Shown piece by piece: positions 1 through 64,000 of a stretch of 64,000 nt of DNA (its first letter is position 1; each line of letters starts with the position of its first letter). The stretch covers positions 62,001 through 126,000 of the forward strand of contig NZ_RJKE01000001.1 of assembly GCF_003751225.1 (NCBI RefSeq). The letters run 5' to 3'. The notes beneath the pieces are model-generated. The model did no database searches, was not told the DNA's origin, and saw only the letters and a list, made by a program, of their open reading frames with translations. Source of the DNA: Actinocorallia herbida. Its GTDB lineage: Bacteria; Actinomycetota; Actinomycetes; Streptosporangiales; Streptosporangiaceae. The translations under genes were made by a program, and so were the position numbers.

Positions 1-78
1 CGAGGTGCGCGTGAGTTCGGTTGCGATCAGGGGGCTGGCGTCGAACAGCACGATCATGTGGTCGATTCTGCTCTGCAC
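1..78 (-). CDS. Partial CDS, N-terminal fragment
   Basis: The complement of bases 78-1 is open from a GTG (78) or ATG (57) and runs off the left edge; from the ATG it reads MIVLFDASPLIATELTRTS. A hydrophobic beta-strand followed by an aspartate resembles the start of PIN-type nucleases, but about 25 residues are too few to assign a family. It points away from the rightward gene that begins at 169. Confidence 0.35.
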   Translation of the reverse strand, partial: MQSRIDHMIVLFDASPLIATELTRTS

Positions 79-168
79 TGGTGACAAAACCGGCTGGTAG
101 TTGCAGATCAGTTCGTTCTGATGTTGCCCGGGCGGGGCGGCGCGGGTCCGGCCGTAGAATCGGATCCC

Positions 169-480
169 GTGGAAATCCCTCCTGAGCTGCTGCGGCTCCG
201 CCTCGACTTCCTCGCCGCCCAAGCGCGTTGCGAGGAGCTCTCCGCCGCCATGCCGACCAACGCGCAGCTCCGGGAGGGATACGAGATCAGCCGCGAGGAC
301 CTCGATGAGAGGAATCGGGCGCTCGGCGAGGCGCGCAAGGCCCGGCTCGTCCTGGCGGTGGAGCTGTCGGGGCACCCCTGGTTCGGGGAGCAGAAGGACG
401 CCGTCTCGGCGCGGGAGGCTGTTGAGAAGGCGGCGAAGGCCGCGCTCGCAGGCAGTGGGCTGGAGCCCGCGGCGGCCTGA
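169..480 (+). CDS. Small hypothetical protein, charged helical
   Basis: About 103 residues starting VEIPPELLRLRLDFLAA, then a mostly helical, Arg/Glu/Ala-rich sequence that ends in an alanine-rich helix. No family is recognised. I prefer the GTG at 169 to the ATG at 121 because a TAGAAT -10-like hexamer lies at 155-160, so the mRNA would start almost at this GTG (leaderless), and the 16 upstream residues are Gly/Pro-rich and look non-coding. A strong terminator follows the stop at once, so it is probably a single-gene unit at the right end of whatever lies left of the window. Confidence 0.6.
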   Translation: MEIPPELLRLRLDFLAAQARCEELSAAMPTNAQLREGYEISREDLDERNRALGEARKARLVLAVELSGHPWFGEQKDAVSAREAVEKAAKAALAGSGLEPAAA

Positions 481-493
481 CACCGGTAACGCG

Positions 494-532
494 AAGGGCC
501 GGCCTCGCGCGAGTGCGCTGGGGCCGGCCCTT
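494..532 (+). terminator. Rho-independent-type terminator after 169-480
   Basis: AAGGGCCGGCC (494-504) pairs with GGCCGGCCCTT (522-532) around a 17-nt loop, 14 bp after the stop codon. Confidence 0.7.
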
Positions 533-569
533 TGGTGTTGCGTGCACATGGTCCGTGAGGAGAGGGGGG

Positions 570-597
570 CCGCCCCGGGCTGGTTGCCGGGGGCGGT
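570..597 (-). terminator. Terminator of gene 604-987
   Basis: CCGCCCCGG (570-578) pairs with CCGGGGGCGG (588-597), directly behind the stop of the leftward gene. It also separates that gene from the convergent rightward gene. Confidence 0.6.
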
Positions 598-603
598 GGG
601 TGG

Positions 604-987
604 TCACTCTAGGAATGGCGGGAAGCCCAGTTCCTCCGCCAGGTGGTCGGAGGCTGAGCCGATGAGTTCTGCCTGGTGTTCGGCCGTGTCCAGCCTCCGT
701 TGGGAGGCTCCGGCGTGTACGGCTTGTCCGCAGATGTCTGCGAGGCCGTACCACTCCAGGATCATCACCTTGAGCAGTTCCTTCGCGTGGTTGCTGATCG
801 GCTGTGAGTCGATCAGGTCCAGGCGGACCCTTTCCAGGCGCTTCATCGTCTCGGTGGCGGTGAGGCTGGGGCCGATCTCCGGGAAGCCGATGCGCAGGGG
901 CAGCGCTTCCAGGATCTTGGCGATCAGGGCCAGGGTGCCGACGAGCAACCGCGCCATGTCGCGCTGTCGCTTCGGGTTGTCTTCCAC
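604..987 (-). CDS. Element paralogue family protein A
   Basis: 127 residues from a GTG start (MEDNPKRQRDMARLLVG). It is one of four homologous small acidic helical proteins here (also 1143-1529, 1767-2174, 2334-2747). Shared features are an acidic N-terminus, a leucine-rich first helix, an LPIxIxxP-like segment (here LPLRIGFPEIG), an Arg-rich helix near residue 50 and a second helical half. No catalytic motif or membrane segment is visible. It is the most diverged copy. It has its own promoter (1062-1090), 5' hairpin (1022-1054), AGAGGAG ribosome-binding site and terminator. Function unknown. Confidence 0.8.
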   Translation of the reverse strand: MEDNPKRQRDMARLLVGTLALIAKILEALPLRIGFPEIGPSLTATETMKRLERVRLDLIDSQPISNHAKELLKVMILEWYGLADICGQAVHAGASQRRLDTAEHQAELIGSASDHLAEELGFPPFLE

Positions 988-1021
988 CCGATTCTCCTCT
1001 GTGGACTTGTCAATGTGCGGT

Positions 1022-1054
1022 GTCGGCGGGGGCTTCTGACTTCCCCTTGCCGAC
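1022..1054 (-). promoter_or_regulatory. 5' leader hairpin A (repeated RNA element)
   Basis: Read on the minus strand, GTCGGC and GCCGAC form the outer stem, GGGG and CCCC the inner stem, and AAGTCAGAAG the apical loop. The predicted transcription start falls at the hairpin's first base. The same structure with compensating base changes precedes four other genes. After it comes the conserved ACCGCACATTGACAAGTC stretch that ends in the ribosome-binding site. Confidence 0.7.
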
Positions 1055-1061
1055 GTCTCTA

Positions 1062-1090
1062 ACTATACCGCAAACCGGGGACTAGTGCAA
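1062..1090 (-). promoter_or_regulatory. Promoter of gene A
   Basis: Minus strand: -35 TTGCAC (1090-1085), 17-nt spacer starting TAGTCCCCG, -10 TATAGT (1067-1062). The spacer sequence is conserved at three sister promoters, so it may also be an operator. Confidence 0.75.
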
Positions 1091-1107
1091 CAGATTGGAG
1101 AGGGGGT

Positions 1108-1132
1108 CCCGCCCGACCGGATGCCGGGCGGG
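1108..1132 (-). terminator. Terminator of gene 1143-1529
   Basis: CCCGCCCG (1108-1115) pairs with CGGGCGGG (1125-1132), just downstream of the leftward stop at 1143. Confidence 0.6.
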
Positions 1133-1142
1133 GCCGTGAGAG

Positions 1143-1529
1143 CTAGCTGCCGTCCTCGTCGTCCTCGTTCTCGCAGGGCATCATCTGCATGAACACCGCG
1201 AGGCCCGAGGCCACCTCGTTGATCAGGGCTTCGGCGATGTCGAGCCGGAACCCGTCATCGCCCGCCATGTCCGCGAGGGCGACCGCCTCCATGGCGGCGA
1301 TCCAGCGGACGATGCACCCGCCGAGCACCTTGCCGGGCAGGTCCGGCGTGCCCATCTCGACCATGAGGGTCCGCGCCCGGTTGAGCGAGGCCATCACCTG
1401 GACCGTGTCGCCCTGCTGGACGTCGTCGATCTCGATCGGGAGGGGCAGGTGCTTCGTGAGCGCGTGCCGGATGCTGTCGAACAGCAGCACGAGGTAGCCC
1501 ACCAGCTTCTCAATGGACTGGTCGTCCAT
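1143..1529 (-). CDS. Element paralogue family protein B
   Basis: 128 residues, ATG start preceded by AGAGGAGAGAAG. Homologous to A, C and D: it has the KHLPLPIEIDDV version of the shared HLPIxIE segment at residues 26-37 and an acidic C-terminus (CENEDDEDG). No known domain recognised. Its promoter (1603-1632) lies back-to-back with that of paralogue C, with about 33 bp between the two -35 boxes, so B and C may be co-regulated from one site. Confidence 0.8.
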   Translation of the reverse strand: MDDQSIEKLVGYLVLLFDSIRHALTKHLPLPIEIDDVQQGDTVQVMASLNRARTLMVEMGTPDLPGKVLGGCIVRWIAAMEAVALADMAGDDGFRLDIAEALINEVASGLAVFMQMMPCENEDDEDGS

Positions 1530-1561
1530 CTTCTCTCCTCTGTGGATTTGTCAATGTGCGG

Positions 1562-1597
1562 TGCCGGTCCGGGGCTTCTGACTTCCCCTCGCCAACA
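1562..1597 (-). promoter_or_regulatory. 5' leader hairpin B (repeated RNA element)
   Basis: Minus strand: TGTTGG pairs with CCGGCA (two G-U pairs), GGGG with CCCC, apical loop AAGTCAGAAG. The G-U pairs keep the stem intact despite sequence change. Confidence 0.7.
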
Positions 1598-1602
1598 GGA
1601 CA

Positions 1603-1632
1603 ACAGTACCACGTTTTCGGGGATTAGTGCAA
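1603..1632 (-). promoter_or_regulatory. Promoter of gene B
   Basis: Minus strand: -35 TTGCAC (1632-1627), 18-nt spacer TAATCCCCG..., -10 TACTGT (1608-1603). Confidence 0.7.
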
Positions 1633-1665
1633 CGAAAATCCACCCCAAGATCTCGGCTAAATGGG

Positions 1666-1694
1666 TTGCACTAGTCCCCGATATGCCGTAGAGT
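1666..1694 (+). promoter_or_regulatory. Promoter of gene C
   Basis: -35 TTGCAC (1666-1671), 17-nt spacer starting TAGTCCCCG, -10 TAGAGT (1689-1694). Expected start is near 1701, the first base of the leader hairpin. Confidence 0.75.
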
Positions 1695-1700
1695 TTGAGG

Positions 1701-1732
1701 TGTCGGAAGGGAAGTCAGAAGCCCGGCCGACA
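1701..1732 (+). promoter_or_regulatory. 5' leader hairpin C (repeated RNA element)
   Basis: TGTCGG (1701-1706) pairs with CCGACA (1727-1732), GGG with CCC, loop AAGTCAGAAG. The conserved ACCGCAGATTGACAACTC and the ribosome-binding site follow. Confidence 0.7.
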
Positions 1733-1766
1733 AACCGCAGATTGACAACTCAAGAGAGGAACCCAA

Positions 1767-2174
1767 GTGGAAGACGAGTCCAAGGACGCGTTCCGCGAGG
1801 CCATGATCGAGTGCCTGGACGCCTACGAGACGCTGGCCCACATCCTGCGGCGGCACCTGCCGATCGCGATCGAGGTTCCGACCCCCTCCGGGCCGGAGCC
1901 GGTGTGGTCCCTGCGCGAGGCGCTCAACGCCCTCACCCGCACGCGGGAGGAGCTGCTGCCGACCATGGTCGGCCTCTCCGCCCTCTACCGGGAGCTGCTG
2001 GAGCAGGCGATCGTGGCCTGGCAGCAGGCGGCCGACGTCACGTCGCTCATGGGGGAAGCGGGGCCCGCCCCCTGGCGGGTCATGCTCGTTGACGATCTCC
2101 TGCAGATCGTCTTCACCCTCTTGAGCGCCTACCTGGACGAAGACCCCTGCGCAGGGCACGAGTCCGACGCGTAG
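1767..2174 (+). CDS. Element paralogue family protein C
   Basis: 135 residues from GTG (GTGGAAGACGAG...), preceded by AGAGAGGAACCCAA. Carries the family signature RRHLPIAIEVP at residues 28-38, an Arg/Glu helix near residue 60 and a helical C-terminal half ending in an acidic tail. It is closest to D in sequence and layout. Soluble, no Cys motif, no obvious enzyme signature. Function unknown. Confidence 0.8.
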   Translation: MEDESKDAFREAMIECLDAYETLAHILRRHLPIAIEVPTPSGPEPVWSLREALNALTRTREELLPTMVGLSALYRELLEQAIVAWQQAADVTSLMGEAGPAPWRVMLVDDLLQIVFTLLSAYLDEDPCAGHESDA

Positions 2175-2183
2175 CGCGATGGT

Positions 2184-2208
2184 CCGCCCCGGCATCCGGT
2201 CGGGGCGG
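2184..2208 (+). terminator. Terminator of gene C
   Basis: CCGCCCCG (2184-2191) pairs with CGGGGCGG (2201-2208), 10 bp after the stop at 2174. Confidence 0.6.
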
Positions 2209-2233
2209 GCCCCTTGGCCCACTTCCACAAAGG

Positions 2234-2263
2234 TTGCGCTAGTCCCCGATTCTGCGGTATGCT
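2234..2263 (+). promoter_or_regulatory. Promoter of gene D
   Basis: -35 TTGCGC (2234-2239), 18-nt spacer starting TAGTCCCCG, -10 TATGCT (2258-2263); start expected near 2269. Confidence 0.7.
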
Positions 2264-2268
2264 TGGGG

Positions 2269-2302
2269 TGTCGGCAAGGGAAGTCAGAAGCCCAAACCGG
2301 CA
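2269..2302 (+). promoter_or_regulatory. 5' leader hairpin D (repeated RNA element)
   Basis: TGTCGG (2269-2274) pairs with CCGGCA (2297-2302, one G-U), GGG with CCC, loop AAGTCAGAAG; then the conserved CCGCAGATTGAAAACTC and a GAGGG ribosome-binding site. Confidence 0.7.
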
Positions 2303-2333
2303 CCCGCAGATTGAAAACTCCACAGAGGGACAC

Positions 2334-2747
2334 ATGGACGAGGACAAGAACCTCTACCTGGAGTTCGCCACCGAACTCCTCTCGGTACTCGCCGAGATCG
2401 CGCACATGCTGCGCTGGCACCTCCCGATCGCGATCGGGATCCCGGGGTACGAGCCCGGAGCCTTCAAGGCCCGGCCCGCATCGAACCTCACCACCGCCAT
2501 CCGCCACGTCGAACGGGCCCGGCACCTCCTCAAAGAGGAGCCGCTCACCGAACGCCACCGGGACATGTTCAACGACATGCTCCTCAGCTGGCTCTCCGGC
2601 GCGGAAATCACGGACGGCATCGGCCAGCACGGCGCGACCTCATGGCGAGTCGACAGCGTCGACGCGCTCATCGACACCGTCGAGGGCTACATCGAACTGA
2701 TCGCAGGAACCTTCCCCTGCACCGAGCCCCCACAAGGAGCAGTCTGA
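2334..2747 (+). CDS. Element paralogue family protein D
   Basis: 137 residues, ATG start after CAGAGGGACAC. Family signature LRWHLPIAIGIPGY at residues 27-40, then an Arg-rich helix and a conserved WRVDSVDALI-type segment (WRVMLVDDLL in C). Predicted helical and soluble. The four paralogues diverge strongly in sequence while keeping length, leader and promoter, which suggests old duplication with selection. No function assigned. Confidence 0.8.
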   Translation: MDEDKNLYLEFATELLSVLAEIAHMLRWHLPIAIGIPGYEPGAFKARPASNLTTAIRHVERARHLLKEEPLTERHRDMFNDMLLSWLSGAEITDGIGQHGATSWRVDSVDALIDTVEGYIELIAGTFPCTEPPQGAV

Positions 2748-2754
2748 ACCCCTC

Positions 2755-2777
2755 GCCCCGGGCAGCCAGCCCGGGGC
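2755..2777 (+). terminator. Terminator of gene D
   Basis: Perfect 9-bp stem GCCCCGGGC / GCCCGGGGC (2755-2763, 2769-2777) with loop AGCCA. Confidence 0.65.
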
Positions 2778-2810
2778 AGGGCCCCACGCACCACCGCCGG
2801 GAAAAGGAAA

Positions 2811-2850
2811 GAGCCCGGCGGGAGGTAAAACGTCAGAAGCCGCCGGGCTC
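2811..2850 (+). promoter_or_regulatory. 5' leader hairpin E (variant of the repeated RNA element)
   Basis: GAGCCCGGCGG (2811-2821) pairs perfectly with CCGCCGGGCTC (2840-2850); the loop holds CGTCAGAAG. Next comes ACCGCAAATCGACACTCC, matching the downstream part of leaders A-D. The stem sequence is unrelated to A-D although the loop and downstream box are kept. No matching TTGCAC promoter is visible upstream, so it may act as an internal or attenuator-type copy. Confidence 0.55.
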
Positions 2851-2947
2851 AACCGCAAATCGACACTCCCGAGGAGCCTGGCCGGCGCCCTGGAGGAAGA
2901 CGCTCACAGCATACGTCACCCGATTGAGCGACAGAAGAGGAACCACC

Positions 2948-3454
2948 ATGACCGCCTGGACCGCCCGCATCATCGCCGTCACCGGCACGCTCACCACCGA
3001 CCAGACCGAGACCATCGCCGCGGGCCTCCCACCCGGGGCGACCGCGCAGCAGCTCGGCGACACCGACCGCACCATCCTCAGCTTCGAGATCGCCGACGCC
3101 GACAACCTCGTCGAGGCGACCAGCGACGCCTACGCCCTGGCCCGCGCCGTCCTCAAGAGCACGCTCGGCACGGCGGACCTGGTCGGCGCACGGATCGACA
3201 CCACCGCCGACTACTGGGAAGAGCTCATGCACCCGCAGGAGCCCGACCTCATCGGGATCAGCGAGGTCGCCGAGATGCTCGGCGTGTCCCGGCAGCGGGC
3301 GGAGAAGATGGCCAGCGGTGGGCAGAACTCGCGGTTCCCCAAGGCGCTGCGCTCCGAGGGCCGCGCGAAGCTCTACCACCGGGTGGCCGTCGAGCGGTTC
3401 GTGAATAGCTGGACGCCGGGCAAGCCGGGCAGGCCGAAGCGCGCGGACGCCTGA
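2948..3454 (+). CDS. HTH protein with AlpA/excisionase-like C-terminal domain
   Basis: 168 residues (MTAWTARIIAVTG...), ATG at 2948 after AGAAGAGGAACCACC. Residues 1-90 form an alpha/beta domain of unknown type. Residues about 98-155 (GISEVAEMLGVSRQRAEKMA ... RFPKAL ... LYHRVAVERFV) are a MerR/AlpA-type winged helix (HTH_17 style), the fold used by excisionases and phage regulators. It lies downstream of leader copy E, so it could regulate the repeated promoters; that is inference. Confidence 0.8.
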   Translation: MTAWTARIIAVTGTLTTDQTETIAAGLPPGATAQQLGDTDRTILSFEIADADNLVEATSDAYALARAVLKSTLGTADLVGARIDTTADYWEELMHPQEPDLIGISEVAEMLGVSRQRAEKMASGGQNSRFPKALRSEGRAKLYHRVAVERFVNSWTPGKPGRPKRADA

Positions 3455-3461
3455 GAACGCC

Positions 3462-3494
3462 GAAGGACCGCCCTGCAGCGCAGGACGGCCCTTC
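3462..3494. terminator. Bidirectional terminator between convergent genes
   Basis: GAAGGACCGCCCTGC (3462-3476) and GCAGGACGGCCCTTC (3480-3494) pair at 13 of 15 positions. It lies between the rightward HTH gene and the leftward gene ending at 3508. Confidence 0.65.
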
Positions 3495-3507
3495 CGGTGA
3501 CCAGGGG

Positions 3508-3732
3508 TCAGGCGAGTTCGTAGCCGGTGACGACCACGCCGGTCTCCGGCGTCTCGGTGACCTCGGCGGTGAGGTGCTTGCCGGGCAGCTCGCCGGTCGC
3601 CAGCCCGATAGCCGCGGCGACCTCGGCGGCCGGGACACGGATCGGGTTCTGGTCGGTGATCTTGAAGTCGGGGATGACGAGCTCGGACTGGTCGCCGAAG
3701 TTCAGCAGGACGGTCACGGGGACGCGGGCCAT
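3508..3732 (-). CDS. Small beta-rich hypothetical protein
   Basis: 74 residues (MARVPVTVLLNFG...), start at 3732 behind CAGAGGAGAAACCC. It has alternating hydrophobic beta-strands and a Gly-rich middle, and no cysteine. It is separated from the upstream TROVE gene by a strong hairpin (3773-3806). Its immediate leader (TGACAATGCAGATCATCAAATCCCAGAGGAG) loosely recalls the TTGACAA...AGAGGA box of the repeated leaders. Unknown function. Confidence 0.65.
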   Translation of the reverse strand: MARVPVTVLLNFGDQSELVIPDFKITDQNPIRVPAAEVAAAIGLATGELPGKHLTAEVTETPETGVVVTGYELA

Positions 3733-3772
3733 GGGTTTCTCCTCTGGGATTTGATGATCTGCATTGTCAGGG

Positions 3773-3806
3773 TGCGGGCCCGCCCAATCGAGCGGACGGG
3801 CCCGCA
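3773..3806 (-). terminator. Terminator of the TROVE gene
   Basis: TGCGGGCCCG (3773-3782) pairs perfectly with CGGGCCCGCA (3797-3806), 7 bp past the leftward stop at 3813. Confidence 0.7.
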
Positions 3807-3812
3807 GGGGGT

Positions 3813-5492
3813 TCACGCGGTGGCCAGGGTCTCCCACGGCCAGGAGGCGTTCCTACCTGCCTCCAGAAGCGGCAGCGCCCGGAACGTCGCGTCCGTCAGG
3901 CCGCCGAGCTCGTGCCGGGTACCGGTGCCGGACGGGATCGCCCCGTACCGGTAGCCGACCAGGTTGAAGCCGTACATCGGGACGTGCGCCGGGGCGGCGT
4001 CGCTGGCGTTCCCGGCGAAGCCGCCGTTGAAGGTCTGCATGTCCGAGAAGATCACGATCCGGTCGTGACCTCGGTAGGTGCTCCGGACCGCGCTGGCGAT
4101 CTGGGTGCCGTGCCCGACCTCGCCGACCCTGCGGACGAACCGGTCGACCTCCGACAGAACCGAGCCGCCGCGGCGGACCTCGTGCCTGAAGACGCCGTCA
4201 GCGAACCCGTGCAGGTCCACCGAAGCGCCCCGCATCGTCAGCGCCACGCCGAACAGCGCGGCCGCCTGGACGTAGTTCATCTCCGAGCGCTCCGACACCC
4301 GGTATTCCATCGACGATGACGTGTCGACCAGGACCAGGGTCCGGCCGGGCAGGCTCGGGATGTGTTGGGTGGAGAAGCTGAGCGCCTTGTCGAGCGCATG
4401 CCCCCACCGCAGCGACGGGGCAGCCTGGTATGCCTGCCACCAGCGGAACGGGAACATCCGCGAGCTGGCGATGACGTCCGGGTCGGCGAACTTCGCGCAC
4501 ACCTGCTCGGCGACCTCGTCGGACACGCCGACCTGGTCGAAGTTCCGCAGGTTCCTCGCGAGCGCCATGACGCCCATGGACGGGATGACGGCCTCCCACG
4601 CGGCGGCGTCCATCGGCCCCTCAAGCCACCCGGCGAGCGCCTCCCAGGTGATGCCCGCGGCCGCCAGTCGCTGAGATCCGTCGGCCTTCAGGAGGAGCTT
4701 GCGCCGCTTCTTGTGCGGCACGGCGAGGAACTCGGCGCGGGCACGCAGCATCCCGAGCCGCTCGGAGATCGGCTCGTGCGGGTTCTGGCGGCGGTCGATC
4801 GCGTGGGAGAACAGGGCGGCCCGGTGCGCGGTCTCCTCGGCGATGTAGGCGAGGACGTCGTCTTCGCTCATCGCGGCGAGCTGCTCGGCGGGCAGCCGAT
4901 CGAGCAGGTCCGGGCGCGGGGTCGGGCGGGCGTGCACGAGCTCCAGGACGTCGGCGAACCGGACCTTGTTGTCGCGGGAGTCCCACTTGATGAGGGACCG
5001 TTCGGTGTAGACGCGGCGGATGGCGTCGCTGATGCCGCGCTTGACCGGGATGGGCATGCTGCGGCCGTAGCGGGACTGCCAGTAGGCGATGGCCTCGCCG
5101 GGCTCGTCGCCACGCTGGATCGCGGCGTCGATGAGCTGCCGGTTGCCCTCACGGATGCCCGCGGTGACTCGGGCTCGGATCGCTTCGAGGGCGGCGACGA
5201 GGGCGGCGGAGCGGATGTTGCCGTCGCCGCGGAGCCAGGTCACGAAGTCGAGCATCCATGCGCCGTCGTCGAGGGCGACCATGTGGACGAGCTTGCGGAA
5301 CCGGTCGGCGCGGTCGCCCTTCGGCTCGTAGAAGGACTTCTCGTCGGTGAGGGAGGCGGCGGCGAGGAGGAACAGTTCGCCCTTGGCGTCGCGTTCGAAG
5401 CCGGGGCCGCCTTCGTGGGTGAGGGCGGGGCCGGTGGTGGTGATGGGGGAGCTGGCGGCCGGGCGGAGGCCGGCGGTGTTGTACTTGCCCAA
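3813..5492 (-). CDS. rsr: TROVE-domain RNA-binding protein, Ro60/Rsr orthologue
   Basis: About 559 residues. An N-terminal TROVE (HEAT-like ring) region covers roughly residues 20-340; the C-terminal third is a von Willebrand A domain with an intact MIDAS (LVLVDTSSSME, later HGTQIAS and VIFSDMQTF). Family knowledge: Ro60/Rsr rings bind misfolded RNAs in the central hole and Y RNAs on the outside; bacterial Rsr works with exonucleases in RNA turnover and is often linked to rtcBA. I start at TTG 5492: its GAGGAAGG site is well spaced, whereas an open frame from GTG 5531 would begin inside a terminator-like hairpin. Three Y-RNA-like elements lie directly upstream on the same strand, which supports the identity. 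About 35 residues longer than the 520-540 typical of the family. Confidence 0.93.
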   Translation of the reverse strand: MGKYNTAGLRPAASSPITTTGPALTHEGGPGFERDAKGELFLLAAASLTDEKSFYEPKGDRADRFRKLVHMVALDDGAWMLDFVTWLRGDGNIRSAALVAALEAIRARVTAGIREGNRQLIDAAIQRGDEPGEAIAYWQSRYGRSMPIPVKRGISDAIRRVYTERSLIKWDSRDNKVRFADVLELVHARPTPRPDLLDRLPAEQLAAMSEDDVLAYIAEETAHRAALFSHAIDRRQNPHEPISERLGMLRARAEFLAVPHKKRRKLLLKADGSQRLAAAGITWEALAGWLEGPMDAAAWEAVIPSMGVMALARNLRNFDQVGVSDEVAEQVCAKFADPDVIASSRMFPFRWWQAYQAAPSLRWGHALDKALSFSTQHIPSLPGRTLVLVDTSSSMEYRVSERSEMNYVQAAALFGVALTMRGASVDLHGFADGVFRHEVRRGGSVLSEVDRFVRRVGEVGHGTQIASAVRSTYRGHDRIVIFSDMQTFNGGFAGNASDAAPAHVPMYGFNLVGYRYGAIPSGTGTRHELGGLTDATFRALPLLEAGRNASWPWETLATA

Positions 5493-5499
5493 CGTAAAA

Positions 5500-5531
5500 G
5501 TGCCTTCCTCGGGAGTGGGGGAGGAAGGCAC
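5500..5531 (-). terminator. Hairpin with T-run overlapping the rsr ribosome-binding site
   Basis: Perfect 11-bp stem: minus strand GTGCCTTCCTC (5531-5521) with GAGGAAGGCAC (5510-5500), followed by TTTT. It can end the Y-RNA transcript. Its 3' arm contains the GAGGAAGG ribosome-binding site of rsr, so when folded it would also block rsr translation. Confidence 0.65.
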
Positions 5532-5544
5532 GGGATGTCACGGA

Positions 5545-5691
5545 GGGGCGCCCGAGTTCAGGAGTCGGCGGCGGGGGACTGTACGCGCTCTAACCGCTGA
5601 GCTACTCCGACCGTTGGCCGGAGCCGGGATTTGAACCCGGGACCTCGTCTCCCCAAGAGAAGTACCCGTCGCCTAGCGCAGCGGGCGCCCC
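5545..5691 (-). ncRNA. Y-RNA-like RNA 1 with permuted tRNA-Pro(UGG)-like module
   Basis: Terminal stem: GGGGCGCCCG (5691-5682) with CGGGCGCCCC (5554-5545). Next are an asymmetric internal loop (CTGCGCTA opposite GACTCCTGAACT), helix 2 (GGCGACGG opposite CCGCCGCC), then a tRNA in permuted order. The order is anticodon arm with loop CTTGGGG (anticodon TGG, 5655-5653), variable loop AGGTC, T arm CCGGG-TTCAAAT-CCCGG, acceptor 3' strand CTCCGGC (5623-5617), a short linker, acceptor 5' strand GTCGGAG (5611-5605), TA, and D arm GCTC-AGCGGTTA-GAGC (5602-5587). All seven acceptor pairs form (one G-U). Bacterial Y RNAs of the YrlA class are known tRNA mimics that bind Rsr; the rsr gene follows at once. 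CCA is not encoded. Confidence 0.82.
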
Positions 5692-5705
5692 TTCTCGCGT
5701 GTGCT

Positions 5706-5795
5706 TCCTCCCGAGTTCAAGGGTGACGGCGGGGCTTTGTGGTCCGAGGTGTGAGCTCGGATTGTGAAGTATCCGTCGTCGGCGCAGCGGGAGGA
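5706..5795 (-). ncRNA. Y-RNA-like RNA 2, short form without tRNA module
   Basis: It has the same frame as its neighbours: terminal stem TCCTCCCG (5795-5788) with CGGGAGGA (5713-5706), internal loop CTGCGCC opposite ACCCTTGAACT, and helix 2 GACGACGG (5780-5773) opposite CCGCCGTC (5732-5725). The insert is reduced to about 40 nt holding one hairpin, CCGAG-CTCACAC-CTCGG (5760-5744). It shows that the Ro-binding-type stem is conserved apart from the tRNA module. Confidence 0.65.
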
Positions 5796-5813
5796 GTTAT
5801 GAATTTGTGGTTT

Positions 5814-5866
5814 AGCAGGGCCCCCTGCCCGACAGGATTTGACGCCGAGTCGGCAGGGGGTCCTGC
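5814..5866 (-). ncRNA. Long hairpin between Y-RNA-like units 2 and 3
   Basis: AGCAGG (5814-5819) pairs with CCTGCT (5861-5866); inside that GCCCCCTGCC pairs with GGCAGGGGGT (one G-U) and CGA with TCG, leaving a loop that contains GGATTTGACG. The stem is about 18 bp. There is no T-run, so it is more likely a processing or structural element, or a decayed RNA unit, than a terminator. Confidence 0.45.
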
Positions 5867-5867
5867 T

Positions 5868-6016
5868 CATGTGCCTGAGTTCAAGGTCGGCTGCGGTGTA
5901 CGTAGGCGCTCTGCCAATTGAGCTACTGGCCGCAAAATATTGGCCAGGCGGGATTCGAACCCGCAACTCCCTCATTAACAGTGAGAAGTAACCGCGGCCT
6001 GCGCAGCAGGCACATG
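5868..6016 (-). ncRNA. Y-RNA-like RNA 3 with permuted tRNA-Asn(GUU)-like module
   Basis: Terminal stem CATGTGCCTG (6016-6007) with CAGGCACATG (5877-5868), perfect 10 bp. Internal loop CTGCGCA opposite GACCTTGAACT; helix 2 GGCCGCGG opposite CCGCAGCC. The tRNA module is permuted: self-contained anticodon hairpin CTCA-CTGTTAA-TGAG (anticodon GTT, 5979-5977), variable loop GAGTT, T arm GCGGG-TTCGAAT-CCCGC, acceptor 3' CTGGCCA (5947-5941), AT-rich linker, acceptor 5' CGGCCAG (5932-5926; six of seven pairs, first is C-A), TA, and D arm GCTC-AATTGGCA-GAGC. First RNA of the array in the transcription direction. Confidence 0.82.
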
Positions 6017-6030
6017 AAGTTGTCGAGCAA

Positions 6031-6061
6031 TTCCGGCACCCCGTGGACCGGCTTGCCGGAA
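6031..6061. repeat. Inverted repeat upstream of the Y-RNA array
   Basis: TTCCGGCA (6031-6038) and TGCCGGAA (6054-6061) form a hairpin 15 bp upstream of RNA 3. It could be the 5' end of the primary transcript or the terminator of the preceding gene 6169-6519. Confidence 0.4.
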
Positions 6062-6075
6062 CCGCTCTGTCTCCG

Positions 6076-6081
6076 ACTATA
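6076..6081 (-). promoter_or_regulatory. Possible -10 box for the Y-RNA/rsr transcript
   Basis: Minus strand TATAGT in an otherwise GC-rich stretch about 60 bp upstream of RNA 3. No good TTGACA-type -35 lies 17 bp further upstream, so the call is tentative. Confidence 0.35.
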
Positions 6082-6168
6082 TGGGGGTGGTGGGGGTATC
6101 GCATTCCCATTTCGGTGGAGATGATGCGACTCACAAACTCACGTGGAAAATGGCAAAGTGAAAGCAGT

Positions 6169-6519
6169 TCATGTTTCAGTGAGCCACTCGCGACGGAAGT
6201 CCAGCCGGCCCGCATACGGCGACGCGAGGATCCGCAGCAGCTCGCCGCGGAGCTCACGTGCGCCGCAGTCGTCACCGCGGGAGCCCTCGATGTTGACCGC
6301 GAAGTCCTCCAGCCCCGTCCAGACCTCATCAACCACCCGCCGGCGTGCTTGCACGTCGGCGAGGAGTCGCCCCGATGGGATGGCGATGGTGTTGTGCTGG
6401 TAGTCGTCGTCCAGGATGTACACGTCGATGCCCTCGTCCTCGCCAGCCGCGTGCGCGAGTCGCTCCTCTTCGGCGTACCGGTCTTTGAGATAGGCCAGGA
6501 TCTCGATCTCGTGCGTCAT
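6169..6519 (-). CDS. DUF6221-like small actinobacterial/phage protein
   Basis: 116 residues from ATG 6519 (MTHEIEILAYLKDRYAEEER). It has the pattern of the DUF6221-type family as I recall it: an N-terminal IxxYLKDRYAEEE helix, a middle RRRVVDEV helix and a C-terminal LASPYAGRLDFRREW box. The start overlaps the stop of 6516-7151 by ATGA, so translation is coupled. Function unknown; such proteins are common in actinophages. Confidence 0.7.
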   Translation of the reverse strand: MTHEIEILAYLKDRYAEEERLAHAAGEDEGIDVYILDDDYQHNTIAIPSGRLLADVQARRRVVDEVWTGLEDFAVNIEGSRGDDCGARELRGELLRILASPYAGRLDFRREWLTET

Positions 6520-7151
6520 GGGGCCCACTCTCTCCGGTAACCGGGGTGACCGGCGTGCACCGCGGCGAGAACCTTGAGGATCTGTGGTGGTTCGGGCTGG
6601 CGCACCTGGTCGGCGGGGCGTCTCCGTCGCCAGTAGGACTCCTCGGTGTAGTCGAAGCGTTCCCAGCCGTCCCGGCCCTGCTCGACGTTCCGTACCCAGC
6701 CCTCACCCTCGGGCGGGACGTTGTAGTCGTGGAACGCCTTCCGCTGTCCTGCCGTGCTCCGGTACTCCCACTCGGGATGACGGCCGCGGGCGTGTAGTTC
6801 AGCGTCGGGCACGGGCTTGAGGGGCTCGGGCGTGTACATCTCCAGGATCGCCCGCCATGCCTCCACCTCACGCAGCACGTGGGCGGGGTCATGCAGGGCA
6901 GCGTGCGGGCCGAACGCGCCGACGCCGCTGCCCCATGGGCCGACGGCGATGTAGCCGGAGCCGGCTGCGTCGGCTTCCCGAACGGAGTCCGTGTCTCCGT
7001 CCCAGGCCCCTCCGCATTCCTGCGCGGCGGCCAAGGCAAGGCGCTCCGCCTCGTTGAGGCGGGCGGCGAGGAATGCCTCGATCGTCAGATGCGCGTCGCG
7101 CGGTTCTCGCACCGCAGGACCGTCATCTGATGCTTCGTGCTTGGAGATCAT
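6516..7151 (-). CDS. DUF6221-like protein, longer paralogue
   Basis: 211 residues. LTIEAFLAARLNEAERLA at residues 22-39 and LAAVHAGHPGYRREWAP at the C-terminus match the start and end boxes of the downstream gene, so the two are paralogues; this one has an extra Trp/Gly-rich middle of about 100 residues. It is the first gene of a two-gene coupled unit. Role unknown. Confidence 0.65.
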   Translation of the reverse strand: MISKHEASDDGPAVREPRDAHLTIEAFLAARLNEAERLALAAAQECGGAWDGDTDSVREADAAGSGYIAVGPWGSGVGAFGPHAALHDPAHVLREVEAWRAILEMYTPEPLKPVPDAELHARGRHPEWEYRSTAGQRKAFHDYNVPPEGEGWVRNVEQGRDGWERFDYTEESYWRRRRPADQVRQPEPPQILKVLAAVHAGHPGYRREWAP

Positions 7152-7221
7152 CGGTGCCGAGTGCTCCTAGTAACCGTTCTGCATCTTGGACCGTGAACAA
7201 GTAAGAAAGATTCGTCTTAAC

Positions 7222-7311
7222 ATGGGTGAAACAAACCCGATCCAGCAGCCGATGAACCAAATGTCGGGTGAGTCCGTCCCCGACACCGGATGGCCTCCAA
7301 TGCGCCCCTAG
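7222..7311 (+). CDS. Possible 29-residue peptide gene
   Basis: Open frame MGETNPIQQPMNQMSGESVP... ending TGWPPMRP, in a gap with no other gene. Composition (Met/Pro/Gln/Ser) is unlike the GC-driven shadow frames and four codons end in A/T. No clear ribosome-binding site. A strong hairpin follows at 7347-7382. Unverified. Confidence 0.25.
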   Translation: MGETNPIQQPMNQMSGESVPDTGWPPMRP

Positions 7312-7346
7312 CCCCCAGGCGCACCATCCGGCACTGGCAGCGGGAT

Positions 7347-7382
7347 GGCCCGACCCGCACCGCCAGAGCGGTGGTTCGGGCC
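7347..7382. terminator. Strong hairpin between converging transcripts
   Basis: GGCCCGA (7347-7353) pairs with TCGGGCC (7376-7382), with ACCGC / GCGGT inside. It lies downstream of the leftward gene ending at 7446 and of the possible rightward peptide gene. Confidence 0.55.
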
Positions 7383-7445
7383 GGGATCGAGGCTAAGGCC
7401 AAGGGAGCTCTCCCGGCCCCACCACCGCGTACCTACTTCTTCCGG

Positions 7446-7805
7446 TCACCGCCACCGCCCGGAGCGGTGGGACGTGTAGCCGCCGACGTAGCCTTCGACT
7501 CGGAGAACGGCCATGGACTGGCGCATCCGGATCGGCTCCCCGTAAACGGAGCCGATGCTGCTCATGTCGTAGAAGTCCTCCTCCATGCCGTACTCGAGCT
7601 CGACGCACCTCGGGTGAACGAAGGTGACTTCCTCCCGCGTGCCATCGTCGTAGTACGCAATGGTCTCGACCCGTTCCAGCCGCCGCGGCCGGGAGGAGAT
7701 CGAGCCGCCGCCAGTGAGGCCACCCGATACGACGAGATCTGCGGCGGGCACCTCGCCGATCTTGTCGTCGACGGTGCGGACGAGGTCGTCGATGTTCGGG
7801 ATCAC
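7446..7805 (-). CDS. Hypothetical phage-type protein
   Basis: 119 residues from GTG 7805 (VIPNIDDLVRTVDDKIGEV). It has an acidic N-terminal helix, a Gly/Ser linker, then a beta-rich domain (IAYYDDGTREEVTFVHPRCVELEYG). Its start overlaps the stop of 7802-7948 by GTGA. Last gene of a three-gene coupled operon. No family recognised. Confidence 0.6.
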   Translation of the reverse strand: MIPNIDDLVRTVDDKIGEVPAADLVVSGGLTGGGSISSRPRRLERVETIAYYDDGTREEVTFVHPRCVELEYGMEEDFYDMSSIGSVYGEPIRMRQSMAVLRVEGYVGGYTSHRSGRWR

Positions 7806-7948
7806 CGCAGGTTCCTCCGGTTCACGTCCTGGACAAGCTCGCTCCCTACCTCGGACCACCATGTCGTCATCCGCTCCCGCGCCTCGGGCGCCGCGGTCCT
7901 CTCCGGCTCGGGCACCGGGTCGTCGATGAGGATGAACGTCGGCTTCAC
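7802..7948 (-). CDS. 48-residue coupled small protein
   Basis: VKPTFILIDDPVPEPERTAA..., GTG start overlapping the stop of 7945-8796 (GTGA) and its own stop overlapping the next start (GTGA). The tight coupling on both sides is the main evidence. Sequence is hydrophobic at the N-terminus, then Glu/Arg-rich with a WW pair. Unknown function. Confidence 0.55.
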   Translation of the reverse strand: MKPTFILIDDPVPEPERTAAPEARERMTTWWSEVGSELVQDVNRRNLR

Positions 7949-8796
7949 CGCCGGCCTCCCCGTGCCGCGCGGCTCTCGGAGATGACCGCCGTGTCTGCGG
8001 CCGCGAGGACGAGGTCGGCGTACTCGTCCTCGTGAAGCCACCGGTTGCAGTTCTTGCACTTGGTGATGCCGTCGGCCTCGGTCTGCAGCGTGGCGATCAT
8101 GCCGCAGGACGGGCACCGGCCCGGCCGAGGGCGCACGACGGGGTCGGTGCGGGTCTGGGCCTGCAGGAGACGCTGCCAGCGCAGCGCGGTGTGGCCGAGG
8201 TCGGCGTACTCGGGGACGCCGAGGATCGTGTCGAGGTGCTCGACGATGAACGCGATCGCGGTGGACCGGTTGTGGGCGCCGCGGCGGGTCCCGCGCCGGA
8301 CGGGCAGGTGGCCGAGGCTGTCGCGCCACTCGTCTTCGACGCGGGTGACGGTGCCGTACAGCTCGTCGAGCAGGTCGGTGATCGGCGACGGCGATGCGGG
8401 GGAGGCACTGCGAACGACGCGTTCGCCGGTGCCGGCGACGCGGACCCGGTGGCCGTCGGCCCAGGAGCCGAGCAGGCTGGCGAGCTGGTCGACGTCGGCC
8501 CATGCGGCGCGGATGCGGGTCTTGCAGCGGCCGCACCAGATCGGGTCTCCGGCCGTCCAGACGACCTCAGGGGTGTCGGGGTGGGTGAGGTCGTCGAGTT
8601 CGAGCTGGGCCGCCGCGGCGGCCTCGTCGTTGCCGTCCTCGATCGCGCGGTTCAGCGCGGAGGCGGCGCGGACACCGGCCTCGTTGTAGTCGGCGACGGC
8701 CTGGACGTAAGTGTCGTGGAGGTCGCGGGCGATCTTGTTGCAGGCGCCGGGACAGACGGTACTGCTGGGCAAAGGGGTTCGTCCTCCCGTTTCCAC
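7945..8796 (-). CDS. Phage-type protein with two zinc ribbons
   Basis: 283 residues. CPGACNK near the N-terminus with WCGRCKTRI around residue 90 form one Cys set; CPSCGM...CKNCNRWLHEDEYA in the C-terminal 60 residues is a classic C-x2-C...C-x2-C zinc ribbon. The middle is helical with HLPVRRGTRRGAHNRS. Similar proteins of unknown role are frequent in actinophage early regions. ATG at 8796 is used here, but a TTG at 8772 after GGGAGGACG is equally plausible. Confidence 0.65.
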   Translation of the reverse strand: METGGRTPLPSSTVCPGACNKIARDLHDTYVQAVADYNEAGVRAASALNRAIEDGNDEAAAAAQLELDDLTHPDTPEVVWTAGDPIWCGRCKTRIRAAWADVDQLASLLGSWADGHRVRVAGTGERVVRSASPASPSPITDLLDELYGTVTRVEDEWRDSLGHLPVRRGTRRGAHNRSTAIAFIVEHLDTILGVPEYADLGHTALRWQRLLQAQTRTDPVVRPRPGRCPSCGMIATLQTEADGITKCKNCNRWLHEDEYADLVLAAADTAVISESRAARGGRR

Positions 8797-8807
8797 AGGT
8801 GCGGAGG

Positions 8808-8882
8808 TAGAGTGCGTTTCGGACGCTTTGAGGGCTTCACCCCGGGGCGGTGGGTCGTGCAGGACTCGCCGCCCCGTTTTCT
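8808..8882 (+). ncRNA. Candidate small RNA on the opposite strand
   Basis: TAGAGT -10-like box (8808-8813), then about 60 nt ending in CGGGGCGG (8843-8850) / CCGCCCCG (8869-8876) followed by TTTTC. It is a proper T-run terminator on the plus strand although no plus-strand gene lies upstream. It would partly overlap the 5' region of gene 7945-8796 as antisense. No convincing -35. Confidence 0.35.
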
Positions 8883-8928
8883 TTGCTGATGCGGCAAACG
8901 TGACGAGTGGGGCTTCTGTTCCCCGCGG

Positions 8929-9777
8929 CTACCCGGTCAGGACCCTCATCGCCGCTTTCACCTGCTCCAGCGCACCGAGCTGCTCGCGGAGCCGGGCGTT
9001 CTCAGCGTCGGCCTTGGCCAGCTGCGCGGACAGGCGTTTGTTCTCGGCCTCCAGGGTGGCGCGGTCGCGGTCGGCACGACGTACAACGGCGTCCGCTGCG
9101 GCCTCCAAGGCGGCGCGGATCTCCGCGCGTAGGTCGGGTTCGGGCGGAGACTCCGCGGCATGGTCCGGCAGCTCCGGAGACGGCGGCTCAGCGGCACGCG
9201 GCGCGGTGTCCTCCCATTCACAGGACAGCCACCACGAGGGAGGGCTGCTGTCCGGCGTCAGGCAGACCGCATTCCCGGAGCCGAGCAACGTGCGGATGAC
9301 GTCCCTACGGACCTGCTGGGAGATCCCGGGGAACACCCCGCTCGTCTTGGTCGGCAGCGCTCCGAGCCACAGCCATCCGGGCCGGCCGTCTCGCTCACGG
9401 CTGCTCAACGGTCCGGTCTCGATGATGACGGACCAGAGCCACCATGCCGCGGTGTCCGGGTCAGCGGCGGGGTCGAGGTCGTCCGGCGGGGCGGGCGGGG
9501 CGGTCTTCGCGGGGACGGATGGCATGGGCGGCTCCTCTGCGCTGGCCGTGGCTGGGCTGCGAGGTCGTCGGGGCGGGGTGTTGGGGTCGTAGCCGATCGA
9601 GCGGAGGATGCGCCGTTCGTTGGAGAGGTCGCCGTTGGTGTTCCGGCCGATGGTGACGTGTTCGCCGGCGGGGCTGGTGATCTTCCATAGGGCTCCGCCC
9701 TTGCCGCACTGCTCGGCCGAGAAACCTGCCTTGCGGGCCTGCCGGATGAGGGCGTCGATGTCCTTGCGGTTACTCAC
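8929..9777 (-). CDS. HicA-like domain protein with C-terminal coiled coil
   Basis: 282 residues from GTG 9777, which overlaps the stop of the phosphoesterase gene. Residues 1-60 (KDIDALIRQARKAGF...GALWKITSPAGEHVTIG...LRSIGYDP) look like the small dsRBD-like HicA/YcfA fold, but the catalytic His of active HicA toxins (in GSHH) is absent (GKGG). Residues 85-195 are a separate domain with WWLWSVIIETG; residues about 215-278 are a leucine-zipper-like coiled coil. An internal ATG at 9525 with a GAGGAG site could give a shorter 198-residue form lacking the HicA-like part. RNA binding is inferred from fold resemblance and the RNA-repair neighbourhood. Confidence 0.6.
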   Translation of the reverse strand: MSNRKDIDALIRQARKAGFSAEQCGKGGALWKITSPAGEHVTIGRNTNGDLSNERRILRSIGYDPNTPPRRPRSPATASAEEPPMPSVPAKTAPPAPPDDLDPAADPDTAAWWLWSVIIETGPLSSRERDGRPGWLWLGALPTKTSGVFPGISQQVRRDVIRTLLGSGNAVCLTPDSSPPSWWLSCEWEDTAPRAAEPPSPELPDHAAESPPEPDLRAEIRAALEAAADAVVRRADRDRATLEAENKRLSAQLAKADAENARLREQLGALEQVKAAMRVLTG

Positions 9778-10564
9778 GGACGCTGCCTGCGCCGTGGATC
9801 TGTTCGACCTCCATCGTTTGGACGTTGAGGACGAGCCAGGCCCCGGCCGCGGCCCGGTCGGCGTCCAGCCCGTGAACGTGCAGGCCGCCTTCGCGCGGCG
9901 TGGGCAGGTGCCGGTGGTAGCCGCGGTGCAGATGGCCGTGGAACAGCCACCCCGGCCGGACCTCGTCAACGACGGTCTGAAGCCGGACGCGGTGCTGGGT
10001 GTTCCGCACGAGGTCCTCAGCCGCCCACCAACTCGGCGGAGCCGGGAATTCGTGCAGGACGGCGGCCGGGCACTCGTGGGTGACGAGCACGTCCACCGGC
10101 CCGTCGTGCGCGACATGGTGCACCTGCGCGGGGGTGATCTCCTCCTGAGGCCACCAGTCCAGGCCCTCGGTCCGCATGGCCTTGTCGAGGGAGACGGCGC
10201 CGCCGAGCGCGCACCAGGTCCGGTCGTGCCACGTCCAGCGGTGGCCGCGGCGCAGGTGCCAGATCCGGTCCCGCAGCCAGCCCTTCCCGGCCACCGTCGG
10301 GATCTGCTCGAGCGCGGGGAACCATTCGTGGTTGCCGTCGACGAACCCGAGCACACCGCCGACGTCGCCCAAGATGCGGTCGAGCTTCCGCAGGTACTTG
10401 TCGCCGCGGGGTCCGGGCCAGACGCCGAAGTCGCCGAGCTGGAGCACGAGAGGGGTCTCCTCGCCGGGCAGGAGTTCCGGCAGGCGGCGAATCAGGTTGA
10501 GGGCCCAGGCGGTGTTGCCGTGCCAGTCGCCGGCCACCACGATCCTTGTCGGTTCAGACGTCAC
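9770..10564 (-). CDS. Calcineurin-like metallophosphoesterase
   Basis: 264 residues. All five metallophosphatase blocks are present in order: AGDWHGN (residues 11-17), QLGDFGVWPG, GNHEWF, THECP and GHLHRG. It hydrolyses phospho-ester bonds with two metal ions; substrate unknown. It sits between a HicA-like protein and a nucleotidyltransferase/RtcB pair, so an RNA-end phosphatase or cyclic-phosphodiesterase role is attractive but inferred. GTG start at 10564 lies inside the end of the upstream gene. Confidence 0.88.
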   Translation of the reverse strand: MTSEPTRIVVAGDWHGNTAWALNLIRRLPELLPGEETPLVLQLGDFGVWPGPRGDKYLRKLDRILGDVGGVLGFVDGNHEWFPALEQIPTVAGKGWLRDRIWHLRRGHRWTWHDRTWCALGGAVSLDKAMRTEGLDWWPQEEITPAQVHHVAHDGPVDVLVTHECPAAVLHEFPAPPSWWAAEDLVRNTQHRVRLQTVVDEVRPGWLFHGHLHRGYHRHLPTPREGGLHVHGLDADRAAAGAWLVLNVQTMEVEQIHGAGSVRE

Positions 10565-11111
10565 GCGGCACCTCGATCCGGTGGAGCTCGTCCAGGACGA
10601 CGAGGTGCGGCAGGCTCTCGATCTTGGCGATCGTCCGGGTGATGTCGAGCGTCCGCTCCGGATAGTCCTCGTAGGTGGCATCTAGAAGAACGCACACCTC
10701 CCGGGTCATGTGCCGGTCGGCGTGTGGCGCCCAGAACTCCGCGCGGTGCCGCGGGTGGTCCGCGGACTTCCGCCATCCGAGCTGGGTGAGGTACCCGGTC
10801 AGCGCCTCGGGGCGGATGCCAGCGGCGGCGCGTAGGTCCGTCACCCGGGTGTTCAGCTCCCGGGCCCAGTCGGGCAGTCCCGGCGTGTTGGCGGCGGTGA
10901 GGCGGTATCCGGCCGGGCCGAGCGCGCGGAGCGCCAGGCGGGCGATCACGTCGGCCTCGCCGCCGGACAACATGATCTCGTCGGAGGCGAGGAGCGATGC
11001 AACCGCGTTCGGCCCGGGTCGGACACGGAAGTGCTGGCGGATCTCCGCGGCGACCGCGTCGATCAGATCGTTGGAGTGCATGGGCGGGCGGGGCTTCGGC
11101 GCCGACATCAT
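10554..11111 (-). CDS. Hypothetical protein of the RNA-repair cluster
   Basis: 185 residues, coupled to the nucleotidyltransferase gene by ATGA and overlapping the phosphoesterase start by 11 bp. N-terminal half helical (NDLIDAVAAEIRQHF, LSGGEADVIARLAL); residues about 95-140 (ALTGYLTQLGWRKSADHPRHRAEFWAPHADR) are basic and His/Trp-rich; the C-terminus ends in a DITRTIAKIESLPHLVVLDEL helix. No family recognised. Its fixed position suggests it works with its two neighbours. Confidence 0.6.
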   Translation of the reverse strand: MMSAPKPRPPMHSNDLIDAVAAEIRQHFRVRPGPNAVASLLASDEIMLSGGEADVIARLALRALGPAGYRLTAANTPGLPDWARELNTRVTDLRAAAGIRPEALTGYLTQLGWRKSADHPRHRAEFWAPHADRHMTREVCVLLDATYEDYPERTLDITRTIAKIESLPHLVVLDELHRIEVPRDV

Positions 11112-12007
11112 GACGTCCTCGTCTCTACGGTGGGGCGGGGCGGGGTGTAGTGGGCGGCGCGGACGTCGTGCAGCCAGGCCTCGACTGCGGCCCGGTCGGG
11201 ATGATCGGGCAGCGGGGTGCGGGTGGCGTCGAAGTCTGCTTCGGCCCGGACGAGGAGGGTCTGAGTGGCGCCGAGATCACCGTTGGCGACCTGCTCCCCG
11301 AAGGCGTGGTACCAGTCCGGGTCCGCAAGCCTGATCGTCAGGCTGCCGGTTCGGTACAGCTCCAGGCCTTGGTGGATGAGGCGCGCCAGGTGGCGGGCGT
11401 GCTTGGCGGTCCGCTTTCGGGTATCGGCGCTGAAGCTGCCGTCGCCACGCGCTTCGAGGCGGTGGAACTGGCTGGCGGCGTAGCCGAGGTAGGCGCTACG
11501 GACGGCCTTCGCGGACAGGAACGCGCCGCGCAGCTCCAGGAGTTGGTCGCCGAGCGGCGTGCGGGTCTCGTAGTCATCGAGCCAGAGGAGTTCGGTGACG
11601 GTCGGGTTCATCTGGAGGACGAGGGCGGCGTACTTGCCGGCCTCGTGCAGCGTGATGTCCTCGGTCGCGCCGGTGGTGACGCGGGAGGCGTTCTTCCCGA
11701 CGGGAGGGTTCAGCCCGTGGAAGGCGATGGTGGGGGTGGCGTAGACGCCGAGCTGGTCGACGTCGCTGCCGGGGAGGGCGAGGCCGTAGGCGGTGGAGCC
11801 GACAATCCCGGACAGCAGGACACTGTCGCTGCGCACCTCAGTGAGCCGGGAACCGAGAGTCTCCTCTCCCCGGGTGACGAGGACGAAGCAGTCGGGACGG
11901 TCGGGTGAGTTGGGGTGGCAGACGGGCTGTCCCTGGCCGAGCCTTCCCCACCCTCCGGCAGGGTCTCCGCACTGGCGGCCGCAGTGCGCGCAGGTGTTCG
12001 CGGTCAT
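11108..12007 (-). CDS. Predicted nucleotidyltransferase, COG3541 (YcgL) type
   Basis: 299 residues. An N-terminal Cys cluster (CAHCGRQC) is followed by the pol-beta-superfamily motif GSTAYGLALPGSDVDQLG (residues 70-87: GS then DxD) and conserved downstream TELLWLDDYETRT and YLGYAASQFHRL helices typical of COG3541. The family is predicted to transfer a nucleotide; the physiological substrate is not settled as far as I know. It starts 2 bp after the stop of rtcB, implying one transcript and probably a shared RNA-end or tRNA substrate. Confidence 0.85.
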   Translation of the reverse strand: MTANTCAHCGRQCGDPAGGWGRLGQGQPVCHPNSPDRPDCFVLVTRGEETLGSRLTEVRSDSVLLSGIVGSTAYGLALPGSDVDQLGVYATPTIAFHGLNPPVGKNASRVTTGATEDITLHEAGKYAALVLQMNPTVTELLWLDDYETRTPLGDQLLELRGAFLSAKAVRSAYLGYAASQFHRLEARGDGSFSADTRKRTAKHARHLARLIHQGLELYRTGSLTIRLADPDWYHAFGEQVANGDLGATQTLLVRAEADFDATRTPLPDHPDRAAVEAWLHDVRAAHYTPPRPTVETRTS

Positions 12008-12009
12008 GG

Positions 12010-13167
12010 TCAGCCCTTGTAGTTGAAGATTTGGTGGAGGGTGTGCAGCACCTCGACGAGGTCGCGCTGGTCGGCCATGACCTGGTCAATGTCCTTGTAC
12101 GCGGCGGGGTGCTCGTCGACGAGCTGCTCGGCCCGGTCGTCGTTCCACACCCGGGCGCCCATGACGTGGCGGAGCGAGGACGCGCCGAGGCTGATCCGGG
12201 CGTGGGTGCGGGACATGCGGCGGCCGGCCCCGTGCGAGCAGGAGTTGTAGGAGGCGGGGTTGCCGCGGCCGCGGACGATGTAGGAGCGGGTACCCATCGA
12301 GCCGGGGATCACCCCGAGATCGCCCTGGGCGGCCTTGATGGCGCCTTTGCGGGTGATCCACAGGTTCCGGCCGTGGTGGTTCTCCTGCTGGGTGAAGTTG
12401 TGGTGGCAGTTGATCACCTGGACAACGCGGCCCCCGCCGACGACCTCGAACAGGGCGGCGTTCAGCTGGATCGCCATCGCCTCACGGGAGGCCATGGCGT
12501 ACTGCTGGGCCCACAGCATGTCGGCGATGTAGGCGTTGAACACCTCGTCGCCTTGGACGAGGTAGGCGAGGTCAGGGTCCTCCAGCTCGATGAAGTACCG
12601 CTTCATCAGCCCCTTCGCCTCGCCGATGTGGCGCTTGGCGAGCTGGTTGCCGATGCCGCGGGAGCCGGAGTGCAGGACGGTCCAGACCGTGCTGTGCTCG
12701 TCGAGGCAGACCTCGACGAAGTGGTTGCCGGAGCCGAGCGTGCCGAACTGCGTGGTGGTCGTGCGGAGCTGCTTCATGGTCAGGTCGGTGTGCGGCAGGC
12801 CGAGGTCGGCCATCCCGGCGAGGGCCTGGTCCTCCGCGGCGTGGCCCTTGCCGACGCCGGCGGGGATCCGCTCCTCCACGAGGGGCATGAGGTGGGCGAG
12901 GGTGTCGGGGAGGTCGGAGGCGGTGAGGGTCGTCTCGGTGGCGATCATTCCGCAGCCGATATCGACGCCGACTGCGGCGGGGATGATCGCGCCCTGGGTC
13001 GGGATGACGGAGCCGACGGTGGCGCCGATGCCGACGTGCGCGTCGGGCATGAGCGCGACATGGGACGGGACGAAGGGGAGGCGGGCGGCGCGGGCGGCCT
13101 GCTCGATGGTGCCGGGTTCGATGTCGCTGGCCCAGGACAGGATGCCGGGGGCGGGCTGGTTGGGCAT
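12010..13167 (-). CDS. rtcB: RNA-splicing ligase RtcB
   Basis: 385 residues from ATG 13167 (TGAGGAGCACC upstream). Diagnostic motifs in order: HVGIGATVGSVIP, GVDIGCGM (metal-binding Cys), GSGNHFVEV, HSGSRGIGNQ, NCHHNF, GSMGTRSYIV and SHGAGRRMSR (the His that is guanylylated). RtcB joins 2',3'-cyclic-phosphate or 3'-phosphate RNA ends to 5'-OH ends using GTP. Length is at the short end of the family. In Salmonella, rsr, Y RNAs and rtcBA form one RNA-repair operon; here rsr, Y RNAs and rtcB sit within 10 kb on the same strand. No rtcA or archease gene is seen in the window. Confidence 0.96.
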   Translation of the reverse strand: MPNQPAPGILSWASDIEPGTIEQAARAARLPFVPSHVALMPDAHVGIGATVGSVIPTQGAIIPAAVGVDIGCGMIATETTLTASDLPDTLAHLMPLVEERIPAGVGKGHAAEDQALAGMADLGLPHTDLTMKQLRTTTTQFGTLGSGNHFVEVCLDEHSTVWTVLHSGSRGIGNQLAKRHIGEAKGLMKRYFIELEDPDLAYLVQGDEVFNAYIADMLWAQQYAMASREAMAIQLNAALFEVVGGGRVVQVINCHHNFTQQENHHGRNLWITRKGAIKAAQGDLGVIPGSMGTRSYIVRGRGNPASYNSCSHGAGRRMSRTHARISLGASSLRHVMGARVWNDDRAEQLVDEHPAAYKDIDQVMADQRDLVEVLHTLHQIFNYKG

Positions 13168-13175
13168 GGTGCTCC

Positions 13176-13268
13176 TCAGGTGAAGGGGGCGTCGTAGAAG
13201 TCGAGGCCGTCGGCCTCGAAAGCGGTGTCGTCGTTCGGGCCGCGTAGGAAGCTGGGGTTCGTGCCCAT
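13176..13268 (-). CDS. 30-residue coupled peptide upstream of rtcB
   Basis: MGTNPSFLRGPNDDTAFEAD..., ATG overlapping the upstream stop (TGATG) and ending 8 bp before the rtcB start. Acidic with aromatic residues at the C-terminus. It may be a true small protein or a translational coupler for rtcB. Confidence 0.4.
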   Translation of the reverse strand: MGTNPSFLRGPNDDTAFEADGLDFYDAPFT

Positions 13269-14293
13269 CACGCATCGCCCTGAGGCGTGGGTCGGACGCG
13301 CTCCCACCTGGAGGTTCCGACGTTCCACGCGTGGGAGCCGAGGTGGCGGATCAGGTCCGGCAGCGTCAGGAGGTCGGCCATTGCTGCGAGGCCGTCGAGG
13401 GCGATGGTCGGCACCTTGCGGCAGGGCGGGGGGCCGCCGGCATAGGCGATGGGGACGACCACCGGGACGCTCTTGTCGAGCTGCTCGCGTTCGGCGGGCG
13501 TGGCCGGGGCGTACAGGTCGTCGACCTCGGCGAGGAACAGCGCCATGTCCGACCAGTCCCGCCCCTTCCGACGCTCAGCCAGCGCGGCGACCAGGATCAC
13601 CAGGCTGGTGGTGTCGAATGCGTGACGCTCGGCGTGGACGGCCGTGGGGTGCTGAGGAGAGAACCGCGCCGATGTGTCCGGCTCGCGATGGCATTCGTGC
13701 TCGCAGGGCCCGCCGACGCACGAGCTGCACTTGCCGTCGCGGCAGTCCGGATCGAGCAGCGGCTCGCCCGCAGGGGAGGCCGCGCGCACGAGCTCGGCGA
13801 CACTAGCCGAGACCCGCCCCTCCGCCACGGCCTGGCGGACGTAGGCTTCCTGCTCCTCCGGGGATCGCAGCACCACGGCGACGGGCTCGGGGCGGTGCAG
13901 GAACGTCACGTTCTCACAGATCAGGATCGTGACAGCCTTCGACGGAGGGCCCTGCTCCTTGCGATGGAACGCGCGGGAATCACGAGTCGGCTGAATCCGG
14001 ATCCGCCACTCCAGCGGGACAGACCGCTCCACCTCCTCCCGGATCGCGTAGCCCCGCTCGTTCAGCAGGACGCTTCCGTCTGCGTCCACCACGACTTCGG
14101 ACACGGACTCTGTAGGCAGCACGGCGCCCTCGACGTACCGCTTCCACTCGTATTCCGAGCGGTAGGCCTGCCAGATGTCCAGCACGGTGCCTTCGGTGAT
14201 CTGGCAGGACCGGCCCGCGCTGCTCGGGTAAAGGACGGTGTCGCCGACCTCGACGCGGTTGCCGCGCCAGTCGATGAACTCCGGGGTGCTCAC
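13268..14293 (-). CDS. Hypothetical protein with Cys cluster
   Basis: 341 residues. N-terminal small beta domain (RGNRVEVGDTVLYPSSAG, SH3/KOW-like in look) over residues 8-60, beta-rich middle, then a Cys-rich patch near residues 180-200 (CRDGKCSSCVGGPCEHEC) probably binding zinc, and a helical C-terminal third ending TSRWERVRPT. Coupled to the gene above by ATGA. No family recognised. Confidence 0.6.
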   Translation of the reverse strand: MSTPEFIDWRGNRVEVGDTVLYPSSAGRSCQITEGTVLDIWQAYRSEYEWKRYVEGAVLPTESVSEVVVDADGSVLLNERGYAIREEVERSVPLEWRIRIQPTRDSRAFHRKEQGPPSKAVTILICENVTFLHRPEPVAVVLRSPEEQEAYVRQAVAEGRVSASVAELVRAASPAGEPLLDPDCRDGKCSSCVGGPCEHECHREPDTSARFSPQHPTAVHAERHAFDTTSLVILVAALAERRKGRDWSDMALFLAEVDDLYAPATPAEREQLDKSVPVVVPIAYAGGPPPCRKVPTIALDGLAAMADLLTLPDLIRHLGSHAWNVGTSRWERVRPTPQGDA

Positions 14294-14643
14294 ACGCTCA
14301 CCTCGCCGCCGGGCTGGGGCCGGTAGTCGGCGACCGCGTGGAGCGGGATGACGATCCCGCCGACCTTGCGCGCGTGGTCCTCGGCGTGCTGCGGGTCGAA
14401 GAACCGGCCCATCATCATGGCTCGGTCGGTGCCGTGGATGGGGGCGACGACCTCGTACACCGCCGCGTCGGGCTCCGGCTCCATGGTCTCGTCGAAGGCG
14501 AACGAGGACACTCCGACCAGGCCGGGCAGGAAGCCGTCCAGCCGGTGCAGGAGGTCCTGCTGGAGCATGCTGGCGGGGTCGTCGGTGGCGAAGGTGAGGG
14601 TGACCGCGACGCGGCCGCTCGGGTCTCTACGCGGTTTCGTCAT
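14290..14643 (-). CDS. Hypothetical protein
   Basis: 117 residues (MTKPRRDPSGRVAVTLTFAT). Mixed alpha/beta with a conserved-looking GRFFDPQHAEDHARKVGG segment. Both ends overlap neighbouring genes by ATGA, so it is part of the coupled chain. Unknown. Confidence 0.6.
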   Translation of the reverse strand: MTKPRRDPSGRVAVTLTFATDDPASMLQQDLLHRLDGFLPGLVGVSSFAFDETMEPEPDAAVYEVVAPIHGTDRAMMMGRFFDPQHAEDHARKVGGIVIPLHAVADYRPQPGGEVSV

Positions 14644-14873
14644 CGGGGGCAGTCGTCTCCGCATCGGGTCTGGGTTTCGATGAGCATCAGGCACATGGGG
14701 CAGGGGTTGTCGACCTCGGAGAAGGTGGTGACGACCTCGGTCACGCTGGTGACGTCGGCGCCGCACAGGGCGGTGTTCCAGTCGCAGCAGACGGAGTGGT
14801 CGAACGGGTCGTCGTCGCCGTCGGGGCCTTCACCGGCCGGGGCCGGTGTCGGGTCGAGGGCCTGGGTTGTCAG
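14640..14873 (-). CDS. Small zinc-ribbon protein
   Basis: About 77 residues if it starts at CTG 14873, six bases behind GGAGAG. CCDWNTALCGAD, then NPCPMCLMLIETQTRCGDDC provides a clustered Cys set. The stop overlaps the next start (ATGA), supporting a real gene, but no ATG/GTG start is available in frame, so the start is uncertain. Confidence 0.5.
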   Translation of the reverse strand: MTTQALDPTPAPAGEGPDGDDDPFDHSVCCDWNTALCGADVTSVTEVVTTFSEVDNPCPMCLMLIETQTRCGDDCPR

Positions 14874-15033
14874 GGGGCTCTCCTGGTTCGGGCCGGCCTT
14901 GCAGCCGGGAAGGAGTGTGGTCTGGGCAGCGGGGTCCGGGGAGGTAGAGGCGGGTGCCGCTGGCGCGGCCGCACGGCTGGCCGTTGACGTACCAGCGGCA
15001 CCCGACCTCAGGCGGGTTAGAAGGGAGGCTCAT
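14830..15033 (-). CDS. Small Cys/Pro-rich phage protein
   Basis: 67 residues. CRWYVNGQPCGRASGTRLYLPGPRCPDHTP is a small Cys/His motif (C...C...C..H) that I recognise from many actinophage and AICE proteins of unknown role. ATG 15033 lies inside the 3' end of ssb (17-bp overlap). Confidence 0.6.
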   Translation of the reverse strand: MSLPSNPPEVGCRWYVNGQPCGRASGTRLYLPGPRCPDHTPSRLQGRPEPGEPPDNPGPRPDTGPGR

Positions 15034-15502
15034 CCGAGTAGCCACCCGAGTGGCCACCGGCCGCGGCGGGGGTCGCCCACGGGTCGTCCTGGGGGCCGCT
15101 CTGCGGGCGCGGGCCGTTGTCCGACCGCTGGGCGTAGCCGCCCTGGGCGCCGCCGCCCTCGTTGCGCGGCGGACGGACGGCGAGGCCGATGGAGTCGAGG
15201 ATCAGCTCCTGCGCCCACCGCTTCTCGCCCTCCCTGGTCTCCCACTGGCGGGACTTCATCCGGCCGGAGACGACGACCTCGACGCCCGTGCGGAGCTGCT
15301 CGGCGCAGGCCTCGGCCTTGGCCTTCCAGATCGTGGCGTCGACGAAGAACACGTCGGTGTCCTCCCACTGCTTCGTCTGCTCGTTCAGCCGACGGTTGTT
15401 GAACGCGAGGCCGATGGTGGCGACGGGGACGCCGCTCGTGGTGAAGCGGAGGTCGATGTCGCGGGTGAGCCGGGCGGTGCCGGACAGGGTGGGCAGCGGC
15501 AT
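15017..15502 (-). CDS. ssb: Single-stranded DNA-binding protein
   Basis: 161 residues. OB-fold core over residues 1-110 with TARLTRDIDLRFTTSGVPVA, FVDATIWKAKAEACAEQLRTG and VVVSGRMKSRQWE; then a Gly/Gln/Pro-rich linker and the acidic tip SDEPPF that recruits replication partners. Element-encoded copy in the replication region. Confidence 0.95.
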   Translation of the reverse strand: MPLPTLSGTARLTRDIDLRFTTSGVPVATIGLAFNNRRLNEQTKQWEDTDVFFVDATIWKAKAEACAEQLRTGVEVVVSGRMKSRQWETREGEKRWAQELILDSIGLAVRPPRNEGGGAQGGYAQRSDNGPRPQSGPQDDPWATPAAAGGHSGGYSDEPPF

Positions 15503-15516
15503 GGTGGGGGTTCCTT

Positions 15517-15810
15517 TCAGGGGGTGCGGTTCTGCATGGCGAGGTGCTGGACGCAGGTGGCCATGAGCGCGCCCGCGTTCTTGCGGAGGCGGCGGCCTGT
15601 GGTGTGGTCGAGGCGGGTGTCGTAGGAGATGCCGGTCAGGCCGGGCGCCAGGTCCCAGCCCTCGTTGTCGCGGACGATGCGCAGGGAGACGCGCAGTACC
15701 GGGCCGCGGCCGTCGCGGCAGAGGGCCTTGAGCTCGTTCGCCGCCCGCCGAAGGAGGATGAGGTCCTGGGCGATGGCGCGGAGGCGGGCGAAGGCGCGGC
15801 GGACCTTCAC
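15517..15810 (-). CDS. Hypothetical small basic protein
   Basis: 97 residues from GTG 15810, coupled by GTGA to the gene above. Arg-rich N-terminal helices (RRAFARLRAIAQDLILLRRA), then a beta strand and RLDHTTGRRLRKNAGALMATC. Unknown. Confidence 0.6.
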   Translation of the reverse strand: MKVRRAFARLRAIAQDLILLRRAANELKALCRDGRGPVLRVSLRIVRDNEGWDLAPGLTGISYDTRLDHTTGRRLRKNAGALMATCVQHLAMQNRTP

Positions 15811-16031
15811 CGGAGTTCCTTGGTGACGGCGCTGATCCCGTAGACGATGCCGAGTCCCGTGGACACGATGAAGGCGATGGGGATGGCGGTCTCGAACGAC
15901 ATCGTCGGGACCATCGGCCACCAGGCGTGCACGGCGCCGACTGCGAGCATCAGGGTCCAGGCGGAGACAGCCATGCCGAGCGCGCTCAGGAGGATGCGGA
16001 AGAGGAACTCGAACAACAGGGGTCCTTTCAT
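15807..16031 (-). CDS. Small membrane protein
   Basis: 74 residues with two or three hydrophobic helices (LLFEFLFRILLSALGMAVSA; AIPIAFIVSTGLGIVYGI). ATG 16031 overlaps the upstream stop (16028). Possibly an accessory membrane factor; no family recognised. Confidence 0.6.
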   Translation of the reverse strand: MKGPLLFEFLFRILLSALGMAVSAWTLMLAVGAVHAWWPMVPTMSFETAIPIAFIVSTGLGIVYGISAVTKELR

Positions 16032-16201
16032 CGGTCCCAGCGGAGGTTGAAGGTGATGTCGATGACCGCCACGAGAGCGACGGCGATGAGTGCGAGCAGG
16101 ACGTGGAACGGGCCGAGCGGGTCGGTGCGCCGGTAGAACGCGTCGATGAACTGCTCGTAGCGGGTGGAGGCCTGCCAGCGAAGCCGGATCAGTCGGTTCA
16201 C
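16028..16201 (-). CDS. Small membrane protein
   Basis: 57 residues from GTG 16201, coupled by GTGA. Basic N-terminus (NRLIRLRWQASTRYEQF) then one transmembrane helix (HVLLALIAVALVAVIDI). Forms a run of three tiny membrane genes. Confidence 0.55.
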   Translation of the reverse strand: MNRLIRLRWQASTRYEQFIDAFYRRTDPLGPFHVLLALIAVALVAVIDITFNLRWDR

Positions 16202-16404
16202 TGGCGGCTTGCTTTCGGTGTGCACGTGTGGGTGTCGAGGTGGCGTTTGAAGATGAGGTTGAGGGCGCGGCGCCGTTCGGCCTCGGCCTTGGCTTTGTCC
16301 TGGTGACCGCAGACGCACGGGTCACGAAGGCGGGCGATTGCTTTGCCGATGAAGAGCAGGCCGGTGGCGATGAGGGTGCCGACGACGATGACGGCGGTGA
16401 TCAT
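16198..16404 (-). CDS. Small membrane protein with Cys/His tail
   Basis: 68 residues. One N-terminal transmembrane segment (ITAVIVVGTLIATGLLFIG), a CVCGH motif, basic helix and C-terminal HLDTHTC. Couples with both neighbours by ATGA/GTGA. Confidence 0.6.
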   Translation of the reverse strand: MITAVIVVGTLIATGLLFIGKAIARLRDPCVCGHQDKAKAEAERRRALNLIFKRHLDTHTCTPKASRQ

Positions 16405-16742
16405 GCGGTGTCCTGCGTGGTCGAAGCGGACGGCGGGTCGAGGGTGATGCGGAAGAGGTCCTGCAGGCCGGACCGGGCGAATTCAGAACCGGGAGGGTAG
16501 GACTCGACAAGGGCGCGCACGCGTTCGACGGCAGCTTCGGCGGCGGCCAGGCGTTCGCTTGGCTTCGGTGTGAGGGGCTTGACGGTCTCGCCCATGGCGA
16601 CCCGGTGAGCCCGGTGCGCGATCCGCTGCTCCTGCATGGTCTGGGTGATGTCGGACCGCCACATGCCGCACTTGCAGCGCAGGTAGCTGCGGTGTTCCGC
16701 AGCGCTGTACCACTCGGTGGCGAGGTGTTGGCGGCTGCTCAT
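16401..16742 (-). CDS. Hypothetical protein with CxCG motif
   Basis: 113 residues. LRCKCGMWRSDITQTM near residue 25 looks like half a zinc site; the rest is helical with a PKPSERLAAAEAAVERVRAL helix. Coupled by ATGA on both sides. Confidence 0.55.
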   Translation of the reverse strand: MSSRQHLATEWYSAAEHRSYLRCKCGMWRSDITQTMQEQRIAHRAHRVAMGETVKPLTPKPSERLAAAEAAVERVRALVESYPPGSEFARSGLQDLFRITLDPPSASTTQDTA

Positions 16743-19036
16743 GACTTCGCCTCCGCCTGGTCGAGGTCGGCGAGGATTCCGCGCAGGTCGTCGGCGCGGA
16801 CGTAGTCGAGGACGCTGCGGCCGACGCTGCTGCGGGGGCGTTTCACTATGTGCCGGAGCCGTGCGATCGCTACGTGCAGAGCCGCGTTCTCTGTCTCCGC
16901 CCGGATGAGCGGTGCCCCGGCGGGGTCCGTGCTTCTGGCCAGGACGCCGTCGACGATCTCGGCGATGCCGAGCAGCTCACCAGCGATGGCCTCGCGGCCA
17001 GGCGTCACCATCCATTTGGTGGCTGTGGCCTTGACAGCGAGCAGGTTTGTGGCGAGCGCCGCCCTCTCGGCCTTCGCGGCGTTGCAGGCGGCATCGGACG
17101 TACTGGCTGCAGCGCGGGCGTTGCGGACGTCCGCCCGCAGCCGCTCCAGCTCCTCCTCAGCTTGGCCAAGCGCTGCCTCGTGGCCGCACTCGATCGGGTC
17201 GGAACAGCCAGGGCGGCCGTCCGGGAGGGTGAGCGCAGCGAGGAGTTCGGCGCCAGCCTCGGCCAGAGCAGTCGCGATGGGTTCCGGCAGCTCGCCCGGC
17301 TTCCTCTCGATCCACCGCTTCGCGAGGTCCCATGCCTTCTGATGGGAGACACGGAGCCGTTCCCGTTCGATCCGCTCGGCCTCGACCTGCTCGGTCAGCG
17401 CGGTGGCACGCGCCCGGTAGGCCCGCTTCTCATCGCCGAGGGTCCGGCTCACGCTCTCGGCGTACCGGAGCCGCTTCCGCGTGGCGGCGCGGCCGATGCG
17501 GGCGGAGGCCCACGCGGTGCGGAGCCGGTCGTAGCGGGCCTGCAGGTCGTCACGCTCCCGCTCGAGGCCGCGGGAGATGGCACGCTCGTTGGTCAGCCAG
17601 GGCAGCACGGAGTGGGTGATGTCGCCGACGCGGGAGGCGTAGGTGACGGTCCAGCAGAGCCGCTCGGTGATCTTGCGGCACAGGTCGATGAGGACCGGGT
17701 CGTCCTCCGGGCACTCCGCGGGCTCGTTCTCGGCGATGCGAGCGCGCAGGGAGTCGAGGTCAGGGTGCGTTGCGGGGCCCTGCAACGCCGTCACGTCGTC
17801 CGTGATCGCGTCGGCGCATTCGCCGTGCAGGCTGGTCGGGAGGTGCTTGCGAACGGCGGCGTGAACTTCGGCGCGGCGGTAGGCGGCGGCGAAGGCGGGC
17901 CGGGCCATCTGCTCGGCGATGAACTGGTCGACGTCGTCCGGGTCGGCCTCAGCCTGGTGGTCGATGACGAGGTTGGTCCAGGTGCAGCCGCGTCCGTCGT
18001 CGTGGAACTCGTGGTCCCCCGTGGCGACGCAGGGACCGAGGACCTTGCCGAACATGCCAGAGTCCGTCACCCCGCACACGGCTGCGGCGCTGATGACCTC
18101 GTCGAGGTGCTCGATCAGCCGCTGCGCGTAGTGCGCGGCGACGCCGTCTGGGCTGCACCACTGGCGGTAGTCCTCGTCGAGGAAACGGCGGTGCTTCGCA
18201 ATACCGGCGCGCAGCCGCGCGACTTCGGATTCGGCGTCCACAGCACACTGGCGTTCCTGCGCCCGATCCTCGGGCTCGGCAGGAGAGTCGAGGACGGCGA
18301 GGAGGCTTTCCGCGCTGGCGTGCACGGCCTCCCACAGCTCTGCTCGCTTGGCCAGAGGGATGCCCGCGTAGTTGTCGATGAGCTCGGCCTTCGCCGCGAG
18401 GAGCCGTTCTATCCCCGGGCGCACCTGCTTCAGGGCGGCCTCGGCCTTATCCGCACGGACGTACTCGGCGTAGTGCTTGTTGGCGCCCTTCGCGCAACCG
18501 AGGCAGGAAGTGCCCCAGTTGAGGGCGTCTTCGTAGCTGGCGGCCCGCTGCTCGGCGGCCTCCGCGCGGTTCGTGAGACCCTCCCAGACCGGCCCGAGCT
18601 CGGCCATGACGACGGCGCCGGCCTCGCGCGGGGTAGGCGGGCAGTGCATCCCAGCGCCGGGGAAGTGGTCCGCCCGGTAGACGTACATGTGGGCGTCGGC
18701 CGGGTCGACGTCGTCCTTGCCGGGCTTGAAGCCCTGCGCGAGTACCTGGACGATCCGGTCGTTCAGGCGCTCGAGGTCCGGCCAGGCAGCGGGCTGCTGC
18801 TCGGGCTCAGCGGAGGTGGGCAGGAGTTCCTCGGCGGCCAGGAGCTGCTGGTCGGGGACGACGATGTTGTAGCCGCCGCGCGGGTAGGTCTGGTTGCCTT
18901 CGGCCACGACGCAGTCCCAGGAGCCGCCGTGCCACTTGAAGGGGACGACGATCAGCCCGGTGGCGAGGCGGAGGATGCGGCCCTGGGCTTCGTAGGCGAG
19001 CCAGCCGCTGGTGTGCTTGTCGTAGATGGCGTTCAC
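16739..19036 (-). CDS. Large coiled-coil phage protein
   Basis: 765 residues from GTG 19036 (GTGA overlap with the HTH gene). Residues 1-60 are a compact beta domain (VNAIYDKHTSGWLAYEAQGRI). After it come a helical region with CLGCAKGANKH and CGVTDSGMFGKVLGPCVATG, and then, from about residue 440 onward, long stretches of heptad-like Leu/Ala/Arg/Glu helix (RERDDLQARYDRLRTAWASA; EEELERLRADVRNARAAAST) ending GRSVLDYVRADDLRGILADL. No enzyme motif seen. Probably a fused tandem of early-gene modules; function unknown. Confidence 0.65.
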   Translation of the reverse strand: MNAIYDKHTSGWLAYEAQGRILRLATGLIVVPFKWHGGSWDCVVAEGNQTYPRGGYNIVVPDQQLLAAEELLPTSAEPEQQPAAWPDLERLNDRIVQVLAQGFKPGKDDVDPADAHMYVYRADHFPGAGMHCPPTPREAGAVVMAELGPVWEGLTNRAEAAEQRAASYEDALNWGTSCLGCAKGANKHYAEYVRADKAEAALKQVRPGIERLLAAKAELIDNYAGIPLAKRAELWEAVHASAESLLAVLDSPAEPEDRAQERQCAVDAESEVARLRAGIAKHRRFLDEDYRQWCSPDGVAAHYAQRLIEHLDEVISAAAVCGVTDSGMFGKVLGPCVATGDHEFHDDGRGCTWTNLVIDHQAEADPDDVDQFIAEQMARPAFAAAYRRAEVHAAVRKHLPTSLHGECADAITDDVTALQGPATHPDLDSLRARIAENEPAECPEDDPVLIDLCRKITERLCWTVTYASRVGDITHSVLPWLTNERAISRGLERERDDLQARYDRLRTAWASARIGRAATRKRLRYAESVSRTLGDEKRAYRARATALTEQVEAERIERERLRVSHQKAWDLAKRWIERKPGELPEPIATALAEAGAELLAALTLPDGRPGCSDPIECGHEAALGQAEEELERLRADVRNARAAASTSDAACNAAKAERAALATNLLAVKATATKWMVTPGREAIAGELLGIAEIVDGVLARSTDPAGAPLIRAETENAALHVAIARLRHIVKRPRSSVGRSVLDYVRADDLRGILADLDQAEAKS

Positions 19037-19320
19037 GGGGCTCCGGTCAGGACGTCGATGGCGCGGTGGACTCGTTCGTCCAGCTCGGCGGAGGAGACGA
19101 CCGCGGTGATGCGGTGCGGGAGGAGAAGTGACGGCGCGAGGTCGAGGGCGTCGGCGATCGCGAGGAACGTGGTGAGGGAGAGGTCCTGGCGGCCGACCTC
19201 GATGTTCGACACGGACTGGCGGGACAGGCCGGCAGCGGCCGCCAGCCCGTCCTGCGTGAGCTTCCGGTTCTTGCGGTGGGTGCGGATGGCGGCGCCGATG
19301 GAGGCGAGGACCTCGCTCAC
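19033..19320 (-). CDS. XRE-family HTH regulator
   Basis: 95 residues from GTG 19320. The Cro/CI-type HTH is clear: AAIRTHRKNRKLTQDGLAAA then GLSRQSVSNIEVGRQDLSLT. The C-terminal 30 residues could mediate dimerisation. Sits inside the coupled chain rather than next to the integrase, so it may tune early genes. Confidence 0.85.
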   Translation of the reverse strand: MSEVLASIGAAIRTHRKNRKLTQDGLAAAAGLSRQSVSNIEVGRQDLSLTTFLAIADALDLAPSLLLPHRITAVVSSAELDERVHRAIDVLTGAP

Positions 19321-19649
19321 AGCCACTCTCCCGGGCAGTAGAAGGTGTCGCCGAAGGCGTCGTCCCACTCGTGCTCGGAGTGGTCTTCGGCGTCAGGGCA
19401 GGCCTTCTCATGGATGGGCGGCGGCTCGTGGAGGAAGCGGTAGCCCGTCGATGTCGGCACGAACCGGCGCAGCCCGATGCGGGTGGTGGTGCCGCGCCGG
19501 TCGCTTGGGGAGCCATCGGCGTTGGTGAGGATCGAGCACACGGCCCGCTCGCCTTCGACCCGCTCGATCCGCAAGGTCCGGCCAACGCTGCGGGGGTCGT
19601 TGTCGGCCCACACCTGGCCAGGCTTAACCGCGGGGGTCTCGTGGCTCAA
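19317..19649 (-). CDS. Small phage protein, KPGQVW family-like
   Basis: 110 residues; TTG 19649 overlaps the stop of the preceding gene (TTGA). KPGQVWADNDPRSVGRTLRI then IGLRRFVPTSTGYRFL is a pattern I know from many actinophage hypothetical proteins (beta barrel-like). C-terminus is His/Asp/Cys-rich. Confidence 0.6.
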   Translation of the reverse strand: MSHETPAVKPGQVWADNDPRSVGRTLRIERVEGERAVCSILTNADGSPSDRRGTTTRIGLRRFVPTSTGYRFLHEPPPIHEKACPDAEDHSEHEWDDAFGDTFYCPGEWL

Positions 19650-19978
19650 TTCAGCTCCGAGAGGGTGATCGAGCCGAGGTCGAGGGAGACCCGGAACTGC
19701 TGGTCCTCCGGACGGGCCTCGTCGTACTCCCAGGTGACGGAGATACGGCCGGAGGAGACGTTGCATCCGGGCTCGGTCAGCGCTGCGACCGACTCACGGA
19801 TCGAGCGGCCAATGTCGACGACGTCCGGCACGTACAGGAGCGGCTGGCTGCTGCCGGTGATGTCGCTCATCCAGATCCACCTGTTCGCGAGGAACACCGC
19901 GGCGAGCTGGTCGGCGATATCGGAGACCTTGCTGTCGTCCAGCGTGGGCCGGGCGGGAGACGGGGTGTCAGTGCTCAT
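19646..19978 (-). CDS. Hypothetical protein
   Basis: 110 residues (MSTDTPSPARPTLDDSKVSD). Helix with DQLAAVFLANRWIWM followed by beta-rich segment; no Cys. ATGA coupling on the upstream side, TTGA on the downstream side. Confidence 0.6.
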   Translation of the reverse strand: MSTDTPSPARPTLDDSKVSDIADQLAAVFLANRWIWMSDITGSSQPLLYVPDVVDIGRSIRESVAALTEPGCNVSSGRISVTWEYDEARPEDQQFRVSLDLGSITLSELN

Positions 19979-20247
19979 CGGCGGTTCCTTCGTCGGGTCT
20001 TGCGGTGGTAATCGGAGGTGTGCGGCGCAGGGGGAGGGGAGGCCGCGCGGAGGATGGCGAGGCGCCGTCGACGGGCTGCGCGCTGCATGGCTCGTGGGCG
20101 GGTGCGCCGCATGAACCCCACGAACGTCTCGCCCGAAGCGGGGCTCGGCCGCCACGTCGCGCGGATCTCGTACCGACCCGCGGCGGGGATGGTGATGGTG
20201 TTGCCGCTCTCCCAGAGGTCTTCGCGGGCATCGGGGGCGAGGGTCAC
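19975..20247 (-). CDS. Small basic protein
   Basis: 90 residues from GTG 20247. N-terminal half beta-rich (TITIPAAGRYEIRATWRPSP), C-terminal half strongly basic (RRTRPRAMQRAARRRRLA), suggesting nucleic-acid contact. Coupled by GTGA/ATGA. Confidence 0.55.
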   Translation of the reverse strand: MTLAPDAREDLWESGNTITIPAAGRYEIRATWRPSPASGETFVGFMRRTRPRAMQRAARRRRLAILRAASPPPAPHTSDYHRKTRRRNRR

Positions 20248-20492
20248 CGGGCTCTCATCTCCTCGTAGAGGAAGACCAGCCGGGACAGGGCCATGAGCAG
20301 CGAGGCCGCCGCGTACGTCCACCACAGCAGCGCCTCGCCGCTCTGCCCGGCAGCCCACACCTCGCGGCCGGTCGCGACCATCGCGGAGAAGCCACTGCCC
20401 CAGAACATGGCGGAGCCGATCAGCCCGACCCTGGAGCGGCGCCGCCGCGCGGCATGCCGGGCAAACGGCGGCGGCTTGCCCTCGGGGCTCAC
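20244..20492 (-). CDS. Small membrane protein
   Basis: 82 residues. Basic N-terminus then two hydrophobic helices (VGLIGSAMFWGSGFSAMVA; LLWWTYAAASLLMALSRLVF). GTG start coupled to the gene above. Confidence 0.6.
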   Translation of the reverse strand: MSPEGKPPPFARHAARRRRSRVGLIGSAMFWGSGFSAMVATGREVWAAGQSGEALLWWTYAAASLLMALSRLVFLYEEMRAR

Positions 20493-21145
20493 AGCTCACT
20501 CCGCCGGTCAATCGCCTCGACCCACGCGGTGGCGACCGCGGCGACCTGGACGAGTTCGGCGCGGAGGGCTTCGGGTTCCTTCTCCGCGAGCGCCTCGTAA
20601 ACCTCCTCCAGCAGCACATCCCGCCAGGCCAGCGCCCCGTCTTCGGCGTTCCGCTTGGCCTGGTCGCGGTACCGGTTGGCGGCGTGCCGGTAGATCGGCA
20701 GGCCCGTGCCGTCGCGGTGGTTCTGCTCCCCGAACTTGGCGTCCTGCAGGTCCCGCTCGGCGCGGATCTGGGCGTGGATGCGGGTCTGCCGCTGCCATTC
20801 GGAGTGCAGGCTCTGGCGGCACAGCGAGCACAGGACACCCTGCGGGCCGCCGCGGCACTCGCTGCACTCACCCGTCATGCGGGTCGTGCCGGTGACGGCC
20901 TGGCCGGTGGCGACGGCGATGCAGTCCGGGCAGAGCCCTTCGGGAAGGTCGGCGAGCTGGCCCGCGATGAGGATGTCCGTCGCGTCGCCGGGCTCGCTGT
21001 CGGGGACGACGGCCATCCGGTCACACGTCGTGAACGCCAGCATCCCGGGCACGGCCGAGACACCGAGGAAGGACGGGATGAGGTGCCGGAACTCGGGGTT
21101 GGCGGTGGCGTAGGGGCTGGGAGGGTTCGGAGACAGCTTGGTCAT
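20489..21145 (-). CDS. Hypothetical protein with Cys clusters
   Basis: About 218 residues from ATG 21145. CPDCIAV, CSECRGG and CSLCRQS in the middle form a zinc-binding set; the second half is helical (QTRIHAQIRAERDLQDAKFGEQNHRD...). Similar layout to many phage early proteins. Unknown. Confidence 0.6.
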   Translation of the reverse strand: MTKLSPNPPSPYATANPEFRHLIPSFLGVSAVPGMLAFTTCDRMAVVPDSEPGDATDILIAGQLADLPEGLCPDCIAVATGQAVTGTTRMTGECSECRGGPQGVLCSLCRQSLHSEWQRQTRIHAQIRAERDLQDAKFGEQNHRDGTGLPIYRHAANRYRDQAKRNAEDGALAWRDVLLEEVYEALAEKEPEALRAELVQVAAVATAWVEAIDRRSEL

Positions 21146-21176
21146 CGGATTCACCTGGTCCAAGAAAGGAGGGGGG

Positions 21177-21695
21177 TCAGGAGTACTGGGCGAGCAGGAG
21201 CCACGACGGCGAGGTTTGGAGAGGCGTTATCTGGAGTCGCTTGAGCGCCTGGTCAAGGAGGGCGTCCCAGCCGAGCTTCGGATCCGCGCGGCGCCGCTCC
21301 AGGGCAGCGAGATCGAGCGCCTTCGACGTCTCCCAGTCGTTCCGCTCGCAGTGGGCGACCAGCGCGAAGGACGGCTCGGTGTCGTCTCCCCACGCCACGA
21401 ACTCAACGCCGGAGGCGGTGACAGAGGCCTCGTCGACACCGAACCAGCCGATGTTCTCGGTGAACGTCTCCGACCACTGCGCAGCCTCGACCAGAGTGAG
21501 CCCGGCCGGCGGATGAAGCAGGCGACGCTTGCACTGATCGACGAAGCTCAGACACTCGTCGTCTTCGTCCAGCGCCGGGGCGGTCTCCACCCAGGGCACC
21601 GTGAGGTTGCCCCACCTGTCGGCTTCCTTGATCTGCCGCGCGGACAGGCCGAGGTCGTATCCGTAGGCGAGGATCGCGATCGGGCTGCTACCCAT
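21177..21695 (-). CDS. Conserved-type actinophage hypothetical protein
   Basis: 172 residues beginning MGSSPIAILAYGYDLG, with WGNLTVPWVETAPALDEDDE, a pattern I know from hypothetical proteins of actinobacterial phages and AICEs. Alpha/beta, acidic, WLLLAQYS C-terminus. No catalytic motif recognised. Confidence 0.65.
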   Translation of the reverse strand: MGSSPIAILAYGYDLGLSARQIKEADRWGNLTVPWVETAPALDEDDECLSFVDQCKRRLLHPPAGLTLVEAAQWSETFTENIGWFGVDEASVTASGVEFVAWGDDTEPSFALVAHCERNDWETSKALDLAALERRRADPKLGWDALLDQALKRLQITPLQTSPSWLLLAQYS

Positions 21696-22035
21696 GGGTT
21701 CGGTTCCGTTCGTTGAGGTAGGTGAGGGCGTCGGCCGCGTCGTCGCTGTCTTCGGCGACGGCCAGGAGGATCGGCGCCCGCGGCGGCCAGGGCGCGCACG
21801 CGTAGCCGGCGGCTGCGAGCCGCTGCTCGATCTCGTCGAGGACCTGGGCGCGCATCGAGGCGAGGACGGAGCCGGTGCCGTCGCAGGCGCGGGAGGGGCG
21901 GACGATGATCCAGCGGAGCGCGGGCTCCGGGCGCAGGATCGTGAACCCGAATCCGAACCGGCCCGGGGTGTAGGGGAACGGCTGCCCGTCGAGGAGCTGC
22001 AGGACGGTCTTGCCGAGGCGGAGCTGGTCGGTCAC
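21688..22035 (-). CDS. Hypothetical protein
   Basis: 115 residues from GTG 22035 (GTGA). Beta-rich centre (GFGFTILRPEPALRWIIVRPS) and helix with VLDEIEQRLAAAGYACAPWP. Overlaps the downstream start by 8 bp. Confidence 0.55.
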   Translation of the reverse strand: MTDQLRLGKTVLQLLDGQPFPYTPGRFGFGFTILRPEPALRWIIVRPSRACDGTGSVLASMRAQVLDEIEQRLAAAGYACAPWPPRAPILLAVAEDSDDAADALTYLNERNRTHG

Positions 22036-22670
22036 TGGGCCTCCGCCCCTGCGCGGATGGCCTGCAGTTCTGCGAGGAGGACCGGCCGGACCTTGGACCG
22101 CTGCTCGGGTGTGAGGCCGAGCTGGTCCAGGACGCGGGCGAACATGGCGACGTAGGAGGCGCCGACCTGCTCGTAGACGTCGATGATGGACTTGTCGACG
22201 CCTGCGGTGAGGCAGTCCTTGGCGACCTTCGCGTAGTGGGCGCGCTCGCGCTGGTAGAGCTGCACGAGGACATGCGGGACCGCGGCGTACTTGGTCTGGG
22301 TGCCGCCGCCGTACTCGGTCAGAGGAGCGTCGGTCTCCTCGACCTTTCCCCAGATGAGTCCCTCGCCGCCGAGCTCCCGGATCTCGGCCTCCAGGTACGA
22401 GACGACGCCGGCCGTGCGGTACAGCTCCTCGAGGAGTGCCTCGGCCGCGCCGACCTTGCGGGGCAGGCCGTAAGTGGTGACGGCTTCCTCGAGCTCGGCG
22501 GCTTCGCGGCGCTTGGTGGCGGCGGCGACGGTCTGGGGGGCTTTGCCTCCGTGGCGGGGGCAGACGGCGGAGCCCTTGCGGGGCCAGCGCATGCAGGGGC
22601 GGGTGCCCCCTTCGGCGTGGGCGTTGCAGCGCGGGTGGGGCTGGTCGCAGCGGTCGCAGGTGTCTTTCAC
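22032..22670 (-). CDS. Zinc-ribbon protein with HGGxAPQ motif
   Basis: 212 residues. CDRCDQPHPRCNAHAEGG ... CMRWPRKGSAVCPRHGGKAP is a Cys/His cluster followed by QTVAAATKRREAAELEEA; this CxxHGGxxPQ pattern is common in actinophage DNA-associated proteins (some annotated as terminase-small-subunit-like). The remainder is helical. No neighbouring large terminase, so packaging is not inferred. Confidence 0.6.
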   Translation of the reverse strand: MKDTCDRCDQPHPRCNAHAEGGTRPCMRWPRKGSAVCPRHGGKAPQTVAAATKRREAAELEEAVTTYGLPRKVGAAEALLEELYRTAGVVSYLEAEIRELGGEGLIWGKVEETDAPLTEYGGGTQTKYAAVPHVLVQLYQRERAHYAKVAKDCLTAGVDKSIIDVYEQVGASYVAMFARVLDQLGLTPEQRSKVRPVLLAELQAIRAGAEAQ

Positions 22671-23008
22671 CGGCTGCTCCAGTTCCGCTCATCAGCGCGG
22701 AGGTTGAGCCAGCCGTACTCCCAGGGGGTGATGCTGTCCTCTTCGTTGCTGGGCGGGCCGATCTCGTCGGCGCGGGGGCGGCGGAAGTTCGGGTCGGCGA
22801 GGCGGGCGGCGATGGCGGGGCGGATGCGCGGCTTGGTGGTGCACTCGATGGCCGGGGCCGGGGCCGGGGCCGGGGCCGGGGGAGGCGGTGGTGCCTGCTC
22901 GATCGGTTCGGGCTGGGGGACGGGCGTCGGGTCGGTGACGGCGTCGGGTGCGGGTGCGTGGCCTCGGGTCAGGCGGAGGAGTCGGCGGAGGGTGCGGGTG
23001 AGGCTCAT
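22667..23008 (-). CDS. Hypothetical protein with Pro/Ala linker
   Basis: 113 residues. Basic N-terminal helix (SLTRTLRRLLRLTRG), a Pro/Ala repeat linker (residues 30-55), then RPAIAARLADPNFRR and an acidic Trp-containing C-terminus (ITPWEYGWLNLRADERNW). The linker corresponds to a GGGGCC-like repeat in the DNA near 22,850. Confidence 0.55.
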   Translation of the reverse strand: MSLTRTLRRLLRLTRGHAPAPDAVTDPTPVPQPEPIEQAPPPPPAPAPAPAPAIECTTKPRIRPAIAARLADPNFRRPRADEIGPPSNEEDSITPWEYGWLNLRADERNWSSR

Positions 23009-23433
23009 GCGGGGTCCAGGACGTAGGTGCCGCCGCAGATGGCGCGGCGGTAGGGGTGTGCGTTCGGGTGGGTGGTGTGGGTGTGGTGGGCGCGGCAGTG
23101 GGGGCAGCGGACGACGTAGAGGGTCGTTCCGGTGGGGCTGGTGCGTAGGTGGGCGGTGGTGCGGAGGGTGGTGATGCAGACGTTGGTGGTGTGGCGTTCG
23201 GCGGTGTGGAGGCAGAGGGAGGGGCAGGGGCATTCGGGGTTGGTGCAGTGGAGGCTGCGGGGGCTGCAGAAGGGGGCGGGGGCTTCTTTCCAGGCGGGGA
23301 GGGGCTGTTCCTCAGGGAGGGTCACGGGAGGGGCTGAGAGGGCTTCTGGGGGGTCGGTGTGGCAGATGTGGATCTCGGTGTGGGCGGGGCGGGCGGCGGC
23401 CGGGAGGGGTGCCCATGGGTCGTTTGTGGGCAT
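23005..23433 (-). CDS. His/Cys-rich hypothetical protein
   Basis: 142 residues. The C-terminal half is packed with Cys and His (CTNPECPCPSLCLHTAERH; RCPHCRAHHTHTTHPNAH), likely multi-zinc. Adjacent to the putative origin; a DNA-binding role is possible but not shown. Confidence 0.55.
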   Translation of the reverse strand: MPTNDPWAPLPAAARPAHTEIHICHTDPPEALSAPPVTLPEEQPLPAWKEAPAPFCSPRSLHCTNPECPCPSLCLHTAERHTTNVCITTLRTTAHLRTSPTGTTLYVVRCPHCRAHHTHTTHPNAHPYRRAICGGTYVLDPA

Positions 23434-23517
23434 GGCGGAGCGGCCCTTCCGGGTGGTGTGGGTGTGGTGGGGTCGACGCCCGCGCGTTCGTGACGCTGTG
23501 TGAGTTTCGGGGGTCGT

Positions 23518-23905
23518 CCGGTACATCCGGTACATCCGGTACCGGGTAGGGCTCAGATCTGGGGATGGGGCCCCAGGGGCCTCAAAACTTCTACTTAGAG
23601 TAGTTATATCTATAGTAGTAGTAATAATGATCTTGTTTACTACTATATATAGGGGCATACCGGACGAAACATGACCACCGAGACATCCGGTATTTCTGAG
23701 AGACATCCGGTATCCCCTGGCCCTCATCCGGTACATCACACAGCGTGCACAACGAGGGGTCCGCTGACCCTGCCCCACCCAGATCTGGGGGTGTACCGCA
23801 TACCGGATGTACCGGATGTACCGAACGTCGGTGTTCCCGCAGGTCACAGGCCCAAAGACATCCGGTACATCGATACCGGGCACATACCGGATGTACCGGA
23901 TGTCC
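23518..23905. other. Putative replication origin with iterons
   Basis: ACATCCGGTA occurs at 23523, 23532, 23683, 23703 and 23858 (TCATCCGGTA at 23724); the inverse TACCGGATGT occurs at 23801, 23810, 23885 and 23894. Many are direct neighbours sharing one base, i.e. 9-bp spacing. Between the left and middle clusters lies a strongly AT-rich tract (23587-23653, with runs of TA/GTA) that stands out in this GC-rich DNA. CAGATCTGGGG flanks it at 23554 and 23780. The primase/helicase gene follows. Iterons plus an AT-rich unwinding region are the usual look of an initiator-controlled origin. Confidence 0.65.
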
Positions 23906-23921
23906 CCCGCAAGCAGCTCGA

Positions 23922-26849
23922 TCACAGCGCCCCCTGCAACAGATCCGGATGCGGCACGAACGCCCCGTCACCCAGCCGCCGGCCCGCCGCATCCGAACGG
24001 ACCACCGACGCCAGCCACCCCCGCTTCGCCAGGTACACGAGCGTCGCCCGGACCCCATCGGCCCCGAGCTCCTTCACCCACCGCCGGCCGCGCAGCCCCA
24101 CCCGAACGGCCTCCACCGTCACCGTCTCCGGGCGCTTGCGGCGGATCCAGCCGAGGACATGCTGCGCGGGCTCGTTCAGCTGCACCCCACCCGCGACCGC
24201 CGGGTCGGTGAGCACGACCTGGGCGTGCGGGATGCAGTAGTCCGCGATCGTCAGCGCGTCCCGCATCGTGCCCGAGTCGACCGGCTGGCCGGTCGGCAGC
24301 CCGGCCGCGAGGTGAAGGATTCCGGACAGTCGGTAGGCAGTGCCGGTGAGCTTGCGCGCCCACCCCTTGATGGGGGCGAGGTCGCCATCGTCGGGGTCGA
24401 GGCGCCACTCGAGGGCGGACCGCCATGCGAGGTGCTCGTCCTCGGCGGTCGGGGTGACCTGCATGGCGGCGGGCGGCCGTGGTTCGCCGGTCTCAGGGTC
24501 GAACTTCTCACCGCCCGGCAGGACGGCGTAATAAGCGCGCGTCAGGACGCGGTGCCACTCGGCGATGAGCTCGGCGGGGATGCGCGGGGGCTTGGGGTCG
24601 CGTCGTCCGGCGAGGCTCTGGGGCTGGGTGAGGAGGAACCGGTTGAGGAAGCCGCGGTCGGTGACCGCCGGGCTGCTGGTGAGGTCTGCGATGACGACGG
24701 GCTGGACCGCGAGGCTGATGCTCAGGGAGGGCCGGTCGATCTCGAACGGGTCCCGTCCGATCCTCTCCACCCGGTACGGCTCCGACGTGTCGTAGGAGAC
24801 GAGGACCAGCTCGAGGTTCGGCCGGCCGTTGTTGTACCGGCCGCTGATGTTGCCGAGGAAGTTGCCCTCGGCGGACATGACGCCGGCGTGGCCACCGACG
24901 CGGTGCATCAACCGGGCGAGCGCCTCGGGCAAGATGTCGCCGACGAACAGCTGCGGCTTGGGCGGAGGCTTCAGCTCCTTGATCTCGTTGTTCAGCGCGT
25001 CGAGGTCGGCGCGCAGGTCCTGGCGCTTGCGCTTGTCAGCGGCCTGGGACAGCTTCGTGACGAGCTGGTCCCGGGTCTTCAGCGCGATGTCGTAGGCCTC
25101 GGCCTTGTCCTCATAGGCGGCCTTCCACTCCGCGCGCAGGCGCCGCTCGAGGTCGCGGACGGGCGGGGTGACGGCGTCGAACGCCGGGGACTTGCCTTCA
25201 CCGGAGTCGAGGATGCTGACGAGGTAGAGGTTGAGGGCGTTCTCGCGCCACTGGCCGTTGATGGTGGCGTGGCCTCCGACGACCAGGGCGAGCGCGCCGA
25301 GGATCGCGAACGCCACGAGGTCGACGGGGACCTGCGTGTAGGTCGCGACGGCCGTGGCGAACTCGCCGACCCTGCCGGGCAGCGCGTCGACGGGGAAGAC
25401 GGGCAGCGGCCGGTCACGGGCTTCGGATCCGGGCGCGGTCCAGCGGAGTCCGGCGAGTGTTTCTCGGTCGGGAAACCGGCCCGCGAGGAGCACGGCTTCG
25501 TCAGTACCGGCCAGGAGCTGCCGGACGTCCGGACCGGTAGCCCCTTCGCCGATAGCGAAGGGGTCATCACCTCCCGGCTCCGGGGTGTCCTCGTCAACGA
25601 ACGAGGGCGGCTCGTCAACGGGGGGCGGCTCCCACCCGTCCGGGCCGGGCGGCGGGGGCGGCAGAGGCTCGTCCGGGACGGGCAGCCCGCGCGCCTGCGT
25701 CCAGGCCGGGATGTCGCACCGGCGCCGCACATGGTCCAGGACCGTCGCGCGCAGCCGCCGCGCCGCACCCGCCGTCGGAGACCCGGCGGCCGCGGCACGC
25801 AGGTCCGCCGCCGCGGCGTGCTCATCTCCTGCGTAGTGGAGGTGGGCGAGGAGGCGGCCCATGGTCAGCTTGTGGCCGGCGCCCGAGGGGAGCCCGGTCT
25901 CTTCGGAGTGGACGACGGCGACGGGGACGCCGTTGTATCCGCAGCGGACGGAGTAGGCGGAGGTGCCGCCCGGGCGGCGCCATAGCTCTGCGCCGTCGCG
26001 TTCGGTTCCGGCGAATGCCCAGCCGAGGGGCTCGAAGAAGTCGCGCCAGGAGGCGGCTTCGGCGAGGGCGTCGAACGGGCCAACGCTGCCGAACCCTGAC
26101 CTGATCGGGCGGCGGGGCGGAGGAGCAACCGCAACCGAGGGCAGTGTCGGGGCGGCGGGCAGCTCGATCCCCGTGACCAGGTCGGCGAGCGTCCGCAACT
26201 CGTACGTCTCGCCGCTGGTCGAATGGATCTGGCAGGGCCGGGCGAGGCCTTCCTTCCGGTTCACCGTGCCCGGGATCCGAAGGACGCGCGTGAGGTCGCC
26301 GACGCCGGTGCCGTAGTGGTAGCCGAGCCGCTCCGAGGCAGCGCCGAGGATCTTCTGCCAGCGCGCCGACAGAGCGGCGAGGGAGTCCCGGTTGGTGTCG
26401 TCGATGATCAGCGGCTGACGGAGCATCCACCACGGGTAGACGCCTCCGCCGGAATGCACCCACAAGGTGGGCTCCGGCAGACCGGACGTCTCCACGATCT
26501 TGAAGGCCGCTGCCGTGTCGGGCGGCAGCGGCTTGTCCGTCTTATGACCGGGCCCAGCGATGTCGATGTCCGCCCAGAACCCGGGAAAGCTCAGCGAAAG
26601 GTCCGCTGAGCCGCGGCGGCCCTCCGGCGGCTGCTCCTTCACGGTCGTGACGCGGGCGTAGATGCCGGCTTTCCCGGCGTCGTCCAGGCGGCGGATGTAG
26701 TCGACGGCGCCGGACAGCCCGGCCTCGTCGGTGGGGTAGAAAGCTCCGGCCCAGTTGCCGGTGCAGACGATGTTGATCAGACCAGGTGTGTCGCCGTACA
26801 CGGTGGCGAGCCACTCGCGTGCGGCGTCGAGATCTGCGCGGTTGGTCAC
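23922..26849 (-). CDS. Primase-polymerase / DUF3987 helicase replication protein
   Basis: 975 residues. N-terminal archaeo-eukaryotic-primase-like part (about 1-240): WADIDIAGPGHK (DxD), WVHSGGGVYPWWML and RIPGTVNRKEG. Middle about 250-430 resembles a second primase-associated domain; then a Pro/acidic linker. The C-terminal half is a DUF3987-type ATPase with Walker A LDSGEGKSPAFDAV, SAEGNFLGNISGRYN and DLTSSPAVTDRGFLNRFLLT (sensor-like). It should prime and unwind element DNA. The stop lies 17 bp from the putative origin, on which it may act. Confidence 0.85.
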   Translation of the reverse strand: MTNRADLDAAREWLATVYGDTPGLINIVCTGNWAGAFYPTDEAGLSGAVDYIRRLDDAGKAGIYARVTTVKEQPPEGRRGSADLSLSFPGFWADIDIAGPGHKTDKPLPPDTAAAFKIVETSGLPEPTLWVHSGGGVYPWWMLRQPLIIDDTNRDSLAALSARWQKILGAASERLGYHYGTGVGDLTRVLRIPGTVNRKEGLARPCQIHSTSGETYELRTLADLVTGIELPAAPTLPSVAVAPPPRRPIRSGFGSVGPFDALAEAASWRDFFEPLGWAFAGTERDGAELWRRPGGTSAYSVRCGYNGVPVAVVHSEETGLPSGAGHKLTMGRLLAHLHYAGDEHAAAADLRAAAAGSPTAGAARRLRATVLDHVRRRCDIPAWTQARGLPVPDEPLPPPPPGPDGWEPPPVDEPPSFVDEDTPEPGGDDPFAIGEGATGPDVRQLLAGTDEAVLLAGRFPDRETLAGLRWTAPGSEARDRPLPVFPVDALPGRVGEFATAVATYTQVPVDLVAFAILGALALVVGGHATINGQWRENALNLYLVSILDSGEGKSPAFDAVTPPVRDLERRLRAEWKAAYEDKAEAYDIALKTRDQLVTKLSQAADKRKRQDLRADLDALNNEIKELKPPPKPQLFVGDILPEALARLMHRVGGHAGVMSAEGNFLGNISGRYNNGRPNLELVLVSYDTSEPYRVERIGRDPFEIDRPSLSISLAVQPVVIADLTSSPAVTDRGFLNRFLLTQPQSLAGRRDPKPPRIPAELIAEWHRVLTRAYYAVLPGGEKFDPETGEPRPPAAMQVTPTAEDEHLAWRSALEWRLDPDDGDLAPIKGWARKLTGTAYRLSGILHLAAGLPTGQPVDSGTMRDALTIADYCIPHAQVVLTDPAVAGGVQLNEPAQHVLGWIRRKRPETVTVEAVRVGLRGRRWVKELGADGVRATLVYLAKRGWLASVVRSDAAGRRLGDGAFVPHPDLLQGAL

Positions 26850-26868
26850 CCTGGTCCCTACGTGCTGG

Positions 26869-27102
26869 TTAGAAGAGCGTGAGGTCGTCGTCGTCCTCGG
26901 CGGTGGTGAGGCGCTCTTCGGCGATCGGCCCGGCGCGGGCGGGCCATGTCTGTGCGACCCATCGGCGGGCTTGGGTTTCGTGGGTGGGGCAGGCGCCGCA
27001 TGCGGAGCGGACGATGGGGCCTTGGGGGTTGTGGGCCGACAGGATGACGACGGCTCCGCGGGAGCAGTACTTGCAGGACAGGGCTCGGGCCTTATCAGTC
27101 AC
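26869..27102 (-). CDS. Small zinc-ribbon protein with SSB-like acidic tip
   Basis: 77 residues. LSCKYCSRG ... SACGACPTH gives a four-Cys zinc ribbon; the C-terminus TTAEDDDDLTLF (acidic run ending in hydrophobic-Phe) resembles the tip by which SSB recruits partner proteins. It sits directly upstream of the primase gene in the same operon. A replisome accessory role is inference. Confidence 0.6.
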   Translation of the reverse strand: MTDKARALSCKYCSRGAVVILSAHNPQGPIVRSACGACPTHETQARRWVAQTWPARAGPIAEERLTTAEDDDDLTLF

Positions 27103-27337
27103 TGCCGGGCTCCTCGCGGGAGTTCGCGAGGTCGGCGGCAGCGCGGAGCAGGAGTTGCGCGGTGGTCTCGTCGGTCGGCACGTACGTCATGGCGAGGTCG
27201 TGCACGATCTGGGCGCGGCGTTCGTCCGTGAGGTCCGGGGTGGTTTCCCGGATGGTGTGGACGAGGTCGGCGATCCAGGTGGTGCGCGGACAGTTCGGCC
27301 TGGCGCAGTGGTGTGCGCGGTCGTCGAGGTCGGGCAT
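27095..27337 (-). CDS. Small helical protein with Cys/His pair
   Basis: 80 residues from ATG 27337 behind GGACG. HHCARPNCPRTTWIADLVH near the start could bind zinc; helical remainder RAQIVHDLAMTYVPTDETTAQLLLRAAADL. Overlaps the next gene by 8 bp. Confidence 0.6.
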   Translation of the reverse strand: MPDLDDRAHHCARPNCPRTTWIADLVHTIRETTPDLTDERRAQIVHDLAMTYVPTDETTAQLLLRAAADLANSREEPGSD

Positions 27338-27406
27338 CAACGTCCTTCGAGGGAGCGGAGGAGGGGCGGTGCGGGTGGGGCGTGGTGCCCGCACCGCCGC
27401 AGAACG

Positions 27407-28315
27407 TCAGGAGGAGAAGGCGCCGTGCATGACCCGGAACTTCAGGTCGCCCGAGCCGTCCGGGTGCTCCTCGCTGGGCTGCGTCCAGCCGGGGTTGATG
27501 GCCTCCTGCAGGTCGGCGGCGAGCTTCCGCATCGCGGCCTCGACGATCCGCGCCGGGTCGTCGAGCAGGTAGGTGATCCGCAGCTCGCCGCCGGTGATCA
27601 GGTAGCGCAGCCGCGCGGTGACCTTGTACGGCTCCGACCACTCGAACGGCTTCAGGCCGAGGGTGAAGGTCGACGGGACGGTCAGCTTCCCGCCTTCGCC
27701 GGCGCGGGCGTCGGTGGTCTCCTCCCACTCCAGGCGCCGGTCGCCGTTGGACAGGCGGGTCCGGGAGGAGAACTTCACCTTCGTCGAGGCCTGGAACGTC
27801 TCGGCGATCTCGAGCATCGTCGCGGCGTCGGGCTCGAGGATCGTCTTGAGGTGGTCCTCGATGTGCTCGGCGAACGTCCGCTGCCCCATGCCCTGCCGGT
27901 TCAGCCCGATCCACCCGAGGAACTCGGGCGTGTGCATGGCCTTCAGGGTGAGCCGGTGCCTGCCCCAGCGGGCGCCCTCGTTGACGGGCTCGTAGCCCAT
28001 GTGGGCGTCGAGGACGGCAGTGATCGTGAGCTTGTCGGTGTTGAGGAACAGCTCGGAGTCGTCGTCGTGGTGCCGCTGCCAGTAATGGACGAAGGACGGC
28101 AGGTCGAGGACGGTGGTGCTGCCGGTCTTGGCGGCGGGGAACTCGCGGAACTGGTCGCCGGTGAGGTCGAGGGTCTTGATGGTGCCGTCGGTGGAGGCCC
28201 AGGCGTGGTACTTGCCGGTTTCGAGGGCGACGATGCCGGCGGCGCGGGTGGCGGTGTCGACGATGACCTTGGTGCCGTTGGCGTCGGGACGCCGGTCGTA
28301 GTCGGGGTAGCTCAT
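27407..28315 (-). CDS. DUF2303 (YfdQ-like) phage protein
   Basis: 302 residues. FVHYWQRHHDDDSELFLNTD, ITAVLDAHMG, HRLTLKAMHTPEFLGWIGLNR, FAEHIEDHLKTI and FKLRYLITGGELRITY-like blocks match the DUF2303 family found in phages and prophages, usually next to recombination or replication genes. Molecular function unsettled. First large gene downstream of the 28.3-28.7 kb small gene. Confidence 0.8.
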   Translation of the reverse strand: MSYPDYDRRPDANGTKVIVDTATRAAGIVALETGKYHAWASTDGTIKTLDLTGDQFREFPAAKTGSTTVLDLPSFVHYWQRHHDDDSELFLNTDKLTITAVLDAHMGYEPVNEGARWGRHRLTLKAMHTPEFLGWIGLNRQGMGQRTFAEHIEDHLKTILEPDAATMLEIAETFQASTKVKFSSRTRLSNGDRRLEWEETTDARAGEGGKLTVPSTFTLGLKPFEWSEPYKVTARLRYLITGGELRITYLLDDPARIVEAAMRKLAADLQEAINPGWTQPSEEHPDGSGDLKFRVMHGAFSS

Positions 28316-28344
28316 CGGTGTGTTTCTCCTGATGGATGGGGTTG

Positions 28345-28695
28345 TCAGGCTTCGCGGAGCTTGATGGGGTCGCGGGTGGTGCCGCTGTTGAGGTCGACGA
28401 GTTCGCCGATGGAGGTCTGGCGGGGGTCGTCGCGGTGGAGGTTGCCGTCGGCGTCGGGGAAGAAGACGGATTCGACGGGCTCGGCCTGCGGGAGCTTGAG
28501 GTTGTGTCGGCCGGTGACGTTGAGGCCGCGGCCTCCCTTGCGGGGGGCGATTTCGAGGGTGACGGTGATGCTGCCCTTGCGGTTGTTGGTGGTGACGGCC
28601 CTGACGAGTTCGGCTGTCTCCTCGGCGAGCTGGTCGGCGAATTCGCCGTAGTTGATGTCGGCGAGGACGGAGGCGAAGGGGCGCGGATCGGTCAT
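28345..28695 (-). CDS. Phage hypothetical protein
   Basis: 116 residues. FADQLAEETAELVRAVTTNNRKGSITVTLEI then a basic Gly-rich turn and beta strands. Such short proteins commonly accompany DUF2303 genes. Coupled to the upstream HTH gene by ATGA. Confidence 0.65.
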   Translation of the reverse strand: MTDPRPFASVLADINYGEFADQLAEETAELVRAVTTNNRKGSITVTLEIAPRKGGRGLNVTGRHNLKLPQAEPVESVFFPDADGNLHRDDPRQTSIGELVDLNSGTTRDPIKLREA

Positions 28696-29552
28696 GCGGT
28701 TTTCCTGTCGGTGTTGTGGTTGCGGGCGCGTTCGATGCATTTCTGGAGGTATTTGGGGCTGACGCTCAGTCGTTCGGCCGCTTGGGTGAGGCTGTGGCGC
28801 TGTTCGTTGATGAGTTCGTGGGCGTCGAAGGCGAGGGCGAGGTAGCGGGGTTCCGGGTTTGCCGCTGGGGGTGTGGTTTCGGGGTGGTCGATCTGGTCGT
28901 CGTCCCATTCGCCGGGCGGGAGCCAGCCGGCACGGCGGGCGTAGTTGCGCGTGCGGGTGGTGGAGGCGAGTGGCTGGTCGTCTGTGGTTGGGAGCGTGTC
29001 CGCGAGTCGTTCGTAAACCGCCTTGATGGCGTGGGCGGTTCTCGGGGCGACCTTCTTGGTGCCGTTGGGAGTGCGGATCAAGGTGATGGTGGTGTGGGAA
29101 AGGCCGGTGCGTTGCGCGAGGGAGGTGCGTGCCCACCCGAGTGCGGAGAGGGCTTGGAGCCTGCGGCGGCTGCCGAGGGCGGAGACGAGTCCGCTGGTGG
29201 GCATCGTCTCGACTGGGATCGCGAGGATGGCGTGCGCGTTATCGGTGCTGATGCGGCTGCTCGGCGCGAATCCGTCGCTGCCCCATAGGAGACGTCGGAG
29301 CGCACCTCTGGAGATGTTGGCGGCTTCGACTATCTGTCGGGTGGTGAGCCCGCTGGCGATGAGCCTCTGCACGTGGGCGCGGACTGGAGCAGCGTCGGTG
29401 AGCATGAGGGTGCCACGCAGGGCACGGAGTTTGTACCGCTTCTCCACCCGTCCTCGATGGGCCCGGCAGATGGCGCAGCGGCAGCCCTTGCCTTCGACGC
29501 CGTCTTGGTTGGGGCCCTTCCGGAAACGGGCGTGGCCGTGGGGGCGGGTCAT
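28692..29552 (-). CDS. HTH protein with N-terminal Cys motif
   Basis: 286 residues. CRCAICRAHRGRVEKRYKLRAL near residue 25 (C-x-C-x2-C), then three HTH-like units: LTTRQIVEAANISRGALRRL, SLAQRTGLSHTTITLIRT and SLTQAAERLSVSPKYLQKCI. A DNA-binding early regulator of the type common in actinophages. Coupled by ATGA both sides. Confidence 0.75.
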   Translation of the reverse strand: MTRPHGHARFRKGPNQDGVEGKGCRCAICRAHRGRVEKRYKLRALRGTLMLTDAAPVRAHVQRLIASGLTTRQIVEAANISRGALRRLLWGSDGFAPSSRISTDNAHAILAIPVETMPTSGLVSALGSRRRLQALSALGWARTSLAQRTGLSHTTITLIRTPNGTKKVAPRTAHAIKAVYERLADTLPTTDDQPLASTTRTRNYARRAGWLPPGEWDDDQIDHPETTPPAANPEPRYLALAFDAHELINEQRHSLTQAAERLSVSPKYLQKCIERARNHNTDRKTA

Positions 29553-29851
29553 GCTGTGGCCTTGAGTTGGGTGGCGAGGGCGTGTTCGTAGCGGTAGCCG
29601 GTGCGGGTGGAGATGTTCACGGCGGCGGCGGCGTCGTGGACGTTGAGGCCGCGGAGTCGGGCGGCGAGGTAGGCGTTGCGGCGTGCGTCTCGGCCGTGGC
29701 GGGCGGGGGCGGGTCCTTCGGGGGGTTGTCCGGCGTCGGTCCAGCGCTGGTAGTCGGCGCTGCAGTAGCCGTGGCCGGCGTTCTCGGCGGGCTTGCGGCA
29801 GTGCTTGCAGGTGATGGTGCGGCTCTGGCCGCGGGGCGTCGGGGTGGTCAC
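29549..29851 (-). CDS. Small HTH/zinc protein
   Basis: 100 residues from GTG 29851 (GTGA with the RuvC gene). ITCKHCRKPAENAGHGYCSADYQRW is a compact Cys/His ribbon; C-terminal LRGLNVHDAAAAVNISTRTGYRY is HTH-like. Putative DNA-binding accessory. Confidence 0.65.
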   Translation of the reverse strand: MTTPTPRGQSRTITCKHCRKPAENAGHGYCSADYQRWTDAGQPPEGPAPARHGRDARRNAYLAARLRGLNVHDAAAAVNISTRTGYRYEHALATQLKATA

Positions 29852-30399
29852 GATGCCTCCAGGCGGGTGGGCCAGGTGACTTTGTCGAGGGCTTGGCGGT
29901 GGTTCTTGGGCATGTCGACTTGGGGGTGGCCGAGTTTGTCGAGGCCCATGAGGCGGAGCCAGGCGGCGTCGACGCGGTTGTCGTCGCGTACGTCGGCGCC
30001 GGTGCGCTGGTAGAGGGCCATGCGCATGTCGGCCTTGTTGGCGGTGCCCTTGCCGTGGCCGTACAGCTTGAGGTTGGAGGGCGGGACGATCGCGAGGGGG
30101 ACGGCGTTCTCGATGAGCCGGTCGATGGCGAGCCACCAGAGCCCGGCGCGGTCCCAGGTTCCGGCGCCCTTGGAGCTGTAGGAGGGGCCTTCGACGACGG
30201 CGAGGACGAGGCCGGGGTAGGTGCCGGCCTCAGCCAGTTCGATGACCTGCTCGACGATGTAGGCGAGTCGCGAGTGCTGGTCCCAGATGTGGTCGCCGGG
30301 TCCGGTGGTGATGGTGTGGAGGGTGCCGTCGGGGAGGGCGAGGCCGGTGCCGGTGAGGGATAGGTCGATGCCAACGACGCGGGGCAGGCTCGTGCTCAT
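29848..30399 (-). CDS. RuvC-like Holliday-junction resolvase
   Basis: 183 residues. RNase-H-fold acidic residues in order: GIDLSLTGTGLAL (Asp), VVEGPSYSSKG (Glu) and DDNRVDAAWLRLMG (Asp-Asp). KLYGHGKGTANKADMRMAL is the usual substrate loop of phage RuvC-like enzymes. It should cut branched recombination or replication intermediates. ATG 30399 overlaps the preceding stop. Confidence 0.85.
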   Translation of the reverse strand: MSTSLPRVVGIDLSLTGTGLALPDGTLHTITTGPGDHIWDQHSRLAYIVEQVIELAEAGTYPGLVLAVVEGPSYSSKGAGTWDRAGLWWLAIDRLIENAVPLAIVPPSNLKLYGHGKGTANKADMRMALYQRTGADVRDDNRVDAAWLRLMGLDKLGHPQVDMPKNHRQALDKVTWPTRLEAS

Positions 30400-30749
30400 G
30401 CGGCCCTCGCCTTCAGGGTTGCCTGGTAGGCGGGTTCGTAGTTCTTGTACATCGAGGCCTTGGTGACGCCGAGGACGTGGGAGGCGACCCACTTGGAGTG
30501 CCCGACACGGCGGAGTTCGCAGTAGGCCGCGCGGCGTTCGGCTGCCTTGGCGGACCTGGCGGCGCGCATCTTCGCGGCTTTCTCTGGGGTCGACGCTTTG
30601 CGTGTGAGCGGCGGGGTGAGTGCTTCGGCGCGGGGGTCGCCGCGGCGGTCGAGGCGCTTCCATCGGTCGTAGCAGGACTGGCCGAGGCCGCGGACAGCGA
30701 TGGGCTCGTTCTTGCAGCGGGGGCATTTGTCGGTGGAGGGGGCGTTCAT
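30396..30749 (-). CDS. Small zinc-ribbon/HTH protein
   Basis: 117 residues. CPRCKNEPIAVRGLGQSCYDRWKRL is the ribbon; C-terminal CELRRVGHSKWVASHVLGVTKASMYKNY reads as an HTH. Similar in plan to 29549-29851, so the two may be related. ATGA coupled. Confidence 0.65.
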   Translation of the reverse strand: MNAPSTDKCPRCKNEPIAVRGLGQSCYDRWKRLDRRGDPRAEALTPPLTRKASTPEKAAKMRAARSAKAAERRAAYCELRRVGHSKWVASHVLGVTKASMYKNYEPAYQATLKARAA

Positions 30750-31096
30750 GCGTCCCTCCGCGGCGTGTAGTCGTGGCAGGCGGGCCACCAGGCGCGGCAT
30801 TCGCTGTTGGCGCTGTTGCTGATGCGGGCGCCATTGGCGATGAGGCATTTGGGGTAGCCGTAGAAGCCGGGTCCGCGGTGGGCGCAGCTGCCGCAGCGGA
30901 GGCCGGCCGCGGTTCGGTCGTTGGCGGGAGCGGCGTCCTTGTGGAGGGGGAGGTGGCCGAAGAGGACGGACAGGGGGTGCTGGCCGCGCTCGAGGGCTGC
31001 CTGCTTGCGCAGGGTCATGCGGCGTTGGGCGGACAGCTTCGGCTCGGTGAGGTTGTTGCTGGTCGGGTCGTCGAGGTCGAAGAGCGCGTTGGTCAT
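30746..31096 (-). CDS. Small Cys-rich protein
   Basis: 116 residues. Helical N-terminus; LRCGSCAHRGPGFYGYPKCL ... SECRAWWPACHDY gives a four-to-five Cys zinc motif seen in several actinophage proteins. Function unknown. Confidence 0.6.
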   Translation of the reverse strand: MTNALFDLDDPTSNNLTEPKLSAQRRMTLRKQAALERGQHPLSVLFGHLPLHKDAAPANDRTAAGLRCGSCAHRGPGFYGYPKCLIANGARISNSANSECRAWWPACHDYTPRRDA

Positions 31097-31494
31097 GCTG
31101 GCTGCTCCTCGGCGCGGGCGACGATGGCTTCGGCCATGGCCAGGAGCGGCAGGTACAGCGTGTTCGGGGTGGTGCAGTGGCTGCAGGGTTCGGGCTCGGC
31201 GTCGCAGGGTCCGGCTTCGTCGTCGGCGGCCTGGTCGTCGAAGGCGTCGGCGAGGTGGCTGGTGAAGATCGTGTCGAAGATGGCGAGGTAGGCCAGGACT
31301 GCGGCGGACCCGGGCCTGTTCGGGCGTTGTGCGACGACGATGTTGTCGGGGCGGCCGCGGCGGTGGCGGTCGGGTGAGGTGATGGTGATGCTGGACGCGG
31401 TGGTGGCCAGGTTCCACGGGCCGGTCGGCAGGTGGTTGTTGGCGGTGCGAAGGATTGCTGCGGCCTGGCGGAAGGTGGTGGCGTGGTTGGTCAT
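31093..31494 (-). CDS. Hypothetical protein
   Basis: 133 residues. N-terminal helix FRQAAAILRTANNHLP, then a beta-rich core and acidic tail with CDAEPEPCSHC. Coupled both sides by ATGA. Confidence 0.6.
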   Translation of the reverse strand: MTNHATTFRQAAAILRTANNHLPTGPWNLATTASSITITSPDRHRRGRPDNIVVAQRPNRPGSAAVLAYLAIFDTIFTSHLADAFDDQAADDEAGPCDAEPEPCSHCTTPNTLYLPLLAMAEAIVARAEEQPA

Positions 31495-31580
31495 CGGCGG
31501 CCGCCGCGGTGGCTGTGGACGATGGCGAGGGGCGCCCCGATGCTGAAGAAGAGCGCGAGTGCGATGTCGAGGTGCGTCAT
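31491..31580 (-). CDS. 29-residue membrane peptide
   Basis: MTHLDIALALFFSIGAPLAI plus a basic tail HSHRGGRR: one transmembrane helix with positive C-terminus. ATG overlaps the upstream stop (31577) and its stop overlaps the next start, the same ATGA coupling as its neighbours, which argues that it is translated. Confidence 0.5.
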   Translation of the reverse strand: MTHLDIALALFFSIGAPLAIVHSHRGGRR

Positions 31581-32002
31581 CGGCGGGCTCGCTTGAGGCG
31601 AGTGGCGAGGTGGAGGATGCCGATGCCGATGGGGCCGCTGGTGCAGAAGGCGGTGATGGCGGCGGTGAGGAGGTGGGAGGCGGTCACGGTGGTGGTCCTG
31701 GTGGTGCGGAGGAGGGGCGGGAGGATGGGGGTGATGGCGTCGGTGAGGGCGAGCTGGGTGGAGACGTGGAGTTCGGCGTCCCAGGCGGGGTCGGCCTGCC
31801 AGGCGTGGAGTTCCCATTCGGTGAGGTGGGGGTCGAGGCCGATGCTGAGGCCGACGTCCTGGCCGTTGATGCGCCAGCCGGCGCCGGTGGACCGGTCGTG
31901 GGGTCCTGGGGGGCTGTCGGTGGTGATGGGCCGGTGACCGATGCGCTCGCTGAGGTGGCTGATGAGGGTGACGGCGTCGCTGATCGAGGGCGCGGTGTTC
32001 AT
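31577..32002 (-). CDS. Hypothetical protein with C-terminal hydrophobic helix
   Basis: 141 residues (MNTAPSISDAVTLISHLSER). C-terminal 40 residues hydrophobic (LLTAAITAFCTSGPIGIGIL) with basic end. ATGA coupled. Confidence 0.6.
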   Translation of the reverse strand: MNTAPSISDAVTLISHLSERIGHRPITTDSPPGPHDRSTGAGWRINGQDVGLSIGLDPHLTEWELHAWQADPAWDAELHVSTQLALTDAITPILPPLLRTTRTTTVTASHLLTAAITAFCTSGPIGIGILHLATRLKRARR

Positions 32003-32370
32003 GCCGCCGCCCGGAGGGATGCGGCGCAGGCGCGGAGGCGGGTGGTGACGTCTTCGGCGGTGCGTTCGGGGGCGTCGTTCCAGTCGCCGACGAGCTTGAT
32101 GCTGTCGCTGGCGGTGGCTTCGACGTTGTGGAGGTGGAGGGCGAAGGCGCGGGCGGCATCTCGCGCGGCGGGCTCGGAGTCCGTGCCGAGCAGCCCGTTG
32201 AGTGGGTTGCCTCCGGCGCCGACGATGATGGCGCCGAGGGCGCAGACGCGGCACTCGCTGGTGTAGATGACCAGGTCACCGGCCTGCTTCTCGTCGAAGT
32301 AGTCGCCCTTGTGGTGGCCGTTCTTCTCGATGACGGTGGCGGCGCGGTCGAGGATGGCGGGGATGTTCAC
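31999..32370 (-). CDS. DUF6197-like small protein
   Basis: 123 residues. Pattern AILDRAATVIEKNGHHKGDYF, CRVCALGAIIVGAGGNP and DSIKLVGDWNDAPERTAEDV matches the DUF6197-type family of actinobacteria and their phages (helical, NDxxxRTxxDV near the end). Function unknown. Confidence 0.7.
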   Translation of the reverse strand: MNIPAILDRAATVIEKNGHHKGDYFDEKQAGDLVIYTSECRVCALGAIIVGAGGNPLNGLLGTDSEPAARDAARAFALHLHNVEATASDSIKLVGDWNDAPERTAEDVTTRLRACAASLRAAA

Positions 32371-33023
32371 CGGTCACCGCCGAGGGCGGTGACGTTGGTG
32401 AGTCGGGTGCCGGCAGGCGCGTCGATCTCCACCAGGGCGCTGTGGCCGACGTCGGGGTGGTCGGTGATGCGGATGGGCCAGTCCGGCATCGGCAGGGATT
32501 CGTCGCTGGCGGTGGCGGCGAAGGTCCAGATGCCGTTGTAGATGGCATAGATACGGAGGGTCTCGGTGTCGGTGCCGCCGATGAGGTCGCCGCGCCAGCC
32601 GGTGAGGCCGATGCCCCAGCAGTTGAACTCGTCGGCGCCTTCGCAGCCTTCGACTTCGACGAGGTCGTCGCTGCCGCCGGAGATCCGGATGGTGATGTGG
32701 TCGGGCTCGTTGGGCCAGGAGCAGGTGTGGGTGCCCTTCTGCTGCTGGTCGCGGTGGTCACTGAGGTGGGTCGGGGTGCGGTCGCAGGTGTGGGCGTGGT
32801 TGGGGCACTGGTGTGCGCAGCGGGGCCGGTAGGCGTCGCCCTGCTTGGCGATGGTGAGGGCGGCGGCGAGCTGTTCGCGGGCGGCCTGCAGGTGAGCGGT
32901 GAGCGCTGCGGGTACCGGGTACCGGGCTTCGGTGAGGAGGTTCATGGCGTCGTCGACCTCGTTGGTGGCGTCGACGAGGTCGGCGAGGACGTACTCGCGG
33001 GCCTTGCTCTGCTTGTCGGTCAT
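32367..33023 (-). CDS. Hypothetical protein with His/Cys patch
   Basis: 218 residues. Helical residues 1-55 (DLVDATNEVDDAMNLL...HLQAAREQLAAALTIA), a CAHQCPNHAHTCDRTPTHLS metal-binding-like patch, then a beta-rich C-terminal half (ITIRISGGSDDLVEVEG). ATGA with the next gene. Unknown. Confidence 0.6.
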   Translation of the reverse strand: MTDKQSKAREYVLADLVDATNEVDDAMNLLTEARYPVPAALTAHLQAAREQLAAALTIAKQGDAYRPRCAHQCPNHAHTCDRTPTHLSDHRDQQQKGTHTCSWPNEPDHITIRISGGSDDLVEVEGCEGADEFNCWGIGLTGWRGDLIGGTDTETLRIYAIYNGIWTFAATASDESLPMPDWPIRITDHPDVGHSALVEIDAPAGTRLTNVTALGGDR

Positions 33024-33031
33024 CGGTGGTC

Positions 33032-33394
33032 CTAGATGAGGTTTCGCCGGGCGGCCCAGGCGACGGCTGCGATCGGGTTGCGGACGTTGATCTGGGCGCA
33101 GATCGCGCGGACTCGTGCGTGCGCGCTGGGGCGCCTGATCTTGAGTTGGCGGGAGAGGGTGTCGATGGTCTTGCCGGTGGCCAGGAGGGCGAGGATCGCG
33201 ATGTCCTCCTGGCTGAGGGGGACGTCATCGGGCACTGGTGCCGCGGTGAGCACGAGCGGGGGCTTGTCGCTTTTCGGCTTCCAGCGCCCGCCGCTTCCGG
33301 TGACGACGGCGCTGTATTCCTTGTCGCGTCCTTTGCCGATCACCTCGACGGGCGCGTTGTAGAGGACCTCGAACGCTCCGCAGAACACGCACAT
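33032..33394 (-). CDS. LuxR-type HTH protein
   Basis: 120 residues. N-terminal CVFCGAFEVLYNAPV, a basic linker, then a GerE/LuxR-like HTH: LSQEDIAILALLATGKTIDT...RRPSAHARVRAICAQINVRN. It lacks a sensor or receiver domain. ATG overlaps the preceding stop (TGATG). Confidence 0.75.
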   Translation of the reverse strand: MCVFCGAFEVLYNAPVEVIGKGRDKEYSAVVTGSGGRWKPKSDKPPLVLTAAPVPDDVPLSQEDIAILALLATGKTIDTLSRQLKIRRPSAHARVRAICAQINVRNPIAAVAWAARRNLI

Positions 33395-33717
33395 CACCTC
33401 ACCGCCCGGTAGGCGTAGGTGATGACTTCGACCTTGCGTACGGGGTGGAACTCGGCGTGTTCCTGGCCGCCTTCGTAGTCCCAGCTGGCGGAGCCCCAGT
33501 AGTCGTCCGGCTGGTTCTCGGTCAGGCCAACGCTGAAGGAGGAGGCGAACAGCAGTCCGTCGACTTCGCGGCGGATGACGAGCAGGTCCGTTCGGTTCCA
33601 GCGGCGGCCCTCGCCCTTCTGGACGGCCTCGAAGACGAACCCGTCTACGGGTTCGGACCCGGCAACCTCCAGAAGCTCCAGGGCAACCGCACGTCGAATC
33701 TTGATCCTCCCGGTCAC
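33394..33717 (-). CDS. Hypothetical protein
   Basis: 107 residues from GTG 33717 (GTGA). Beta-rich with many aromatic residues (DDYWGSASWDYEGGQEHAEF). No family recognised. Confidence 0.55.
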   Translation of the reverse strand: MTGRIKIRRAVALELLEVAGSEPVDGFVFEAVQKGEGRRWNRTDLLVIRREVDGLLFASSFSVGLTENQPDDYWGSASWDYEGGQEHAEFHPVRKVEVITYAYRAVR

Positions 33718-34496
33718 TGCGGCTCACCTCCAGAGAGGAGGTCGAGGGCTTCCTGAACTGCGGCGCCGTTCCGGCACTTCTTGCAGTGGGGGGCCTCATC
33801 CGGGCCGTGGTCGGCGTAGTGCTCGCAGCAGGTCGGGACGCAGGTGAGGGCGTTCCGTGCGACGTTGACCAGGCCTTCGAGCCGTTCGACCTCGGACAGC
33901 AGGGCGGGCACATCCGTGAGGGCGTGCGACAGGGCGTTCAGGAGGAGGCCGGGGGAGGACGAGTTCGTAAGTGAGATGGTCGGCCGCTCGTTGGTCTTCA
34001 CGTGTCGCCACCGCTCACAGATCTCGGCGACCTGCCCGTCGACTGAAGGCGTTCCGATCTCCCGGTGATAGGCGCGGAGATCGGCGGGGAGGTGCTCCCA
34101 CCACAGGCGCTCACGGGTGTTCTTCGGTCCCGGCTGGTTCGGGGTGGTGTTCTCGATCCATGTCCAGCCGAGGGATGCACCGCACTCGCAGGACACTGTG
34201 ATGCGGTGGGGGCCGCTGGTGCGGATCCTGACCTGCCCTTCGGTGCGGGGGAGGTGCCCGTCGAACACGGTGGTGTGGCCAGGGCACAGGTCAAGACTGA
34301 AGCTGCCGCTGGTTCGTTCCGAGAACGCCTGGCTGTACAGGTCTCGGCCTCGGAACACAGGCGGAGGCGCAACGAGGTGAGAGGTGGAGCGGAGTTCGAT
34401 CCAGCCGGAGGGGGAGTCGCCTGGCTTGCCGGTCACTTCGGAGGACGTGCAGGACGGAGCGTTGCAGTGGATGCGGTGGATAGAGGTGGTGCTCAT
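33714..34496 (-). CDS. Hypothetical protein with terminal Cys cluster
   Basis: 260 residues. N-terminal HCNAPSC pair and SCECGASLGW; helical C-terminal half; final CVPTCCEHYADHGPDEAPHCKKC-type cluster at about residues 215-245. Probably zinc-binding. Coupled by ATGA. Confidence 0.6.
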   Translation of the reverse strand: MSTTSIHRIHCNAPSCTSSEVTGKPGDSPSGWIELRSTSHLVAPPPVFRGRDLYSQAFSERTSGSFSLDLCPGHTTVFDGHLPRTEGQVRIRTSGPHRITVSCECGASLGWTWIENTTPNQPGPKNTRERLWWEHLPADLRAYHREIGTPSVDGQVAEICERWRHVKTNERPTISLTNSSSPGLLLNALSHALTDVPALLSEVERLEGLVNVARNALTCVPTCCEHYADHGPDEAPHCKKCRNGAAVQEALDLLSGGEPQ

Positions 34497-35005
34497 CGGC
34501 CGCCTCCGTCCAAGGCGATGCCGTACTTCACGTCGGCGATCTGGTCGAGTTCCGCCATGAAGGGCAGTTCGGCGATGACGCAGCTCTCGTCGTCGGTGTA
34601 GCTCTTGGCCGCTGCGACGACTTCGCGGAAGAACGCCGACAGGCGGTCCGCCACGACCTTCTCCGTGGAGCGCGTCTCGGTCTCGCCGAGAGCGGCCAGG
34701 AGGGCGGGCAGCGTGGAGGTCAGCACGTCGCGGGTGAGGGTGATCATGCTGCTGGTGGGGCGGAGCGGCGCGTTCTCCGACAGGAGCCCGGCGTTGGCGC
34801 GCTGGGCGCGCCAGGCCTGGGCGGCGGTGGTGACGAGTTCGTCGGATGGTGCTGCGAGTGCGGCGAGGATCTGGCGGAGCCGGTCGACCTCGTCGAGGAG
34901 GTCGCGGGCGTAGATGTCGCCGACGGTCAGGTCGCCGCGGATGCGGCAGTCCTGGATCCAGTCGCGGGTGTCGGTGAGCTGCTTCTCGGAGATGGGCTTG
35001 ATCAC
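34493..35005 (-). CDS. Helical hypothetical protein
   Basis: 170 residues from GTG 35005. Nearly all helix: YARDLLDEVDRLRQILAALA and VVADRLSAFFREVVAAAKSY. No motif recognised. Confidence 0.55.
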   Translation of the reverse strand: MIKPISEKQLTDTRDWIQDCRIRGDLTVGDIYARDLLDEVDRLRQILAALAAPSDELVTTAAQAWRAQRANAGLLSENAPLRPTSSMITLTRDVLTSTLPALLAALGETETRSTEKVVADRLSAFFREVVAAAKSYTDDESCVIAELPFMAELDQIADVKYGIALDGGGR

Positions 35006-35511
35006 CGGTTGCCTCCGTTCGAGCTGGCGCGGCGCTCGGCGTCGACGAGCTGCTGCGCGCGCTTCTCCAGCTCGTCGCGGAGCCGCTGGTTCTCGGCGCG
35101 GAGCGCGGTGATCTGCGGGTCTTCGCTCGATGCGGTGAGCTGCTGGTAGGTGCGGAGCGGGGTGGCCACGGCGACGGCGTGTCGCGAGCGTGCCTCGATC
35201 TCGCTGCGGGCCTTCGAGTGGATCTGCTCGATCTGGTCGGCGGCCTCGTCGAGCCAGTCGGCGAGGGCGGGCTGGGCGCGCAGGAGGCCGGCGACGTTGG
35301 CGGTGAGGGCCTGGTCGTAGCCGCCGATGAACCGGCAGTTCTGGCAGCAGCCCCACCGGTCGATGTACTGGCCGGAGTGGTCTCCGGTGCAGACAGCGAT
35401 GATGTGGTTGGACTGGGTGCCGTCGTCGAAGGTGGTCGTGAAGAGGGTGACGGAGGGGCCGCCGCCCTCCCGGAGGAGGGCGGCGACGGCGCGGAGGTCA
35501 GAGGGGGTCAT
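35002..35511 (-). CDS. Hypothetical protein with coiled coil
   Basis: 169 residues. N-terminal alpha/beta part with CCQNCRF; C-terminal coiled coil (ALRAENQRLRDELEKRAQQL). Coupled by ATGA. Confidence 0.55.
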   Translation of the reverse strand: MTPSDLRAVAALLREGGGPSVTLFTTTFDDGTQSNHIIAVCTGDHSGQYIDRWGCCQNCRFIGGYDQALTANVAGLLRAQPALADWLDEAADQIEQIHSKARSEIEARSRHAVAVATPLRTYQQLTASSEDPQITALRAENQRLRDELEKRAQQLVDAERRASSNGGNR

Positions 35512-35936
35512 CGGCTGCCTCCGTGCGCGGTGGCGACCTTCGTGAGACGGGCGGCGTTGAGCTCGCGGGTGAGCCGGTCGTTTTCGGCCCGGAAGGCGGC
35601 CGTCTTCTGGCGTTCGGCGTTGAGGTCTCGCTGCAACCGGTCGGTCTTGTTCTGGAGGTCCCGAAGCTTCCGTCGTAGGTTGCGGACTCGGTTGCTGGCA
35701 CGGCGGGCGAGGACGCGGTAGTGCCCGGCCTTCGCGGGGTCGGTCTGCTGCTGGGCGTCGTCGTGGTCGATGATGCTGACGGTGTCGGCGTCGAGGGGCA
35801 GGATGTGGGTGTAGGTGCGGTCGCCGCGGGTGATGGTGAGGGATACCTCGTTGTCGGCGGGGTCGCCGACGTAGCTGATGCGAGCCTTGACGGCGTAGAC
35901 GTCGACGAGCTGGTCGATCCGGAAGGCGTGCTTCAT
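35508..35936 (-). CDS. Hypothetical protein with coiled coil
   Basis: 142 residues. N-terminal beta part (FRIDQLVDVYAVKARISYVG) then a long basic coiled coil (RRKLRDLQNKTDRLQRDLNA). Possibly pairs with the downstream coiled-coil protein. ATGA coupled. Confidence 0.55.
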   Translation of the reverse strand: MKHAFRIDQLVDVYAVKARISYVGDPADNEVSLTITRGDRTYTHILPLDADTVSIIDHDDAQQQTDPAKAGHYRVLARRASNRVRNLRRKLRDLQNKTDRLQRDLNAERQKTAAFRAENDRLTRELNAARLTKVATAHGGSR

Positions 35937-36427
35937 CGGTCACCGCCCCGGACTCGCCACCGGACGCTGACGTCGTGGCGGTCGCAGCCGCACGGGCCGG
36001 ATCCGTGGCAGCGGCCGGTCTCGCAGTCGCCGCAGGTCACGTCGTAGTAGCCGTTGAGGATCTGCTGGTGTTCGACGGACACCTGTCCGGCCGGGGCCGT
36101 CAGTGCGGCGTTGACGATCTTCCGCATGCGCAGGGTCGGCTGCTCGAAGTCGAGGTCCTGGCCCTCGTCCTCCGCACCGGGCAGTTCGCCACGGACGTAA
36201 CGCTCAGCCCGCTCGATCGCGAAGCTCCCCGGGGCGGGGAAGCGGCTGGTGTGGAACGGCGCGGGTCCGCTCGTGGCGACGCGGGGCCAGGCCGCGGCAC
36301 CGCTGGCTCCGCCGCCGGCGAGGTAGTCGTGGGCGACGCAGTCGTCGGCCTCGCACTGGTACATGTCGTCGTCGGTCATGTCGGGCTCGGCGCAGCGGCA
36401 GACCGCAGCGTTCGTGGCTGCGGTCAC
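35933..36427 (-). CDS. Hypothetical protein with Cys motifs
   Basis: 164 residues from GTG 36427. CRCAEPD...YQCEADDC at the N-terminus and DVTCGDCETGRCHGSGPCGCDRHD near the C-terminus, the latter reminiscent of DnaJ-type zinc repeats (CxxCxGxG-like). Unknown. Confidence 0.55.
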   Translation of the reverse strand: MTAATNAAVCRCAEPDMTDDDMYQCEADDCVAHDYLAGGGASGAAAWPRVATSGPAPFHTSRFPAPGSFAIERAERYVRGELPGAEDEGQDLDFEQPTLRMRKIVNAALTAPAGQVSVEHQQILNGYYDVTCGDCETGRCHGSGPCGCDRHDVSVRWRVRGGDR

Positions 36428-37122
36428 TTGCCAGCTCCGTTCCGCGCGATGAGGGTGAACTGGCCGTGGATTTCCTCGGCGTCGCCGGTCGGCCAGTTCT
36501 CGCCGTCAGGGTTGATCAGGGTGTTCGGCGCGGTGCACCGCCACTCGGTGTTGTTCTCGTCCGTCACGACGTCGTTGGTGCGGATGTCGCTGGCCTTGAT
36601 GGGGCGGGGCAGCGTTTCGGTCGTGGTGCCGCAGTCGAGGCCCGGGGCCTTGTTCCCGGTCTGGGCTTTGCGGAACTCGGCGATGTGCTCCTCGGCGCAC
36701 TCGACCAGGCCGGTCCCGGCGTGGAACAAGGCGCTGCCGATCTGCTCGATCAGGTGCCCGCACACGGAGCAGGCGGGATTGCCCGAGACGCTTTCTCCTC
36801 CGAGCGTGGCAGTCGGTGCAGGAGGAAGCGAGACCGTGGCGGGGACGTCTCCGCAGGTGAGCGGCGGAAGCTCGAAGTTCATCTCCGAGGCGAGGAGCTG
36901 GAGGGCGCGGATTCGGAGCGGCAGGGCGACGGCGTTGAGCGCGAGGCAGTTCTCGGCGTCGGCGAGCTGCTTCTGCAACTGGTCGATCTGCGCTTTCAGC
37001 AGGGGGACGTCACGGGTCGCGCGCTGGACGGAGTCCTGGGTCGTCGCGATCGCGGCGTGCTCGCTGCGGAAGTAGGCGATCTGCTCAGCGGTGACGCTGA
37101 CGGCGGGGTCTACCATGGTCAT
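36424..37122 (-). CDS. Hypothetical protein, coiled coil plus zinc site
   Basis: 232 residues from ATG 37122 (GAAGGG upstream). Residues 10-75 form a coiled coil (LLKAQIDQLQKQLADAENCL); CSVCGHLIEQ and CAEEH/C later suggest a metal site; C-terminal part is beta-rich (NTEWRCTAPNTLINPDGENW). Confidence 0.6.
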   Translation of the reverse strand: MTMVDPAVSVTAEQIAYFRSEHAAIATTQDSVQRATRDVPLLKAQIDQLQKQLADAENCLALNAVALPLRIRALQLLASEMNFELPPLTCGDVPATVSLPPAPTATLGGESVSGNPACSVCGHLIEQIGSALFHAGTGLVECAEEHIAEFRKAQTGNKAPGLDCGTTTETLPRPIKASDIRTNDVVTDENNTEWRCTAPNTLINPDGENWPTGDAEEIHGQFTLIARNGAGK

Positions 37123-37138
37123 GTTCGTGATCCCTTCT

Positions 37139-37582
37139 TCAGGGGAGCCGGGGCCTGGCGGGCGCAATCGCCGGGCCTTTTGGCGTTGTGGGGGTGGTGC
37201 GGGCGGCGCGGCGGGCGCTCATCCGGTTGAGGCGCTGCCGGTCGGTCGGGGCCGTCCAGGCGTGCAGCCCGGGGATCGCCGAGTAGCGGATGCCGTGCCC
37301 GGTCTGCGCGTAGCCGCACCAGCCGCAGCCGTTCACGGCGGGGGCAACCGTCGCGGCGGGCTGCGTGTCCCACCAGTTGAGAAGTTCGCGGGCCGCGTCG
37401 AGCCGGACCGCGTCGGCGGACACCTCGGTGTCGGGGACGACGACCGCCGTGGTGTCGAACTTGGCGGCGACGAACGCGGCGAACCGGTCGGCGATCTCCC
37501 GTTCGACGAAGCGCCCGTAGGCGTAGCCGGTCTCCCCTCCGGGGACGACGACAGCCCAGGGCCCGAGCTCGGTGGCGCTCAT
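37139..37582 (-). CDS. Hypothetical protein
   Basis: 147 residues. YAYGRFVEREIADRFAAFVA helix, NGCGWCGYAQTGHGIRYSAI Cys/His segment and a basic Pro/Thr-rich tail. Its start overlaps the exonuclease stop (ATGA). Confidence 0.6.
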   Translation of the reverse strand: MSATELGPWAVVVPGGETGYAYGRFVEREIADRFAAFVAAKFDTTAVVVPDTEVSADAVRLDAARELLNWWDTQPAATVAPAVNGCGWCGYAQTGHGIRYSAIPGLHAWTAPTDRQRLNRMSARRAARTTPTTPKGPAIAPARPRLP

Positions 37583-38412
37583 GCCTTCACCGCGGCGGGC
37601 TTGTAGGGGCGCATCGGCCACAGGCCGTCGGCGTCGCAGGGCTTGCCCTGCTTCGCGAAGTGGTCGCGGAGTTCGGCGTCCTGCTTGCGCTTGGCCTTGA
37701 TCTGGGCCTGGTGCAGCTGGACCAAGTCGATCTCGGTGAGCCGCTGGTAGTTGCGGTGCAGGTCCCGCGCCGCTTGGTCCGAGGTTTGCTTCTTGCTGTT
37801 CTGGACGTGCGGGAACTGGAGGAAGAACTCGACGGGCTTGCTTCCCCACGTGACCATCTGCCAGGCGATCCGGCAGGACGCGAGGGCATCGGCACCGGCG
37901 TCGTGCGCGTTGTCGAGCCGGACACCGTAGTGCTTGGCCATCGCGCCGAGCTTCCTGCCTCCGCTGTTCTTAGTCGGCCGCCACGGATCGCACAGCTTGT
38001 CGAGGACGTAGACGTCGACGACGGGGCCGATCGCGCGGCCGAGACGGGCGTCGAGTGTGCGGAGCCCGTGGCGGCGCAGCTCGCGGTCGAACAGGGTGAA
38101 GTCGTAGGCGAGGTTCATGCCGACGATGGGGGTGCCGCCGGCCATGGCCGAGGACAGCTCGTCGGCGTAGTGCTCCAGGACCTTCTTCGGGTCGAGGCCT
38201 TCGGCACGCATCCGCTCGGTGGTGATGCCGTGGATGGCGGAGGCACCCTCGGGGATGTCGACTCCGGCGTTGATGAGCTGGACGTCCTGGGTGGTGGTGC
38301 GGTTGCGGGCGTCGGCCATGACCTGGGCGATCTGCACGATCCGCGCGGTCTCGACGTCGACAGACGTGGTTTCGGTGTCGAAGCCGAACATCGTCTCGGC
38401 GATCCAGCTCAT
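37579..38412 (-). CDS. DnaQ-like DEDDh 3'-5' exonuclease
   Basis: 277 residues. Exo I GFDTETTS (Asp, Glu), Exo II GMNLAYDFTLFDREL (Asp), Exo III AHDAGADALASC (His-x4-Asp) define a complete DEDDh site. The C-terminal 80 residues add basic helices. Likely degrades or proofreads element DNA. Strong TGCAGGAGGACCG ribosome-binding site; first gene after the terminator at 38465. Confidence 0.9.
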   Translation of the reverse strand: MSWIAETMFGFDTETTSVDVETARIVQIAQVMADARNRTTTQDVQLINAGVDIPEGASAIHGITTERMRAEGLDPKKVLEHYADELSSAMAGGTPIVGMNLAYDFTLFDRELRRHGLRTLDARLGRAIGPVVDVYVLDKLCDPWRPTKNSGGRKLGAMAKHYGVRLDNAHDAGADALASCRIAWQMVTWGSKPVEFFLQFPHVQNSKKQTSDQAARDLHRNYQRLTEIDLVQLHQAQIKAKRKQDAELRDHFAKQGKPCDADGLWPMRPYKPAAVKA

Positions 38413-38464
38413 CGGTCCTCCTGCAGGGTGGGGGCCTGCTCGTGGTCGGGGGTGGCTCCCCGGG

Positions 38465-38485
38465 CCGGGCTCGTGGTGAGCCCGG
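38465..38485 (-). terminator. Terminator of gene 38515-39828
   Basis: CCGGGCTC (38465-38472) pairs with GAGCCCGG (38478-38485) around GTGGT, 30 bp after the leftward stop. It divides the exonuclease operon from the nuclease/RDF operon. Confidence 0.65.
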
Positions 38486-38514
38486 CGGGGAGCGTGCGGG
38501 GGAACGTCAACGGC

Positions 38515-39828
38515 CTAGAAGGGCGGCTCGTCGTGCGCCGGGGCGGGCGGCAGCGGCACCTCGTCGACGGCCGGGGCGGAGTACTCACCGGAGCGAATGG
38601 CGTCGAGGAACTCGGCGAGGTCGAGCGCAGTGGCCTGGTGCGGCGGAACTCCGTACCTGCCGGTGAAGGCCTTCTCGCAGTCGCTGGTGCGGTCGCCCGG
38701 CCACGCCGGGACGATCTGCTGCCACAGCTCCTGCGGGCTCGCGGTAACGGGCGGCCGGGCGGGCTGCATGGGCTCGGACGAGACCGGCGTCGAGGGCGCG
38801 GACAGGAAGGTGCGGCGGCCGGTGAACGCCCCGGAGACGTCGGACCCGTCCTCCAAGTTCTCGGCGAACCCGGCGGCACGCGCCGCGGTGAGCGCCACCG
38901 ACAACTCCTCCAGCGTCTTGGCCGACATCGCGGCCATGAGGTGCGGCTTGACCAGCTCCTGGGACCGCTCGCGGGCCGCCTGCTCGACCGGGGCGCTGGG
39001 GACGCCAGCGGCCTTCGCCCGCTCCCACAGCACCTTGATCTCCGCGCGGGATTCGGCGCGGGCGATCATCGCCGGGAAGTCCGACGAGGTCGGGGACTCG
39101 ATCGCGGGCTTCTCCCCGGTGGCGACGGCGCGCGCACGGTCGGCCTCGATCGCCTTCGTGGAGATCGCGCCCTCGCCCGCGAGGAGCTGGGCGGGAGAGA
39201 CGGCCACGTCGATCTTCGGGACCATGAACTCGGCGACCTTGCCGTCGGCGCGGGTGACGCGCTTGAGCTCCATCGTCAGCCAGGCGTCGACATAGCCGCT
39301 GGTCTGGGCGAGGAAATCCGCGACCATCGGCAGCTCGACCGCGGCGTAGTAGCCGTGGGTGGTGAGCAGCCACACGCCGAGGCCCGGCACGTCGCGGAGC
39401 ATCACGTTGAGGCGGGTGGTGATCTGGCACGCCCGGTTCTCCGGGTCGCACATACACGGCTTGTCGGACTTCTGCTCGATCTGGCCGTCACAGCGGCGCT
39501 CGCAGCGGCTGCCCCGGTACAGCTCGAAGTACTGGGTGACGGCGTTGCGCGGCGGGATGATGACGGGGATGCGGTCGGTGTCGGTGTAGACCTCCCACTC
39601 CTGAGGTCCGCCGTTCGGCGGCGTCCAGGGCTGGACCGTCCCGCCATACAGGGCGGCGATGGGCTCGAGGGTGGCGCGGGACGCGGCGGTGAGGCGAAAC
39701 TGCTGGAGCTTCTCGGGCCGGAGGATCGCCTTGCCTGTCTTCGCGGAGGTCCGGCCGGTGTCGACGGTGTGGCCGATCCGGATCTCGCCGAGCTGCCGCA
39801 TCCGCATCTGCAGACCGATGATGGACAT
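38515..39828 (-). CDS. Recombination-directionality-factor-like (gp3-like) phage protein
   Basis: 437 residues from ATG 39828. The N-terminus IIGLQMRMRQLGEIRIGHTV, the RPEKLQQFRLTAA box, WEVYTDTDRIPVIIPPRNAV and the Cys cluster CERRCDGQ...CMCDPENRACQ match, from memory, a family annotated as gp3-like recombination directionality factors in actinophages. In phiC31 such a factor reverses the serine integrase. The C-terminal 150 residues are an extra Pro-rich segment with a PGDRTSDCEKAFTGRYG motif. It starts 2 bp after the PD-(D/E)XK gene. Function here uncertain because the element's integrase is a tyrosine recombinase. Confidence 0.65.
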   Translation of the reverse strand: MSIIGLQMRMRQLGEIRIGHTVDTGRTSAKTGKAILRPEKLQQFRLTAASRATLEPIAALYGGTVQPWTPPNGGPQEWEVYTDTDRIPVIIPPRNAVTQYFELYRGSRCERRCDGQIEQKSDKPCMCDPENRACQITTRLNVMLRDVPGLGVWLLTTHGYYAAVELPMVADFLAQTSGYVDAWLTMELKRVTRADGKVAEFMVPKIDVAVSPAQLLAGEGAISTKAIEADRARAVATGEKPAIESPTSSDFPAMIARAESRAEIKVLWERAKAAGVPSAPVEQAARERSQELVKPHLMAAMSAKTLEELSVALTAARAAGFAENLEDGSDVSGAFTGRRTFLSAPSTPVSSEPMQPARPPVTASPQELWQQIVPAWPGDRTSDCEKAFTGRYGVPPHQATALDLAEFLDAIRSGEYSAPAVDEVPLPPAPAHDEPPF

Positions 39829-39830
39829 GG

Positions 39831-41144
39831 TCAGGCCGCCTTTCGCACGGTGGGGAGCTGGAGGGCGTTGCCGACGACGCCCTTGGAGGGGCCGGTGGCC
39901 CAGTCGGCGACACCGCGGATGAACTTGAAGGCCTCGAACACCTCGTCGCCGCAGTTCACGGGGTAGAGGCGGTAGCCCTCGGGACGCAGGTGCAGGACGA
40001 CACCGACGCTGTGCCGCGCGGGCATGACGACGCGGGTGCCGTCGCGGAGCCACCCGTACTTGGCCTTGCGGTAGGCGGACATCTGGACGCCGGCCTCGGG
40101 GTAGACGCCGTAGACGTCGCCGCTGGAGGTGCGCTCGTCGAGTTCGCCGCCGGTCTTGGTGTCTCCGAGGATGTCCTCGTCGGGATGGCAGCCGAGGGCG
40201 GCGGCGAGGAGCGGGCTCTTGAGGAGGTAGTCCAGGGTTCCGGCGAACCGTTCGTCGTAGTCGGCGACGACCATCTCCGAGGCGGTGAAGGTGACCTGCC
40301 AGTCCTGCACGAACTGCTCGAAGTGCTCCAGGTAGGGCCGCATCTCCGGGTCGTTGCGGATGGCCTCGGGGATGGGCTGCTTGAGGATCTTCGTCTCGAT
40401 GATCTTGTGGGCGGCGTCGCCGATGTGCCCGCGCTCGTCCTTCTTCCGGACGTGGGCCTTGCGCAGCCAGTCGTACGCCTCCTTGCGGGCGTCGGGGTCG
40501 AAGCTGGCGCGGTTCAGCTTGGGCAGGTTGTCGAGCGCGGTCTCGGCGACGAGGTTTCCGGCCCAGAAGGTCAGCGCAGGCTTGGGCATGCCGTGGCCGA
40601 TGATCGTGGTGACCGAGCGGAGCTGGTCGTCGGTGATCGGGCAGGTGTAGTAGCCGTTGCGGGCGCGGCGGGGAATCCGGGCTGCGCCGATCTTCGTGCC
40701 GGAGCCGGTGCAGCGGACGGGGCTGCCGTGCTTGCGGAGCCCGCCGTCCTTGTTGACCGGGACGTCGGGCTTTCCACAGGTGGGGCAGGGGGCGTTGGCC
40801 GGGAGGTCGTCGGACAAAGGCACCTCCGTGAGGTGGCTCGGTGCGGTGACTCCGGCCCCGGTGGGGGCTGCCTTCCGCACGACGTAGGGGGTCAGGGCGG
40901 CGGCGCGGGCCGGGGTCACCTGGGCGGAGACGAGGTCGCCGCGCTCGAACCTGGGCTCCAGCTGGTCGCCGTAGGCACCGTCCGTCGCGACGCCGAACGC
41001 GTAGCGGGTGCTGTTGTCGATCCAGGTGGGGTCGGAGACGAGACGCCAGGTGACGGGCTCACCGGTCTTCGGGTGCGCGGAGATGAGGTCACCGAAGCGC
41101 AGGTGCTCGGCGGGGACGTTGCCGATGGTCTGGAGTGCGCTCAC
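39831..41144 (-). CDS. PD-(D/E)XK nuclease (Cas4/RecB-like)
   Basis: 437 residues from GTG 41144. Residues about 1-150 hold a small domain and CPTCGKPDVPVNKDGGLRKH ribbon; the nuclease core has RGHIGDAAHKII (His/Glu-type helix), FAGTLDYLL (Asp) and DILGDTKTGGELDE (D-x-K), then QMSAYRKAKYGW. Phage enzymes of this type process DNA ends for recombination. Co-transcribed with the gp3-like gene. Confidence 0.82.
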   Translation of the reverse strand: MSALQTIGNVPAEHLRFGDLISAHPKTGEPVTWRLVSDPTWIDNSTRYAFGVATDGAYGDQLEPRFERGDLVSAQVTPARAAALTPYVVRKAAPTGAGVTAPSHLTEVPLSDDLPANAPCPTCGKPDVPVNKDGGLRKHGSPVRCTGSGTKIGAARIPRRARNGYYTCPITDDQLRSVTTIIGHGMPKPALTFWAGNLVAETALDNLPKLNRASFDPDARKEAYDWLRKAHVRKKDERGHIGDAAHKIIETKILKQPIPEAIRNDPEMRPYLEHFEQFVQDWQVTFTASEMVVADYDERFAGTLDYLLKSPLLAAALGCHPDEDILGDTKTGGELDERTSSGDVYGVYPEAGVQMSAYRKAKYGWLRDGTRVVMPARHSVGVVLHLRPEGYRLYPVNCGDEVFEAFKFIRGVADWATGPSKGVVGNALQLPTVRKAA

Positions 41145-41509
41145 TGGGGCACCCCCGTCAGAAAGTCGAGCACCGCGGTGACCTCGTGCTCATCGCCGTG
41201 CGCTACGTGCATGGACAGCACGTCGAGCTGCTCGAGGGCGCGCGGGGAGTCGGTGCCGAGGTGGCCGCAGTACAGGTCGCAGAGGGACGCCCATGCCTCG
41301 GTCCGGAACGGGTGGGTGGGCAGTACGGCGACGTCGACGAAGTGGGCGCGCCGCAGCCGGTATGCCTCGCGGACGGCGTCCACGATCGAGCTGCCCTTGA
41401 TCACGAGGGCCAGGACGCCGCGGCATTCGTGGTCGAGCAGCAGGGCCGGAGCCTCGCCCAGGACTGACGTGGTCGGGTCGACGGCGGCAACGAGCCGGTT
41501 CCGGATCAT
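41141..41509 (-). CDS. Hypothetical protein
   Basis: 122 residues. GEAPALLLDHECRGVLALVI then GSSIVDAVREAYRLRRAHFV; alpha/beta. Coupled by ATGA/GTGA. No family recognised. Confidence 0.6.
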   Translation of the reverse strand: MIRNRLVAAVDPTTSVLGEAPALLLDHECRGVLALVIKGSSIVDAVREAYRLRRAHFVDVAVLPTHPFRTEAWASLCDLYCGHLGTDSPRALEQLDVLSMHVAHGDEHEVTAVLDFLTGVPQ

Positions 41510-41793
41510 CGGGCCGCACCCCCGCGCAGGAGCTGGAGTTCGGTGAGCAGGTCGGCGAGGACCTCGCGGATGCGGGCGCCTCCGTCGGGCTGCTCCCACC
41601 ACGCCCAGGTGACGGCGGCGGCGAACAGGGCGGCGAGCGCGGCGAGCAAGGCGTCGTCGGCGAGGACGAGGGCGGCGGCCGCGATCCAGCACGCGGCGGC
41701 GGTCCGGCCGAGGAAGTGGTGGAGGCTGGCGGCGGTGTCGGCGAAGACGATCAGCGCGGCCGCGGCGAGGGCGAGGGCGTAGGCGAAGATCAC
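41506..41793 (-). CDS. Small membrane protein
   Basis: 95 residues with three hydrophobic segments (IFAYALALAAAALIVFAD; FLGRTAAACWIAAAALVL; LLAALAALFAAAVTWAWW) and an amphipathic C-terminus. ATGA coupled. Confidence 0.6.
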   Translation of the reverse strand: MIFAYALALAAAALIVFADTAASLHHFLGRTAAACWIAAAALVLADDALLAALAALFAAAVTWAWWEQPDGGARIREVLADLLTELQLLRGGAAR

Positions 41794-42146
41794 GCCGCCT
41801 CCCCGAGGAGCTTGGCGAGCAGGCCGTCGGCGTCGCGGGTGGAGGACTCGGCGACCTGGAGGTCGCGGTCGGTGCCGATGGTGTCGGGGGCGGCCTCGGA
41901 CCAGTCCATGTCGCCGCTGTTCAGGGCGTCGGCCTTGACGCGAATCTCGCGCCAGTTCGCGAAGGCCTCGACGGCCTGGTCGATGGGGAGATGGTCGGCG
42001 ATGCGGCCGAGGACCTTGCGGACGGCGTCGTCGGAGACGCCTTCCTCGTCGGCGAGCCAGACCGCGAGGTCGCGGCGGGCCTTCAGCGCGAGGTACGGGC
42101 CGAGCCGGGGGACGGCGTCCTGGGGACGGTTGGTACGGGGGTTCAT
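41790..42146 (-). CDS. Hypothetical protein, first gene of the leftward operon
   Basis: 118 residues from ATG 42146 (CCCAGGAGCGACG upstream). Helical: LGPYLALKARRDLAVWLADE, RKVLGRIADHLPIDQAVEAF. Its upstream region holds a strong hairpin (42202-42231). Confidence 0.6.
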   Translation of the reverse strand: MNPRTNRPQDAVPRLGPYLALKARRDLAVWLADEEGVSDDAVRKVLGRIADHLPIDQAVEAFANWREIRVKADALNSGDMDWSEAAPDTIGTDRDLQVAESSTRDADGLLAKLLGEAA

Positions 42147-42201
42147 CGTCGCTCCTGGGGTTGCTAGGGTTTGCGGCGTGCGGCGCTCGTCGCTCCGCAT
42201 C

Positions 42202-42231
42202 AGGCCCGGCGTGTTACAGCACGCTGGGCCT
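42202..42231 (-). terminator. Terminator/attenuator hairpin after the repressor gene
   Basis: AGGCCCGGCGTG pairs with CACGCTGGGCCT (12 bp including one G-U) around TTACAG. On the minus strand it lies between the regulator stop (42239) and the early operon, so it may limit read-through into that operon. Confidence 0.55.
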
Positions 42232-42238
42232 TCGCCGT

Positions 42239-42730
42239 TTAAGGGGCCTTGGCCGTGGTCTTCCTGCTACGGCGTCGGTGGGCACGCTGAGCGTGCGTAA
42301 GCGCAGGCCGCCGAAAGGCCTGGATGATCTCGGCAATGTCCCGGTCCGAGAACCGGATCTCCTTGCCGAGCTTCGTGTGCGAGATCTCCTGAGCTCCGGC
42401 CTTGCGGCGCAGAGTCGTGGGTGACCAGGCGTTGCCCAGCCGCTCCGCGGTTTCCTCGGGCGTGTAGAGGCGCGCCGGCTCTTGTCGGTAGGCCTCCGGC
42501 AGCACGTCGTTCAGCGTCAGGCCGAGAGCCGAGACGACCTTGTGCAGGACGTCGAGACCTGCCTGGCCCTTTTCGAGCTTGGTGACGCTGGCCGGGTTGA
42601 CGCCCGCCTTGAGGCCGAGTTCGGTCTGGCTCATCCCCGCCGCGGTACGCGCAACGACGATGCGCATCGGGTCGAAGAGCCCGGGAGCGATCTCGTCTGT
42701 GGAAGTCGTCACAGGAGTAGACAACAGCAA
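42239..42730 (-). CDS. XRE-type regulator fused to AlpA-like HTH
   Basis: 163 residues. Residues 20-75: RIVVARTAAGMSQTELGLKA...SVTKLEKGQAGLD, a Cro/CI HTH. Residues 90-145: LYTPEETAERLGNAWSPTTL...SHTKLGKEIRFSDRDIAEII, an excisionase/AlpA-like winged helix. The combination could serve both as repressor and as recombination co-factor. Leftward transcription leads into the early operon; divergent from the gene at 42880 across GGCAG repeats. Confidence 0.85.
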   Translation of the reverse strand: MLLSTPVTTSTDEIAPGLFDPMRIVVARTAAGMSQTELGLKAGVNPASVTKLEKGQAGLDVLHKVVSALGLTLNDVLPEAYRQEPARLYTPEETAERLGNAWSPTTLRRKAGAQEISHTKLGKEIRFSDRDIAEIIQAFRRPALTHAQRAHRRRSRKTTAKAP

Positions 42731-42756
42731 ACTGCCGGTTCTTGCAAGCAGGATCC

Positions 42757-42771
42757 GGCAGTATTTGGCAG
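42757..42771. promoter_or_regulatory. Operator repeat 1 (GGCAG-N5-GGCAG)
   Basis: GGCAGTATTTGGCAG. Lies 27 bp upstream of the leftward regulator start. Matches the two repeats at 42829-42853. Confidence 0.6.
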
Positions 42772-42828
42772 TCTCACGGCTAGGTGAACGAAGTTCTGGT
42801 TACCGGCGGGGAACTTCCGTACAGTGGC

Positions 42829-42853
42829 GGCAGAATCTGGCAGGATTTGGCAG
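42829..42853. promoter_or_regulatory. Operator repeats 2 and 3, overlapping
   Basis: GGCAGAATCTGGCAG (42829-42843) and GGCAGGATTTGGCAG (42839-42853) share one GGCAG. They lie 27 bp upstream of the rightward regulator start, mirroring repeat 1. Confidence 0.6.
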
Positions 42854-42879
42854 AGCCACGTAGACGGGAACCCACGACC

Positions 42880-43371
42880 ATGACGACGGACCAACCGCCG
42901 CCAGACGAGTCACGTGAAGATCCGTTTCCGGAAGCACTCCTGATCCGCCGGAGCCGGGACGCCGTGAACCTGACGCAAGCAGAAGCCGCGCGAAGAGCCG
43001 GAACGAAGCTTGCTGAGCGGCGCTGGCGCCAGCTTGAAGAGGGCAAGGAACGCGCGCCCGACAAGACGTTGGCCCACATGGCAGCGGTCGTCGGGGTCTC
43101 ACCCGAGGACCTGATCGCCGTCGACCGCCTCGAAGCGGCAGAGACGCTAAGGCGAATCCTCGCGCTCCGCATCGCTGAGGAGCCGCCGCCCGCGGCCGCC
43201 CCCATCGACTTCCCGGAAGGCGTGAAGGGCGACCCGTTCTTCGAGTGGATCTGGCGGTTCGACGGGGTACCCGAGGCGGAGCGGCAGATGGCGATCCACG
43301 GCGTACGCCTGTTCCGGAACCCGCCTGGATCGAGCGCCGGATACTCGCAAAGCGACCGCCGCAGAGCGTGA
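42880..43371 (+). CDS. XRE-family regulator, divergent partner
   Basis: 163 residues from ATG 42880. HTH at residues 20-70: LLIRRSRDAVNLTQAEAARRAG...RRWRQLEEGKERAPD. C-terminal half contains EGVKGDPFFEWIWRFDGVPE. Likely the immunity-type regulator of the integrase side. No canonical ribosome-binding site precedes the ATG, so translation may be weak or leaderless. Confidence 0.8.
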   Translation: MTTDQPPPDESREDPFPEALLIRRSRDAVNLTQAEAARRAGTKLAERRWRQLEEGKERAPDKTLAHMAAVVGVSPEDLIAVDRLEAAETLRRILALRIAEEPPPAAAPIDFPEGVKGDPFFEWIWRFDGVPEAERQMAIHGVRLFRNPPGSSAGYSQSDRRRA

Positions 43372-43496
43372 TCCGCTTCGTTGCGTTTGTGTAACGCGGA
43401 CTGCGAATTCCTGTTCGATTCCTGCGTGATGTGAGTGGATATAGGGAGCCACGAGGAGTCACTGGCCCAACTCGACGAAGACGTAGAGGACGGACA

Positions 43497-44069
43497 GTGG
43501 ACTTCACACCTGCATCACCTGCACCATCCGCCCTCAGCAGCATCTCCGCCCACTGGGAGCGGAAGGTCAGCCAGCTGGAGGCGCAGAACCTCCAGCTCCG
43601 CATGGAGGTCGCCGGCCTGCAAGCCGCGGACGACGTCCGTCGCGAGGAGTACGTTCGCATCGTCGGCGAACACGGGCAGCCGCCTGTGGAGTTCACGGCT
43701 GCGCTCGGCCGAACGGGCGTCGGGCCGGGGCCTCGCGCTGCCTGGGTTCCGCTGGACAGGACCGGCATCTACACCACCGTCCTGATCCTGCCCTGGCAGC
43801 CGATCGTCGACCCGTACGTCATCGCGGACCTGTGGGCTCAGGTTCGCGGCACCCCGCCGAAGCGGGTCGCCGAGGTCCCGCGCGACGGCATCTGCTCCTC
43901 GATCGAGCCGCTCCGGTTGCCGCAGCCGCTGATGGCCTACACCCACCTGATCGCCCCGCTCCCACACGTCGTCGTCGACTGCGAGATCGAGCCGGACGCA
44001 CGCAAGTTCGCCGTTCTGTGCCTGCGCGATATGTGGGAGCGCCACAACCGCGCACTCAAGACCGGCTGA
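43497..44069 (+). CDS. Coiled-coil protein of the integrase operon
   Basis: 190 residues from GTG 43497 (AGAGGA upstream). Residues 15-50 form a short coiled coil (WERKVSQLEAQNLQLRMEVA); the rest is alpha/beta with GIYTTVLILPWQPIVDPYVI and a C-terminal CLRDMWERHNRALKTG helix. 14 bp upstream of the integrase gene and probably co-transcribed. Similar proteins of unknown role precede integrases in actinobacterial elements. Confidence 0.65.
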   Translation: MDFTPASPAPSALSSISAHWERKVSQLEAQNLQLRMEVAGLQAADDVRREEYVRIVGEHGQPPVEFTAALGRTGVGPGPRAAWVPLDRTGIYTTVLILPWQPIVDPYVIADLWAQVRGTPPKRVAEVPRDGICSSIEPLRLPQPLMAYTHLIAPLPHVVVDCEIEPDARKFAVLCLRDMWERHNRALKTG

Positions 44070-44083
44070 ACGAAAGGAGCGCA

Positions 44084-45820
44084 ATGGCCAGCGCAGAGAA
44101 ACGCGGCCTGTACTGGCGCGGCCGCTACGAACTCCCCAAGCATCTGTGGAACGACCCGAAGAAGCCGAAGAAAGGCACCATCTCACGGGATGAGTTCGAC
44201 CAGCCGTTCGCGCGGGAGCAGGACGCGCTCAACGCCGCCATCCTGAAAGAAGAGGAGATCAAACGGGCTGGACCCGGCTGGAGGGACCCGAAGAAGGGCG
44301 ACATCACCGTCCGGGAATGGCTCGAGCCGGACAAATGGTGGCGGGGTGTCGATGTCGAACCCGCCACCGACCGCAACACCAGGTACCTGATCGAGTACCA
44401 CATCCTCCCGCGGTGGGGGGAACGCCCCCTGAACAGCATCATCGACCGCAAAGAGGTCGACGAATGGGAGCGCTCGATCCCTAAGCTCGTGAAGGCGGTA
44501 GGAAAGGGCACCTACGCCAAACGCACCGCGAAGGATGCACGGAACCTGCTGTCGGTCATCCTCGGCGACGCGGTTCCTGAGCGGATCGACGTGAACGCCG
44601 CCGCCCGGCAGAAAGGCCGCGGCCGCAAGCGCGATCGGAAGCAGGCGGTGGTCTCCGCAGAGCTGCAGGAGGAGAAGTTCGCGACTCCGATCGAAGCGCT
44701 TCTCATCGCGGAGCGGGCCGGGATTCTGACCGGCCGGGACGACGAGTGCTGGCTGCTCATCTCGACGGCCTGGACGGGCATGCGGTGGGGCGAGGCGATT
44801 GGCGCCCGCCGCAGCTACCTTCAGCCGGGTAAGAGCCGGTACCGGCTGCTGGAGCAGCTCCAAGAGCTCGACGGGTTCAACCTCGTCCCGCCGAAGGACG
44901 ACTCCACCCGCATCGTCGACCTCCCGCCGTTCCTACTCGCGCTCACCGAGCAGCAGGCCGACCGCACACGCGGCAAGGTCTGCAGCACCTGCTCAGGGAA
45001 GTGCGGTGCCACCGACTACCTGTTCCTGACGCGCAACGCCGCCCACCCCAGCCGCTCCGACTTCGGCGAACGCGTCTGGCACCCAGCAGCCGATGGCGCG
45101 ACCCCGGAGATCGGCGGAGCCCAGCCCCGGCCGAAGATGCCGGTCCTCGAGGATGCCCGCAGCGGCCTGCTGCTGCGCCCGGCCTGGCCGTACGCAGACA
45201 TCGACGACCCCTCGGCCTCCTACGAGCCGCCGCGGGGCGGGGGCCGGCCGCGGTGGGACGCGCCCTACGTGAGCGGCGTGGGCTGCCCGACGTGCGAAGC
45301 GGCGCCGGGTGCGGGCTGCAGGTCGGCGACGGGCGGGAAGATCCCGCAGCACTCGGCGCGGCGGCGCATGGCGGTCGACCTCGACATGTACTACGCGCCG
45401 GTGTCGTGGCGGCCGCTCAAGGTCGGGTTGACGCCGCACGGGCTGCGGCACTCTCAGCAGACCTGGCTCCGCGCGGCCCGTATCGACCCCGTCCTCATCA
45501 AGGAGCGTCTCGGTCATGAGAAGCGCGGCATGTCGGAGCACTACACCCACATCACCGAGGAGATGCGGGCCGAGCTCCGCGAGGTCCTGGAGAGCCTGTG
45601 GTGGAAGGCGATCGACGAGCGGATCCGGATGGACGAGGTCGCGGGGCGACGGCCGGGCTCCCGGGTGAGGCTCATCAACGCGGCCATCCGGGAAAGGATC
45701 GCGGCTCGAACGCCTGACTTGCGGGAAGCTCCGACCCCGGAGCCCATCGTTGAGTCCGTCCCCAATCCGTCCCCAGTTCGGCGGGGACGGCGTGATCGGG
45801 GGCATCTTCGTGTGGTCTGA
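44084..45820 (+). CDS. int: Tyrosine site-specific integrase with zinc-finger insertion
   Basis: 578 residues from ATG 44084 (AAAGGAGC). N-terminal SAM-like arm/core-binding region; catalytic domain with TGMRWGEAIGA (first Arg, about 231), LTPHGLRHSQQTWL (His-x2-Arg, about 451), LGHEKRGMSEHYTH (His, nucleophile Tyr about 485). Inserted between the first Arg and HxxR boxes are CSTCSGKCGATDYLFL and CPTCEAAPGAGCRSATGGKI plus HSARRRM, the latter like the small zinc finger of other actinophage proteins. Catalyses integration at the tRNA end 40 bp downstream. Confidence 0.95.
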   Translation: MASAEKRGLYWRGRYELPKHLWNDPKKPKKGTISRDEFDQPFAREQDALNAAILKEEEIKRAGPGWRDPKKGDITVREWLEPDKWWRGVDVEPATDRNTRYLIEYHILPRWGERPLNSIIDRKEVDEWERSIPKLVKAVGKGTYAKRTAKDARNLLSVILGDAVPERIDVNAAARQKGRGRKRDRKQAVVSAELQEEKFATPIEALLIAERAGILTGRDDECWLLISTAWTGMRWGEAIGARRSYLQPGKSRYRLLEQLQELDGFNLVPPKDDSTRIVDLPPFLLALTEQQADRTRGKVCSTCSGKCGATDYLFLTRNAAHPSRSDFGERVWHPAADGATPEIGGAQPRPKMPVLEDARSGLLLRPAWPYADIDDPSASYEPPRGGGRPRWDAPYVSGVGCPTCEAAPGAGCRSATGGKIPQHSARRRMAVDLDMYYAPVSWRPLKVGLTPHGLRHSQQTWLRAARIDPVLIKERLGHEKRGMSEHYTHITEEMRAELREVLESLWWKAIDERIRMDEVAGRRPGSRVRLINAAIRERIAARTPDLREAPTPEPIVESVPNPSPVRRGRRDRGHLRVV

Positions 45821-45861
45821 CCTGCGGCGGAGCGGAACGCATCGAGGTCTCCCGCAAAGTT

Positions 45862-45903
45862 CGCATCGAAGGGGTCAGGGGTTCGAATCCCCTCATCTCC
45901 ACC
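45862..45903 (+). other. Right attachment site: 3' end of a tRNA or tmRNA
   Basis: T arm AGGGG-TTCGAAT-CCCCT (45877-45893), then acceptor strand CATCTCC, discriminator A and CC. No 5' half is present upstream; the integrase gene occupies that side. This is the layout expected of attR for an integrase using a tRNA 3' end; the intact tRNA (or tmRNA) should be at the unseen left end. The identity of the RNA cannot be read from this fragment. Confidence 0.8.
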
Positions 45904-45924
45904 TGAACAAGCGGCAAAGCCGCA

Positions 45925-45966
45925 GATCAAGGGCCTGATCGACTGAAGTCGATCAGGCCCTTGATC
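45925..45966 (+). terminator. Strong terminator behind the attachment site
   Basis: Perfect 19-bp inverted repeat: GATCAAGGGCCTGATCGAC (45925-45943), loop TGAA, then its complement (45948-45966). Presumably the original terminator of the target tRNA/tmRNA gene. Confidence 0.75.
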
Positions 45967-46166
45967 GTTCCGGTTCCCACCGCGTCGCCAAGATTGCCTG
46001 ACATCAGGCAGCACAGATCGATCCCAAAGATCACTCGAGTCTTCAAGTGCTCGGGCCTGGAGGACTACGGCGCGGTCGGCGGTTCAGAGGAGCGAGATCT
46101 TGTCTTGCATTCGGCCGACGTGGAAGAGGAAGAGGCCGCTGAGATTTCGCCTCGGTTGATGGGGTC

Positions 46167-46672
46167 ATGATCGACGCGGCCATCAACGCTCCGGACGGGA
46201 AGCCACGTGGGGGCGTCATCCTGGCTCACGGGATCACGGTCGACCGGGACGAGGGCGGGATGTTCGTCCGGCTCGCCGAGAGGTCGGCGGGTGCGGGTTT
46301 CGGGGTGCTGAGGTTCTCGTACCGGGGGCATGGCGAGAGCAGTGGGGCCCAGGAAGGCATGACCATTGTGGGCGAGATGCTCGACCTTCAGGCCGCGGTC
46401 GCTGTCGCGCGGACGGAGTTCGAAGGCCCGTTGTCTCTCGTGGCTGCGAGCTTCGGCGCGGTCTCCAGCCGCGTTCGCCGCCTTACCTGGAGGGTCGGCT
46501 TTCGCGCTTGGTCTTGTGGAGTCCGGTGCTCGATCTCGTCCGGACCTTCGTCGAGCCGGAGCTTCCCCGGGGAGTGGAGAAGTTCGGGCCCGAGGCGCAG
46601 GCGGCGCTGAACGATCGCGGCCACCTGCTCGTGGACGACGAGTTCAAGCTCGGCCGGGTCCTGTGGGGGTGA
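46167..46672 (+). pseudogene. Frameshifted, truncated alpha/beta hydrolase
   Basis: The first frame reads GGVILAHGITVDRDEGGMFV ... FSYRGHGESSG ... LVAASFGAVS (nucleophile-elbow region), then turns into Arg/Ser-rich nonsense near 46,470. The sensible continuation (YLEGRLSRLVLWSPVLDLVR ... LLVDDEFKLGRVLWG) is in another frame and stops at 46,672, well short of the catalytic His. So it has one indel around 46,465-46,480 and a lost C-terminus. Its end overlaps the convergent P450 gene by 29 bp. Confidence 0.75.
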
Positions 46673-47870
46673 GGAGGACGGGCATGTGGCGGAGGCCGGT
46701 GTGCTTGTTGGTGCGGGTGAAGGTGGGTGGGGCGGTGGGGGTGAGGGCGGTGATGTGGGTGAGGAACGAGGTGAGGAGGGCGTGGAGCTCCAGGCGGGCC
46801 AGGGGGGCGCCCAGGCAGAAGTGGGGGCCTCGGCCGAAGGCGAGGTGGGGGTTGGGGGTGCGGGTGATGTCGAAGGTGTGGGGGGCGGGGAAGACGGAAG
46901 GGTCGCGGTTGGCGGAGGCCCACCAGAGGGTGATCTTGTCGCCGGGGGAGAGCGCCGCGCCGTTGAGGGTGGTGGGGCGGGTGACGGTACGGCGGTTGTA
47001 GGGGGTGGTGGAGGTCCAGCGGAGGATCTCCTCGATGGCGGAGGGCAGTAGCGAAGGGTCGGCCTTGAGGGCGTGCCAGGCGGACGGATGGTCGATGAGG
47101 GCCTGGACGCCGAGGGCGAAGGTGTTGCGGGTGGTCTCGCTGCCGGCCGCGATGAGGAGGTGGAACAGCATCTGCTGCTCCAGTTCGGTCAGGGGGCCGC
47201 CGTCGACGGTGCCGTGGACGGCGACGGAGAGCAGGTCGTCGCCCGGGTCCGCGCGCTTGCGGGCGAGGAGCGCGGTGCCGTAGGCGGACATCTCGGCGGC
47301 CGCGGCGCGGGTGCGCTCGGTGGACTCGCCGAGGTCGCGGTCGGCGTGGTCGAGGGTGGTGTTCGCCCAGGCGAGGAGGCGGTGGCGGTCCTCCTGGGGC
47401 ACACCGAGAAGGTGGGCGACGGCCTGAAGGGGGAGTTCGGCGGCGACGTCCACGAGGAGGTCGCACTCGCCCTTGGCCACGGCGGCCCTGACGATCCCGT
47501 CAGCGCGCGCTTGGAGATCGTCCCGGAGGGCGTGCAAGGCGCGCGGGGAAAGGCAGGGGGCGAGGAGGCGGCGGAAGCGGGTGTGCCTGGGCGCGTCCAT
47601 CATGTTGAGCAGGACGCCCGCCGCGAAGCCCGCCGGGAGGTCCTCGATGAGGGTGCCGCCCCCGGCGCGGCCGCCTCCGCCCGCGGAGGAGAACACCGCG
47701 GGATCGCTCGCGGCCGCCAGGACGTCGGCGTACCGGGTGACGACCCAGAACCCTTCCCCGCCGGGCGTGTGCTCTGTGGGCTCGTGCCAGACGACGGGGC
47801 CGCCGCGCAACTCGTCGAAGAGGGGGTGGGGGAAGCCGTCCGCGAACAGGTCGAGGTCCGTCAGGTCCAT
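46644..47870 (-). CDS. Cytochrome P450
   Basis: About 408 residues from ATG 47870. I-helix HLLIAAGSETTRNTFALG (oxygen-binding Ser/Glu-Thr), ExxR in IEEILRWTS, and heme loop FGRGPHFCLGAPLARLEL. N-terminus has LDLFADGFPHPLFDELR, typical of soluble actinobacterial class I P450s (CYP107/125-like in look). Substrate unknown. The next gene is an independent oxygenase 100 bp upstream, same strand. Confidence 0.92.
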   Translation of the reverse strand: MDLTDLDLFADGFPHPLFDELRGGPVVWHEPTEHTPGGEGFWVVTRYADVLAAASDPAVFSSAGGGGRAGGGTLIEDLPAGFAAGVLLNMMDAPRHTRFRRLLAPCLSPRALHALRDDLQARADGIVRAAVAKGECDLLVDVAAELPLQAVAHLLGVPQEDRHRLLAWANTTLDHADRDLGESTERTRAAAAEMSAYGTALLARKRADPGDDLLSVAVHGTVDGGPLTELEQQMLFHLLIAAGSETTRNTFALGVQALIDHPSAWHALKADPSLLPSAIEEILRWTSTTPYNRRTVTRPTTLNGAALSPGDKITLWWASANRDPSVFPAPHTFDITRTPNPHLAFGRGPHFCLGAPLARLELHALLTSFLTHITALTPTAPPTFTRTNKHTGLRHMPVLLTPTGPGRA

Positions 47871-47970
47871 GCCGCGACCCTCGCACGGAGCGATCACCCG
47901 TTCAAGGCACTCGGACGCCTGCCGGTGCCGCCCGCATCCGGTCGAGCTGCTCCTCCACGGACCCTGCCGG

Positions 47971-48648
47971 TCACTCCTGGCCGAAGAGGTGGGTGTTGAG
48001 GCCGCGGGGGCGGGTGCTCTCCTCCGGGACCGAGGCGGTGTAGTAGTTCATGATGGCCGTGACGCGGAGCCCGGGGGCGGTGAGGGCGCGGGCGTAGTGG
48101 GGGTTGCGGCGGCCGTCGAAGAAGACGAGGTGGCCTGCGCGCGGGTGCAGTACCGCGCAGTTCCGGTCGATCTCGGCGGGGCCGCGCGCCGCGGTGTCGT
48201 GCGCGACGGTGAGCTCGCCTCCGGTGCCCTGCGGGTTGTCGGTGCAGAACAGCAGGCCGGTCAGCGGGTTGGTGTCGACATGGCACTCGAAGCGCATGTC
48301 CGGCGCCGACAGGATGTTGAGCACGACGCTGTAGCGGGGGTCGTGAGAAGTCCGCACGGGCTCGCCCGCGACCTCCTCGGCGAAGTCACGGAAGACCCCG
48401 CGGTACGACTCGGCCAGCCAGGGAAGGTCGCGCTCGACGGCGTCGGCGCGCACCCGGCCGCGGTGGACGCCGCCCTCGAAGAACGGGCTCTCCCGGGTGA
48501 GGAACGGCGTGACGGGGTAGCGGCGGGTGTCCGAGGACCGGGCGGCCAGGCCGCTCACCTCCGCGCGCCAGCCGTCGGGGAGGAGCCCGCCGACGTCGAG
48601 ACCGGTCCAGCGGAAGTGGGGGAGTGCGGGAGACGTGTCCTTGCGCAT
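47971..48648 (-). CDS. 2OG-Fe(II) oxygenase-like protein
   Basis: 225 residues. Iron triad ECHVDTN (His123, Asp125) and NPHYARAL (His184), with Arg195 placed to bind 2-oxoglutarate; GELTVAHD and AVLHPRAGHLVFFDG strands complete the jelly-roll. Prolyl-hydroxylase-like. 28 bp behind the next gene and probably co-transcribed with it. Confidence 0.8.
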   Translation of the reverse strand: MRKDTSPALPHFRWTGLDVGGLLPDGWRAEVSGLAARSSDTRRYPVTPFLTRESPFFEGGVHRGRVRADAVERDLPWLAESYRGVFRDFAEEVAGEPVRTSHDPRYSVVLNILSAPDMRFECHVDTNPLTGLLFCTDNPQGTGGELTVAHDTAARGPAEIDRNCAVLHPRAGHLVFFDGRRNPHYARALTAPGLRVTAIMNYYTASVPEESTRPRGLNTHLFGQE

Positions 48649-48676
48649 GATTCCTCCTCAGGAGGGGCACGGGGGT

Positions 48677-49351
48677 TCAGGCGCTGTGCAGGGCGGTCCG
48701 CCCAGCGCCGACAGCGGGGTGCGGGTCGGGGACGCGCAGCCATCCGCGGTGCGGAGCCATGTCGGTGCCTATCGCGGTGATCTCTTCATGGTCGTCAGGG
48801 TCGACGAGGGTCGCGCTGCGCAGGTCCCGGTAGTACGGGTCGGACAGCAGGTGCATGTACTCGCCCGGCGCGCACGCGGCGAGCAGCGTGCGCAGGACGT
48901 CGAGGCTTCGGCCGAAGACGCCGAGCCCGTCGAAGTGGACGCGGCCGAAGTGCTGGGCGACCCGCACCTCGAGCGTCGCGTTCTCGCTCGCGAAGCTCGC
49001 GCCGCCCCTTCGGTTGAAGGTGCGGACGCCCGCGTGCACCCCCGTGGCGAACACGTCGTACACGACATGCGTGGGCACCGTCATCGGGAGCATGAGCAGC
49101 AGGACGTCGCCGCGGTCGCGCAGGAAGGCACGGTTGCCGAGGTCGAAGGGGAGCCCGCGGTCGGCGAACGCGCCGGCCAGGATGGCGCCGAGCCGGGACC
49201 TGACGCCGCGGGTGGTCATGTCGTCACCGGCGCGGATACCGGGGGAGGTGTAGGAGAGCGCCGTCAGATGGTGGAACGCGCTCTCGGACGCCGGGACCAG
49301 AGGGGGCTGCGGCGTGACGGGTGCGGCTCCCCGGATTCCGTTGGTGCTCAT
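48677..49351 (-). CDS. Cyclase-homology-like protein
   Basis: 224 residues from ATG 49351. FLRDRGDVLLLMLPMTVPTH, then RTFNRRGGASFASENATLEVRVA and GRVHFDGLGVFGRSLDVLRTLL follow the strand/helix order of class III nucleotidyl cyclases, but without the metal aspartates in clear positions; it parallels 52362-53126. Probably degenerate or regulatory. Forms an operon with the 2OG oxygenase. Confidence 0.55.
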   Translation of the reverse strand: MSTNGIRGAAPVTPQPPLVPASESAFHHLTALSYTSPGIRAGDDMTTRGVRSRLGAILAGAFADRGLPFDLGNRAFLRDRGDVLLLMLPMTVPTHVVYDVFATGVHAGVRTFNRRGGASFASENATLEVRVAQHFGRVHFDGLGVFGRSLDVLRTLLAACAPGEYMHLLSDPYYRDLRSATLVDPDDHEEITAIGTDMAPHRGWLRVPDPHPAVGAGRTALHSA

Positions 49352-49593
49352 GCGGCATCGGCCCTTCACTGCGCCCTCCGGAAGGTCCCCCACCGGAGAA
49401 GGTCAATCACCCCGAACGTTCGCGATATTCAAGTTGTACCTACATCTGAATGTTCTTGTTGCCTGGCTAAGAGCCTGCCAAACCTCGTATACCTATAACG
49501 GATAAAGTCCCGTGCACCTACGAACAGATCACTGTGAGGATCCGACTACCGGGGGTGCGCCCCCGGGGCGGACCTGCCCCGGGGGCCGCCGCC

Positions 49594-50217
49594 CTAGCGC
49601 GTCCGCCAGCCGAGCTCCGACAGGAGGTCGTCGCCGACCGGGGTGAAGTGCACCGACTCAGGCCAAGTGGTCAGGTAGGGCTCCACGACCTTCTCCAGGA
49701 GGACGCCGGAGGGCCACTCCTCCTTGGCCAGCGCGGGGACGGGCGCGCCGGAGGCGTCGGTTTCGACGAAGTCGAAGTGGATGTCCCGGTAGTAGGCGTG
49801 CAGCCCAGGGTTATCGCTCCAGACGTCGATCCGGATCCGCTGGGCGCCGAGGTAGGCGGCGCCGGCCCAATGGATGAGGTGGCCGCCGAGCTTCCGTCCG
49901 GCGACGGTCCGGTCGACCACGAGGCGGTGCAGGTACACCGCGTCGGCGGGATCGTCCTTCCACAGGCTCGGGTTGCGCCGCCGGGTGATCGAGACCGTGG
50001 CCACGAGCGCCCCGTCGTCCCCCGCGACGACGAACGTCTTCCCGCACTTCAGGCCCTCGCGGATGCGGAGCGCCCGGCCCTCCTCATCCGGCCAGGGCCG
50101 CGCCCACTGGTCGGTGCCCATCGTGCGCAGCCACGCCGCCCTGCGGTCGATGAGCTCGATGATGGCCGGGATGTCCTGCTCCGTCGCAGAACGGATGATC
50201 AACGCGTCGTGGGTCAT
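49594..50217 (-). CDS. GNAT-family acetyltransferase
   Basis: 207 residues from ATG 50217. IRSATEQDIPAIIELI start, VVAGDDGALVATVSI strand, LVVDRTVAGRKLGGHLIHWA as the acetyl-CoA loop, then IRIDVWSDNPGLHAYYRDI. Substrate unknown. It is 117 bp downstream of the GntR gene on the same strand. Confidence 0.85.
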   Translation of the reverse strand: MTHDALIIRSATEQDIPAIIELIDRRAAWLRTMGTDQWARPWPDEEGRALRIREGLKCGKTFVVAGDDGALVATVSITRRRNPSLWKDDPADAVYLHRLVVDRTVAGRKLGGHLIHWAGAAYLGAQRIRIDVWSDNPGLHAYYRDIHFDFVETDASGAPVPALAKEEWPSGVLLEKVVEPYLTTWPESVHFTPVGDDLLSELGWRTR

Positions 50218-50333
50218 GGCTCCGTCGCACATGCCTGAGGCCGTGCGGGAGTGGCTCCGCACGGCCTGGTGAACTGGACCACGGACCGCCTCGCGGGGGC
50301 GGTTCGGTCCGCGAACAAGGGGGGTTCTTCCGG

Positions 50334-51158
50334 TCAGGACGAGCCCTTGTCGGCCTCCGGAAGGAGATCCTGGGGTTGGCCCGGAACGTCTCCCACGTCG
50401 AGGAACAGCTGGTTGCGGTCCGCGGGGTAGACGGTGTTCGTCACGCGGATCGGCTTTTTGTCCTGGTCGTAGGCGAACCTGTCGTGGACGATCACCACGC
50501 TGCCCGTCTCGCGCAGGTTGAAGAAGTTCATCTCGTTGTTGTCCGGCACCCTCGCCGTGATGCGGTCGCGGTAGGAGGACTGGACGACGCCGAGGGTCTC
50601 GTTCAGATAGGCGATGACGCCCTCTTCGATGTCCTCGGCGTCGAGGAGCCGGTCGGCGCCGTCGGCGAACCTCATCGGGTAGAAGGAGGTCTGGAGGGAC
50701 CAGGGCCGGTAGTCGTCGAGGCGGCGCTCCTGGTGGCGGACGACGACGCGGCCGCCGACCGGCAGGTCGAGCGCCTTGGCGATCTTGGGGTCGGCCCGCA
50801 CGATCTCGACCCGCGGCGGCGTCTGGTAGGACCTGCGGTCCTGAAGGTTCGCCTCGAACGAGTACTGTTGGCCCTCGCCGCCGCCCTTCGCGGAGTCCTC
50901 GACGACGTGGACCGAGGCGATCGTGATCGCGAGCGGCACCACTTCCTTGAGGACGAAGGTGCCGCGGCCCCGGGACGTCGCGACGAGGCCCCGGCTGACG
51001 AGGATCTTGATCGCCTCGCGGATGGTGTTGCGCGAAGCCCCCTCGTACTCGTCCATCAGCTGCGTCTCGGTCGGGAGCTGGGTGCCCTCGGAGAATTCGC
51101 CGTCGGCGATGCGCTGCGCGAGCTTCTCCGCGATCTCCCGATAGCGCGGAACGGCCAA
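50334..51158 (-). CDS. GntR/HutC-type regulator with UTRA domain
   Basis: About 274 residues from TTG 51158 (AAGGAGG six bases upstream). HTH: YREIAEKLAQRIADGEFSEG ... QLMDEYEGASRNTIREAIKI ... VSRGLVATSRGRGTFV. UTRA ligand domain from about residue 110 (RRLDDYRPWSLQTSFYP, GVIAYLNETLGV, VIVHDRFAYDQDKKPIRVT). Ligand unknown. The divergent region upstream carries two copies of a GGTACCACTTG motif. Confidence 0.9.
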   Translation of the reverse strand: MAVPRYREIAEKLAQRIADGEFSEGTQLPTETQLMDEYEGASRNTIREAIKILVSRGLVATSRGRGTFVLKEVVPLAITIASVHVVEDSAKGGGEGQQYSFEANLQDRRSYQTPPRVEIVRADPKIAKALDLPVGGRVVVRHQERRLDDYRPWSLQTSFYPMRFADGADRLLDAEDIEEGVIAYLNETLGVVQSSYRDRITARVPDNNEMNFFNLRETGSVVIVHDRFAYDQDKKPIRVTNTVYPADRNQLFLDVGDVPGQPQDLLPEADKGSS

Positions 51159-51305
51159 GGGGGGCCTCCTTACCTCTACCTCTGAAAAGTATGTATCCAG
51201 CAACAGGGTCGGCCAAGCGGGATGTACCCGGTGATCTCATCTGCCACATAAGGAATTGTTCCGTTTTCCGGTTTGGCGAGGTGAGGTCCGGGTTATCTAG
51301 TTGTT

Positions 51306-51356
51306 GGTACCACTTGGATGACTGGACCGGAACGCCCCAAGGTACCACTTGAATCA
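51306..51356. promoter_or_regulatory. Paired GGTACCACTTG repeats, likely GntR operators
   Basis: GGTACCACTTGGATGA (51306-51321) and GGTACCACTTGAATCA (51341-51356), start-to-start distance 35 bp, in the 303-bp gap between the leftward gntR gene and the rightward 51462 gene. GGTACC is itself palindromic. Binding by the adjacent GntR protein is inferred. Confidence 0.55.
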
Positions 51357-51461
51357 TGGTCGGGTGCGGAGATCTGGCAACGGGAATGACCTCTGCGCTG
51401 AGTGATCGGTTCGAGTCCGCGTCGCAGTACAGAACCCCTGGTCAACCCGAAAGGAGCGGTG

Positions 51462-51671
51462 ATGCTCACCGCCACCTATCTCGTCGCCTTCCTCGGTCTC
51501 ATCGGCTTCCTCTTCTTCCTCGCCCGCTTGGTGGGCGCCTTCTGGGACACCTCCTTCCGTGGGAGGGGGCGCGCGCACGGCGCCGTCGCCGGGAGGCCGA
51601 AGTCCGGTCTCGTCTACTTCTCCTCGTCCGCGGACCCGGAGCCCGTCCGAGTGGGGGAGCGTGCTGCCTGA
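51462..51671 (+). CDS. Small membrane protein
   Basis: 69 residues, ATG after AAGGAGCGGTG. One strong N-terminal transmembrane helix (TYLVAFLGLIGFLFFLARLV), then a basic, then Ser-rich tail. Divergent from gntR and possibly its target. Confidence 0.7.
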   Translation: MLTATYLVAFLGLIGFLFFLARLVGAFWDTSFRGRGRAHGAVAGRPKSGLVYFSSSADPEPVRVGERAA

Positions 51672-51891
51672 GTGCAGGGAGGCGTTCCTGAGGGCCGGGT
51701 GGCGAACTCACCCGGGCTGAAATGGTCCGTCAGTACTTTCTGTAACAATGGCCACCCGGCGCTCTGGCGGGTCGCCCCGGCAAAGCCCCGGGTGAACTTC
51801 CGGGGGTGCTGATGAGCGCCAGTGCCGGGGGTGTACAGAAGTCCTTTTTCATGGCAATAATTGTCGTGAAGTCTGTCGAAAGGGATATTCC

Positions 51892-52365
51892 GTGCGCCCT
51901 CTTCTGGTAGAACACCCGGACCGCTGGGTCAACCTCCCCGCGCCCCACGCCGTACTGCTGATCCTGGAATTGCAGCGCCGCGGCCACGTGGTGGTCCGGG
52001 CCCATATGGACCCGTGCGGTCCGCGGGACTACACGATCGTGCTTCGCGACAAGGCGACGTCGCAGCTCACCGCCCTCGTCTGGGACGAGGAGAGCGGGCT
52101 CAGGCACGGGAGGTTCGTGTCCGGCCGCCAGGGTGAGCGGACCCGGCTCGAGAACGCCGTCCACCTCGGCGGGGGGCTGCTGCCCCCGGCATGCGACGTG
52201 GTGGACCGGATGGAGAACGGGGTGTCGGAGCCGTACCGCAGGTACCGCGCCCACACCGACCTGCTGGACGGTTTCGACGATCGCCTGCGGGCCCTGCCTT
52301 GGGTCGCCGTCCCCGCACACCCTCTGCCCGCGACGCCCCCTTCCCGCCTTGCCCAGGTCGCCTAG
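51892..52365 (+). CDS. DUF6292-like protein
   Basis: 157 residues from GTG 51892. AVLLILELQRRGHVVVRAHM, DPCGPRDYTIVL and ALVWDEESGLRHGRFV follow the DUF6292-type pattern of actinobacterial proteins often found near XRE regulators. Stop overlaps the convergent gene by 4 bp. Function unknown. Confidence 0.7.
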   Translation: MRPLLVEHPDRWVNLPAPHAVLLILELQRRGHVVVRAHMDPCGPRDYTIVLRDKATSQLTALVWDEESGLRHGRFVSGRQGERTRLENAVHLGGGLLPPACDVVDRMENGVSEPYRRYRAHTDLLDGFDDRLRALPWVAVPAHPLPATPPSRLAQVA

Positions 52366-53126
52366 CCGAGCTTGAGCAGCTGATCGATGGCCGCGGTCAA
52401 CGCCGATCGCAGGCCGTCCGGCTCCGGGTCCCTCCGGAGCGCGCCCTCCGCGATGCTCCTGCCGAGCAGGAGCAGGAGGTCCTTGGCCGCGTCCTCCGCC
52501 GTCGGCTCCGCGAAGTCGGGTGCGGCGCTCGCCGATCGTGCGGACAGCCGGATCCAGGCGTGGCAGAAGGTCTCCTTCAGGGAGACCGTGACCGGCCGGA
52601 AGGAGGCCGGGTCCAGGCGGGTGGCGTACTGCACCACGTCCTCGTAGAGATGTGCGGCGACGATCAGTGACAGGTCGCCGGGGCGGTCGCCGATCTCCCG
52701 TTTGAACGACGGGGCGTCCAGCAGCCGGAACATGTGGATGACGGCCCCGCCGATCACGCCGTGGCCGTCCAGGTGGACGTATCCGTCGCTGACGGCCATG
52801 CGGAGCCTGAGCCGGAACGGGTCGGCCAGCACATGGTTGTAGGCGCCGAGCATCCTGCGGAGCGCGTCCGCCAGGTCGTCGATGACGGCCTCGACGTCGG
52901 TGTCCTCGGGCGCGATGACGAGGATCCCGTCGCCCCGGTCCTCGACGTGGCATTCCGGCCAAGGCAGGCCGGTCTCTTCGCATGCGGTCCGGACGATCGA
53001 GTACATCGCGTCCCGCAGTTCGCGATGGACCTCGGGGTCGCGGTGGCGGCTGAAGGAGACCGCGTCCACGGCGAACATCGTGCGGTGCAGCCGCCCGCGG
53101 CGGCTGATCTGGGACGGCCTGGGCAA
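52362..53126 (-). CDS. Class III cyclase-homology-like protein
   Basis: 254 residues (TTG 53126; ATG 53078 is an alternative). MFAVDAVSFSRHRDPEVHRE, CHVEDRGDGILVIAPEDTDV, LRLRMAVSDGYVHLDGHGVIGGAVIHMFRLL reproduce the cyclase fold order, with the first Asp (FAVDAVSFS) and GDG turn kept. C-terminal 80 residues helical. Cyclase activity is not certain; proteins like this are common orphan regulators in actinomycetes. Confidence 0.65.
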   Translation of the reverse strand: MPRPSQISRRGRLHRTMFAVDAVSFSRHRDPEVHRELRDAMYSIVRTACEETGLPWPECHVEDRGDGILVIAPEDTDVEAVIDDLADALRRMLGAYNHVLADPFRLRLRMAVSDGYVHLDGHGVIGGAVIHMFRLLDAPSFKREIGDRPGDLSLIVAAHLYEDVVQYATRLDPASFRPVTVSLKETFCHAWIRLSARSASAAPDFAEPTAEDAAKDLLLLLGRSIAEGALRRDPEPDGLRSALTAAIDQLLKLG

Positions 53127-53538
53127 TGGGCTACCTGCCTCACGGGTCGGGAGGGCTGACCGGCCTCGGCGGACTCCGACCGGACGGCACGACCGACCGG
53201 CCGGCCGGTCCAGAGGCCGGGTCCGATGTCGTGGGGCGGCCTACCGGAACGCCGTCTCAGGGGATCGGACGCAGCGGCGTCCCGATTCGCCCCCTATGCC
53301 CGCCAAATCGGTGCGATCCCCTCGCCGACACCTTCGGTCGTCGACCCGTCCGGCTTCGCCGAAGGACCCACGGTGAGAGCGGACGCCCCCGACCTATCTG
53401 GACGTACCGGACACGACAGGTCACTAAAAGTCAGGTCATGTCGGTAATTCTCGAGACGAAGTCCCTTGAGTGGGATAAGTTTCCGAATCCAGCGTCGGTT
53501 TCTCGGTGGTCCGGAGGCGGACCGGACGGGACACGTGG
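53127..53538. other. Gene-free stretch
   Basis: About 410 bp between divergent genes. I see GC-rich sequence, several short inverted CCGG-type repeats and a more A/T-rich tract at 53,440-53,490 that may hold the promoter of the rightward membrane-protein gene. No RNA gene or further ORF can be supported. Confidence 0.4.
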
Positions 53539-55287
53539 ATGTTCTTCGAGCACGAAGCGCCCACGCAGGGCGAACCGTACATGCGCAACACGACGCGGTA
53601 CCTGTGCGCCGCGGCCTACCTCGACGAGGACTTCCGGAACCGGGTGATCGCCGAGTACGTCGAGGACGAGCACCGGGCCGTCGCGCCGGGCGGCGGTTAC
53701 GACCTGGCCGCGGTCGTCAAGCACTGCCTGCACGCGAGACGCCTCGTGCTCTACCGGGACGTGGTGTTCGTGGTGGCCTTCGTCCTGGGATTGCTGCTGA
53801 ACGGGTGGGCGGCCCTGATGGCGGCGGGCACCCTCCTGTGGATGGCCGTCCTCTTGCGGGTACGGCGATGGCTCCTGGCCAAGAACCGGCGGTGGCTGGC
53901 CCGGTACGTGGGGTTCACCGCGATGGTCGGCCCGCTCTTCCAGGTGTTCTCGACGGTGAGCGGGCTCTTGGCGCTGCAGGCGGAAATGGCGCTGTCGCAG
54001 GCATACCTGGACCCCTCGGCGACCGAGCCCGACATCCCGAGCATCCTGTACCTGATGGTCGTCCTCTTCGCCGCGTTCCTCGTGGTGGCCGTCGCCATCG
54101 AATGCGGTTACCTCGTCTTCGTCTACCGGCTGATGCAGCGGACGCTGCACCCTCTGAGCGACGTCGAGGCCCCGGCGTCGCCGAGCCCGCACACCGCACG
54201 GCTGCTCGACCGGCTCGCCGCGGCGCAGCACGGCAACGTGAGCGTGTACAGCGTGCACCCGTTCCTGGGCTCGGGGCGGATCCGCAAGCAGTGGGCGATC
54301 GTCCTCGAACTCGACCGGACGACCGGCGCCGGGGAGGCGCGGGTGGATCCGGCGCGGCTCCAGGCCCGGGTGTGGCAGCGGATCAGCGAGATGAAGGTGC
54401 CGGACCCGGGCGATCCCGGGTCGCTGCCGAAGCACGAGAGCATCGTCGGCCTGGACCGCCCGCAGATGCACGTGGTCGCGCACGGCAGGCTCGCGCAGTA
54501 CTCCAGGCCCCTCGGTCTGAACGGCCAGGTGGTGTCGGGGCACCCGCTCGTCGACTCCGGCGGCGCGCCCTATTCGCACGCGTCCGCCGAGGCGGTCGAC
54601 GCGATCCTGCACCATCCGCAGGGCGCGCTGCGCTGCTACCAGCGGATCTCGGTCGACTCCCGGGGCCAGCTCGTGTCCGGGAAGGATGGCGCCGCCGTGG
54701 CCCCGGCCGAGGACCAGGACGTGGCGACCACCGCCTTCCTGCACGTCGCGGTGGAGGGCAGGATGCTCTACGCGCAGTTCATCGCGACGGCGCTCACCCC
54801 GGTCCGCCGGGAGTTCAAGATCGTGGACGAGCTGCCGTCCGTCGCCGGGCAGAGCCTGGTCTGGATGGCGCTCAGGCGCCGCTGGGACGCGTTCCCCTCG
54901 GCTGCGGTCTTCGCTCCGCTGCGGATCGTCCGCACGCTCGCGCACATGGGCTTCGCCGCGCTGCGGGCGGGAACGGCCCAGCCGCAGCGGCTGACCGTGC
55001 ACGACTACGGCTTCCGGATCAGCCCGCGGGAGCTCGCGGCGAGCGCAGGCTACGACACCTATGTCCAGCTGCTCGACACCGACAAGTACATCCGGCTGAT
55101 CGAGCGGCGGGTGAACGAGGCGATCCTCGACCATCTGTCCGACGAGTGCGGGGTCGACGTGTCCGCCTACCGCGAGCAGATGACGGCGATCACCAACAGC
55201 AGCGTCACGATCACGGGAAGCACCATCACCGGAAGCCAGATCAACACCGGTGCCGGGGCGACCCAGGTCCGGCAGACGACCTCTTGA
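53539..55287 (+). CDS. Membrane protein with C-terminal GSxIxGxQINTG motif
   Basis: 582 residues from ATG 53539 (53,581 also possible: MRNTTRYLCAAAYLD). About four transmembrane helices (residues 68-105, about 125-150 and about 175-205) separate a short N-terminal domain from a large cytosolic part with KQWAIVLELDRTTGAGEARV, HPLVDSGGAPYSHASAEAVD and NEAILDHLSDECGVDVSAYR. The last 30 residues read SSVTITGSTITGSQINTG..., echoed at the N-terminus of the next gene. No enzyme family recognised. Transcribed with 55299-55637, 11 bp downstream. Confidence 0.75.
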   Translation: MFFEHEAPTQGEPYMRNTTRYLCAAAYLDEDFRNRVIAEYVEDEHRAVAPGGGYDLAAVVKHCLHARRLVLYRDVVFVVAFVLGLLLNGWAALMAAGTLLWMAVLLRVRRWLLAKNRRWLARYVGFTAMVGPLFQVFSTVSGLLALQAEMALSQAYLDPSATEPDIPSILYLMVVLFAAFLVVAVAIECGYLVFVYRLMQRTLHPLSDVEAPASPSPHTARLLDRLAAAQHGNVSVYSVHPFLGSGRIRKQWAIVLELDRTTGAGEARVDPARLQARVWQRISEMKVPDPGDPGSLPKHESIVGLDRPQMHVVAHGRLAQYSRPLGLNGQVVSGHPLVDSGGAPYSHASAEAVDAILHHPQGALRCYQRISVDSRGQLVSGKDGAAVAPAEDQDVATTAFLHVAVEGRMLYAQFIATALTPVRREFKIVDELPSVAGQSLVWMALRRRWDAFPSAAVFAPLRIVRTLAHMGFAALRAGTAQPQRLTVHDYGFRISPRELAASAGYDTYVQLLDTDKYIRLIERRVNEAILDHLSDECGVDVSAYREQMTAITNSSVTITGSTITGSQINTGAGATQVRQTTS

Positions 55288-55298
55288 AAGGGCGGCCC

Positions 55299-55637
55299 AT
55301 GCGCGACGACCGCAGTGTGCACATCTCCGGCGGCACGGTGTCGGGCGGACAGATCAACACCGGTGACCACGTCACCATGAACCAGGCGGGGCAGGACACG
55401 GCGCCGGAGCTGGCGGCGGCGCTGGACCGGGTCGCGGAGCTGCTGGCGCGGCACGCGGCCGAGCTGCCGGAGGCGGCGCGGGCCGGGCGGGACCTGCGGG
55501 ACCTGCGCGAAGAGGTCGAGTCCGCCGATCCGGACCTCCCGCGCCGCAACGGGGCGCTGGCCCGCCTCACCCAGCGGGTGACGGTGGTGACGCCGCTGCT
55601 CGAGGCGGTCGAGACGGTCCGGAACCTCCTGGGCTGA
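55299..55637 (+). CDS. Small partner protein with N-terminal GGTVSGGQINTG motif
   Basis: 112 residues after GAAAGGGCGGCCC. Residues 7-28 (VHISGGTVSGGQINTGDHVT) closely match the C-terminal tail of the preceding protein; residues 35-112 form helices ending LLEAVETVRNLLG, a pattern often seen in helical adaptor or effector-associated domains. A shared motif on two adjacent partners suggests that they interact through it. Confidence 0.7.
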   Translation: MRDDRSVHISGGTVSGGQINTGDHVTMNQAGQDTAPELAAALDRVAELLARHAAELPEAARAGRDLRDLREEVESADPDLPRRNGALARLTQRVTVVTPLLEAVETVRNLLG

Positions 55638-55686
55638 CGTCGGCCGAGCCCGCGCCCGCGGCCGACCGCGGGCGCGGGCCGCCGGA

Positions 55687-56871
55687 TCAGGCGGACGCGG
55701 ACGCGGGCTCGGGTGCCGCGGCGGCGGGCTCGGCGGGGGTCGCCGAGGCGGCCGCCAGGGCGAACAGCCCGGCGACCGCGTAGGCGACGCCGTAGGACGT
55801 CGAGGTGATCAGCGCCCCGACGAAGCCCGGCGTCAGCGCCGCCACGAGGTTCTGGCCGGTGTTCTGCACACCCATCACCCGCCCGGCCCAGGACGGCCCG
55901 GCCAGCTCCGACACCGCGGTGAAGGCGAGTCCGTTGCCGCTCATCGCGATCGCGGTCGCCGCGATGATCAGCGGTGTGCCGATCGGGGTGGCGATCCCCA
56001 CGGCCAGCAGCAGCATCACCGCGGCGTTGCCGACCGCGAGCCGCCGCATGGGCCGCAGCCTGCTCCCGGCCAGGTCCGACCAGCGGCCGCACGCCAGCCG
56101 CCCGACCGCGCCGAGGATCTGCGCGCCGGACACCAGGGCGCCCGCGACCGCGGGATCCCAGTCGTGTTCGCCGATGAGGTAGGCCAGCGCGAACGCCGAG
56201 GTGGCGAACTGCGGCACGACCAGCAGCATGCTCGCCGCGTGCACCCGCCACAGCGCCCGCGATCGGTAGGGCGAGGCGGCCCGGACGCCCGAGGCCGCGG
56301 CCTCGGGGCGCGGCGGGTCCACCACGAGCAGGCCGACCAGCAGGCCGACGCCCAGGCACAGCACGGCCATGGCCAGCAGGGCCGCGCGGACGGTCGGGAA
56401 CACCGTCGTCAGCAGCCCCGCGCACGCGACGCCGAGGGGCAGCGCGGTCTGCCGCAGGCCCATCGCCACGCCGCGCTGCTCCTTGGGGAACCAGCCCAGC
56501 ACCACCCTGCCGCTCGAGGCGTTGACCGACGCGCCCGCGGCGCCCGCCAGCACCGCGCAGGCGCCCAGCAGGAGCGTGCTCTCGGCGTAGGCCGCGCCCA
56601 GCAGCAGGGCGCCGGTCAAGGCCAGGCCCGAGGTCATCGCCAGGCGCTCGCCGAAGCGGTCGGTGATCCAGCCCCACAGGACGAGCGTGCCCAGCATGCC
56701 GAGGCTCGGCGCGCCGACGAGGAAGCCGGCCTGGGCCAGGGAGAGTCCGCGTTCGCTCTGGAAGGCGGGGAGGAGGAAGGGAAGTCCGTAGATGAAGACG
56801 CACGCCGCGCCGTTGCCTGCCATGCCGAGGCTGAGCATGGCCCACCTGTGGGGGTTTCGCATGTCCTGCAC
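55687..56871 (-). CDS. MFS transporter
   Basis: 394 residues with twelve predicted transmembrane helices. Typical loop motifs: GWITDRFGERLAMTSGLALT (loop 2-3) and GRLACGRWSDLAGSRLRPMR (loop 8-9). Substrate unknown. C-terminus Ala/Pro-rich. Preceded by an AT-richer promoter region near 56,880. Confidence 0.88.
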   Translation of the reverse strand: MQDMRNPHRWAMLSLGMAGNGAACVFIYGLPFLLPAFQSERGLSLAQAGFLVGAPSLGMLGTLVLWGWITDRFGERLAMTSGLALTGALLLGAAYAESTLLLGACAVLAGAAGASVNASSGRVVLGWFPKEQRGVAMGLRQTALPLGVACAGLLTTVFPTVRAALLAMAVLCLGVGLLVGLLVVDPPRPEAAASGVRAASPYRSRALWRVHAASMLLVVPQFATSAFALAYLIGEHDWDPAVAGALVSGAQILGAVGRLACGRWSDLAGSRLRPMRRLAVGNAAVMLLLAVGIATPIGTPLIIAATAIAMSGNGLAFTAVSELAGPSWAGRVMGVQNTGQNLVAALTPGFVGALITSTSYGVAYAVAGLFALAAASATPAEPAAAAPEPASASA

Positions 56872-56971
56872 GATAGCGCTTGTCTCACAAAATAAGACAA
56901 AACATCTCGAATACTGAGATAGGCAAGGGAACCCGCTCGCCGGGAGGCCGAAGTGCCGGGAAAAGCGACCA

Positions 56972-57000
56972 CGGGCCCACGGCGCTGTGCCGTGGGCCCG
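56972..57000. terminator. Terminator downstream of 57054-57443
   Basis: CGGGCCCACGGC (56972-56983) pairs perfectly with GCCGTGGGCCCG (56989-57000) around GCTGT. Confidence 0.65.
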
Positions 57001-57053
57001 TGGGCGTCATCGAGTCAGGGTCGGTCCGGCCGGAGCCGGGTAACCGGCTCCGA

Positions 57054-57443
57054 CTAGCGCCGCCACTTGCAGGTGTAGAACCACTTGAAGCCGCGGTGGT
57101 GGCGGTCCCGGTCGCGGTCCCAGCGGTCCCGGTCCCAGTTCCGGTCACGGTCACGGTCCCAGCGGTCGTCGTCATCGTCGTTCCACCAGCGGTGGTGGTC
57201 GCGGCGCGGCTTCCACTCACCCCAGCAGTGCTTGAAGCCGTTCCGGCCGTGGTGCCGCCAGTGGTGGCGCTTCGGGCGCCAGCCGTAGTCGCCGGTCGCG
57301 ATGGTCGCGGACTCCGACACGCTGGTGACACTGCTGACCGGAGCCGCCGGCGCCGCCGAGGCGACACCCGTCAGCGTGGACAGGCCGATGGCGCCGGCAC
57401 CCGCGGTGACCGCGAGACCCTGCACGATACGGTTGATGTTCAT
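57054..57443 (-). CDS. Secreted Trp/Asp/Arg-repeat protein
   Basis: 129 residues from ATG 57443. Signal peptide at 1-30 (IVQGLAVTAGAGAIGLSTLTGVASA then APA). The mature part is rich in His, Trp, Arg and Asp with repeats of WDRDRDR (DDRWDRDRDRNWDRDRWDRD) and ends in a short Cys-containing tail. No known fold; perhaps a cell-surface or cation-binding protein. Confidence 0.7.
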   Translation of the reverse strand: MNINRIVQGLAVTAGAGAIGLSTLTGVASAAPAAPVSSVTSVSESATIATGDYGWRPKRHHWRHHGRNGFKHCWGEWKPRRDHHRWWNDDDDDRWDRDRDRNWDRDRWDRDRDRHHRGFKWFYTCKWRR

Positions 57444-57566
57444 CTTCCGTTCCCCCTCTGTCGCGTGTGTTTGGATCACGCGACCCGTCACTCAAAGTCG
57501 GTATTCCTGCACGATCGGTGACCAAAACCCGATCAGGGGGATTTGACTGATCTTGGGGACAACGAA

Positions 57567-57597
57567 GGGCCGGGCCCGTCATGGACGGACCCGGCCC
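57567..57597 (-). terminator. Terminator of gene 57639-58253
   Basis: GGGCCGGGCCCGTC (57567-57580) and GACGGACCCGGCCC (57584-57597) pair with one mismatch. Confidence 0.6.
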
Positions 57598-57638
57598 GGG
57601 TGGTGATGCTTCGCCTGAAGATCAGGCGCGGTCGAGGA

Positions 57639-58253
57639 TCAGAGGGTGCCCTTCTCGTAGAAGCGCACCTGGACCCGCTTCTTCGCCTTCTTGTACTTCT
57701 TGTAGTGGTTCTTGTAGTGGTACCTGTGGTATCGGTGGTGCTTGCGGCACGGCTTCTTGCTCTTGCCGTGGTAGTGGACGTAGTAGTCCTCGTCGTTGTC
57801 CCACGGGCTGGGCAGGCCGGGGAACTTCTTCCACCAGTGCTTGTGGTGGTCGCGGTCCCGGTCCCGGTCGCGATCCCAGTCGCGGTCCCGGTCCCAGTCT
57901 CCGTCCCGGTCGTTGTTGAGGACGTTGTTCCGGCTGCTCAGGTCCACGGCGTCGCCGCCGGGGCAGTCGGCGGCGGTCAGGATCCTGCGGTTGGTCTCCA
58001 GTCCCTCGATGTAGTCGCGCTCCCCGCCGTCCAGTGGCTGCCGCCTGTGGAGCAGGTGGCTCGCGTACTCGACGGAGTCGTTGGCGACCCGGACGAAGGT
58101 GTAGGGCTGACCGGCATCATCGCTACGGTGGCAGATGCCGACCAGATCACCAGGGGCCTTGGCCGCCTGGACCGCACCCGTCGTGGCCGTCAGCGCGAGG
58201 GCCACCACACCGGTGGTCACCCCCAGGCCGCGCCACCATCGGCTCAGCTGCAT
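57639..58253 (-). CDS. Secreted protein with DRDRD repeats and Lys/Tyr/His tail
   Basis: 204 residues from ATG 58253. Signal peptide (VTTGVVALALTATTGAVQAA). Residues 30-105 are a small domain with GICHRSDDAGQPYTFVRV and ADCPGG, like repeats found in secreted actinobacterial proteins. Then comes an Asp/Arg repeat (DWDRDRDWDRDRDRDRD) and a Lys/His/Tyr-rich tail. It shares the repeat type with its neighbour, so the two probably arose together or exchange repeats. Confidence 0.7.
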   Translation of the reverse strand: MQLSRWWRGLGVTTGVVALALTATTGAVQAAKAPGDLVGICHRSDDAGQPYTFVRVANDSVEYASHLLHRRQPLDGGERDYIEGLETNRRILTAADCPGGDAVDLSSRNNVLNNDRDGDWDRDRDWDRDRDRDRDHHKHWWKKFPGLPSPWDNDEDYYVHYHGKSKKPCRKHHRYHRYHYKNHYKKYKKAKKRVQVRFYEKGTL

Positions 58254-58460
58254 ATCTGCTTCCTCCCCCCGGCCACAAGCATCATGATCTTGTGGCTTTT
58301 CCTGCACTCTAAGGAGCCGTCGGAGCCGGGGAGGGGCGTGACACGCTGCGCTCCTATATCGAATAAGGCCCGCGTTGGCAAGAGATTCTTTCGGTTTAAG
58401 ACCGACAGAAAGTGGGTTCCCTGGGCCGTGATGGCCGTTGACCGGGCCCCGTTCGCTGGA

Positions 58461-58479
58461 TTAGGTTAGCCTTACCTAA
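58461..58479. promoter_or_regulatory. Iron box (IdeR/DmdR operator)
   Basis: TTAGGTTAGCCTTACCTAA matches the 19-bp palindromic actinobacterial iron-box consensus (TTAGGTTAGSCTAACCTAA) at 18 of 19 positions and lies 13 bp upstream of the GTG at 58493. Expect repression by iron-loaded IdeR/DmdR. Confidence 0.85.
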
Positions 58480-58492
58480 TTAAGGGGTCCGT

Positions 58493-59782
58493 GTGCTGAG
58501 TGACTCACCGCTGCGCGAAACGCTCGACGGTCCGCCGCGCGCCGCCCGTCCCGCCGCGTGCGACGGCGGCGCGGCGTCGGCCGCCGAACTGCGGGTGCGT
58601 CGCGCGCTCAACGCTCTCGCGCCGTTCCCCGAACGGACCCTGCACGAGGTCTTCTTCCGCCGCGCCCGCCGCGTGCCCTACGCCGCGGCCGTGCGCTGGG
58701 GCGACTCCGGCGTCCTGACCTACGGTGAACTCGCCGTGCGCGCGCTGAGCACCGCGGCCGCGCTCGCCGAACGCGGCGTGCGGCCCGGCGATCGGGTGTC
58801 GGTGGAACTCCCGAAGGGCCCCGACCAGGCCGTCGCCGTCCTCGGGGTGCTCGCCCTGGGCGCGGCCTACGTGCCGATCGGCGCGCATACGCCGGGCCCG
58901 CGCCGCAGGGCGCAGCGCGCCGCACTGGGCGCCGCCTTCGCCATCCGGCCGGGCTCGCCCGTCCTCGCCGGGCGCGACACGCCGCTGCGCCCCGGAGCCG
59001 TGCCGCCCGCGGGCGCCGCCTACGTGGTGTTCACGGCGGGCCGGGGAGGCGCGCCCAAGGCCGTCGAGGTCGCCCACCGCGCCGCCGCCCACACCATCGA
59101 CGCCCTGGTCGAGCGCTGCGCGATGGACGACACCGATGTCACGTTCTGCGCCGCGCCGCTGGAGTCCGACCTCTCGGTCTTCGACATGTTCGCGGCCTGG
59201 ACCGTCGGCGGGTCGGTCGTGCTGCCCGAAGAGTCCGCCTCGGCGGCGCGCCACGCCGAACTCGCCGAGCGCTGGTCGGTGACCGTGCTGAACGGCGTGC
59301 CCTCGGTGCTCGAAGGGCTGCTCGCCCAGGACCGGCCACTGCACCTGCTGCGGACCGCGCTGCTCGGCCGCGCGAGCGCCCCGCCCCGGCTGCTCGCCTC
59401 CGCCGCCGCCCGGCTTCCGCACTGCCGCCTCCTGCGGCTCGGCGGCGCGACCGAGACCGCCCTGTACGCGACGGTCAGCGCCTACCCGGGCCGCCCGGAC
59501 GCGGTGCCCTACGGGGTGCCGCTGCGCGGGGTCGCCTGCCGGGTCGTCGACGCCCTGGGCCGGGACGTGCCCGACGGCGTCGCGGGGGAACTGTGGATCG
59601 GCGGCGCATGCCTCGCCGAGGGCTACGCGGGCGACGCCGCCCGCACGGCCGCCGCCTTCCCCCCGCACGACGGCGCCCGCTGGCACCGCACCGGAGACCT
59701 GGCCCGCTACCTCCCGGGCGGCGCCCTTGAGTACCTGGGCCGCACCGCCGGGGCTCCAGCGGCCGCCCGCCGCACCGCCTGA
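58493..59782 (+). CDS. Truncated NRPS-type adenylation domain protein, iron-regulated
   Basis: 429 residues from GTG 58493. AMP-binding fold: LTYGELAVRALSTAAALAER (A1), VLALGAAYVPIG (A2), AYVVFTAGRGGAPKAV (A3, altered from TSGTTGxPK), LRLGGATETALYATV (A5), GELWIGGACLAEGY (A6), WHRTGDLARYLPGGALEYLG (A7/A8). It then ends in an Ala/Arg tail: the hinge and C-terminal subdomain with the catalytic Lys (A10) are missing, and no carrier protein follows. Iron-box control points to siderophore assembly, but this protein may be inactive or need a partner. Confidence 0.8.
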   Translation: MLSDSPLRETLDGPPRAARPAACDGGAASAAELRVRRALNALAPFPERTLHEVFFRRARRVPYAAAVRWGDSGVLTYGELAVRALSTAAALAERGVRPGDRVSVELPKGPDQAVAVLGVLALGAAYVPIGAHTPGPRRRAQRAALGAAFAIRPGSPVLAGRDTPLRPGAVPPAGAAYVVFTAGRGGAPKAVEVAHRAAAHTIDALVERCAMDDTDVTFCAAPLESDLSVFDMFAAWTVGGSVVLPEESASAARHAELAERWSVTVLNGVPSVLEGLLAQDRPLHLLRTALLGRASAPPRLLASAAARLPHCRLLRLGGATETALYATVSAYPGRPDAVPYGVPLRGVACRVVDALGRDVPDGVAGELWIGGACLAEGYAGDAARTAAAFPPHDGARWHRTGDLARYLPGGALEYLGRTAGAPAAARRTA

Positions 59783-59800
59783 CGCGGCACCCCCCGAACA

Positions 59801-59839
59801 CGGGTGAGGACGTCCGACACGGAGGGACGTCCTCACCCG
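59801..59839 (+). terminator. Terminator of the adenylation-protein gene
   Basis: CGGGTGAGGACGTCC (59801-59815) pairs with GGACGTCCTCACCCG (59825-59839), followed by a T-rich stretch. Confidence 0.75.
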
Positions 59840-59891
59840 CTATTTCTTTCGCGTGGTGCCCGCCCCGGTCCGCGGCGCTCGGCGTGGCGGG

Positions 59892-60857
59892 TCAGTCCAG
59901 AAGGCGGTGGAGCCAGGCGAGGCGGGCCGCGCGGGCCTGACGGGAGAGCGCGGCCTTGGGGGCGAGAAGGTCGAAGCCGTGGAAGCCGCCGGGCCAGACA
60001 TGGAGTTCCGCGGTGCCGCCGGCCGCCCAGATGGCCGCGGCGTAGGCGACGTCCTCGTCACGGAACGTCTCGGCGGAGCCGACGTCGATGAAGGCGGGCG
60101 GCAGGTTCGCCAGGTCGGTGGCGCGGGCGGGCGCGGCATAGGGGGACACGTCGGGGCCGCCCGTGGCGTCGCCGAGCAGCGCGGACCAGCCGGTCGCGTT
60201 GGACGTGCGGTCCCAGACGCCGATGCCGTCCATCTGCGCGCCGGACACCGACGAGTTGCGGTCGTCCAGCATCGGGCACATGAGGAGCTGCCCGAGGAGC
60301 GCGGGACCGCCCCGGTCGCGCGCCATCAGCGCGACCGCCGCGGCGAGGCCGCCGCCCGCGCTGGTTCCGGCGACGAGGACGCGCGCCGGGTCGACGCCCA
60401 GCTTCGCGGCGTTCTCGACGGTCCAGGCCAGCCCCGCGTAGCAGTCCTCGACCGGGACGGGGTGGGGGTGCTCCGGCGCGAGCCGGTAGTCGACCGAGAT
60501 GACGACGAGGCCGAATTCGCGGCCCCACCGCAGCGGGTCGAGGAGGCCGCCGCGGGCGTCTCCGGCGATCATGCCGCCGCCGTGCATGTAGTACACCGCG
60601 GGCAGCGGCCCCTCCACGTCGGCGGGCCTGCCGACGATCAGGGGGATCTCGCCCTGCGGGCCCGGCGCGGTGATCTCCTCGACGGTCATCGCGCCGCCGA
60701 GCGTGAGGTCGAGCCCGGGCAGGGTCATCGTGCGCGCCGAGCGGAGGCCTGGAATGTCGGCCGGGGTGATCGTGGGGGAGACGACGGACGCGAGGGCTTC
60801 GAGCGCCGCCTTGAGTTCCGGATCGAAGGGGGGCGGTGTCTTCGTCATGGGGGTCAT
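59892..60857 (-). CDS. Alpha/beta hydrolase, hormone-sensitive-lipase type
   Basis: About 321 residues. Oxyanion motif YYMHGGGMIAGDARGG, nucleophile elbow GTSAGGGLAAAVAL, acid Asp in PPAFIDVGSAETFRDE, and catalytic His in WPGGFHGFD. Family members cleave short acyl esters. Single gene; no linked pathway evident. Confidence 0.9.
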   Translation of the reverse strand: MTPMTKTPPPFDPELKAALEALASVVSPTITPADIPGLRSARTMTLPGLDLTLGGAMTVEEITAPGPQGEIPLIVGRPADVEGPLPAVYYMHGGGMIAGDARGGLLDPLRWGREFGLVVISVDYRLAPEHPHPVPVEDCYAGLAWTVENAAKLGVDPARVLVAGTSAGGGLAAAVALMARDRGGPALLGQLLMCPMLDDRNSSVSGAQMDGIGVWDRTSNATGWSALLGDATGGPDVSPYAAPARATDLANLPPAFIDVGSAETFRDEDVAYAAAIWAAGGTAELHVWPGGFHGFDLLAPKAALSRQARAARLAWLHRLLD

Positions 60858-61007
60858 GGTCGCATGCCGGGACACTTACCTCGGTGCGTAATCGAGTGGG
60901 CTTTTTCCTTCGGTTCCGACAATCCCGGCAGGGGCCTCCTGCCGTAGTCTCGACCAGCACTATCGGAGCAATTCCCCCCATTACTCCCGCACTCCGCGAG
61001 GTAACCG

Positions 61008-61919
61008 TTGGTGACCACCGCAGGCCCGTTGCTCGGCCGTACCCGGCAACTCGTCCTGGACCTGTGGGAGATCTCCCGTCCTGGGCTCTTCCTCGTCTCG
61101 CTCGTTCCCTACTACCTGGGCTATCTGCTGGCGGGGGAGAAGCTGATCGGGCCCGCGACCGGCCTCATCGGCCTCGTCGTGTGGGGGCCGCTCGTCTGGC
61201 TCGCCGTACTGGCCATCAACGATGCCTACGACCTGCCCGGCGACCTGCTCAACCCGCGCAAGAACACTCCGCTCACCGCGGGCCGGATCACCGAGCGCGG
61301 CGCGAAGATCGCCGCGTACTCCGCGGCGGCCCTGGCCATCGCCCTCTCCTTCGCGGTGCGTCCGGAGATGGCGCTCGCCACGTTCGGGTTCCTCGCGTGC
61401 GGCTGGATCTACAGCGTGCCGCCGCTGAAGTGGAAGAACCGTCCCGGCCTCGACGTGGTCTCCAACTGCATTCCGCTCGGCATCTTCACCGTCATGGGCG
61501 GCTGGGCCACGGTGAAGTCCTTCGAGGGCTTCCCGTGGGTCGTCGCGGGCGTCGTGCTGCTCGTGGAGATCGCGCTCTACACGCCGACGATGATCCCGGA
61601 CATCGACAGTGACCGGGCCAGCGGCTACACCACGATGGCCGTCAAGATCGGCGCCCGCCGGACCTATCTGCTCGGCTTCGTGTGCTGGACCGGTTTCTGG
61701 GTCGTCACCACCGTGCTCGCCGCGATCGGCCACGTCTTCCCGCAGTGGATGGTCTGGTTCTGGGCGCCGTGCGCGCCGCTCTTCATCTGGATGTACCACC
61801 ACGGCCTGGCCCACGCTCGCGAGCCGAAGGACATCGCCAAGGGGATGCTGCGCGTCGGCAAGCTGTTCCTCATCCCCTGCGCGGTCTTCGTGCTCGGGTA
61901 CGTGGGCGTCCTGGGGTAG
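61008..61919 (+). CDS. UbiA-family prenyltransferase
   Basis: 303 residues (TTG 61008 or GTG 61011). Aspartate-rich motifs AINDAYDLPGDLLNPRKNTP and MIPDIDSDRASGYTTMAVKI, plus about eight membrane helices. Transfers prenyl groups to an acceptor; acceptor unknown. Stops 3 bp before the convergent esterase gene ends. Confidence 0.88.
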   Translation: MVTTAGPLLGRTRQLVLDLWEISRPGLFLVSLVPYYLGYLLAGEKLIGPATGLIGLVVWGPLVWLAVLAINDAYDLPGDLLNPRKNTPLTAGRITERGAKIAAYSAAALAIALSFAVRPEMALATFGFLACGWIYSVPPLKWKNRPGLDVVSNCIPLGIFTVMGGWATVKSFEGFPWVVAGVVLLVEIALYTPTMIPDIDSDRASGYTTMAVKIGARRTYLLGFVCWTGFWVVTTVLAAIGHVFPQWMVWFWAPCAPLFIWMYHHGLAHAREPKDIAKGMLRVGKLFLIPCAVFVLGYVGVLG

Positions 61920-61922
61920 CGG

Positions 61923-62942
61923 TCAGCCGATCTTCTCGGCGTTCAGCGACTTCATCAGCTTCGGCCACAGGTCCTTCATGATCCGCCGCCAGGCGGGCCA
62001 GTTGTGCCGGCCGTCGCCGTAGAGGTTGGCGGTGTGCTTGATGCCGAGCTTGTCGAGCCGCTCGTCGAACGCCCGGTTGAGCTCGCCGACGATCTGCTCG
62101 CCGCTCAGCCCGACGTCCAGCGGGCTGACCTCGGGGTCGCCGGGGCCCGCCTTGCCCGTGGTGCCGGCCGAGAAGTAGATCTTGGTGCCGCGCAGCCCCT
62201 TCGCGAGGACGTACGGGTCGTTCCGCTCCCAGTTGGCGCGGTCGATCACGGGATCGCCGAAGATGTCCCAGACGCTCTGGCTCTGCGTGATGGCGGTGAG
62301 CGCGGTCGACGCGGGGATGCCGGGCCCGGTCATCCAGAGCGGCGAGCTGAGCGCCGCGACGAACTTGTACATCCGGGGGTTGCGCGCCGCGTACTTCATG
62401 GCGCCCATGCCGCCCGCCGACACCCCTACCGCGGATCTGCGCTTGTTCGCCCGGTAATTGCGCTCGATGAGCTGAATGACGTCCTTGGTGTGGAAGGTCT
62501 CCCAGCGAGGATTGCCGCGCTTTCCGCCGTTCCACCAGTTCGTGTAGCTGCTGCTCGCCGCCTCGGGCATCACCACGATCGCGTCGTACTTCGCCGCCCA
62601 CTGCTCGATGCGGCTGTTCTTCGTCCAGGACCGGTAGTCGTCGCTGCCGCCCGAGTAGGCGTACAGGACGGGCCAAGTGCGCGCGGCGTTCTTCCGCCAG
62701 CCCTTGGGCAGGAGCACCCGGACCTTCACCGGGACGTCCAGGTTCGGAGTGCGGACGGTCAGGTCGCGGCCGAGCCGACCGACCCGGGTCTCCTTGATGA
62801 TCTTCGCTCCGCTGTCGGCGGGCCGGAAGCCCGCACGGAACGGCTCCACGGGCGCCGCCGCGGCGGGGAGGCACAGCAGCGGGACGGCGCAGAGCACCGC
62901 CGCGCCGGGTGCGGCGGCACGGGAGAGGTGGGCCTTGTTCAT
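61923..62942 (-). CDS. Secreted esterase, antigen-85/esterase D superfamily
   Basis: 339 residues from ATG 62942. Signal peptide (AAPGAAVLCAVPLLCLPAAAA). Catalytic fold: WPVLYAYSGGSDDYRSWTKN, nucleophile VGVSAGGMGAMKYAARNP, acid region SGEQIVGELNRAFDERLD and terminal His GDGRHNWPAW. Similar to secreted mycolyl-transferase-like esterases of actinobacteria. Confidence 0.88.
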   Translation of the reverse strand: MNKAHLSRAAAPGAAVLCAVPLLCLPAAAAPVEPFRAGFRPADSGAKIIKETRVGRLGRDLTVRTPNLDVPVKVRVLLPKGWRKNAARTWPVLYAYSGGSDDYRSWTKNSRIEQWAAKYDAIVVMPEAASSSYTNWWNGGKRGNPRWETFHTKDVIQLIERNYRANKRRSAVGVSAGGMGAMKYAARNPRMYKFVAALSSPLWMTGPGIPASTALTAITQSQSVWDIFGDPVIDRANWERNDPYVLAKGLRGTKIYFSAGTTGKAGPGDPEVSPLDVGLSGEQIVGELNRAFDERLDKLGIKHTANLYGDGRHNWPAWRRIMKDLWPKLMKSLNAEKIG

Positions 62943-63073
62943 GCCTTGCAGTCTTATACGCGCGAAACATTCTTGATACACAGTTCACTGAGTGAGACAT
63001 CGGCCTCATGCGCACCCGGACGCACATGGGCCCGTCCGGTACCGGTCACCGGACGGGCCGACGAGCGGTCGGC

Positions 63074-63562
63074 TCAGCGGCCGAACGGCTCGTCCCGCAT
63101 CGCCTCCCTGATGCCTTCGCGCAGTTCAGGACCATCGGTCTCGCCGTGGACCTTCACCGCGTGCTCGACGGCGGCCTCCATCACCTCGTCCGGCTTGCCA
63201 CCGATCGTGAGCGTGCAGGCGGCCTCACTCGGCCACATCCGGCAGTCGACCATGGTCCTGCCGGACCGCGCGTGCTCCTCGGCGCCCATCACCTCTAGAT
63301 CGCGGAACACCACGGGGCCGCGCACGAGCCGCTCGACCTTCTTGGCGAACTCGTCGGTCTCCGGCAGTGCCGAGTTGTCCTTGGCGGCGATCTGGTCGGG
63401 GAACTCGACGAGGAAGAAGTAGTGGTCCGCCCGGCTCACGTCGCGGGCGGTCGTGGTGCGGATCGCGGTCCGCTTGCCCTCGGTCTTGGCGACCCACTCC
63501 TCGGTCAGGGACTGGATCTCCGGCATCCTCGACGTCTCGATCTCGATCATCTGGAGGAACAT
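63074..63562 (-). CDS. DUF1059-like protein with N-terminal monooxygenase-like domain
   Basis: 162 residues. N-terminal 90 residues look like a ferredoxin-fold dimer domain (MIEIETSRMPEIQSLTEEWV ... HYFFLVEFPDQIAAKDNS). The C-terminal part DCRMWPSEAACTLTIGGKPD ... HAVKVHGETDGPELREGIRE matches small DUF1059 proteins. Fusion of the two is common in actinobacteria; function unknown. Confidence 0.75.
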   Translation of the reverse strand: MFLQMIEIETSRMPEIQSLTEEWVAKTEGKRTAIRTTTARDVSRADHYFFLVEFPDQIAAKDNSALPETDEFAKKVERLVRGPVVFRDLEVMGAEEHARSGRTMVDCRMWPSEAACTLTIGGKPDEVMEAAVEHAVKVHGETDGPELREGIREAMRDEPFGR

Positions 63563-63658
63563 GACTCGCCTCCCTTCACGTCCTCGCCTTCCACCCTACG
63601 CCGGGTTTCACCGCAGGCCGGAGCCCGATCTGCGGTGCTGTCGAGGGGCGCCCCACGG

Positions 63659-64000
63659 TCAGTACAGGACGGGCCGGAACCCCAGTGCGGAGGGGGCGAG
63701 GCTGTCCAGCAGCCGGTCGACGTGGACCAGCAGCTCGCCGTGCAGCGGCCAGTGCCCGGGATCGTCGCGCAGCAGGCGGCCGAGCCGCTCGCGGTGCTGG
63801 CGGGCCTCGACCAGCAGGTCGTGCGTGGTCTGCCCGAGGCGGCGCCCCGACTCGGGCGTGGAGGCGGTCGCGGCGGCCGCGTACAGAGGGACGGCCCGGG
63901 ACAGGGTCCGCAGGGTGAGGCCCAGTTCTTCGCGCACGTCGGTGGCCCACATGTCGACGCCCAGGCCGCCGCCGTCGCGCAGGTAGAGATAGGTGCGGTC
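63659..64000 (-). CDS. Partial CDS, C-terminal fragment
   Basis: The frame is open from the right edge (DRTYLYLRDGGGLGVDMWAT ...) to the stop at 63659; about 113 residues are visible. Helical, with RTLSRAVPLYAAAATASTPE and HVDRLLDSLAPSALGFRPVL. It may be the soluble tail of an aromatic-acid-exporter-like membrane protein, but that cannot be decided here. Confidence 0.6.
   Translation of the reverse strand, partial: DRTYLYLRDGGGLGVDMWATDVREELGLTLRTLSRAVPLYAAAATASTPESGRRLGQTTHDLLVEARQHRERLGRLLRDDPGHWPLHGELLVHVDRLLDSLAPSALGFRPVLY

Follow-up and report, generated by a model that had tools for sequence, protein, structure and literature searches.

Upstream of the rsr gene in the genome analysed here lies an array of three small RNAs that is best read, from its sequence, as a set of Rsr-associated Y RNAs of the YrlA kind in a topology not found in Rfam. 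Two of the three would carry heads that mimic a whole tRNA, opened between positions 28 and 29, with the frame of the anticodon loop kept and the triplet left free. We give this reading a probability of roughly 0.72. The view of the array as a tRNA mimic rests on the 28:42 base pair, on counts of modules with five anticodon-stem pairs and on loop statistics; we infer both the expression and the function of the RNAs.

A tandem Y RNA array upstream of rsr

The window, the whole stretch of DNA analysed, comprises 64,000 nucleotides (bases 62001-126000 of a single-contig genome of 9.8 Mb). Units 1, 2 and 3 follow one another in tandem on its minus strand, succeeded by a terminator-like hairpin and then by rsr (Table 1). 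The preliminary description of three tandem Y RNA units beside an Rsr gene was exact in its coordinates. The RNA strand is the minus strand and the array stands directly upstream of the Rsr/TROVE gene, the position expected of bacterial Y RNAs. Two adjacent DUF6221 genes occupy window positions 6169-7151, upstream of the array, and a cytochrome P450 gene lies at 46644-47897.

Table 1 Features of the array and its surroundings (window coordinates)
Feature	Position	Strand	Basis
Y RNA unit 1: 10-bp terminal stem, internal loop, upper helix, complete permuted Asn(GUU)-type module opened at 28/29	5868..6016	-	covariance model R1, 118 bits (unit 1 in training set)
Unit 1 tRNA module: T29-A31 (5984-5982), loop CTGTTAA, T39-G43, variable region, T arm (5964-5948), acceptor strands, D arm to 5908, positions 26-28 (5907-5905)	5905..5984	-	sequence reading and segmentation
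Long hairpin between units 1 and 2, not a Y unit	5815..5866	-	MFE -35.7 kcal/mol for 5866-5812
Y RNA unit 2: 8-bp terminal stem, like internal loop and upper helix, short hairpin replacing the tRNA module	5706..5795	-	sequence reading
Y RNA unit 3: 10-bp terminal stem, permuted Pro(UGG)-type module opened at 28/29	5545..5691	-	covariance model R1, 94 bits (unit 3 in training set)
Terminator-like hairpin followed by TTTT, separating array from rsr	5496..5531	-	sequence reading
rsr, TROVE/vWA protein	3813..5492	-	Pfam PF05731 E=4e-12; PDB relatives 9kop, 9l5y E=5e-25
RlaP-like RNA-repair nucleotidyltransferase	11108..12007	-	Pfam PF10127 E=1.1e-17
RtcB RNA ligase, about 6 kb upstream of the array, same strand	12010..13275	-	Pfam PF01139 E=7.4e-108

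The rsr product combines TROVE and vWA domains, as Rsr proteins do. The Pfam TROVE match is above its cut-off but spans residues 309-374 only, PDB TROVE proteins match across residues 295-560, and VWA_2 (E=9.9e-5) falls under its cut-off. Translation likely starts at the TTG at 5492, judging by the hairpin and by the start in relatives; the hairpin itself holds the GTG that the ORF lister takes as the start. A terminator-like site likewise precedes rsr in one phage (L009). A promoter and terminator consensus scan of the array returned nothing; as it requires at least five T, it did not report the hairpin between array and rsr.

The element in the window is likely a prophage, because an identical rsr product (100% over 572 residues) occurs in an 87.8-kb viral contig of IMG/VR and because genes for a Gp3-like recombination directionality factor, a phage-type helicase/primase, an exonuclease and an SSB lie near the array. 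The same element encodes RtcB and RlaP. In the available flanks of 95 related loci RtcB was found twice and RlaP once, so that these neighbours lend weak support to any function.

The terminal stem of unit 1 pairs 6016-6007 with 5877-5868 over 10 bp, with an 11th pair possible; that of unit 3 pairs 5691-5682 with 5554-5545, also over 10 bp. Unit 2, from which the tRNA is absent, has an 8-bp stem (5795-5788 with 5713-5706). These lengths bear out the preliminary description, and the covariation it saw in the stems extends to helices across relatives. It had given the internal loop as CTGCGC / CYTTGAACT: the 5' side is indeed CTGCGC in all three units, while the 3' side follows that form in units 1 and 2 (CCTTGAACT) and departs from it in unit 3 (TCCTGAACT). 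Aligned units of relatives read TGCGCA (39 of 55) or TGCGAA (10 of 55) on the 5' side. Above the loop, the proposed 8-bp helix was recovered with at least eight pairs and one mismatch in each unit, read as C.A at the fourth pair in unit 1 and A.C at the fifth in units 2 and 3. The array thus has the basal stem, conserved internal loop and upper helix of a Y RNA.

Permuted tRNA heads of units 1 and 3

In units 1 and 3 the T arm and the 3' acceptor strand come before the 5' acceptor strand and the D arm, which is the permuted tRNA-like head of the YrlA kind. Six of seven acceptor pairs form in unit 1 and seven of seven, one of them G-U, in unit 3, in agreement with the initial claim of two complete circularly permuted tRNAs with 6-7 acceptor pairs. 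As segmented, the loops closing the acceptors are 8 and 5 nt long. After the D arm, unit 1 continues with C27 C28 and has T29 C30 A31, the loop CTGTTAA, T39 G40 A41 G42 G43 and the variable region GAGTT elsewhere in the module; the corresponding elements of unit 3 are C27 G28, TCT, CTTGGGG, AGACG and AGGTC.

Drawn with the opening at 28/29, all ten anticodon-stem pairs of the two units are Watson-Crick. Each module reaches five of five pairs in this form, compared with four and three of five in a test for heads opened in the anticodon loop, as the Rfam consensus is; the window modules are not of that loop-opened type. ARAGORN called the de-permuted modules as Asn(gtt) for unit 1 and Pro(tgg) for unit 3, recovering both anticodons read at the outset, whereas the unaltered window yielded no tRNA call. 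The idea that UGG of unit 3 belongs to a mere Y RNA loop was dropped in view of the five Watson-Crick stem pairs.

Where the cloverleaf is opened

Two sets of relatives were examined. Mechanical segmentation of 72 stretches (60 from the host's family, 11 from phages or plasmids, and the window) gave 96 permuted modules, spread over 61 of them. The second set, from the genome_contigs loci among those listed, gave 110 modules in 68 of 80 loci, 96 of them new after removal of 14 already seen. A pair-by-pair test used those modules with a spacer of 21-22 nt in which each of the three inner pairs forms, 47 of 67 from the first set and 47 of 53 from the second; the third nucleotide after the D arm was taken as position 28.

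Position 28 forms a Watson-Crick pair with position 42 in 47/47 modules of the first set and 46/47 of the second, against means of 0.52 and 0.70 when partners are swapped. The pair changes identity: T-A 31, C-G 13, G-C 2 and A-T 1 in the first set, C-G 38 and T-A 8 in the second. The adjacent 27:43 is Watson-Crick in 47/47 of the second set (swap mean 0.69); in the first it is so in 45/47, which does not exceed the swap control (mean 0.88, maximum 0.96). Positions 39-41 supply local partners for 29-31. Since 28:42, and in the second set 27:43, covaries with the nucleotides after the D arm and 29-31 pair locally, we conclude from these sequences that the break in the tRNA lies within the anticodon stem, between 28 and 29, and that the Y stem is inserted there.

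This topology gives five of five stem pairs in 61/96 modules of the first set and 50/96 of the second (swap means 0.28 and 0.29). Among these five-pair modules the pairs are all Watson-Crick in 56/61 and 47/50, and the variable region has 4-5 nt in 60/61 and 49/50; the other 81 of 192 modules do not reach five pairs in this form. Classic loop-opened heads are present as well, with five of five pairs across the opening in 21/96 and 26/96 modules (3.4% and 6.1% on swapping); ten of them also score as local hairpins. One head of each kind occurs in 4/61 and 8/61 loci, and 30 of the 192 modules fit neither form (a local hairpin with at least four of five pairs, or loop-opened with five of five). 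Eight modules of the second set, with spacers of 29-32 nt, were counted as the local-hairpin type; most combine a Leu-like D arm with a long variable arm, and they are probably loop-opened.

Our first topology placed the junction at 26/27 and drew a local anticodon hairpin that includes the constant T-T of TACTTC, which can yield solely U-A, U-G or no pair. It was replaced after the comparison with loop-opened heads and the pair-by-pair count. De-permuted at 26/27, the units give the anticodons GUU and GGG in ARAGORN. The structure of the covariance model, the D-arm classes, the comparison of unit 1 with single host tRNAs, the host-tRNA comparison (0.72) and the local-hairpin counts were built on this drawing. 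The two drawings of the anticodon stem may compete, because the local hairpin with T-T pairs too (91.2% of cells; in the second set T28:42 pairs or wobbles in 47/47).

In an alignment of 55 units (A2), a 35-pair structure is paired in 95.8% of cells, against at most 50.0% when slid, and 23 pairs are changed on both sides. The rows had been picked for pairing in the hairpin and the T, acceptor and D arms, which inflates the cell counts, so that the slide and swap controls carry more weight than the raw percentage. The RNAalifold consensus recovers the Y stem and the T, acceptor and D helices and leaves out the anticodon hairpin. U8, A14, G18G19, A58 and C61 are present in 55/55 aligned units, whose selection partly used position 8 and fully used G10 and U54-C56.

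After de-permutation ARAGORN calls a tRNA in 61/61 and 50/50 five-pair modules, with the anticodon matching our register in 60 and 50; left permuted, 25/61 and 10/50 are called. Shuffling the whole sequence abolishes the calls (0/610 and 0/500), whereas shuffling only positions 29-43 leaves 486/610 and 438/500. ARAGORN therefore testifies to the body of the tRNA and not to its anticodon arm, and after this control it was dropped as proof of the latter.

The anticodon loop frame is kept and the triplet is free

In the five-pair modules of the two sets, U33 is found in 58/61 and 47/50, a purine at position 37 in 59 and 46, and A38 in 58 and 47. The full frame Y32 U33 R37 A38 is present in 52/61 and 41/50, compared with 7/85 units that lack a module, scored at a fixed offset. 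Unit 1 matches the frame completely; unit 3 matches it at C32, U33 and G37 but carries G at position 38. The same modules show 24 and 16 triplet forms.

Compared pairwise, 27 orthologous units from Streptomyces differ by 0.43 at position 34, by 0.44 at position 35 and by 0.14 at 37, and not at all at 32, 33, 36 and 38. As a control, 172 four-fold columns of the adjoining Streptomyces rsr have a median difference of 0.40, and 45% equal or exceed sites 34 and 35 in variability. By this comparison, positions 34-35 change at the synonymous rate, so that the triplet is free and not selected for change; diversifying selection on it was considered and is unsupported. Because these sites drift while 33, 36 and 38 are invariant, the RNA keeps the frame of an anticodon loop and not a decoding identity. 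In five genomes of one genus, closely similar units compared by eye carry GCA, CTC or TTC, and another unit CGG, GGG or TTT. Such drift and such differences within one genus are unlike the behaviour of a decoding tRNA. The stable anticodon identity of a functional permuted tRNA is thus not seen, as judged on 27 Streptomyces orthologues of a unit other than those of the window.

Distribution of the arrays

Rsr relatives were found in 63 phage records, 44 plasmid records and 66 of 200 genomes of the host's family, and at no fewer than 80 loci in genome_contigs (Streptomyces, Planotetraspora, Planobispora, Nonomuraea, Actinomadura, Lentzea and others). The preliminary description had made its case depend on homologous structured units in related elements, and such units exist at related loci: 59 of 60 upstream stretches of rsr in the family hold one or more units with TGCN...TACTTC, as do, with at least one TACTTC unit, 78 of 80 rsr loci among the genome_contigs matches listed. 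Two or more units occur at 52/60 family loci, and units with and without a module occur together at 45/60. Tandem arrays and short copies without a tRNA, at first thought unusual, are therefore common in the family and not special to the element in the window.

The covariance model R1, whose structure derives from the 26/27 drawing, has three strong matches in the genome studied, two in this array and one at a second rsr locus, all three of which were used to train it. Of 148 genomes sampled from the class, 16 reach a match of at least 75 bits and all 16 also have Rsr, which occurs in 18 of the sample (one a fragment); three or more of the 16 had contributed to the training set. With the threshold at E 0.001 or better some match appears in 120/148 genomes, and the places under 75 bits that were inspected are two tRNA pairs and a DUF7873 place, which leaves the score cut as the sole informative measure. 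The off-locus matches inspected in two Streptomyces-like genomes proved to be ordinary tandem tRNA-Asn genes.

Phage records annotate stretches that lie in Y RNA heads or overlap them as tRNA-Arg(tct) (L010:4716-4787), tRNA-Ser(gct) (L018:4774-4847) and tRNA-Pro(tgg) (L017:4760-4850). Y RNA heads would explain doubtful tRNA calls of this kind, such as the tRNA-Arg of VanLee. In phage BRock (L014:11103-11183), a match of just 81 nt to Rfam tmRNA (RF00023; 64.5 bits) lies among tRNA genes.

Possible role, origin and alternative explanations

In known bacterial Y RNAs the basal stem binds Rsr, the head resembles the D, T and acceptor arms, and DusA and TruB modify the head; in Deinococcus the Y RNA tethers Rsr to PNPase (PMC8394870, PMC4726728). 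By analogy, the basal stem of the present units, with its conserved internal loop, would bind Rsr. The heads of units 1 and 3 copy a whole tRNA and, because the cloverleaf is opened between 28 and 29, the Y stem leaves from the side of the anticodon stem with the anticodon loop displayed intact. Such a head may dock a protein that reads tRNA shape and loop frame rather than codon identity, possibly a processing, modification or decay enzyme, much as the Deinococcus Y RNA tethers PNPase. The tRNA-less unit may serve as a plain Rsr ligand or as a gate, and the heads would be expected neither to be charged nor to decode.

More tentatively, stem-opened Y RNAs could form an undescribed class of tRNA mimic that holds an anticodon loop of conserved frame and free triplet beside the ring-shaped Rsr protein, and through which the ring samples enzymes of the anticodon arm, be they t6A and other modifiers or anticodon nucleases; we regard this extension as possible, at well under even odds. 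Streptomyces heads keep U36-A37-A38, a combination linked with t6A, and its retention points to loop recognition of the t6A type.

A related but less likely explanation is that the RNAs act as decoys or bait for anticodon-loop nucleases, shielding the real tRNAs of a phage-carrying cell. The intact display of the loop would suit a bait, rsr sits among tRNA genes in several phages, RtcB and RlaP are encoded in the window element, and competitive inhibition of a nuclease by YrlA has already been suggested in Salmonella, where YrlA fragments went undetected while tRNAs were cut (PMC7790460). That last observation also tells against a bait, the two repair genes are rare at related loci, and sites 34-35 evolve at the synonymous rate and not faster, so that no arms race over the triplet is visible. 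Far less probable is that the units are permuted tRNA genes maturing into working tRNAs by removal of the Y stem, sealing of 28/29 by RtcB and opening of the acceptor loop. De-permuted modules do pass as tRNAs in ARAGORN and RtcB is at hand in the element, but RtcB is rarely adjacent elsewhere, and the triplets are neutral in Streptomyces orthologues and differ between similar units of one genus. Moreover, the host already has Asn-GUU and Pro-UGG (50/60 tRNA places read). The acceptor-closing loops have 0-12 nt, with CCA at the loop start in 2/61 and 4/50, and the leader and trailer that would permit a 3' CCA end in a functional permuted tRNA were not found.

The origin of the heads is a separate matter. 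The preliminary description proposed repeated capture of different tRNAs, and capture of host tRNAs by a mobile Y RNA element might explain the different anticodons and several D-arm classes, some within one array, as well as the D arm and loop of unit 1, which are identical to those of host Asn-GUU. Recent capture is nevertheless improbable. De-permuted modules share a mean identity of 0.73 with the best host tRNA (n=61), no higher than the 0.72 between host tRNAs and tRNAs of another amino acid (n=53; 50/60 genome tRNA places read), and recent capture is therefore unsupported. In addition, unit 1 resembles tRNAs other than Asn in its acceptor strands, and among Streptomyces orthologues most of the loop and stem is conserved while 34-35 vary. 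The tandem tRNA-Asn pairs of the two Streptomyces-like genomes, which score 69.0 and 57.6 bits with R1 because a 3' half followed by its neighbour's 5' half has the permuted order, offer a plausible ancient source. The bodies fall into a few classes, which we label by their D arms as generic, Glu-like, Gln-like and Leu-like, and this leaves room for a few old origins. A source in tandem tRNA pairs would fit the duplication-and-loss model of permuted tRNA genes, though the available part of that source names no junction at 28/29 (PMC3978253).

The preferred reading, a Y RNA array with heads mimicking whole tRNAs, would separate the needs of a mimic (shape and loop frame) from those of a tRNA (anticodon identity), and makes the question of the head partner of bacterial Y RNAs directly testable.

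Comparison with known systems

At relaxed thresholds, units 1 and 3 have Rfam YrlA (RF02553) as their best match, as a YrlA-like array should (E=4.8e-7 and 1.7e-5), but their scores of 40.9 and 35.6 bits remain under the gathering score of 69. At gathering scores Rfam reports nothing in the window and no YrlA match in 20 related sources, which reveals a blind spot of its YrlA model in these Actinomycetota. Permutation alone is not new, because the RF02553 consensus is itself permuted, with the T arm before the D arm, and the Y RNA of 6CU1 has been superposed on tRNA by circular permutation (PMC11472068). Like YrlA (RF02553; Salmonella structure 6CU1), the array lies beside rsr and has a basal stem and a permuted head in the order T arm, acceptor, D arm. 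However, the classic YrlA head copies the D, T and acceptor arms (PMC8394870) and the fourth stem of the Rfam model closes across the opened anticodon end, whereas the window heads, opened at 28/29, keep the whole anticodon arm. We found no earlier example of the 28/29 form in Rfam or in the available text of the literature searched; Chen 2014, Wang 2018, Sim 2018, Sim 2020 and Burroughs 2016 may hold one.

YrlB is a Y RNA without a tRNA-like head. Unit 2 can be likened in layout to such tRNA-less RNAs by its stem, its internal loop and its headless form beside a tRNA-bearing unit, an arrangement like that of the operon rsr-yrlBA-rtcBA (operon name from PMC7790460).

Permuted tRNA-like RNAs in the order T arm, acceptor, D arm also occur in pairs at DUF7873 loci, but these lie away from the Rsr locus and their anticodon stem is loop-opened. 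A DUF7873 (PF25283) gene is followed by two such RNAs at 4/4 loci (5090231-5090500 of the same genome, equivalent to L271:4732-5001, and L275-L278), with five of five pairs across the opening in 6/8 RNAs and four of five in 2/8 (best of four spacer lengths). DUF7873 is present in 4/60 class genomes; its pairs are off the Rsr locus, yet all four genomes carry Rsr elsewhere. The copy in the genome studied has no Rfam match, and the literature search returned no paper naming DUF7873.

In the permuted tRNA genes of algae and Thermofilum the 3' part likewise precedes the 5' part, and the origin by tandem tRNA duplication proposed for them would fit the window heads too. Their junctions are given as 20/21, 37/38, 50/51 and 59/60, and a permutation point inside the anticodon stem was not found in the available part of that literature (PMC3978253). 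The window heads differ in being opened at 28/29, in being bacterial, in their stable Y stem and in showing no sign of maturation, and would represent a second way of threading a complete tRNA into another RNA, through a permutation point inside the anticodon stem.
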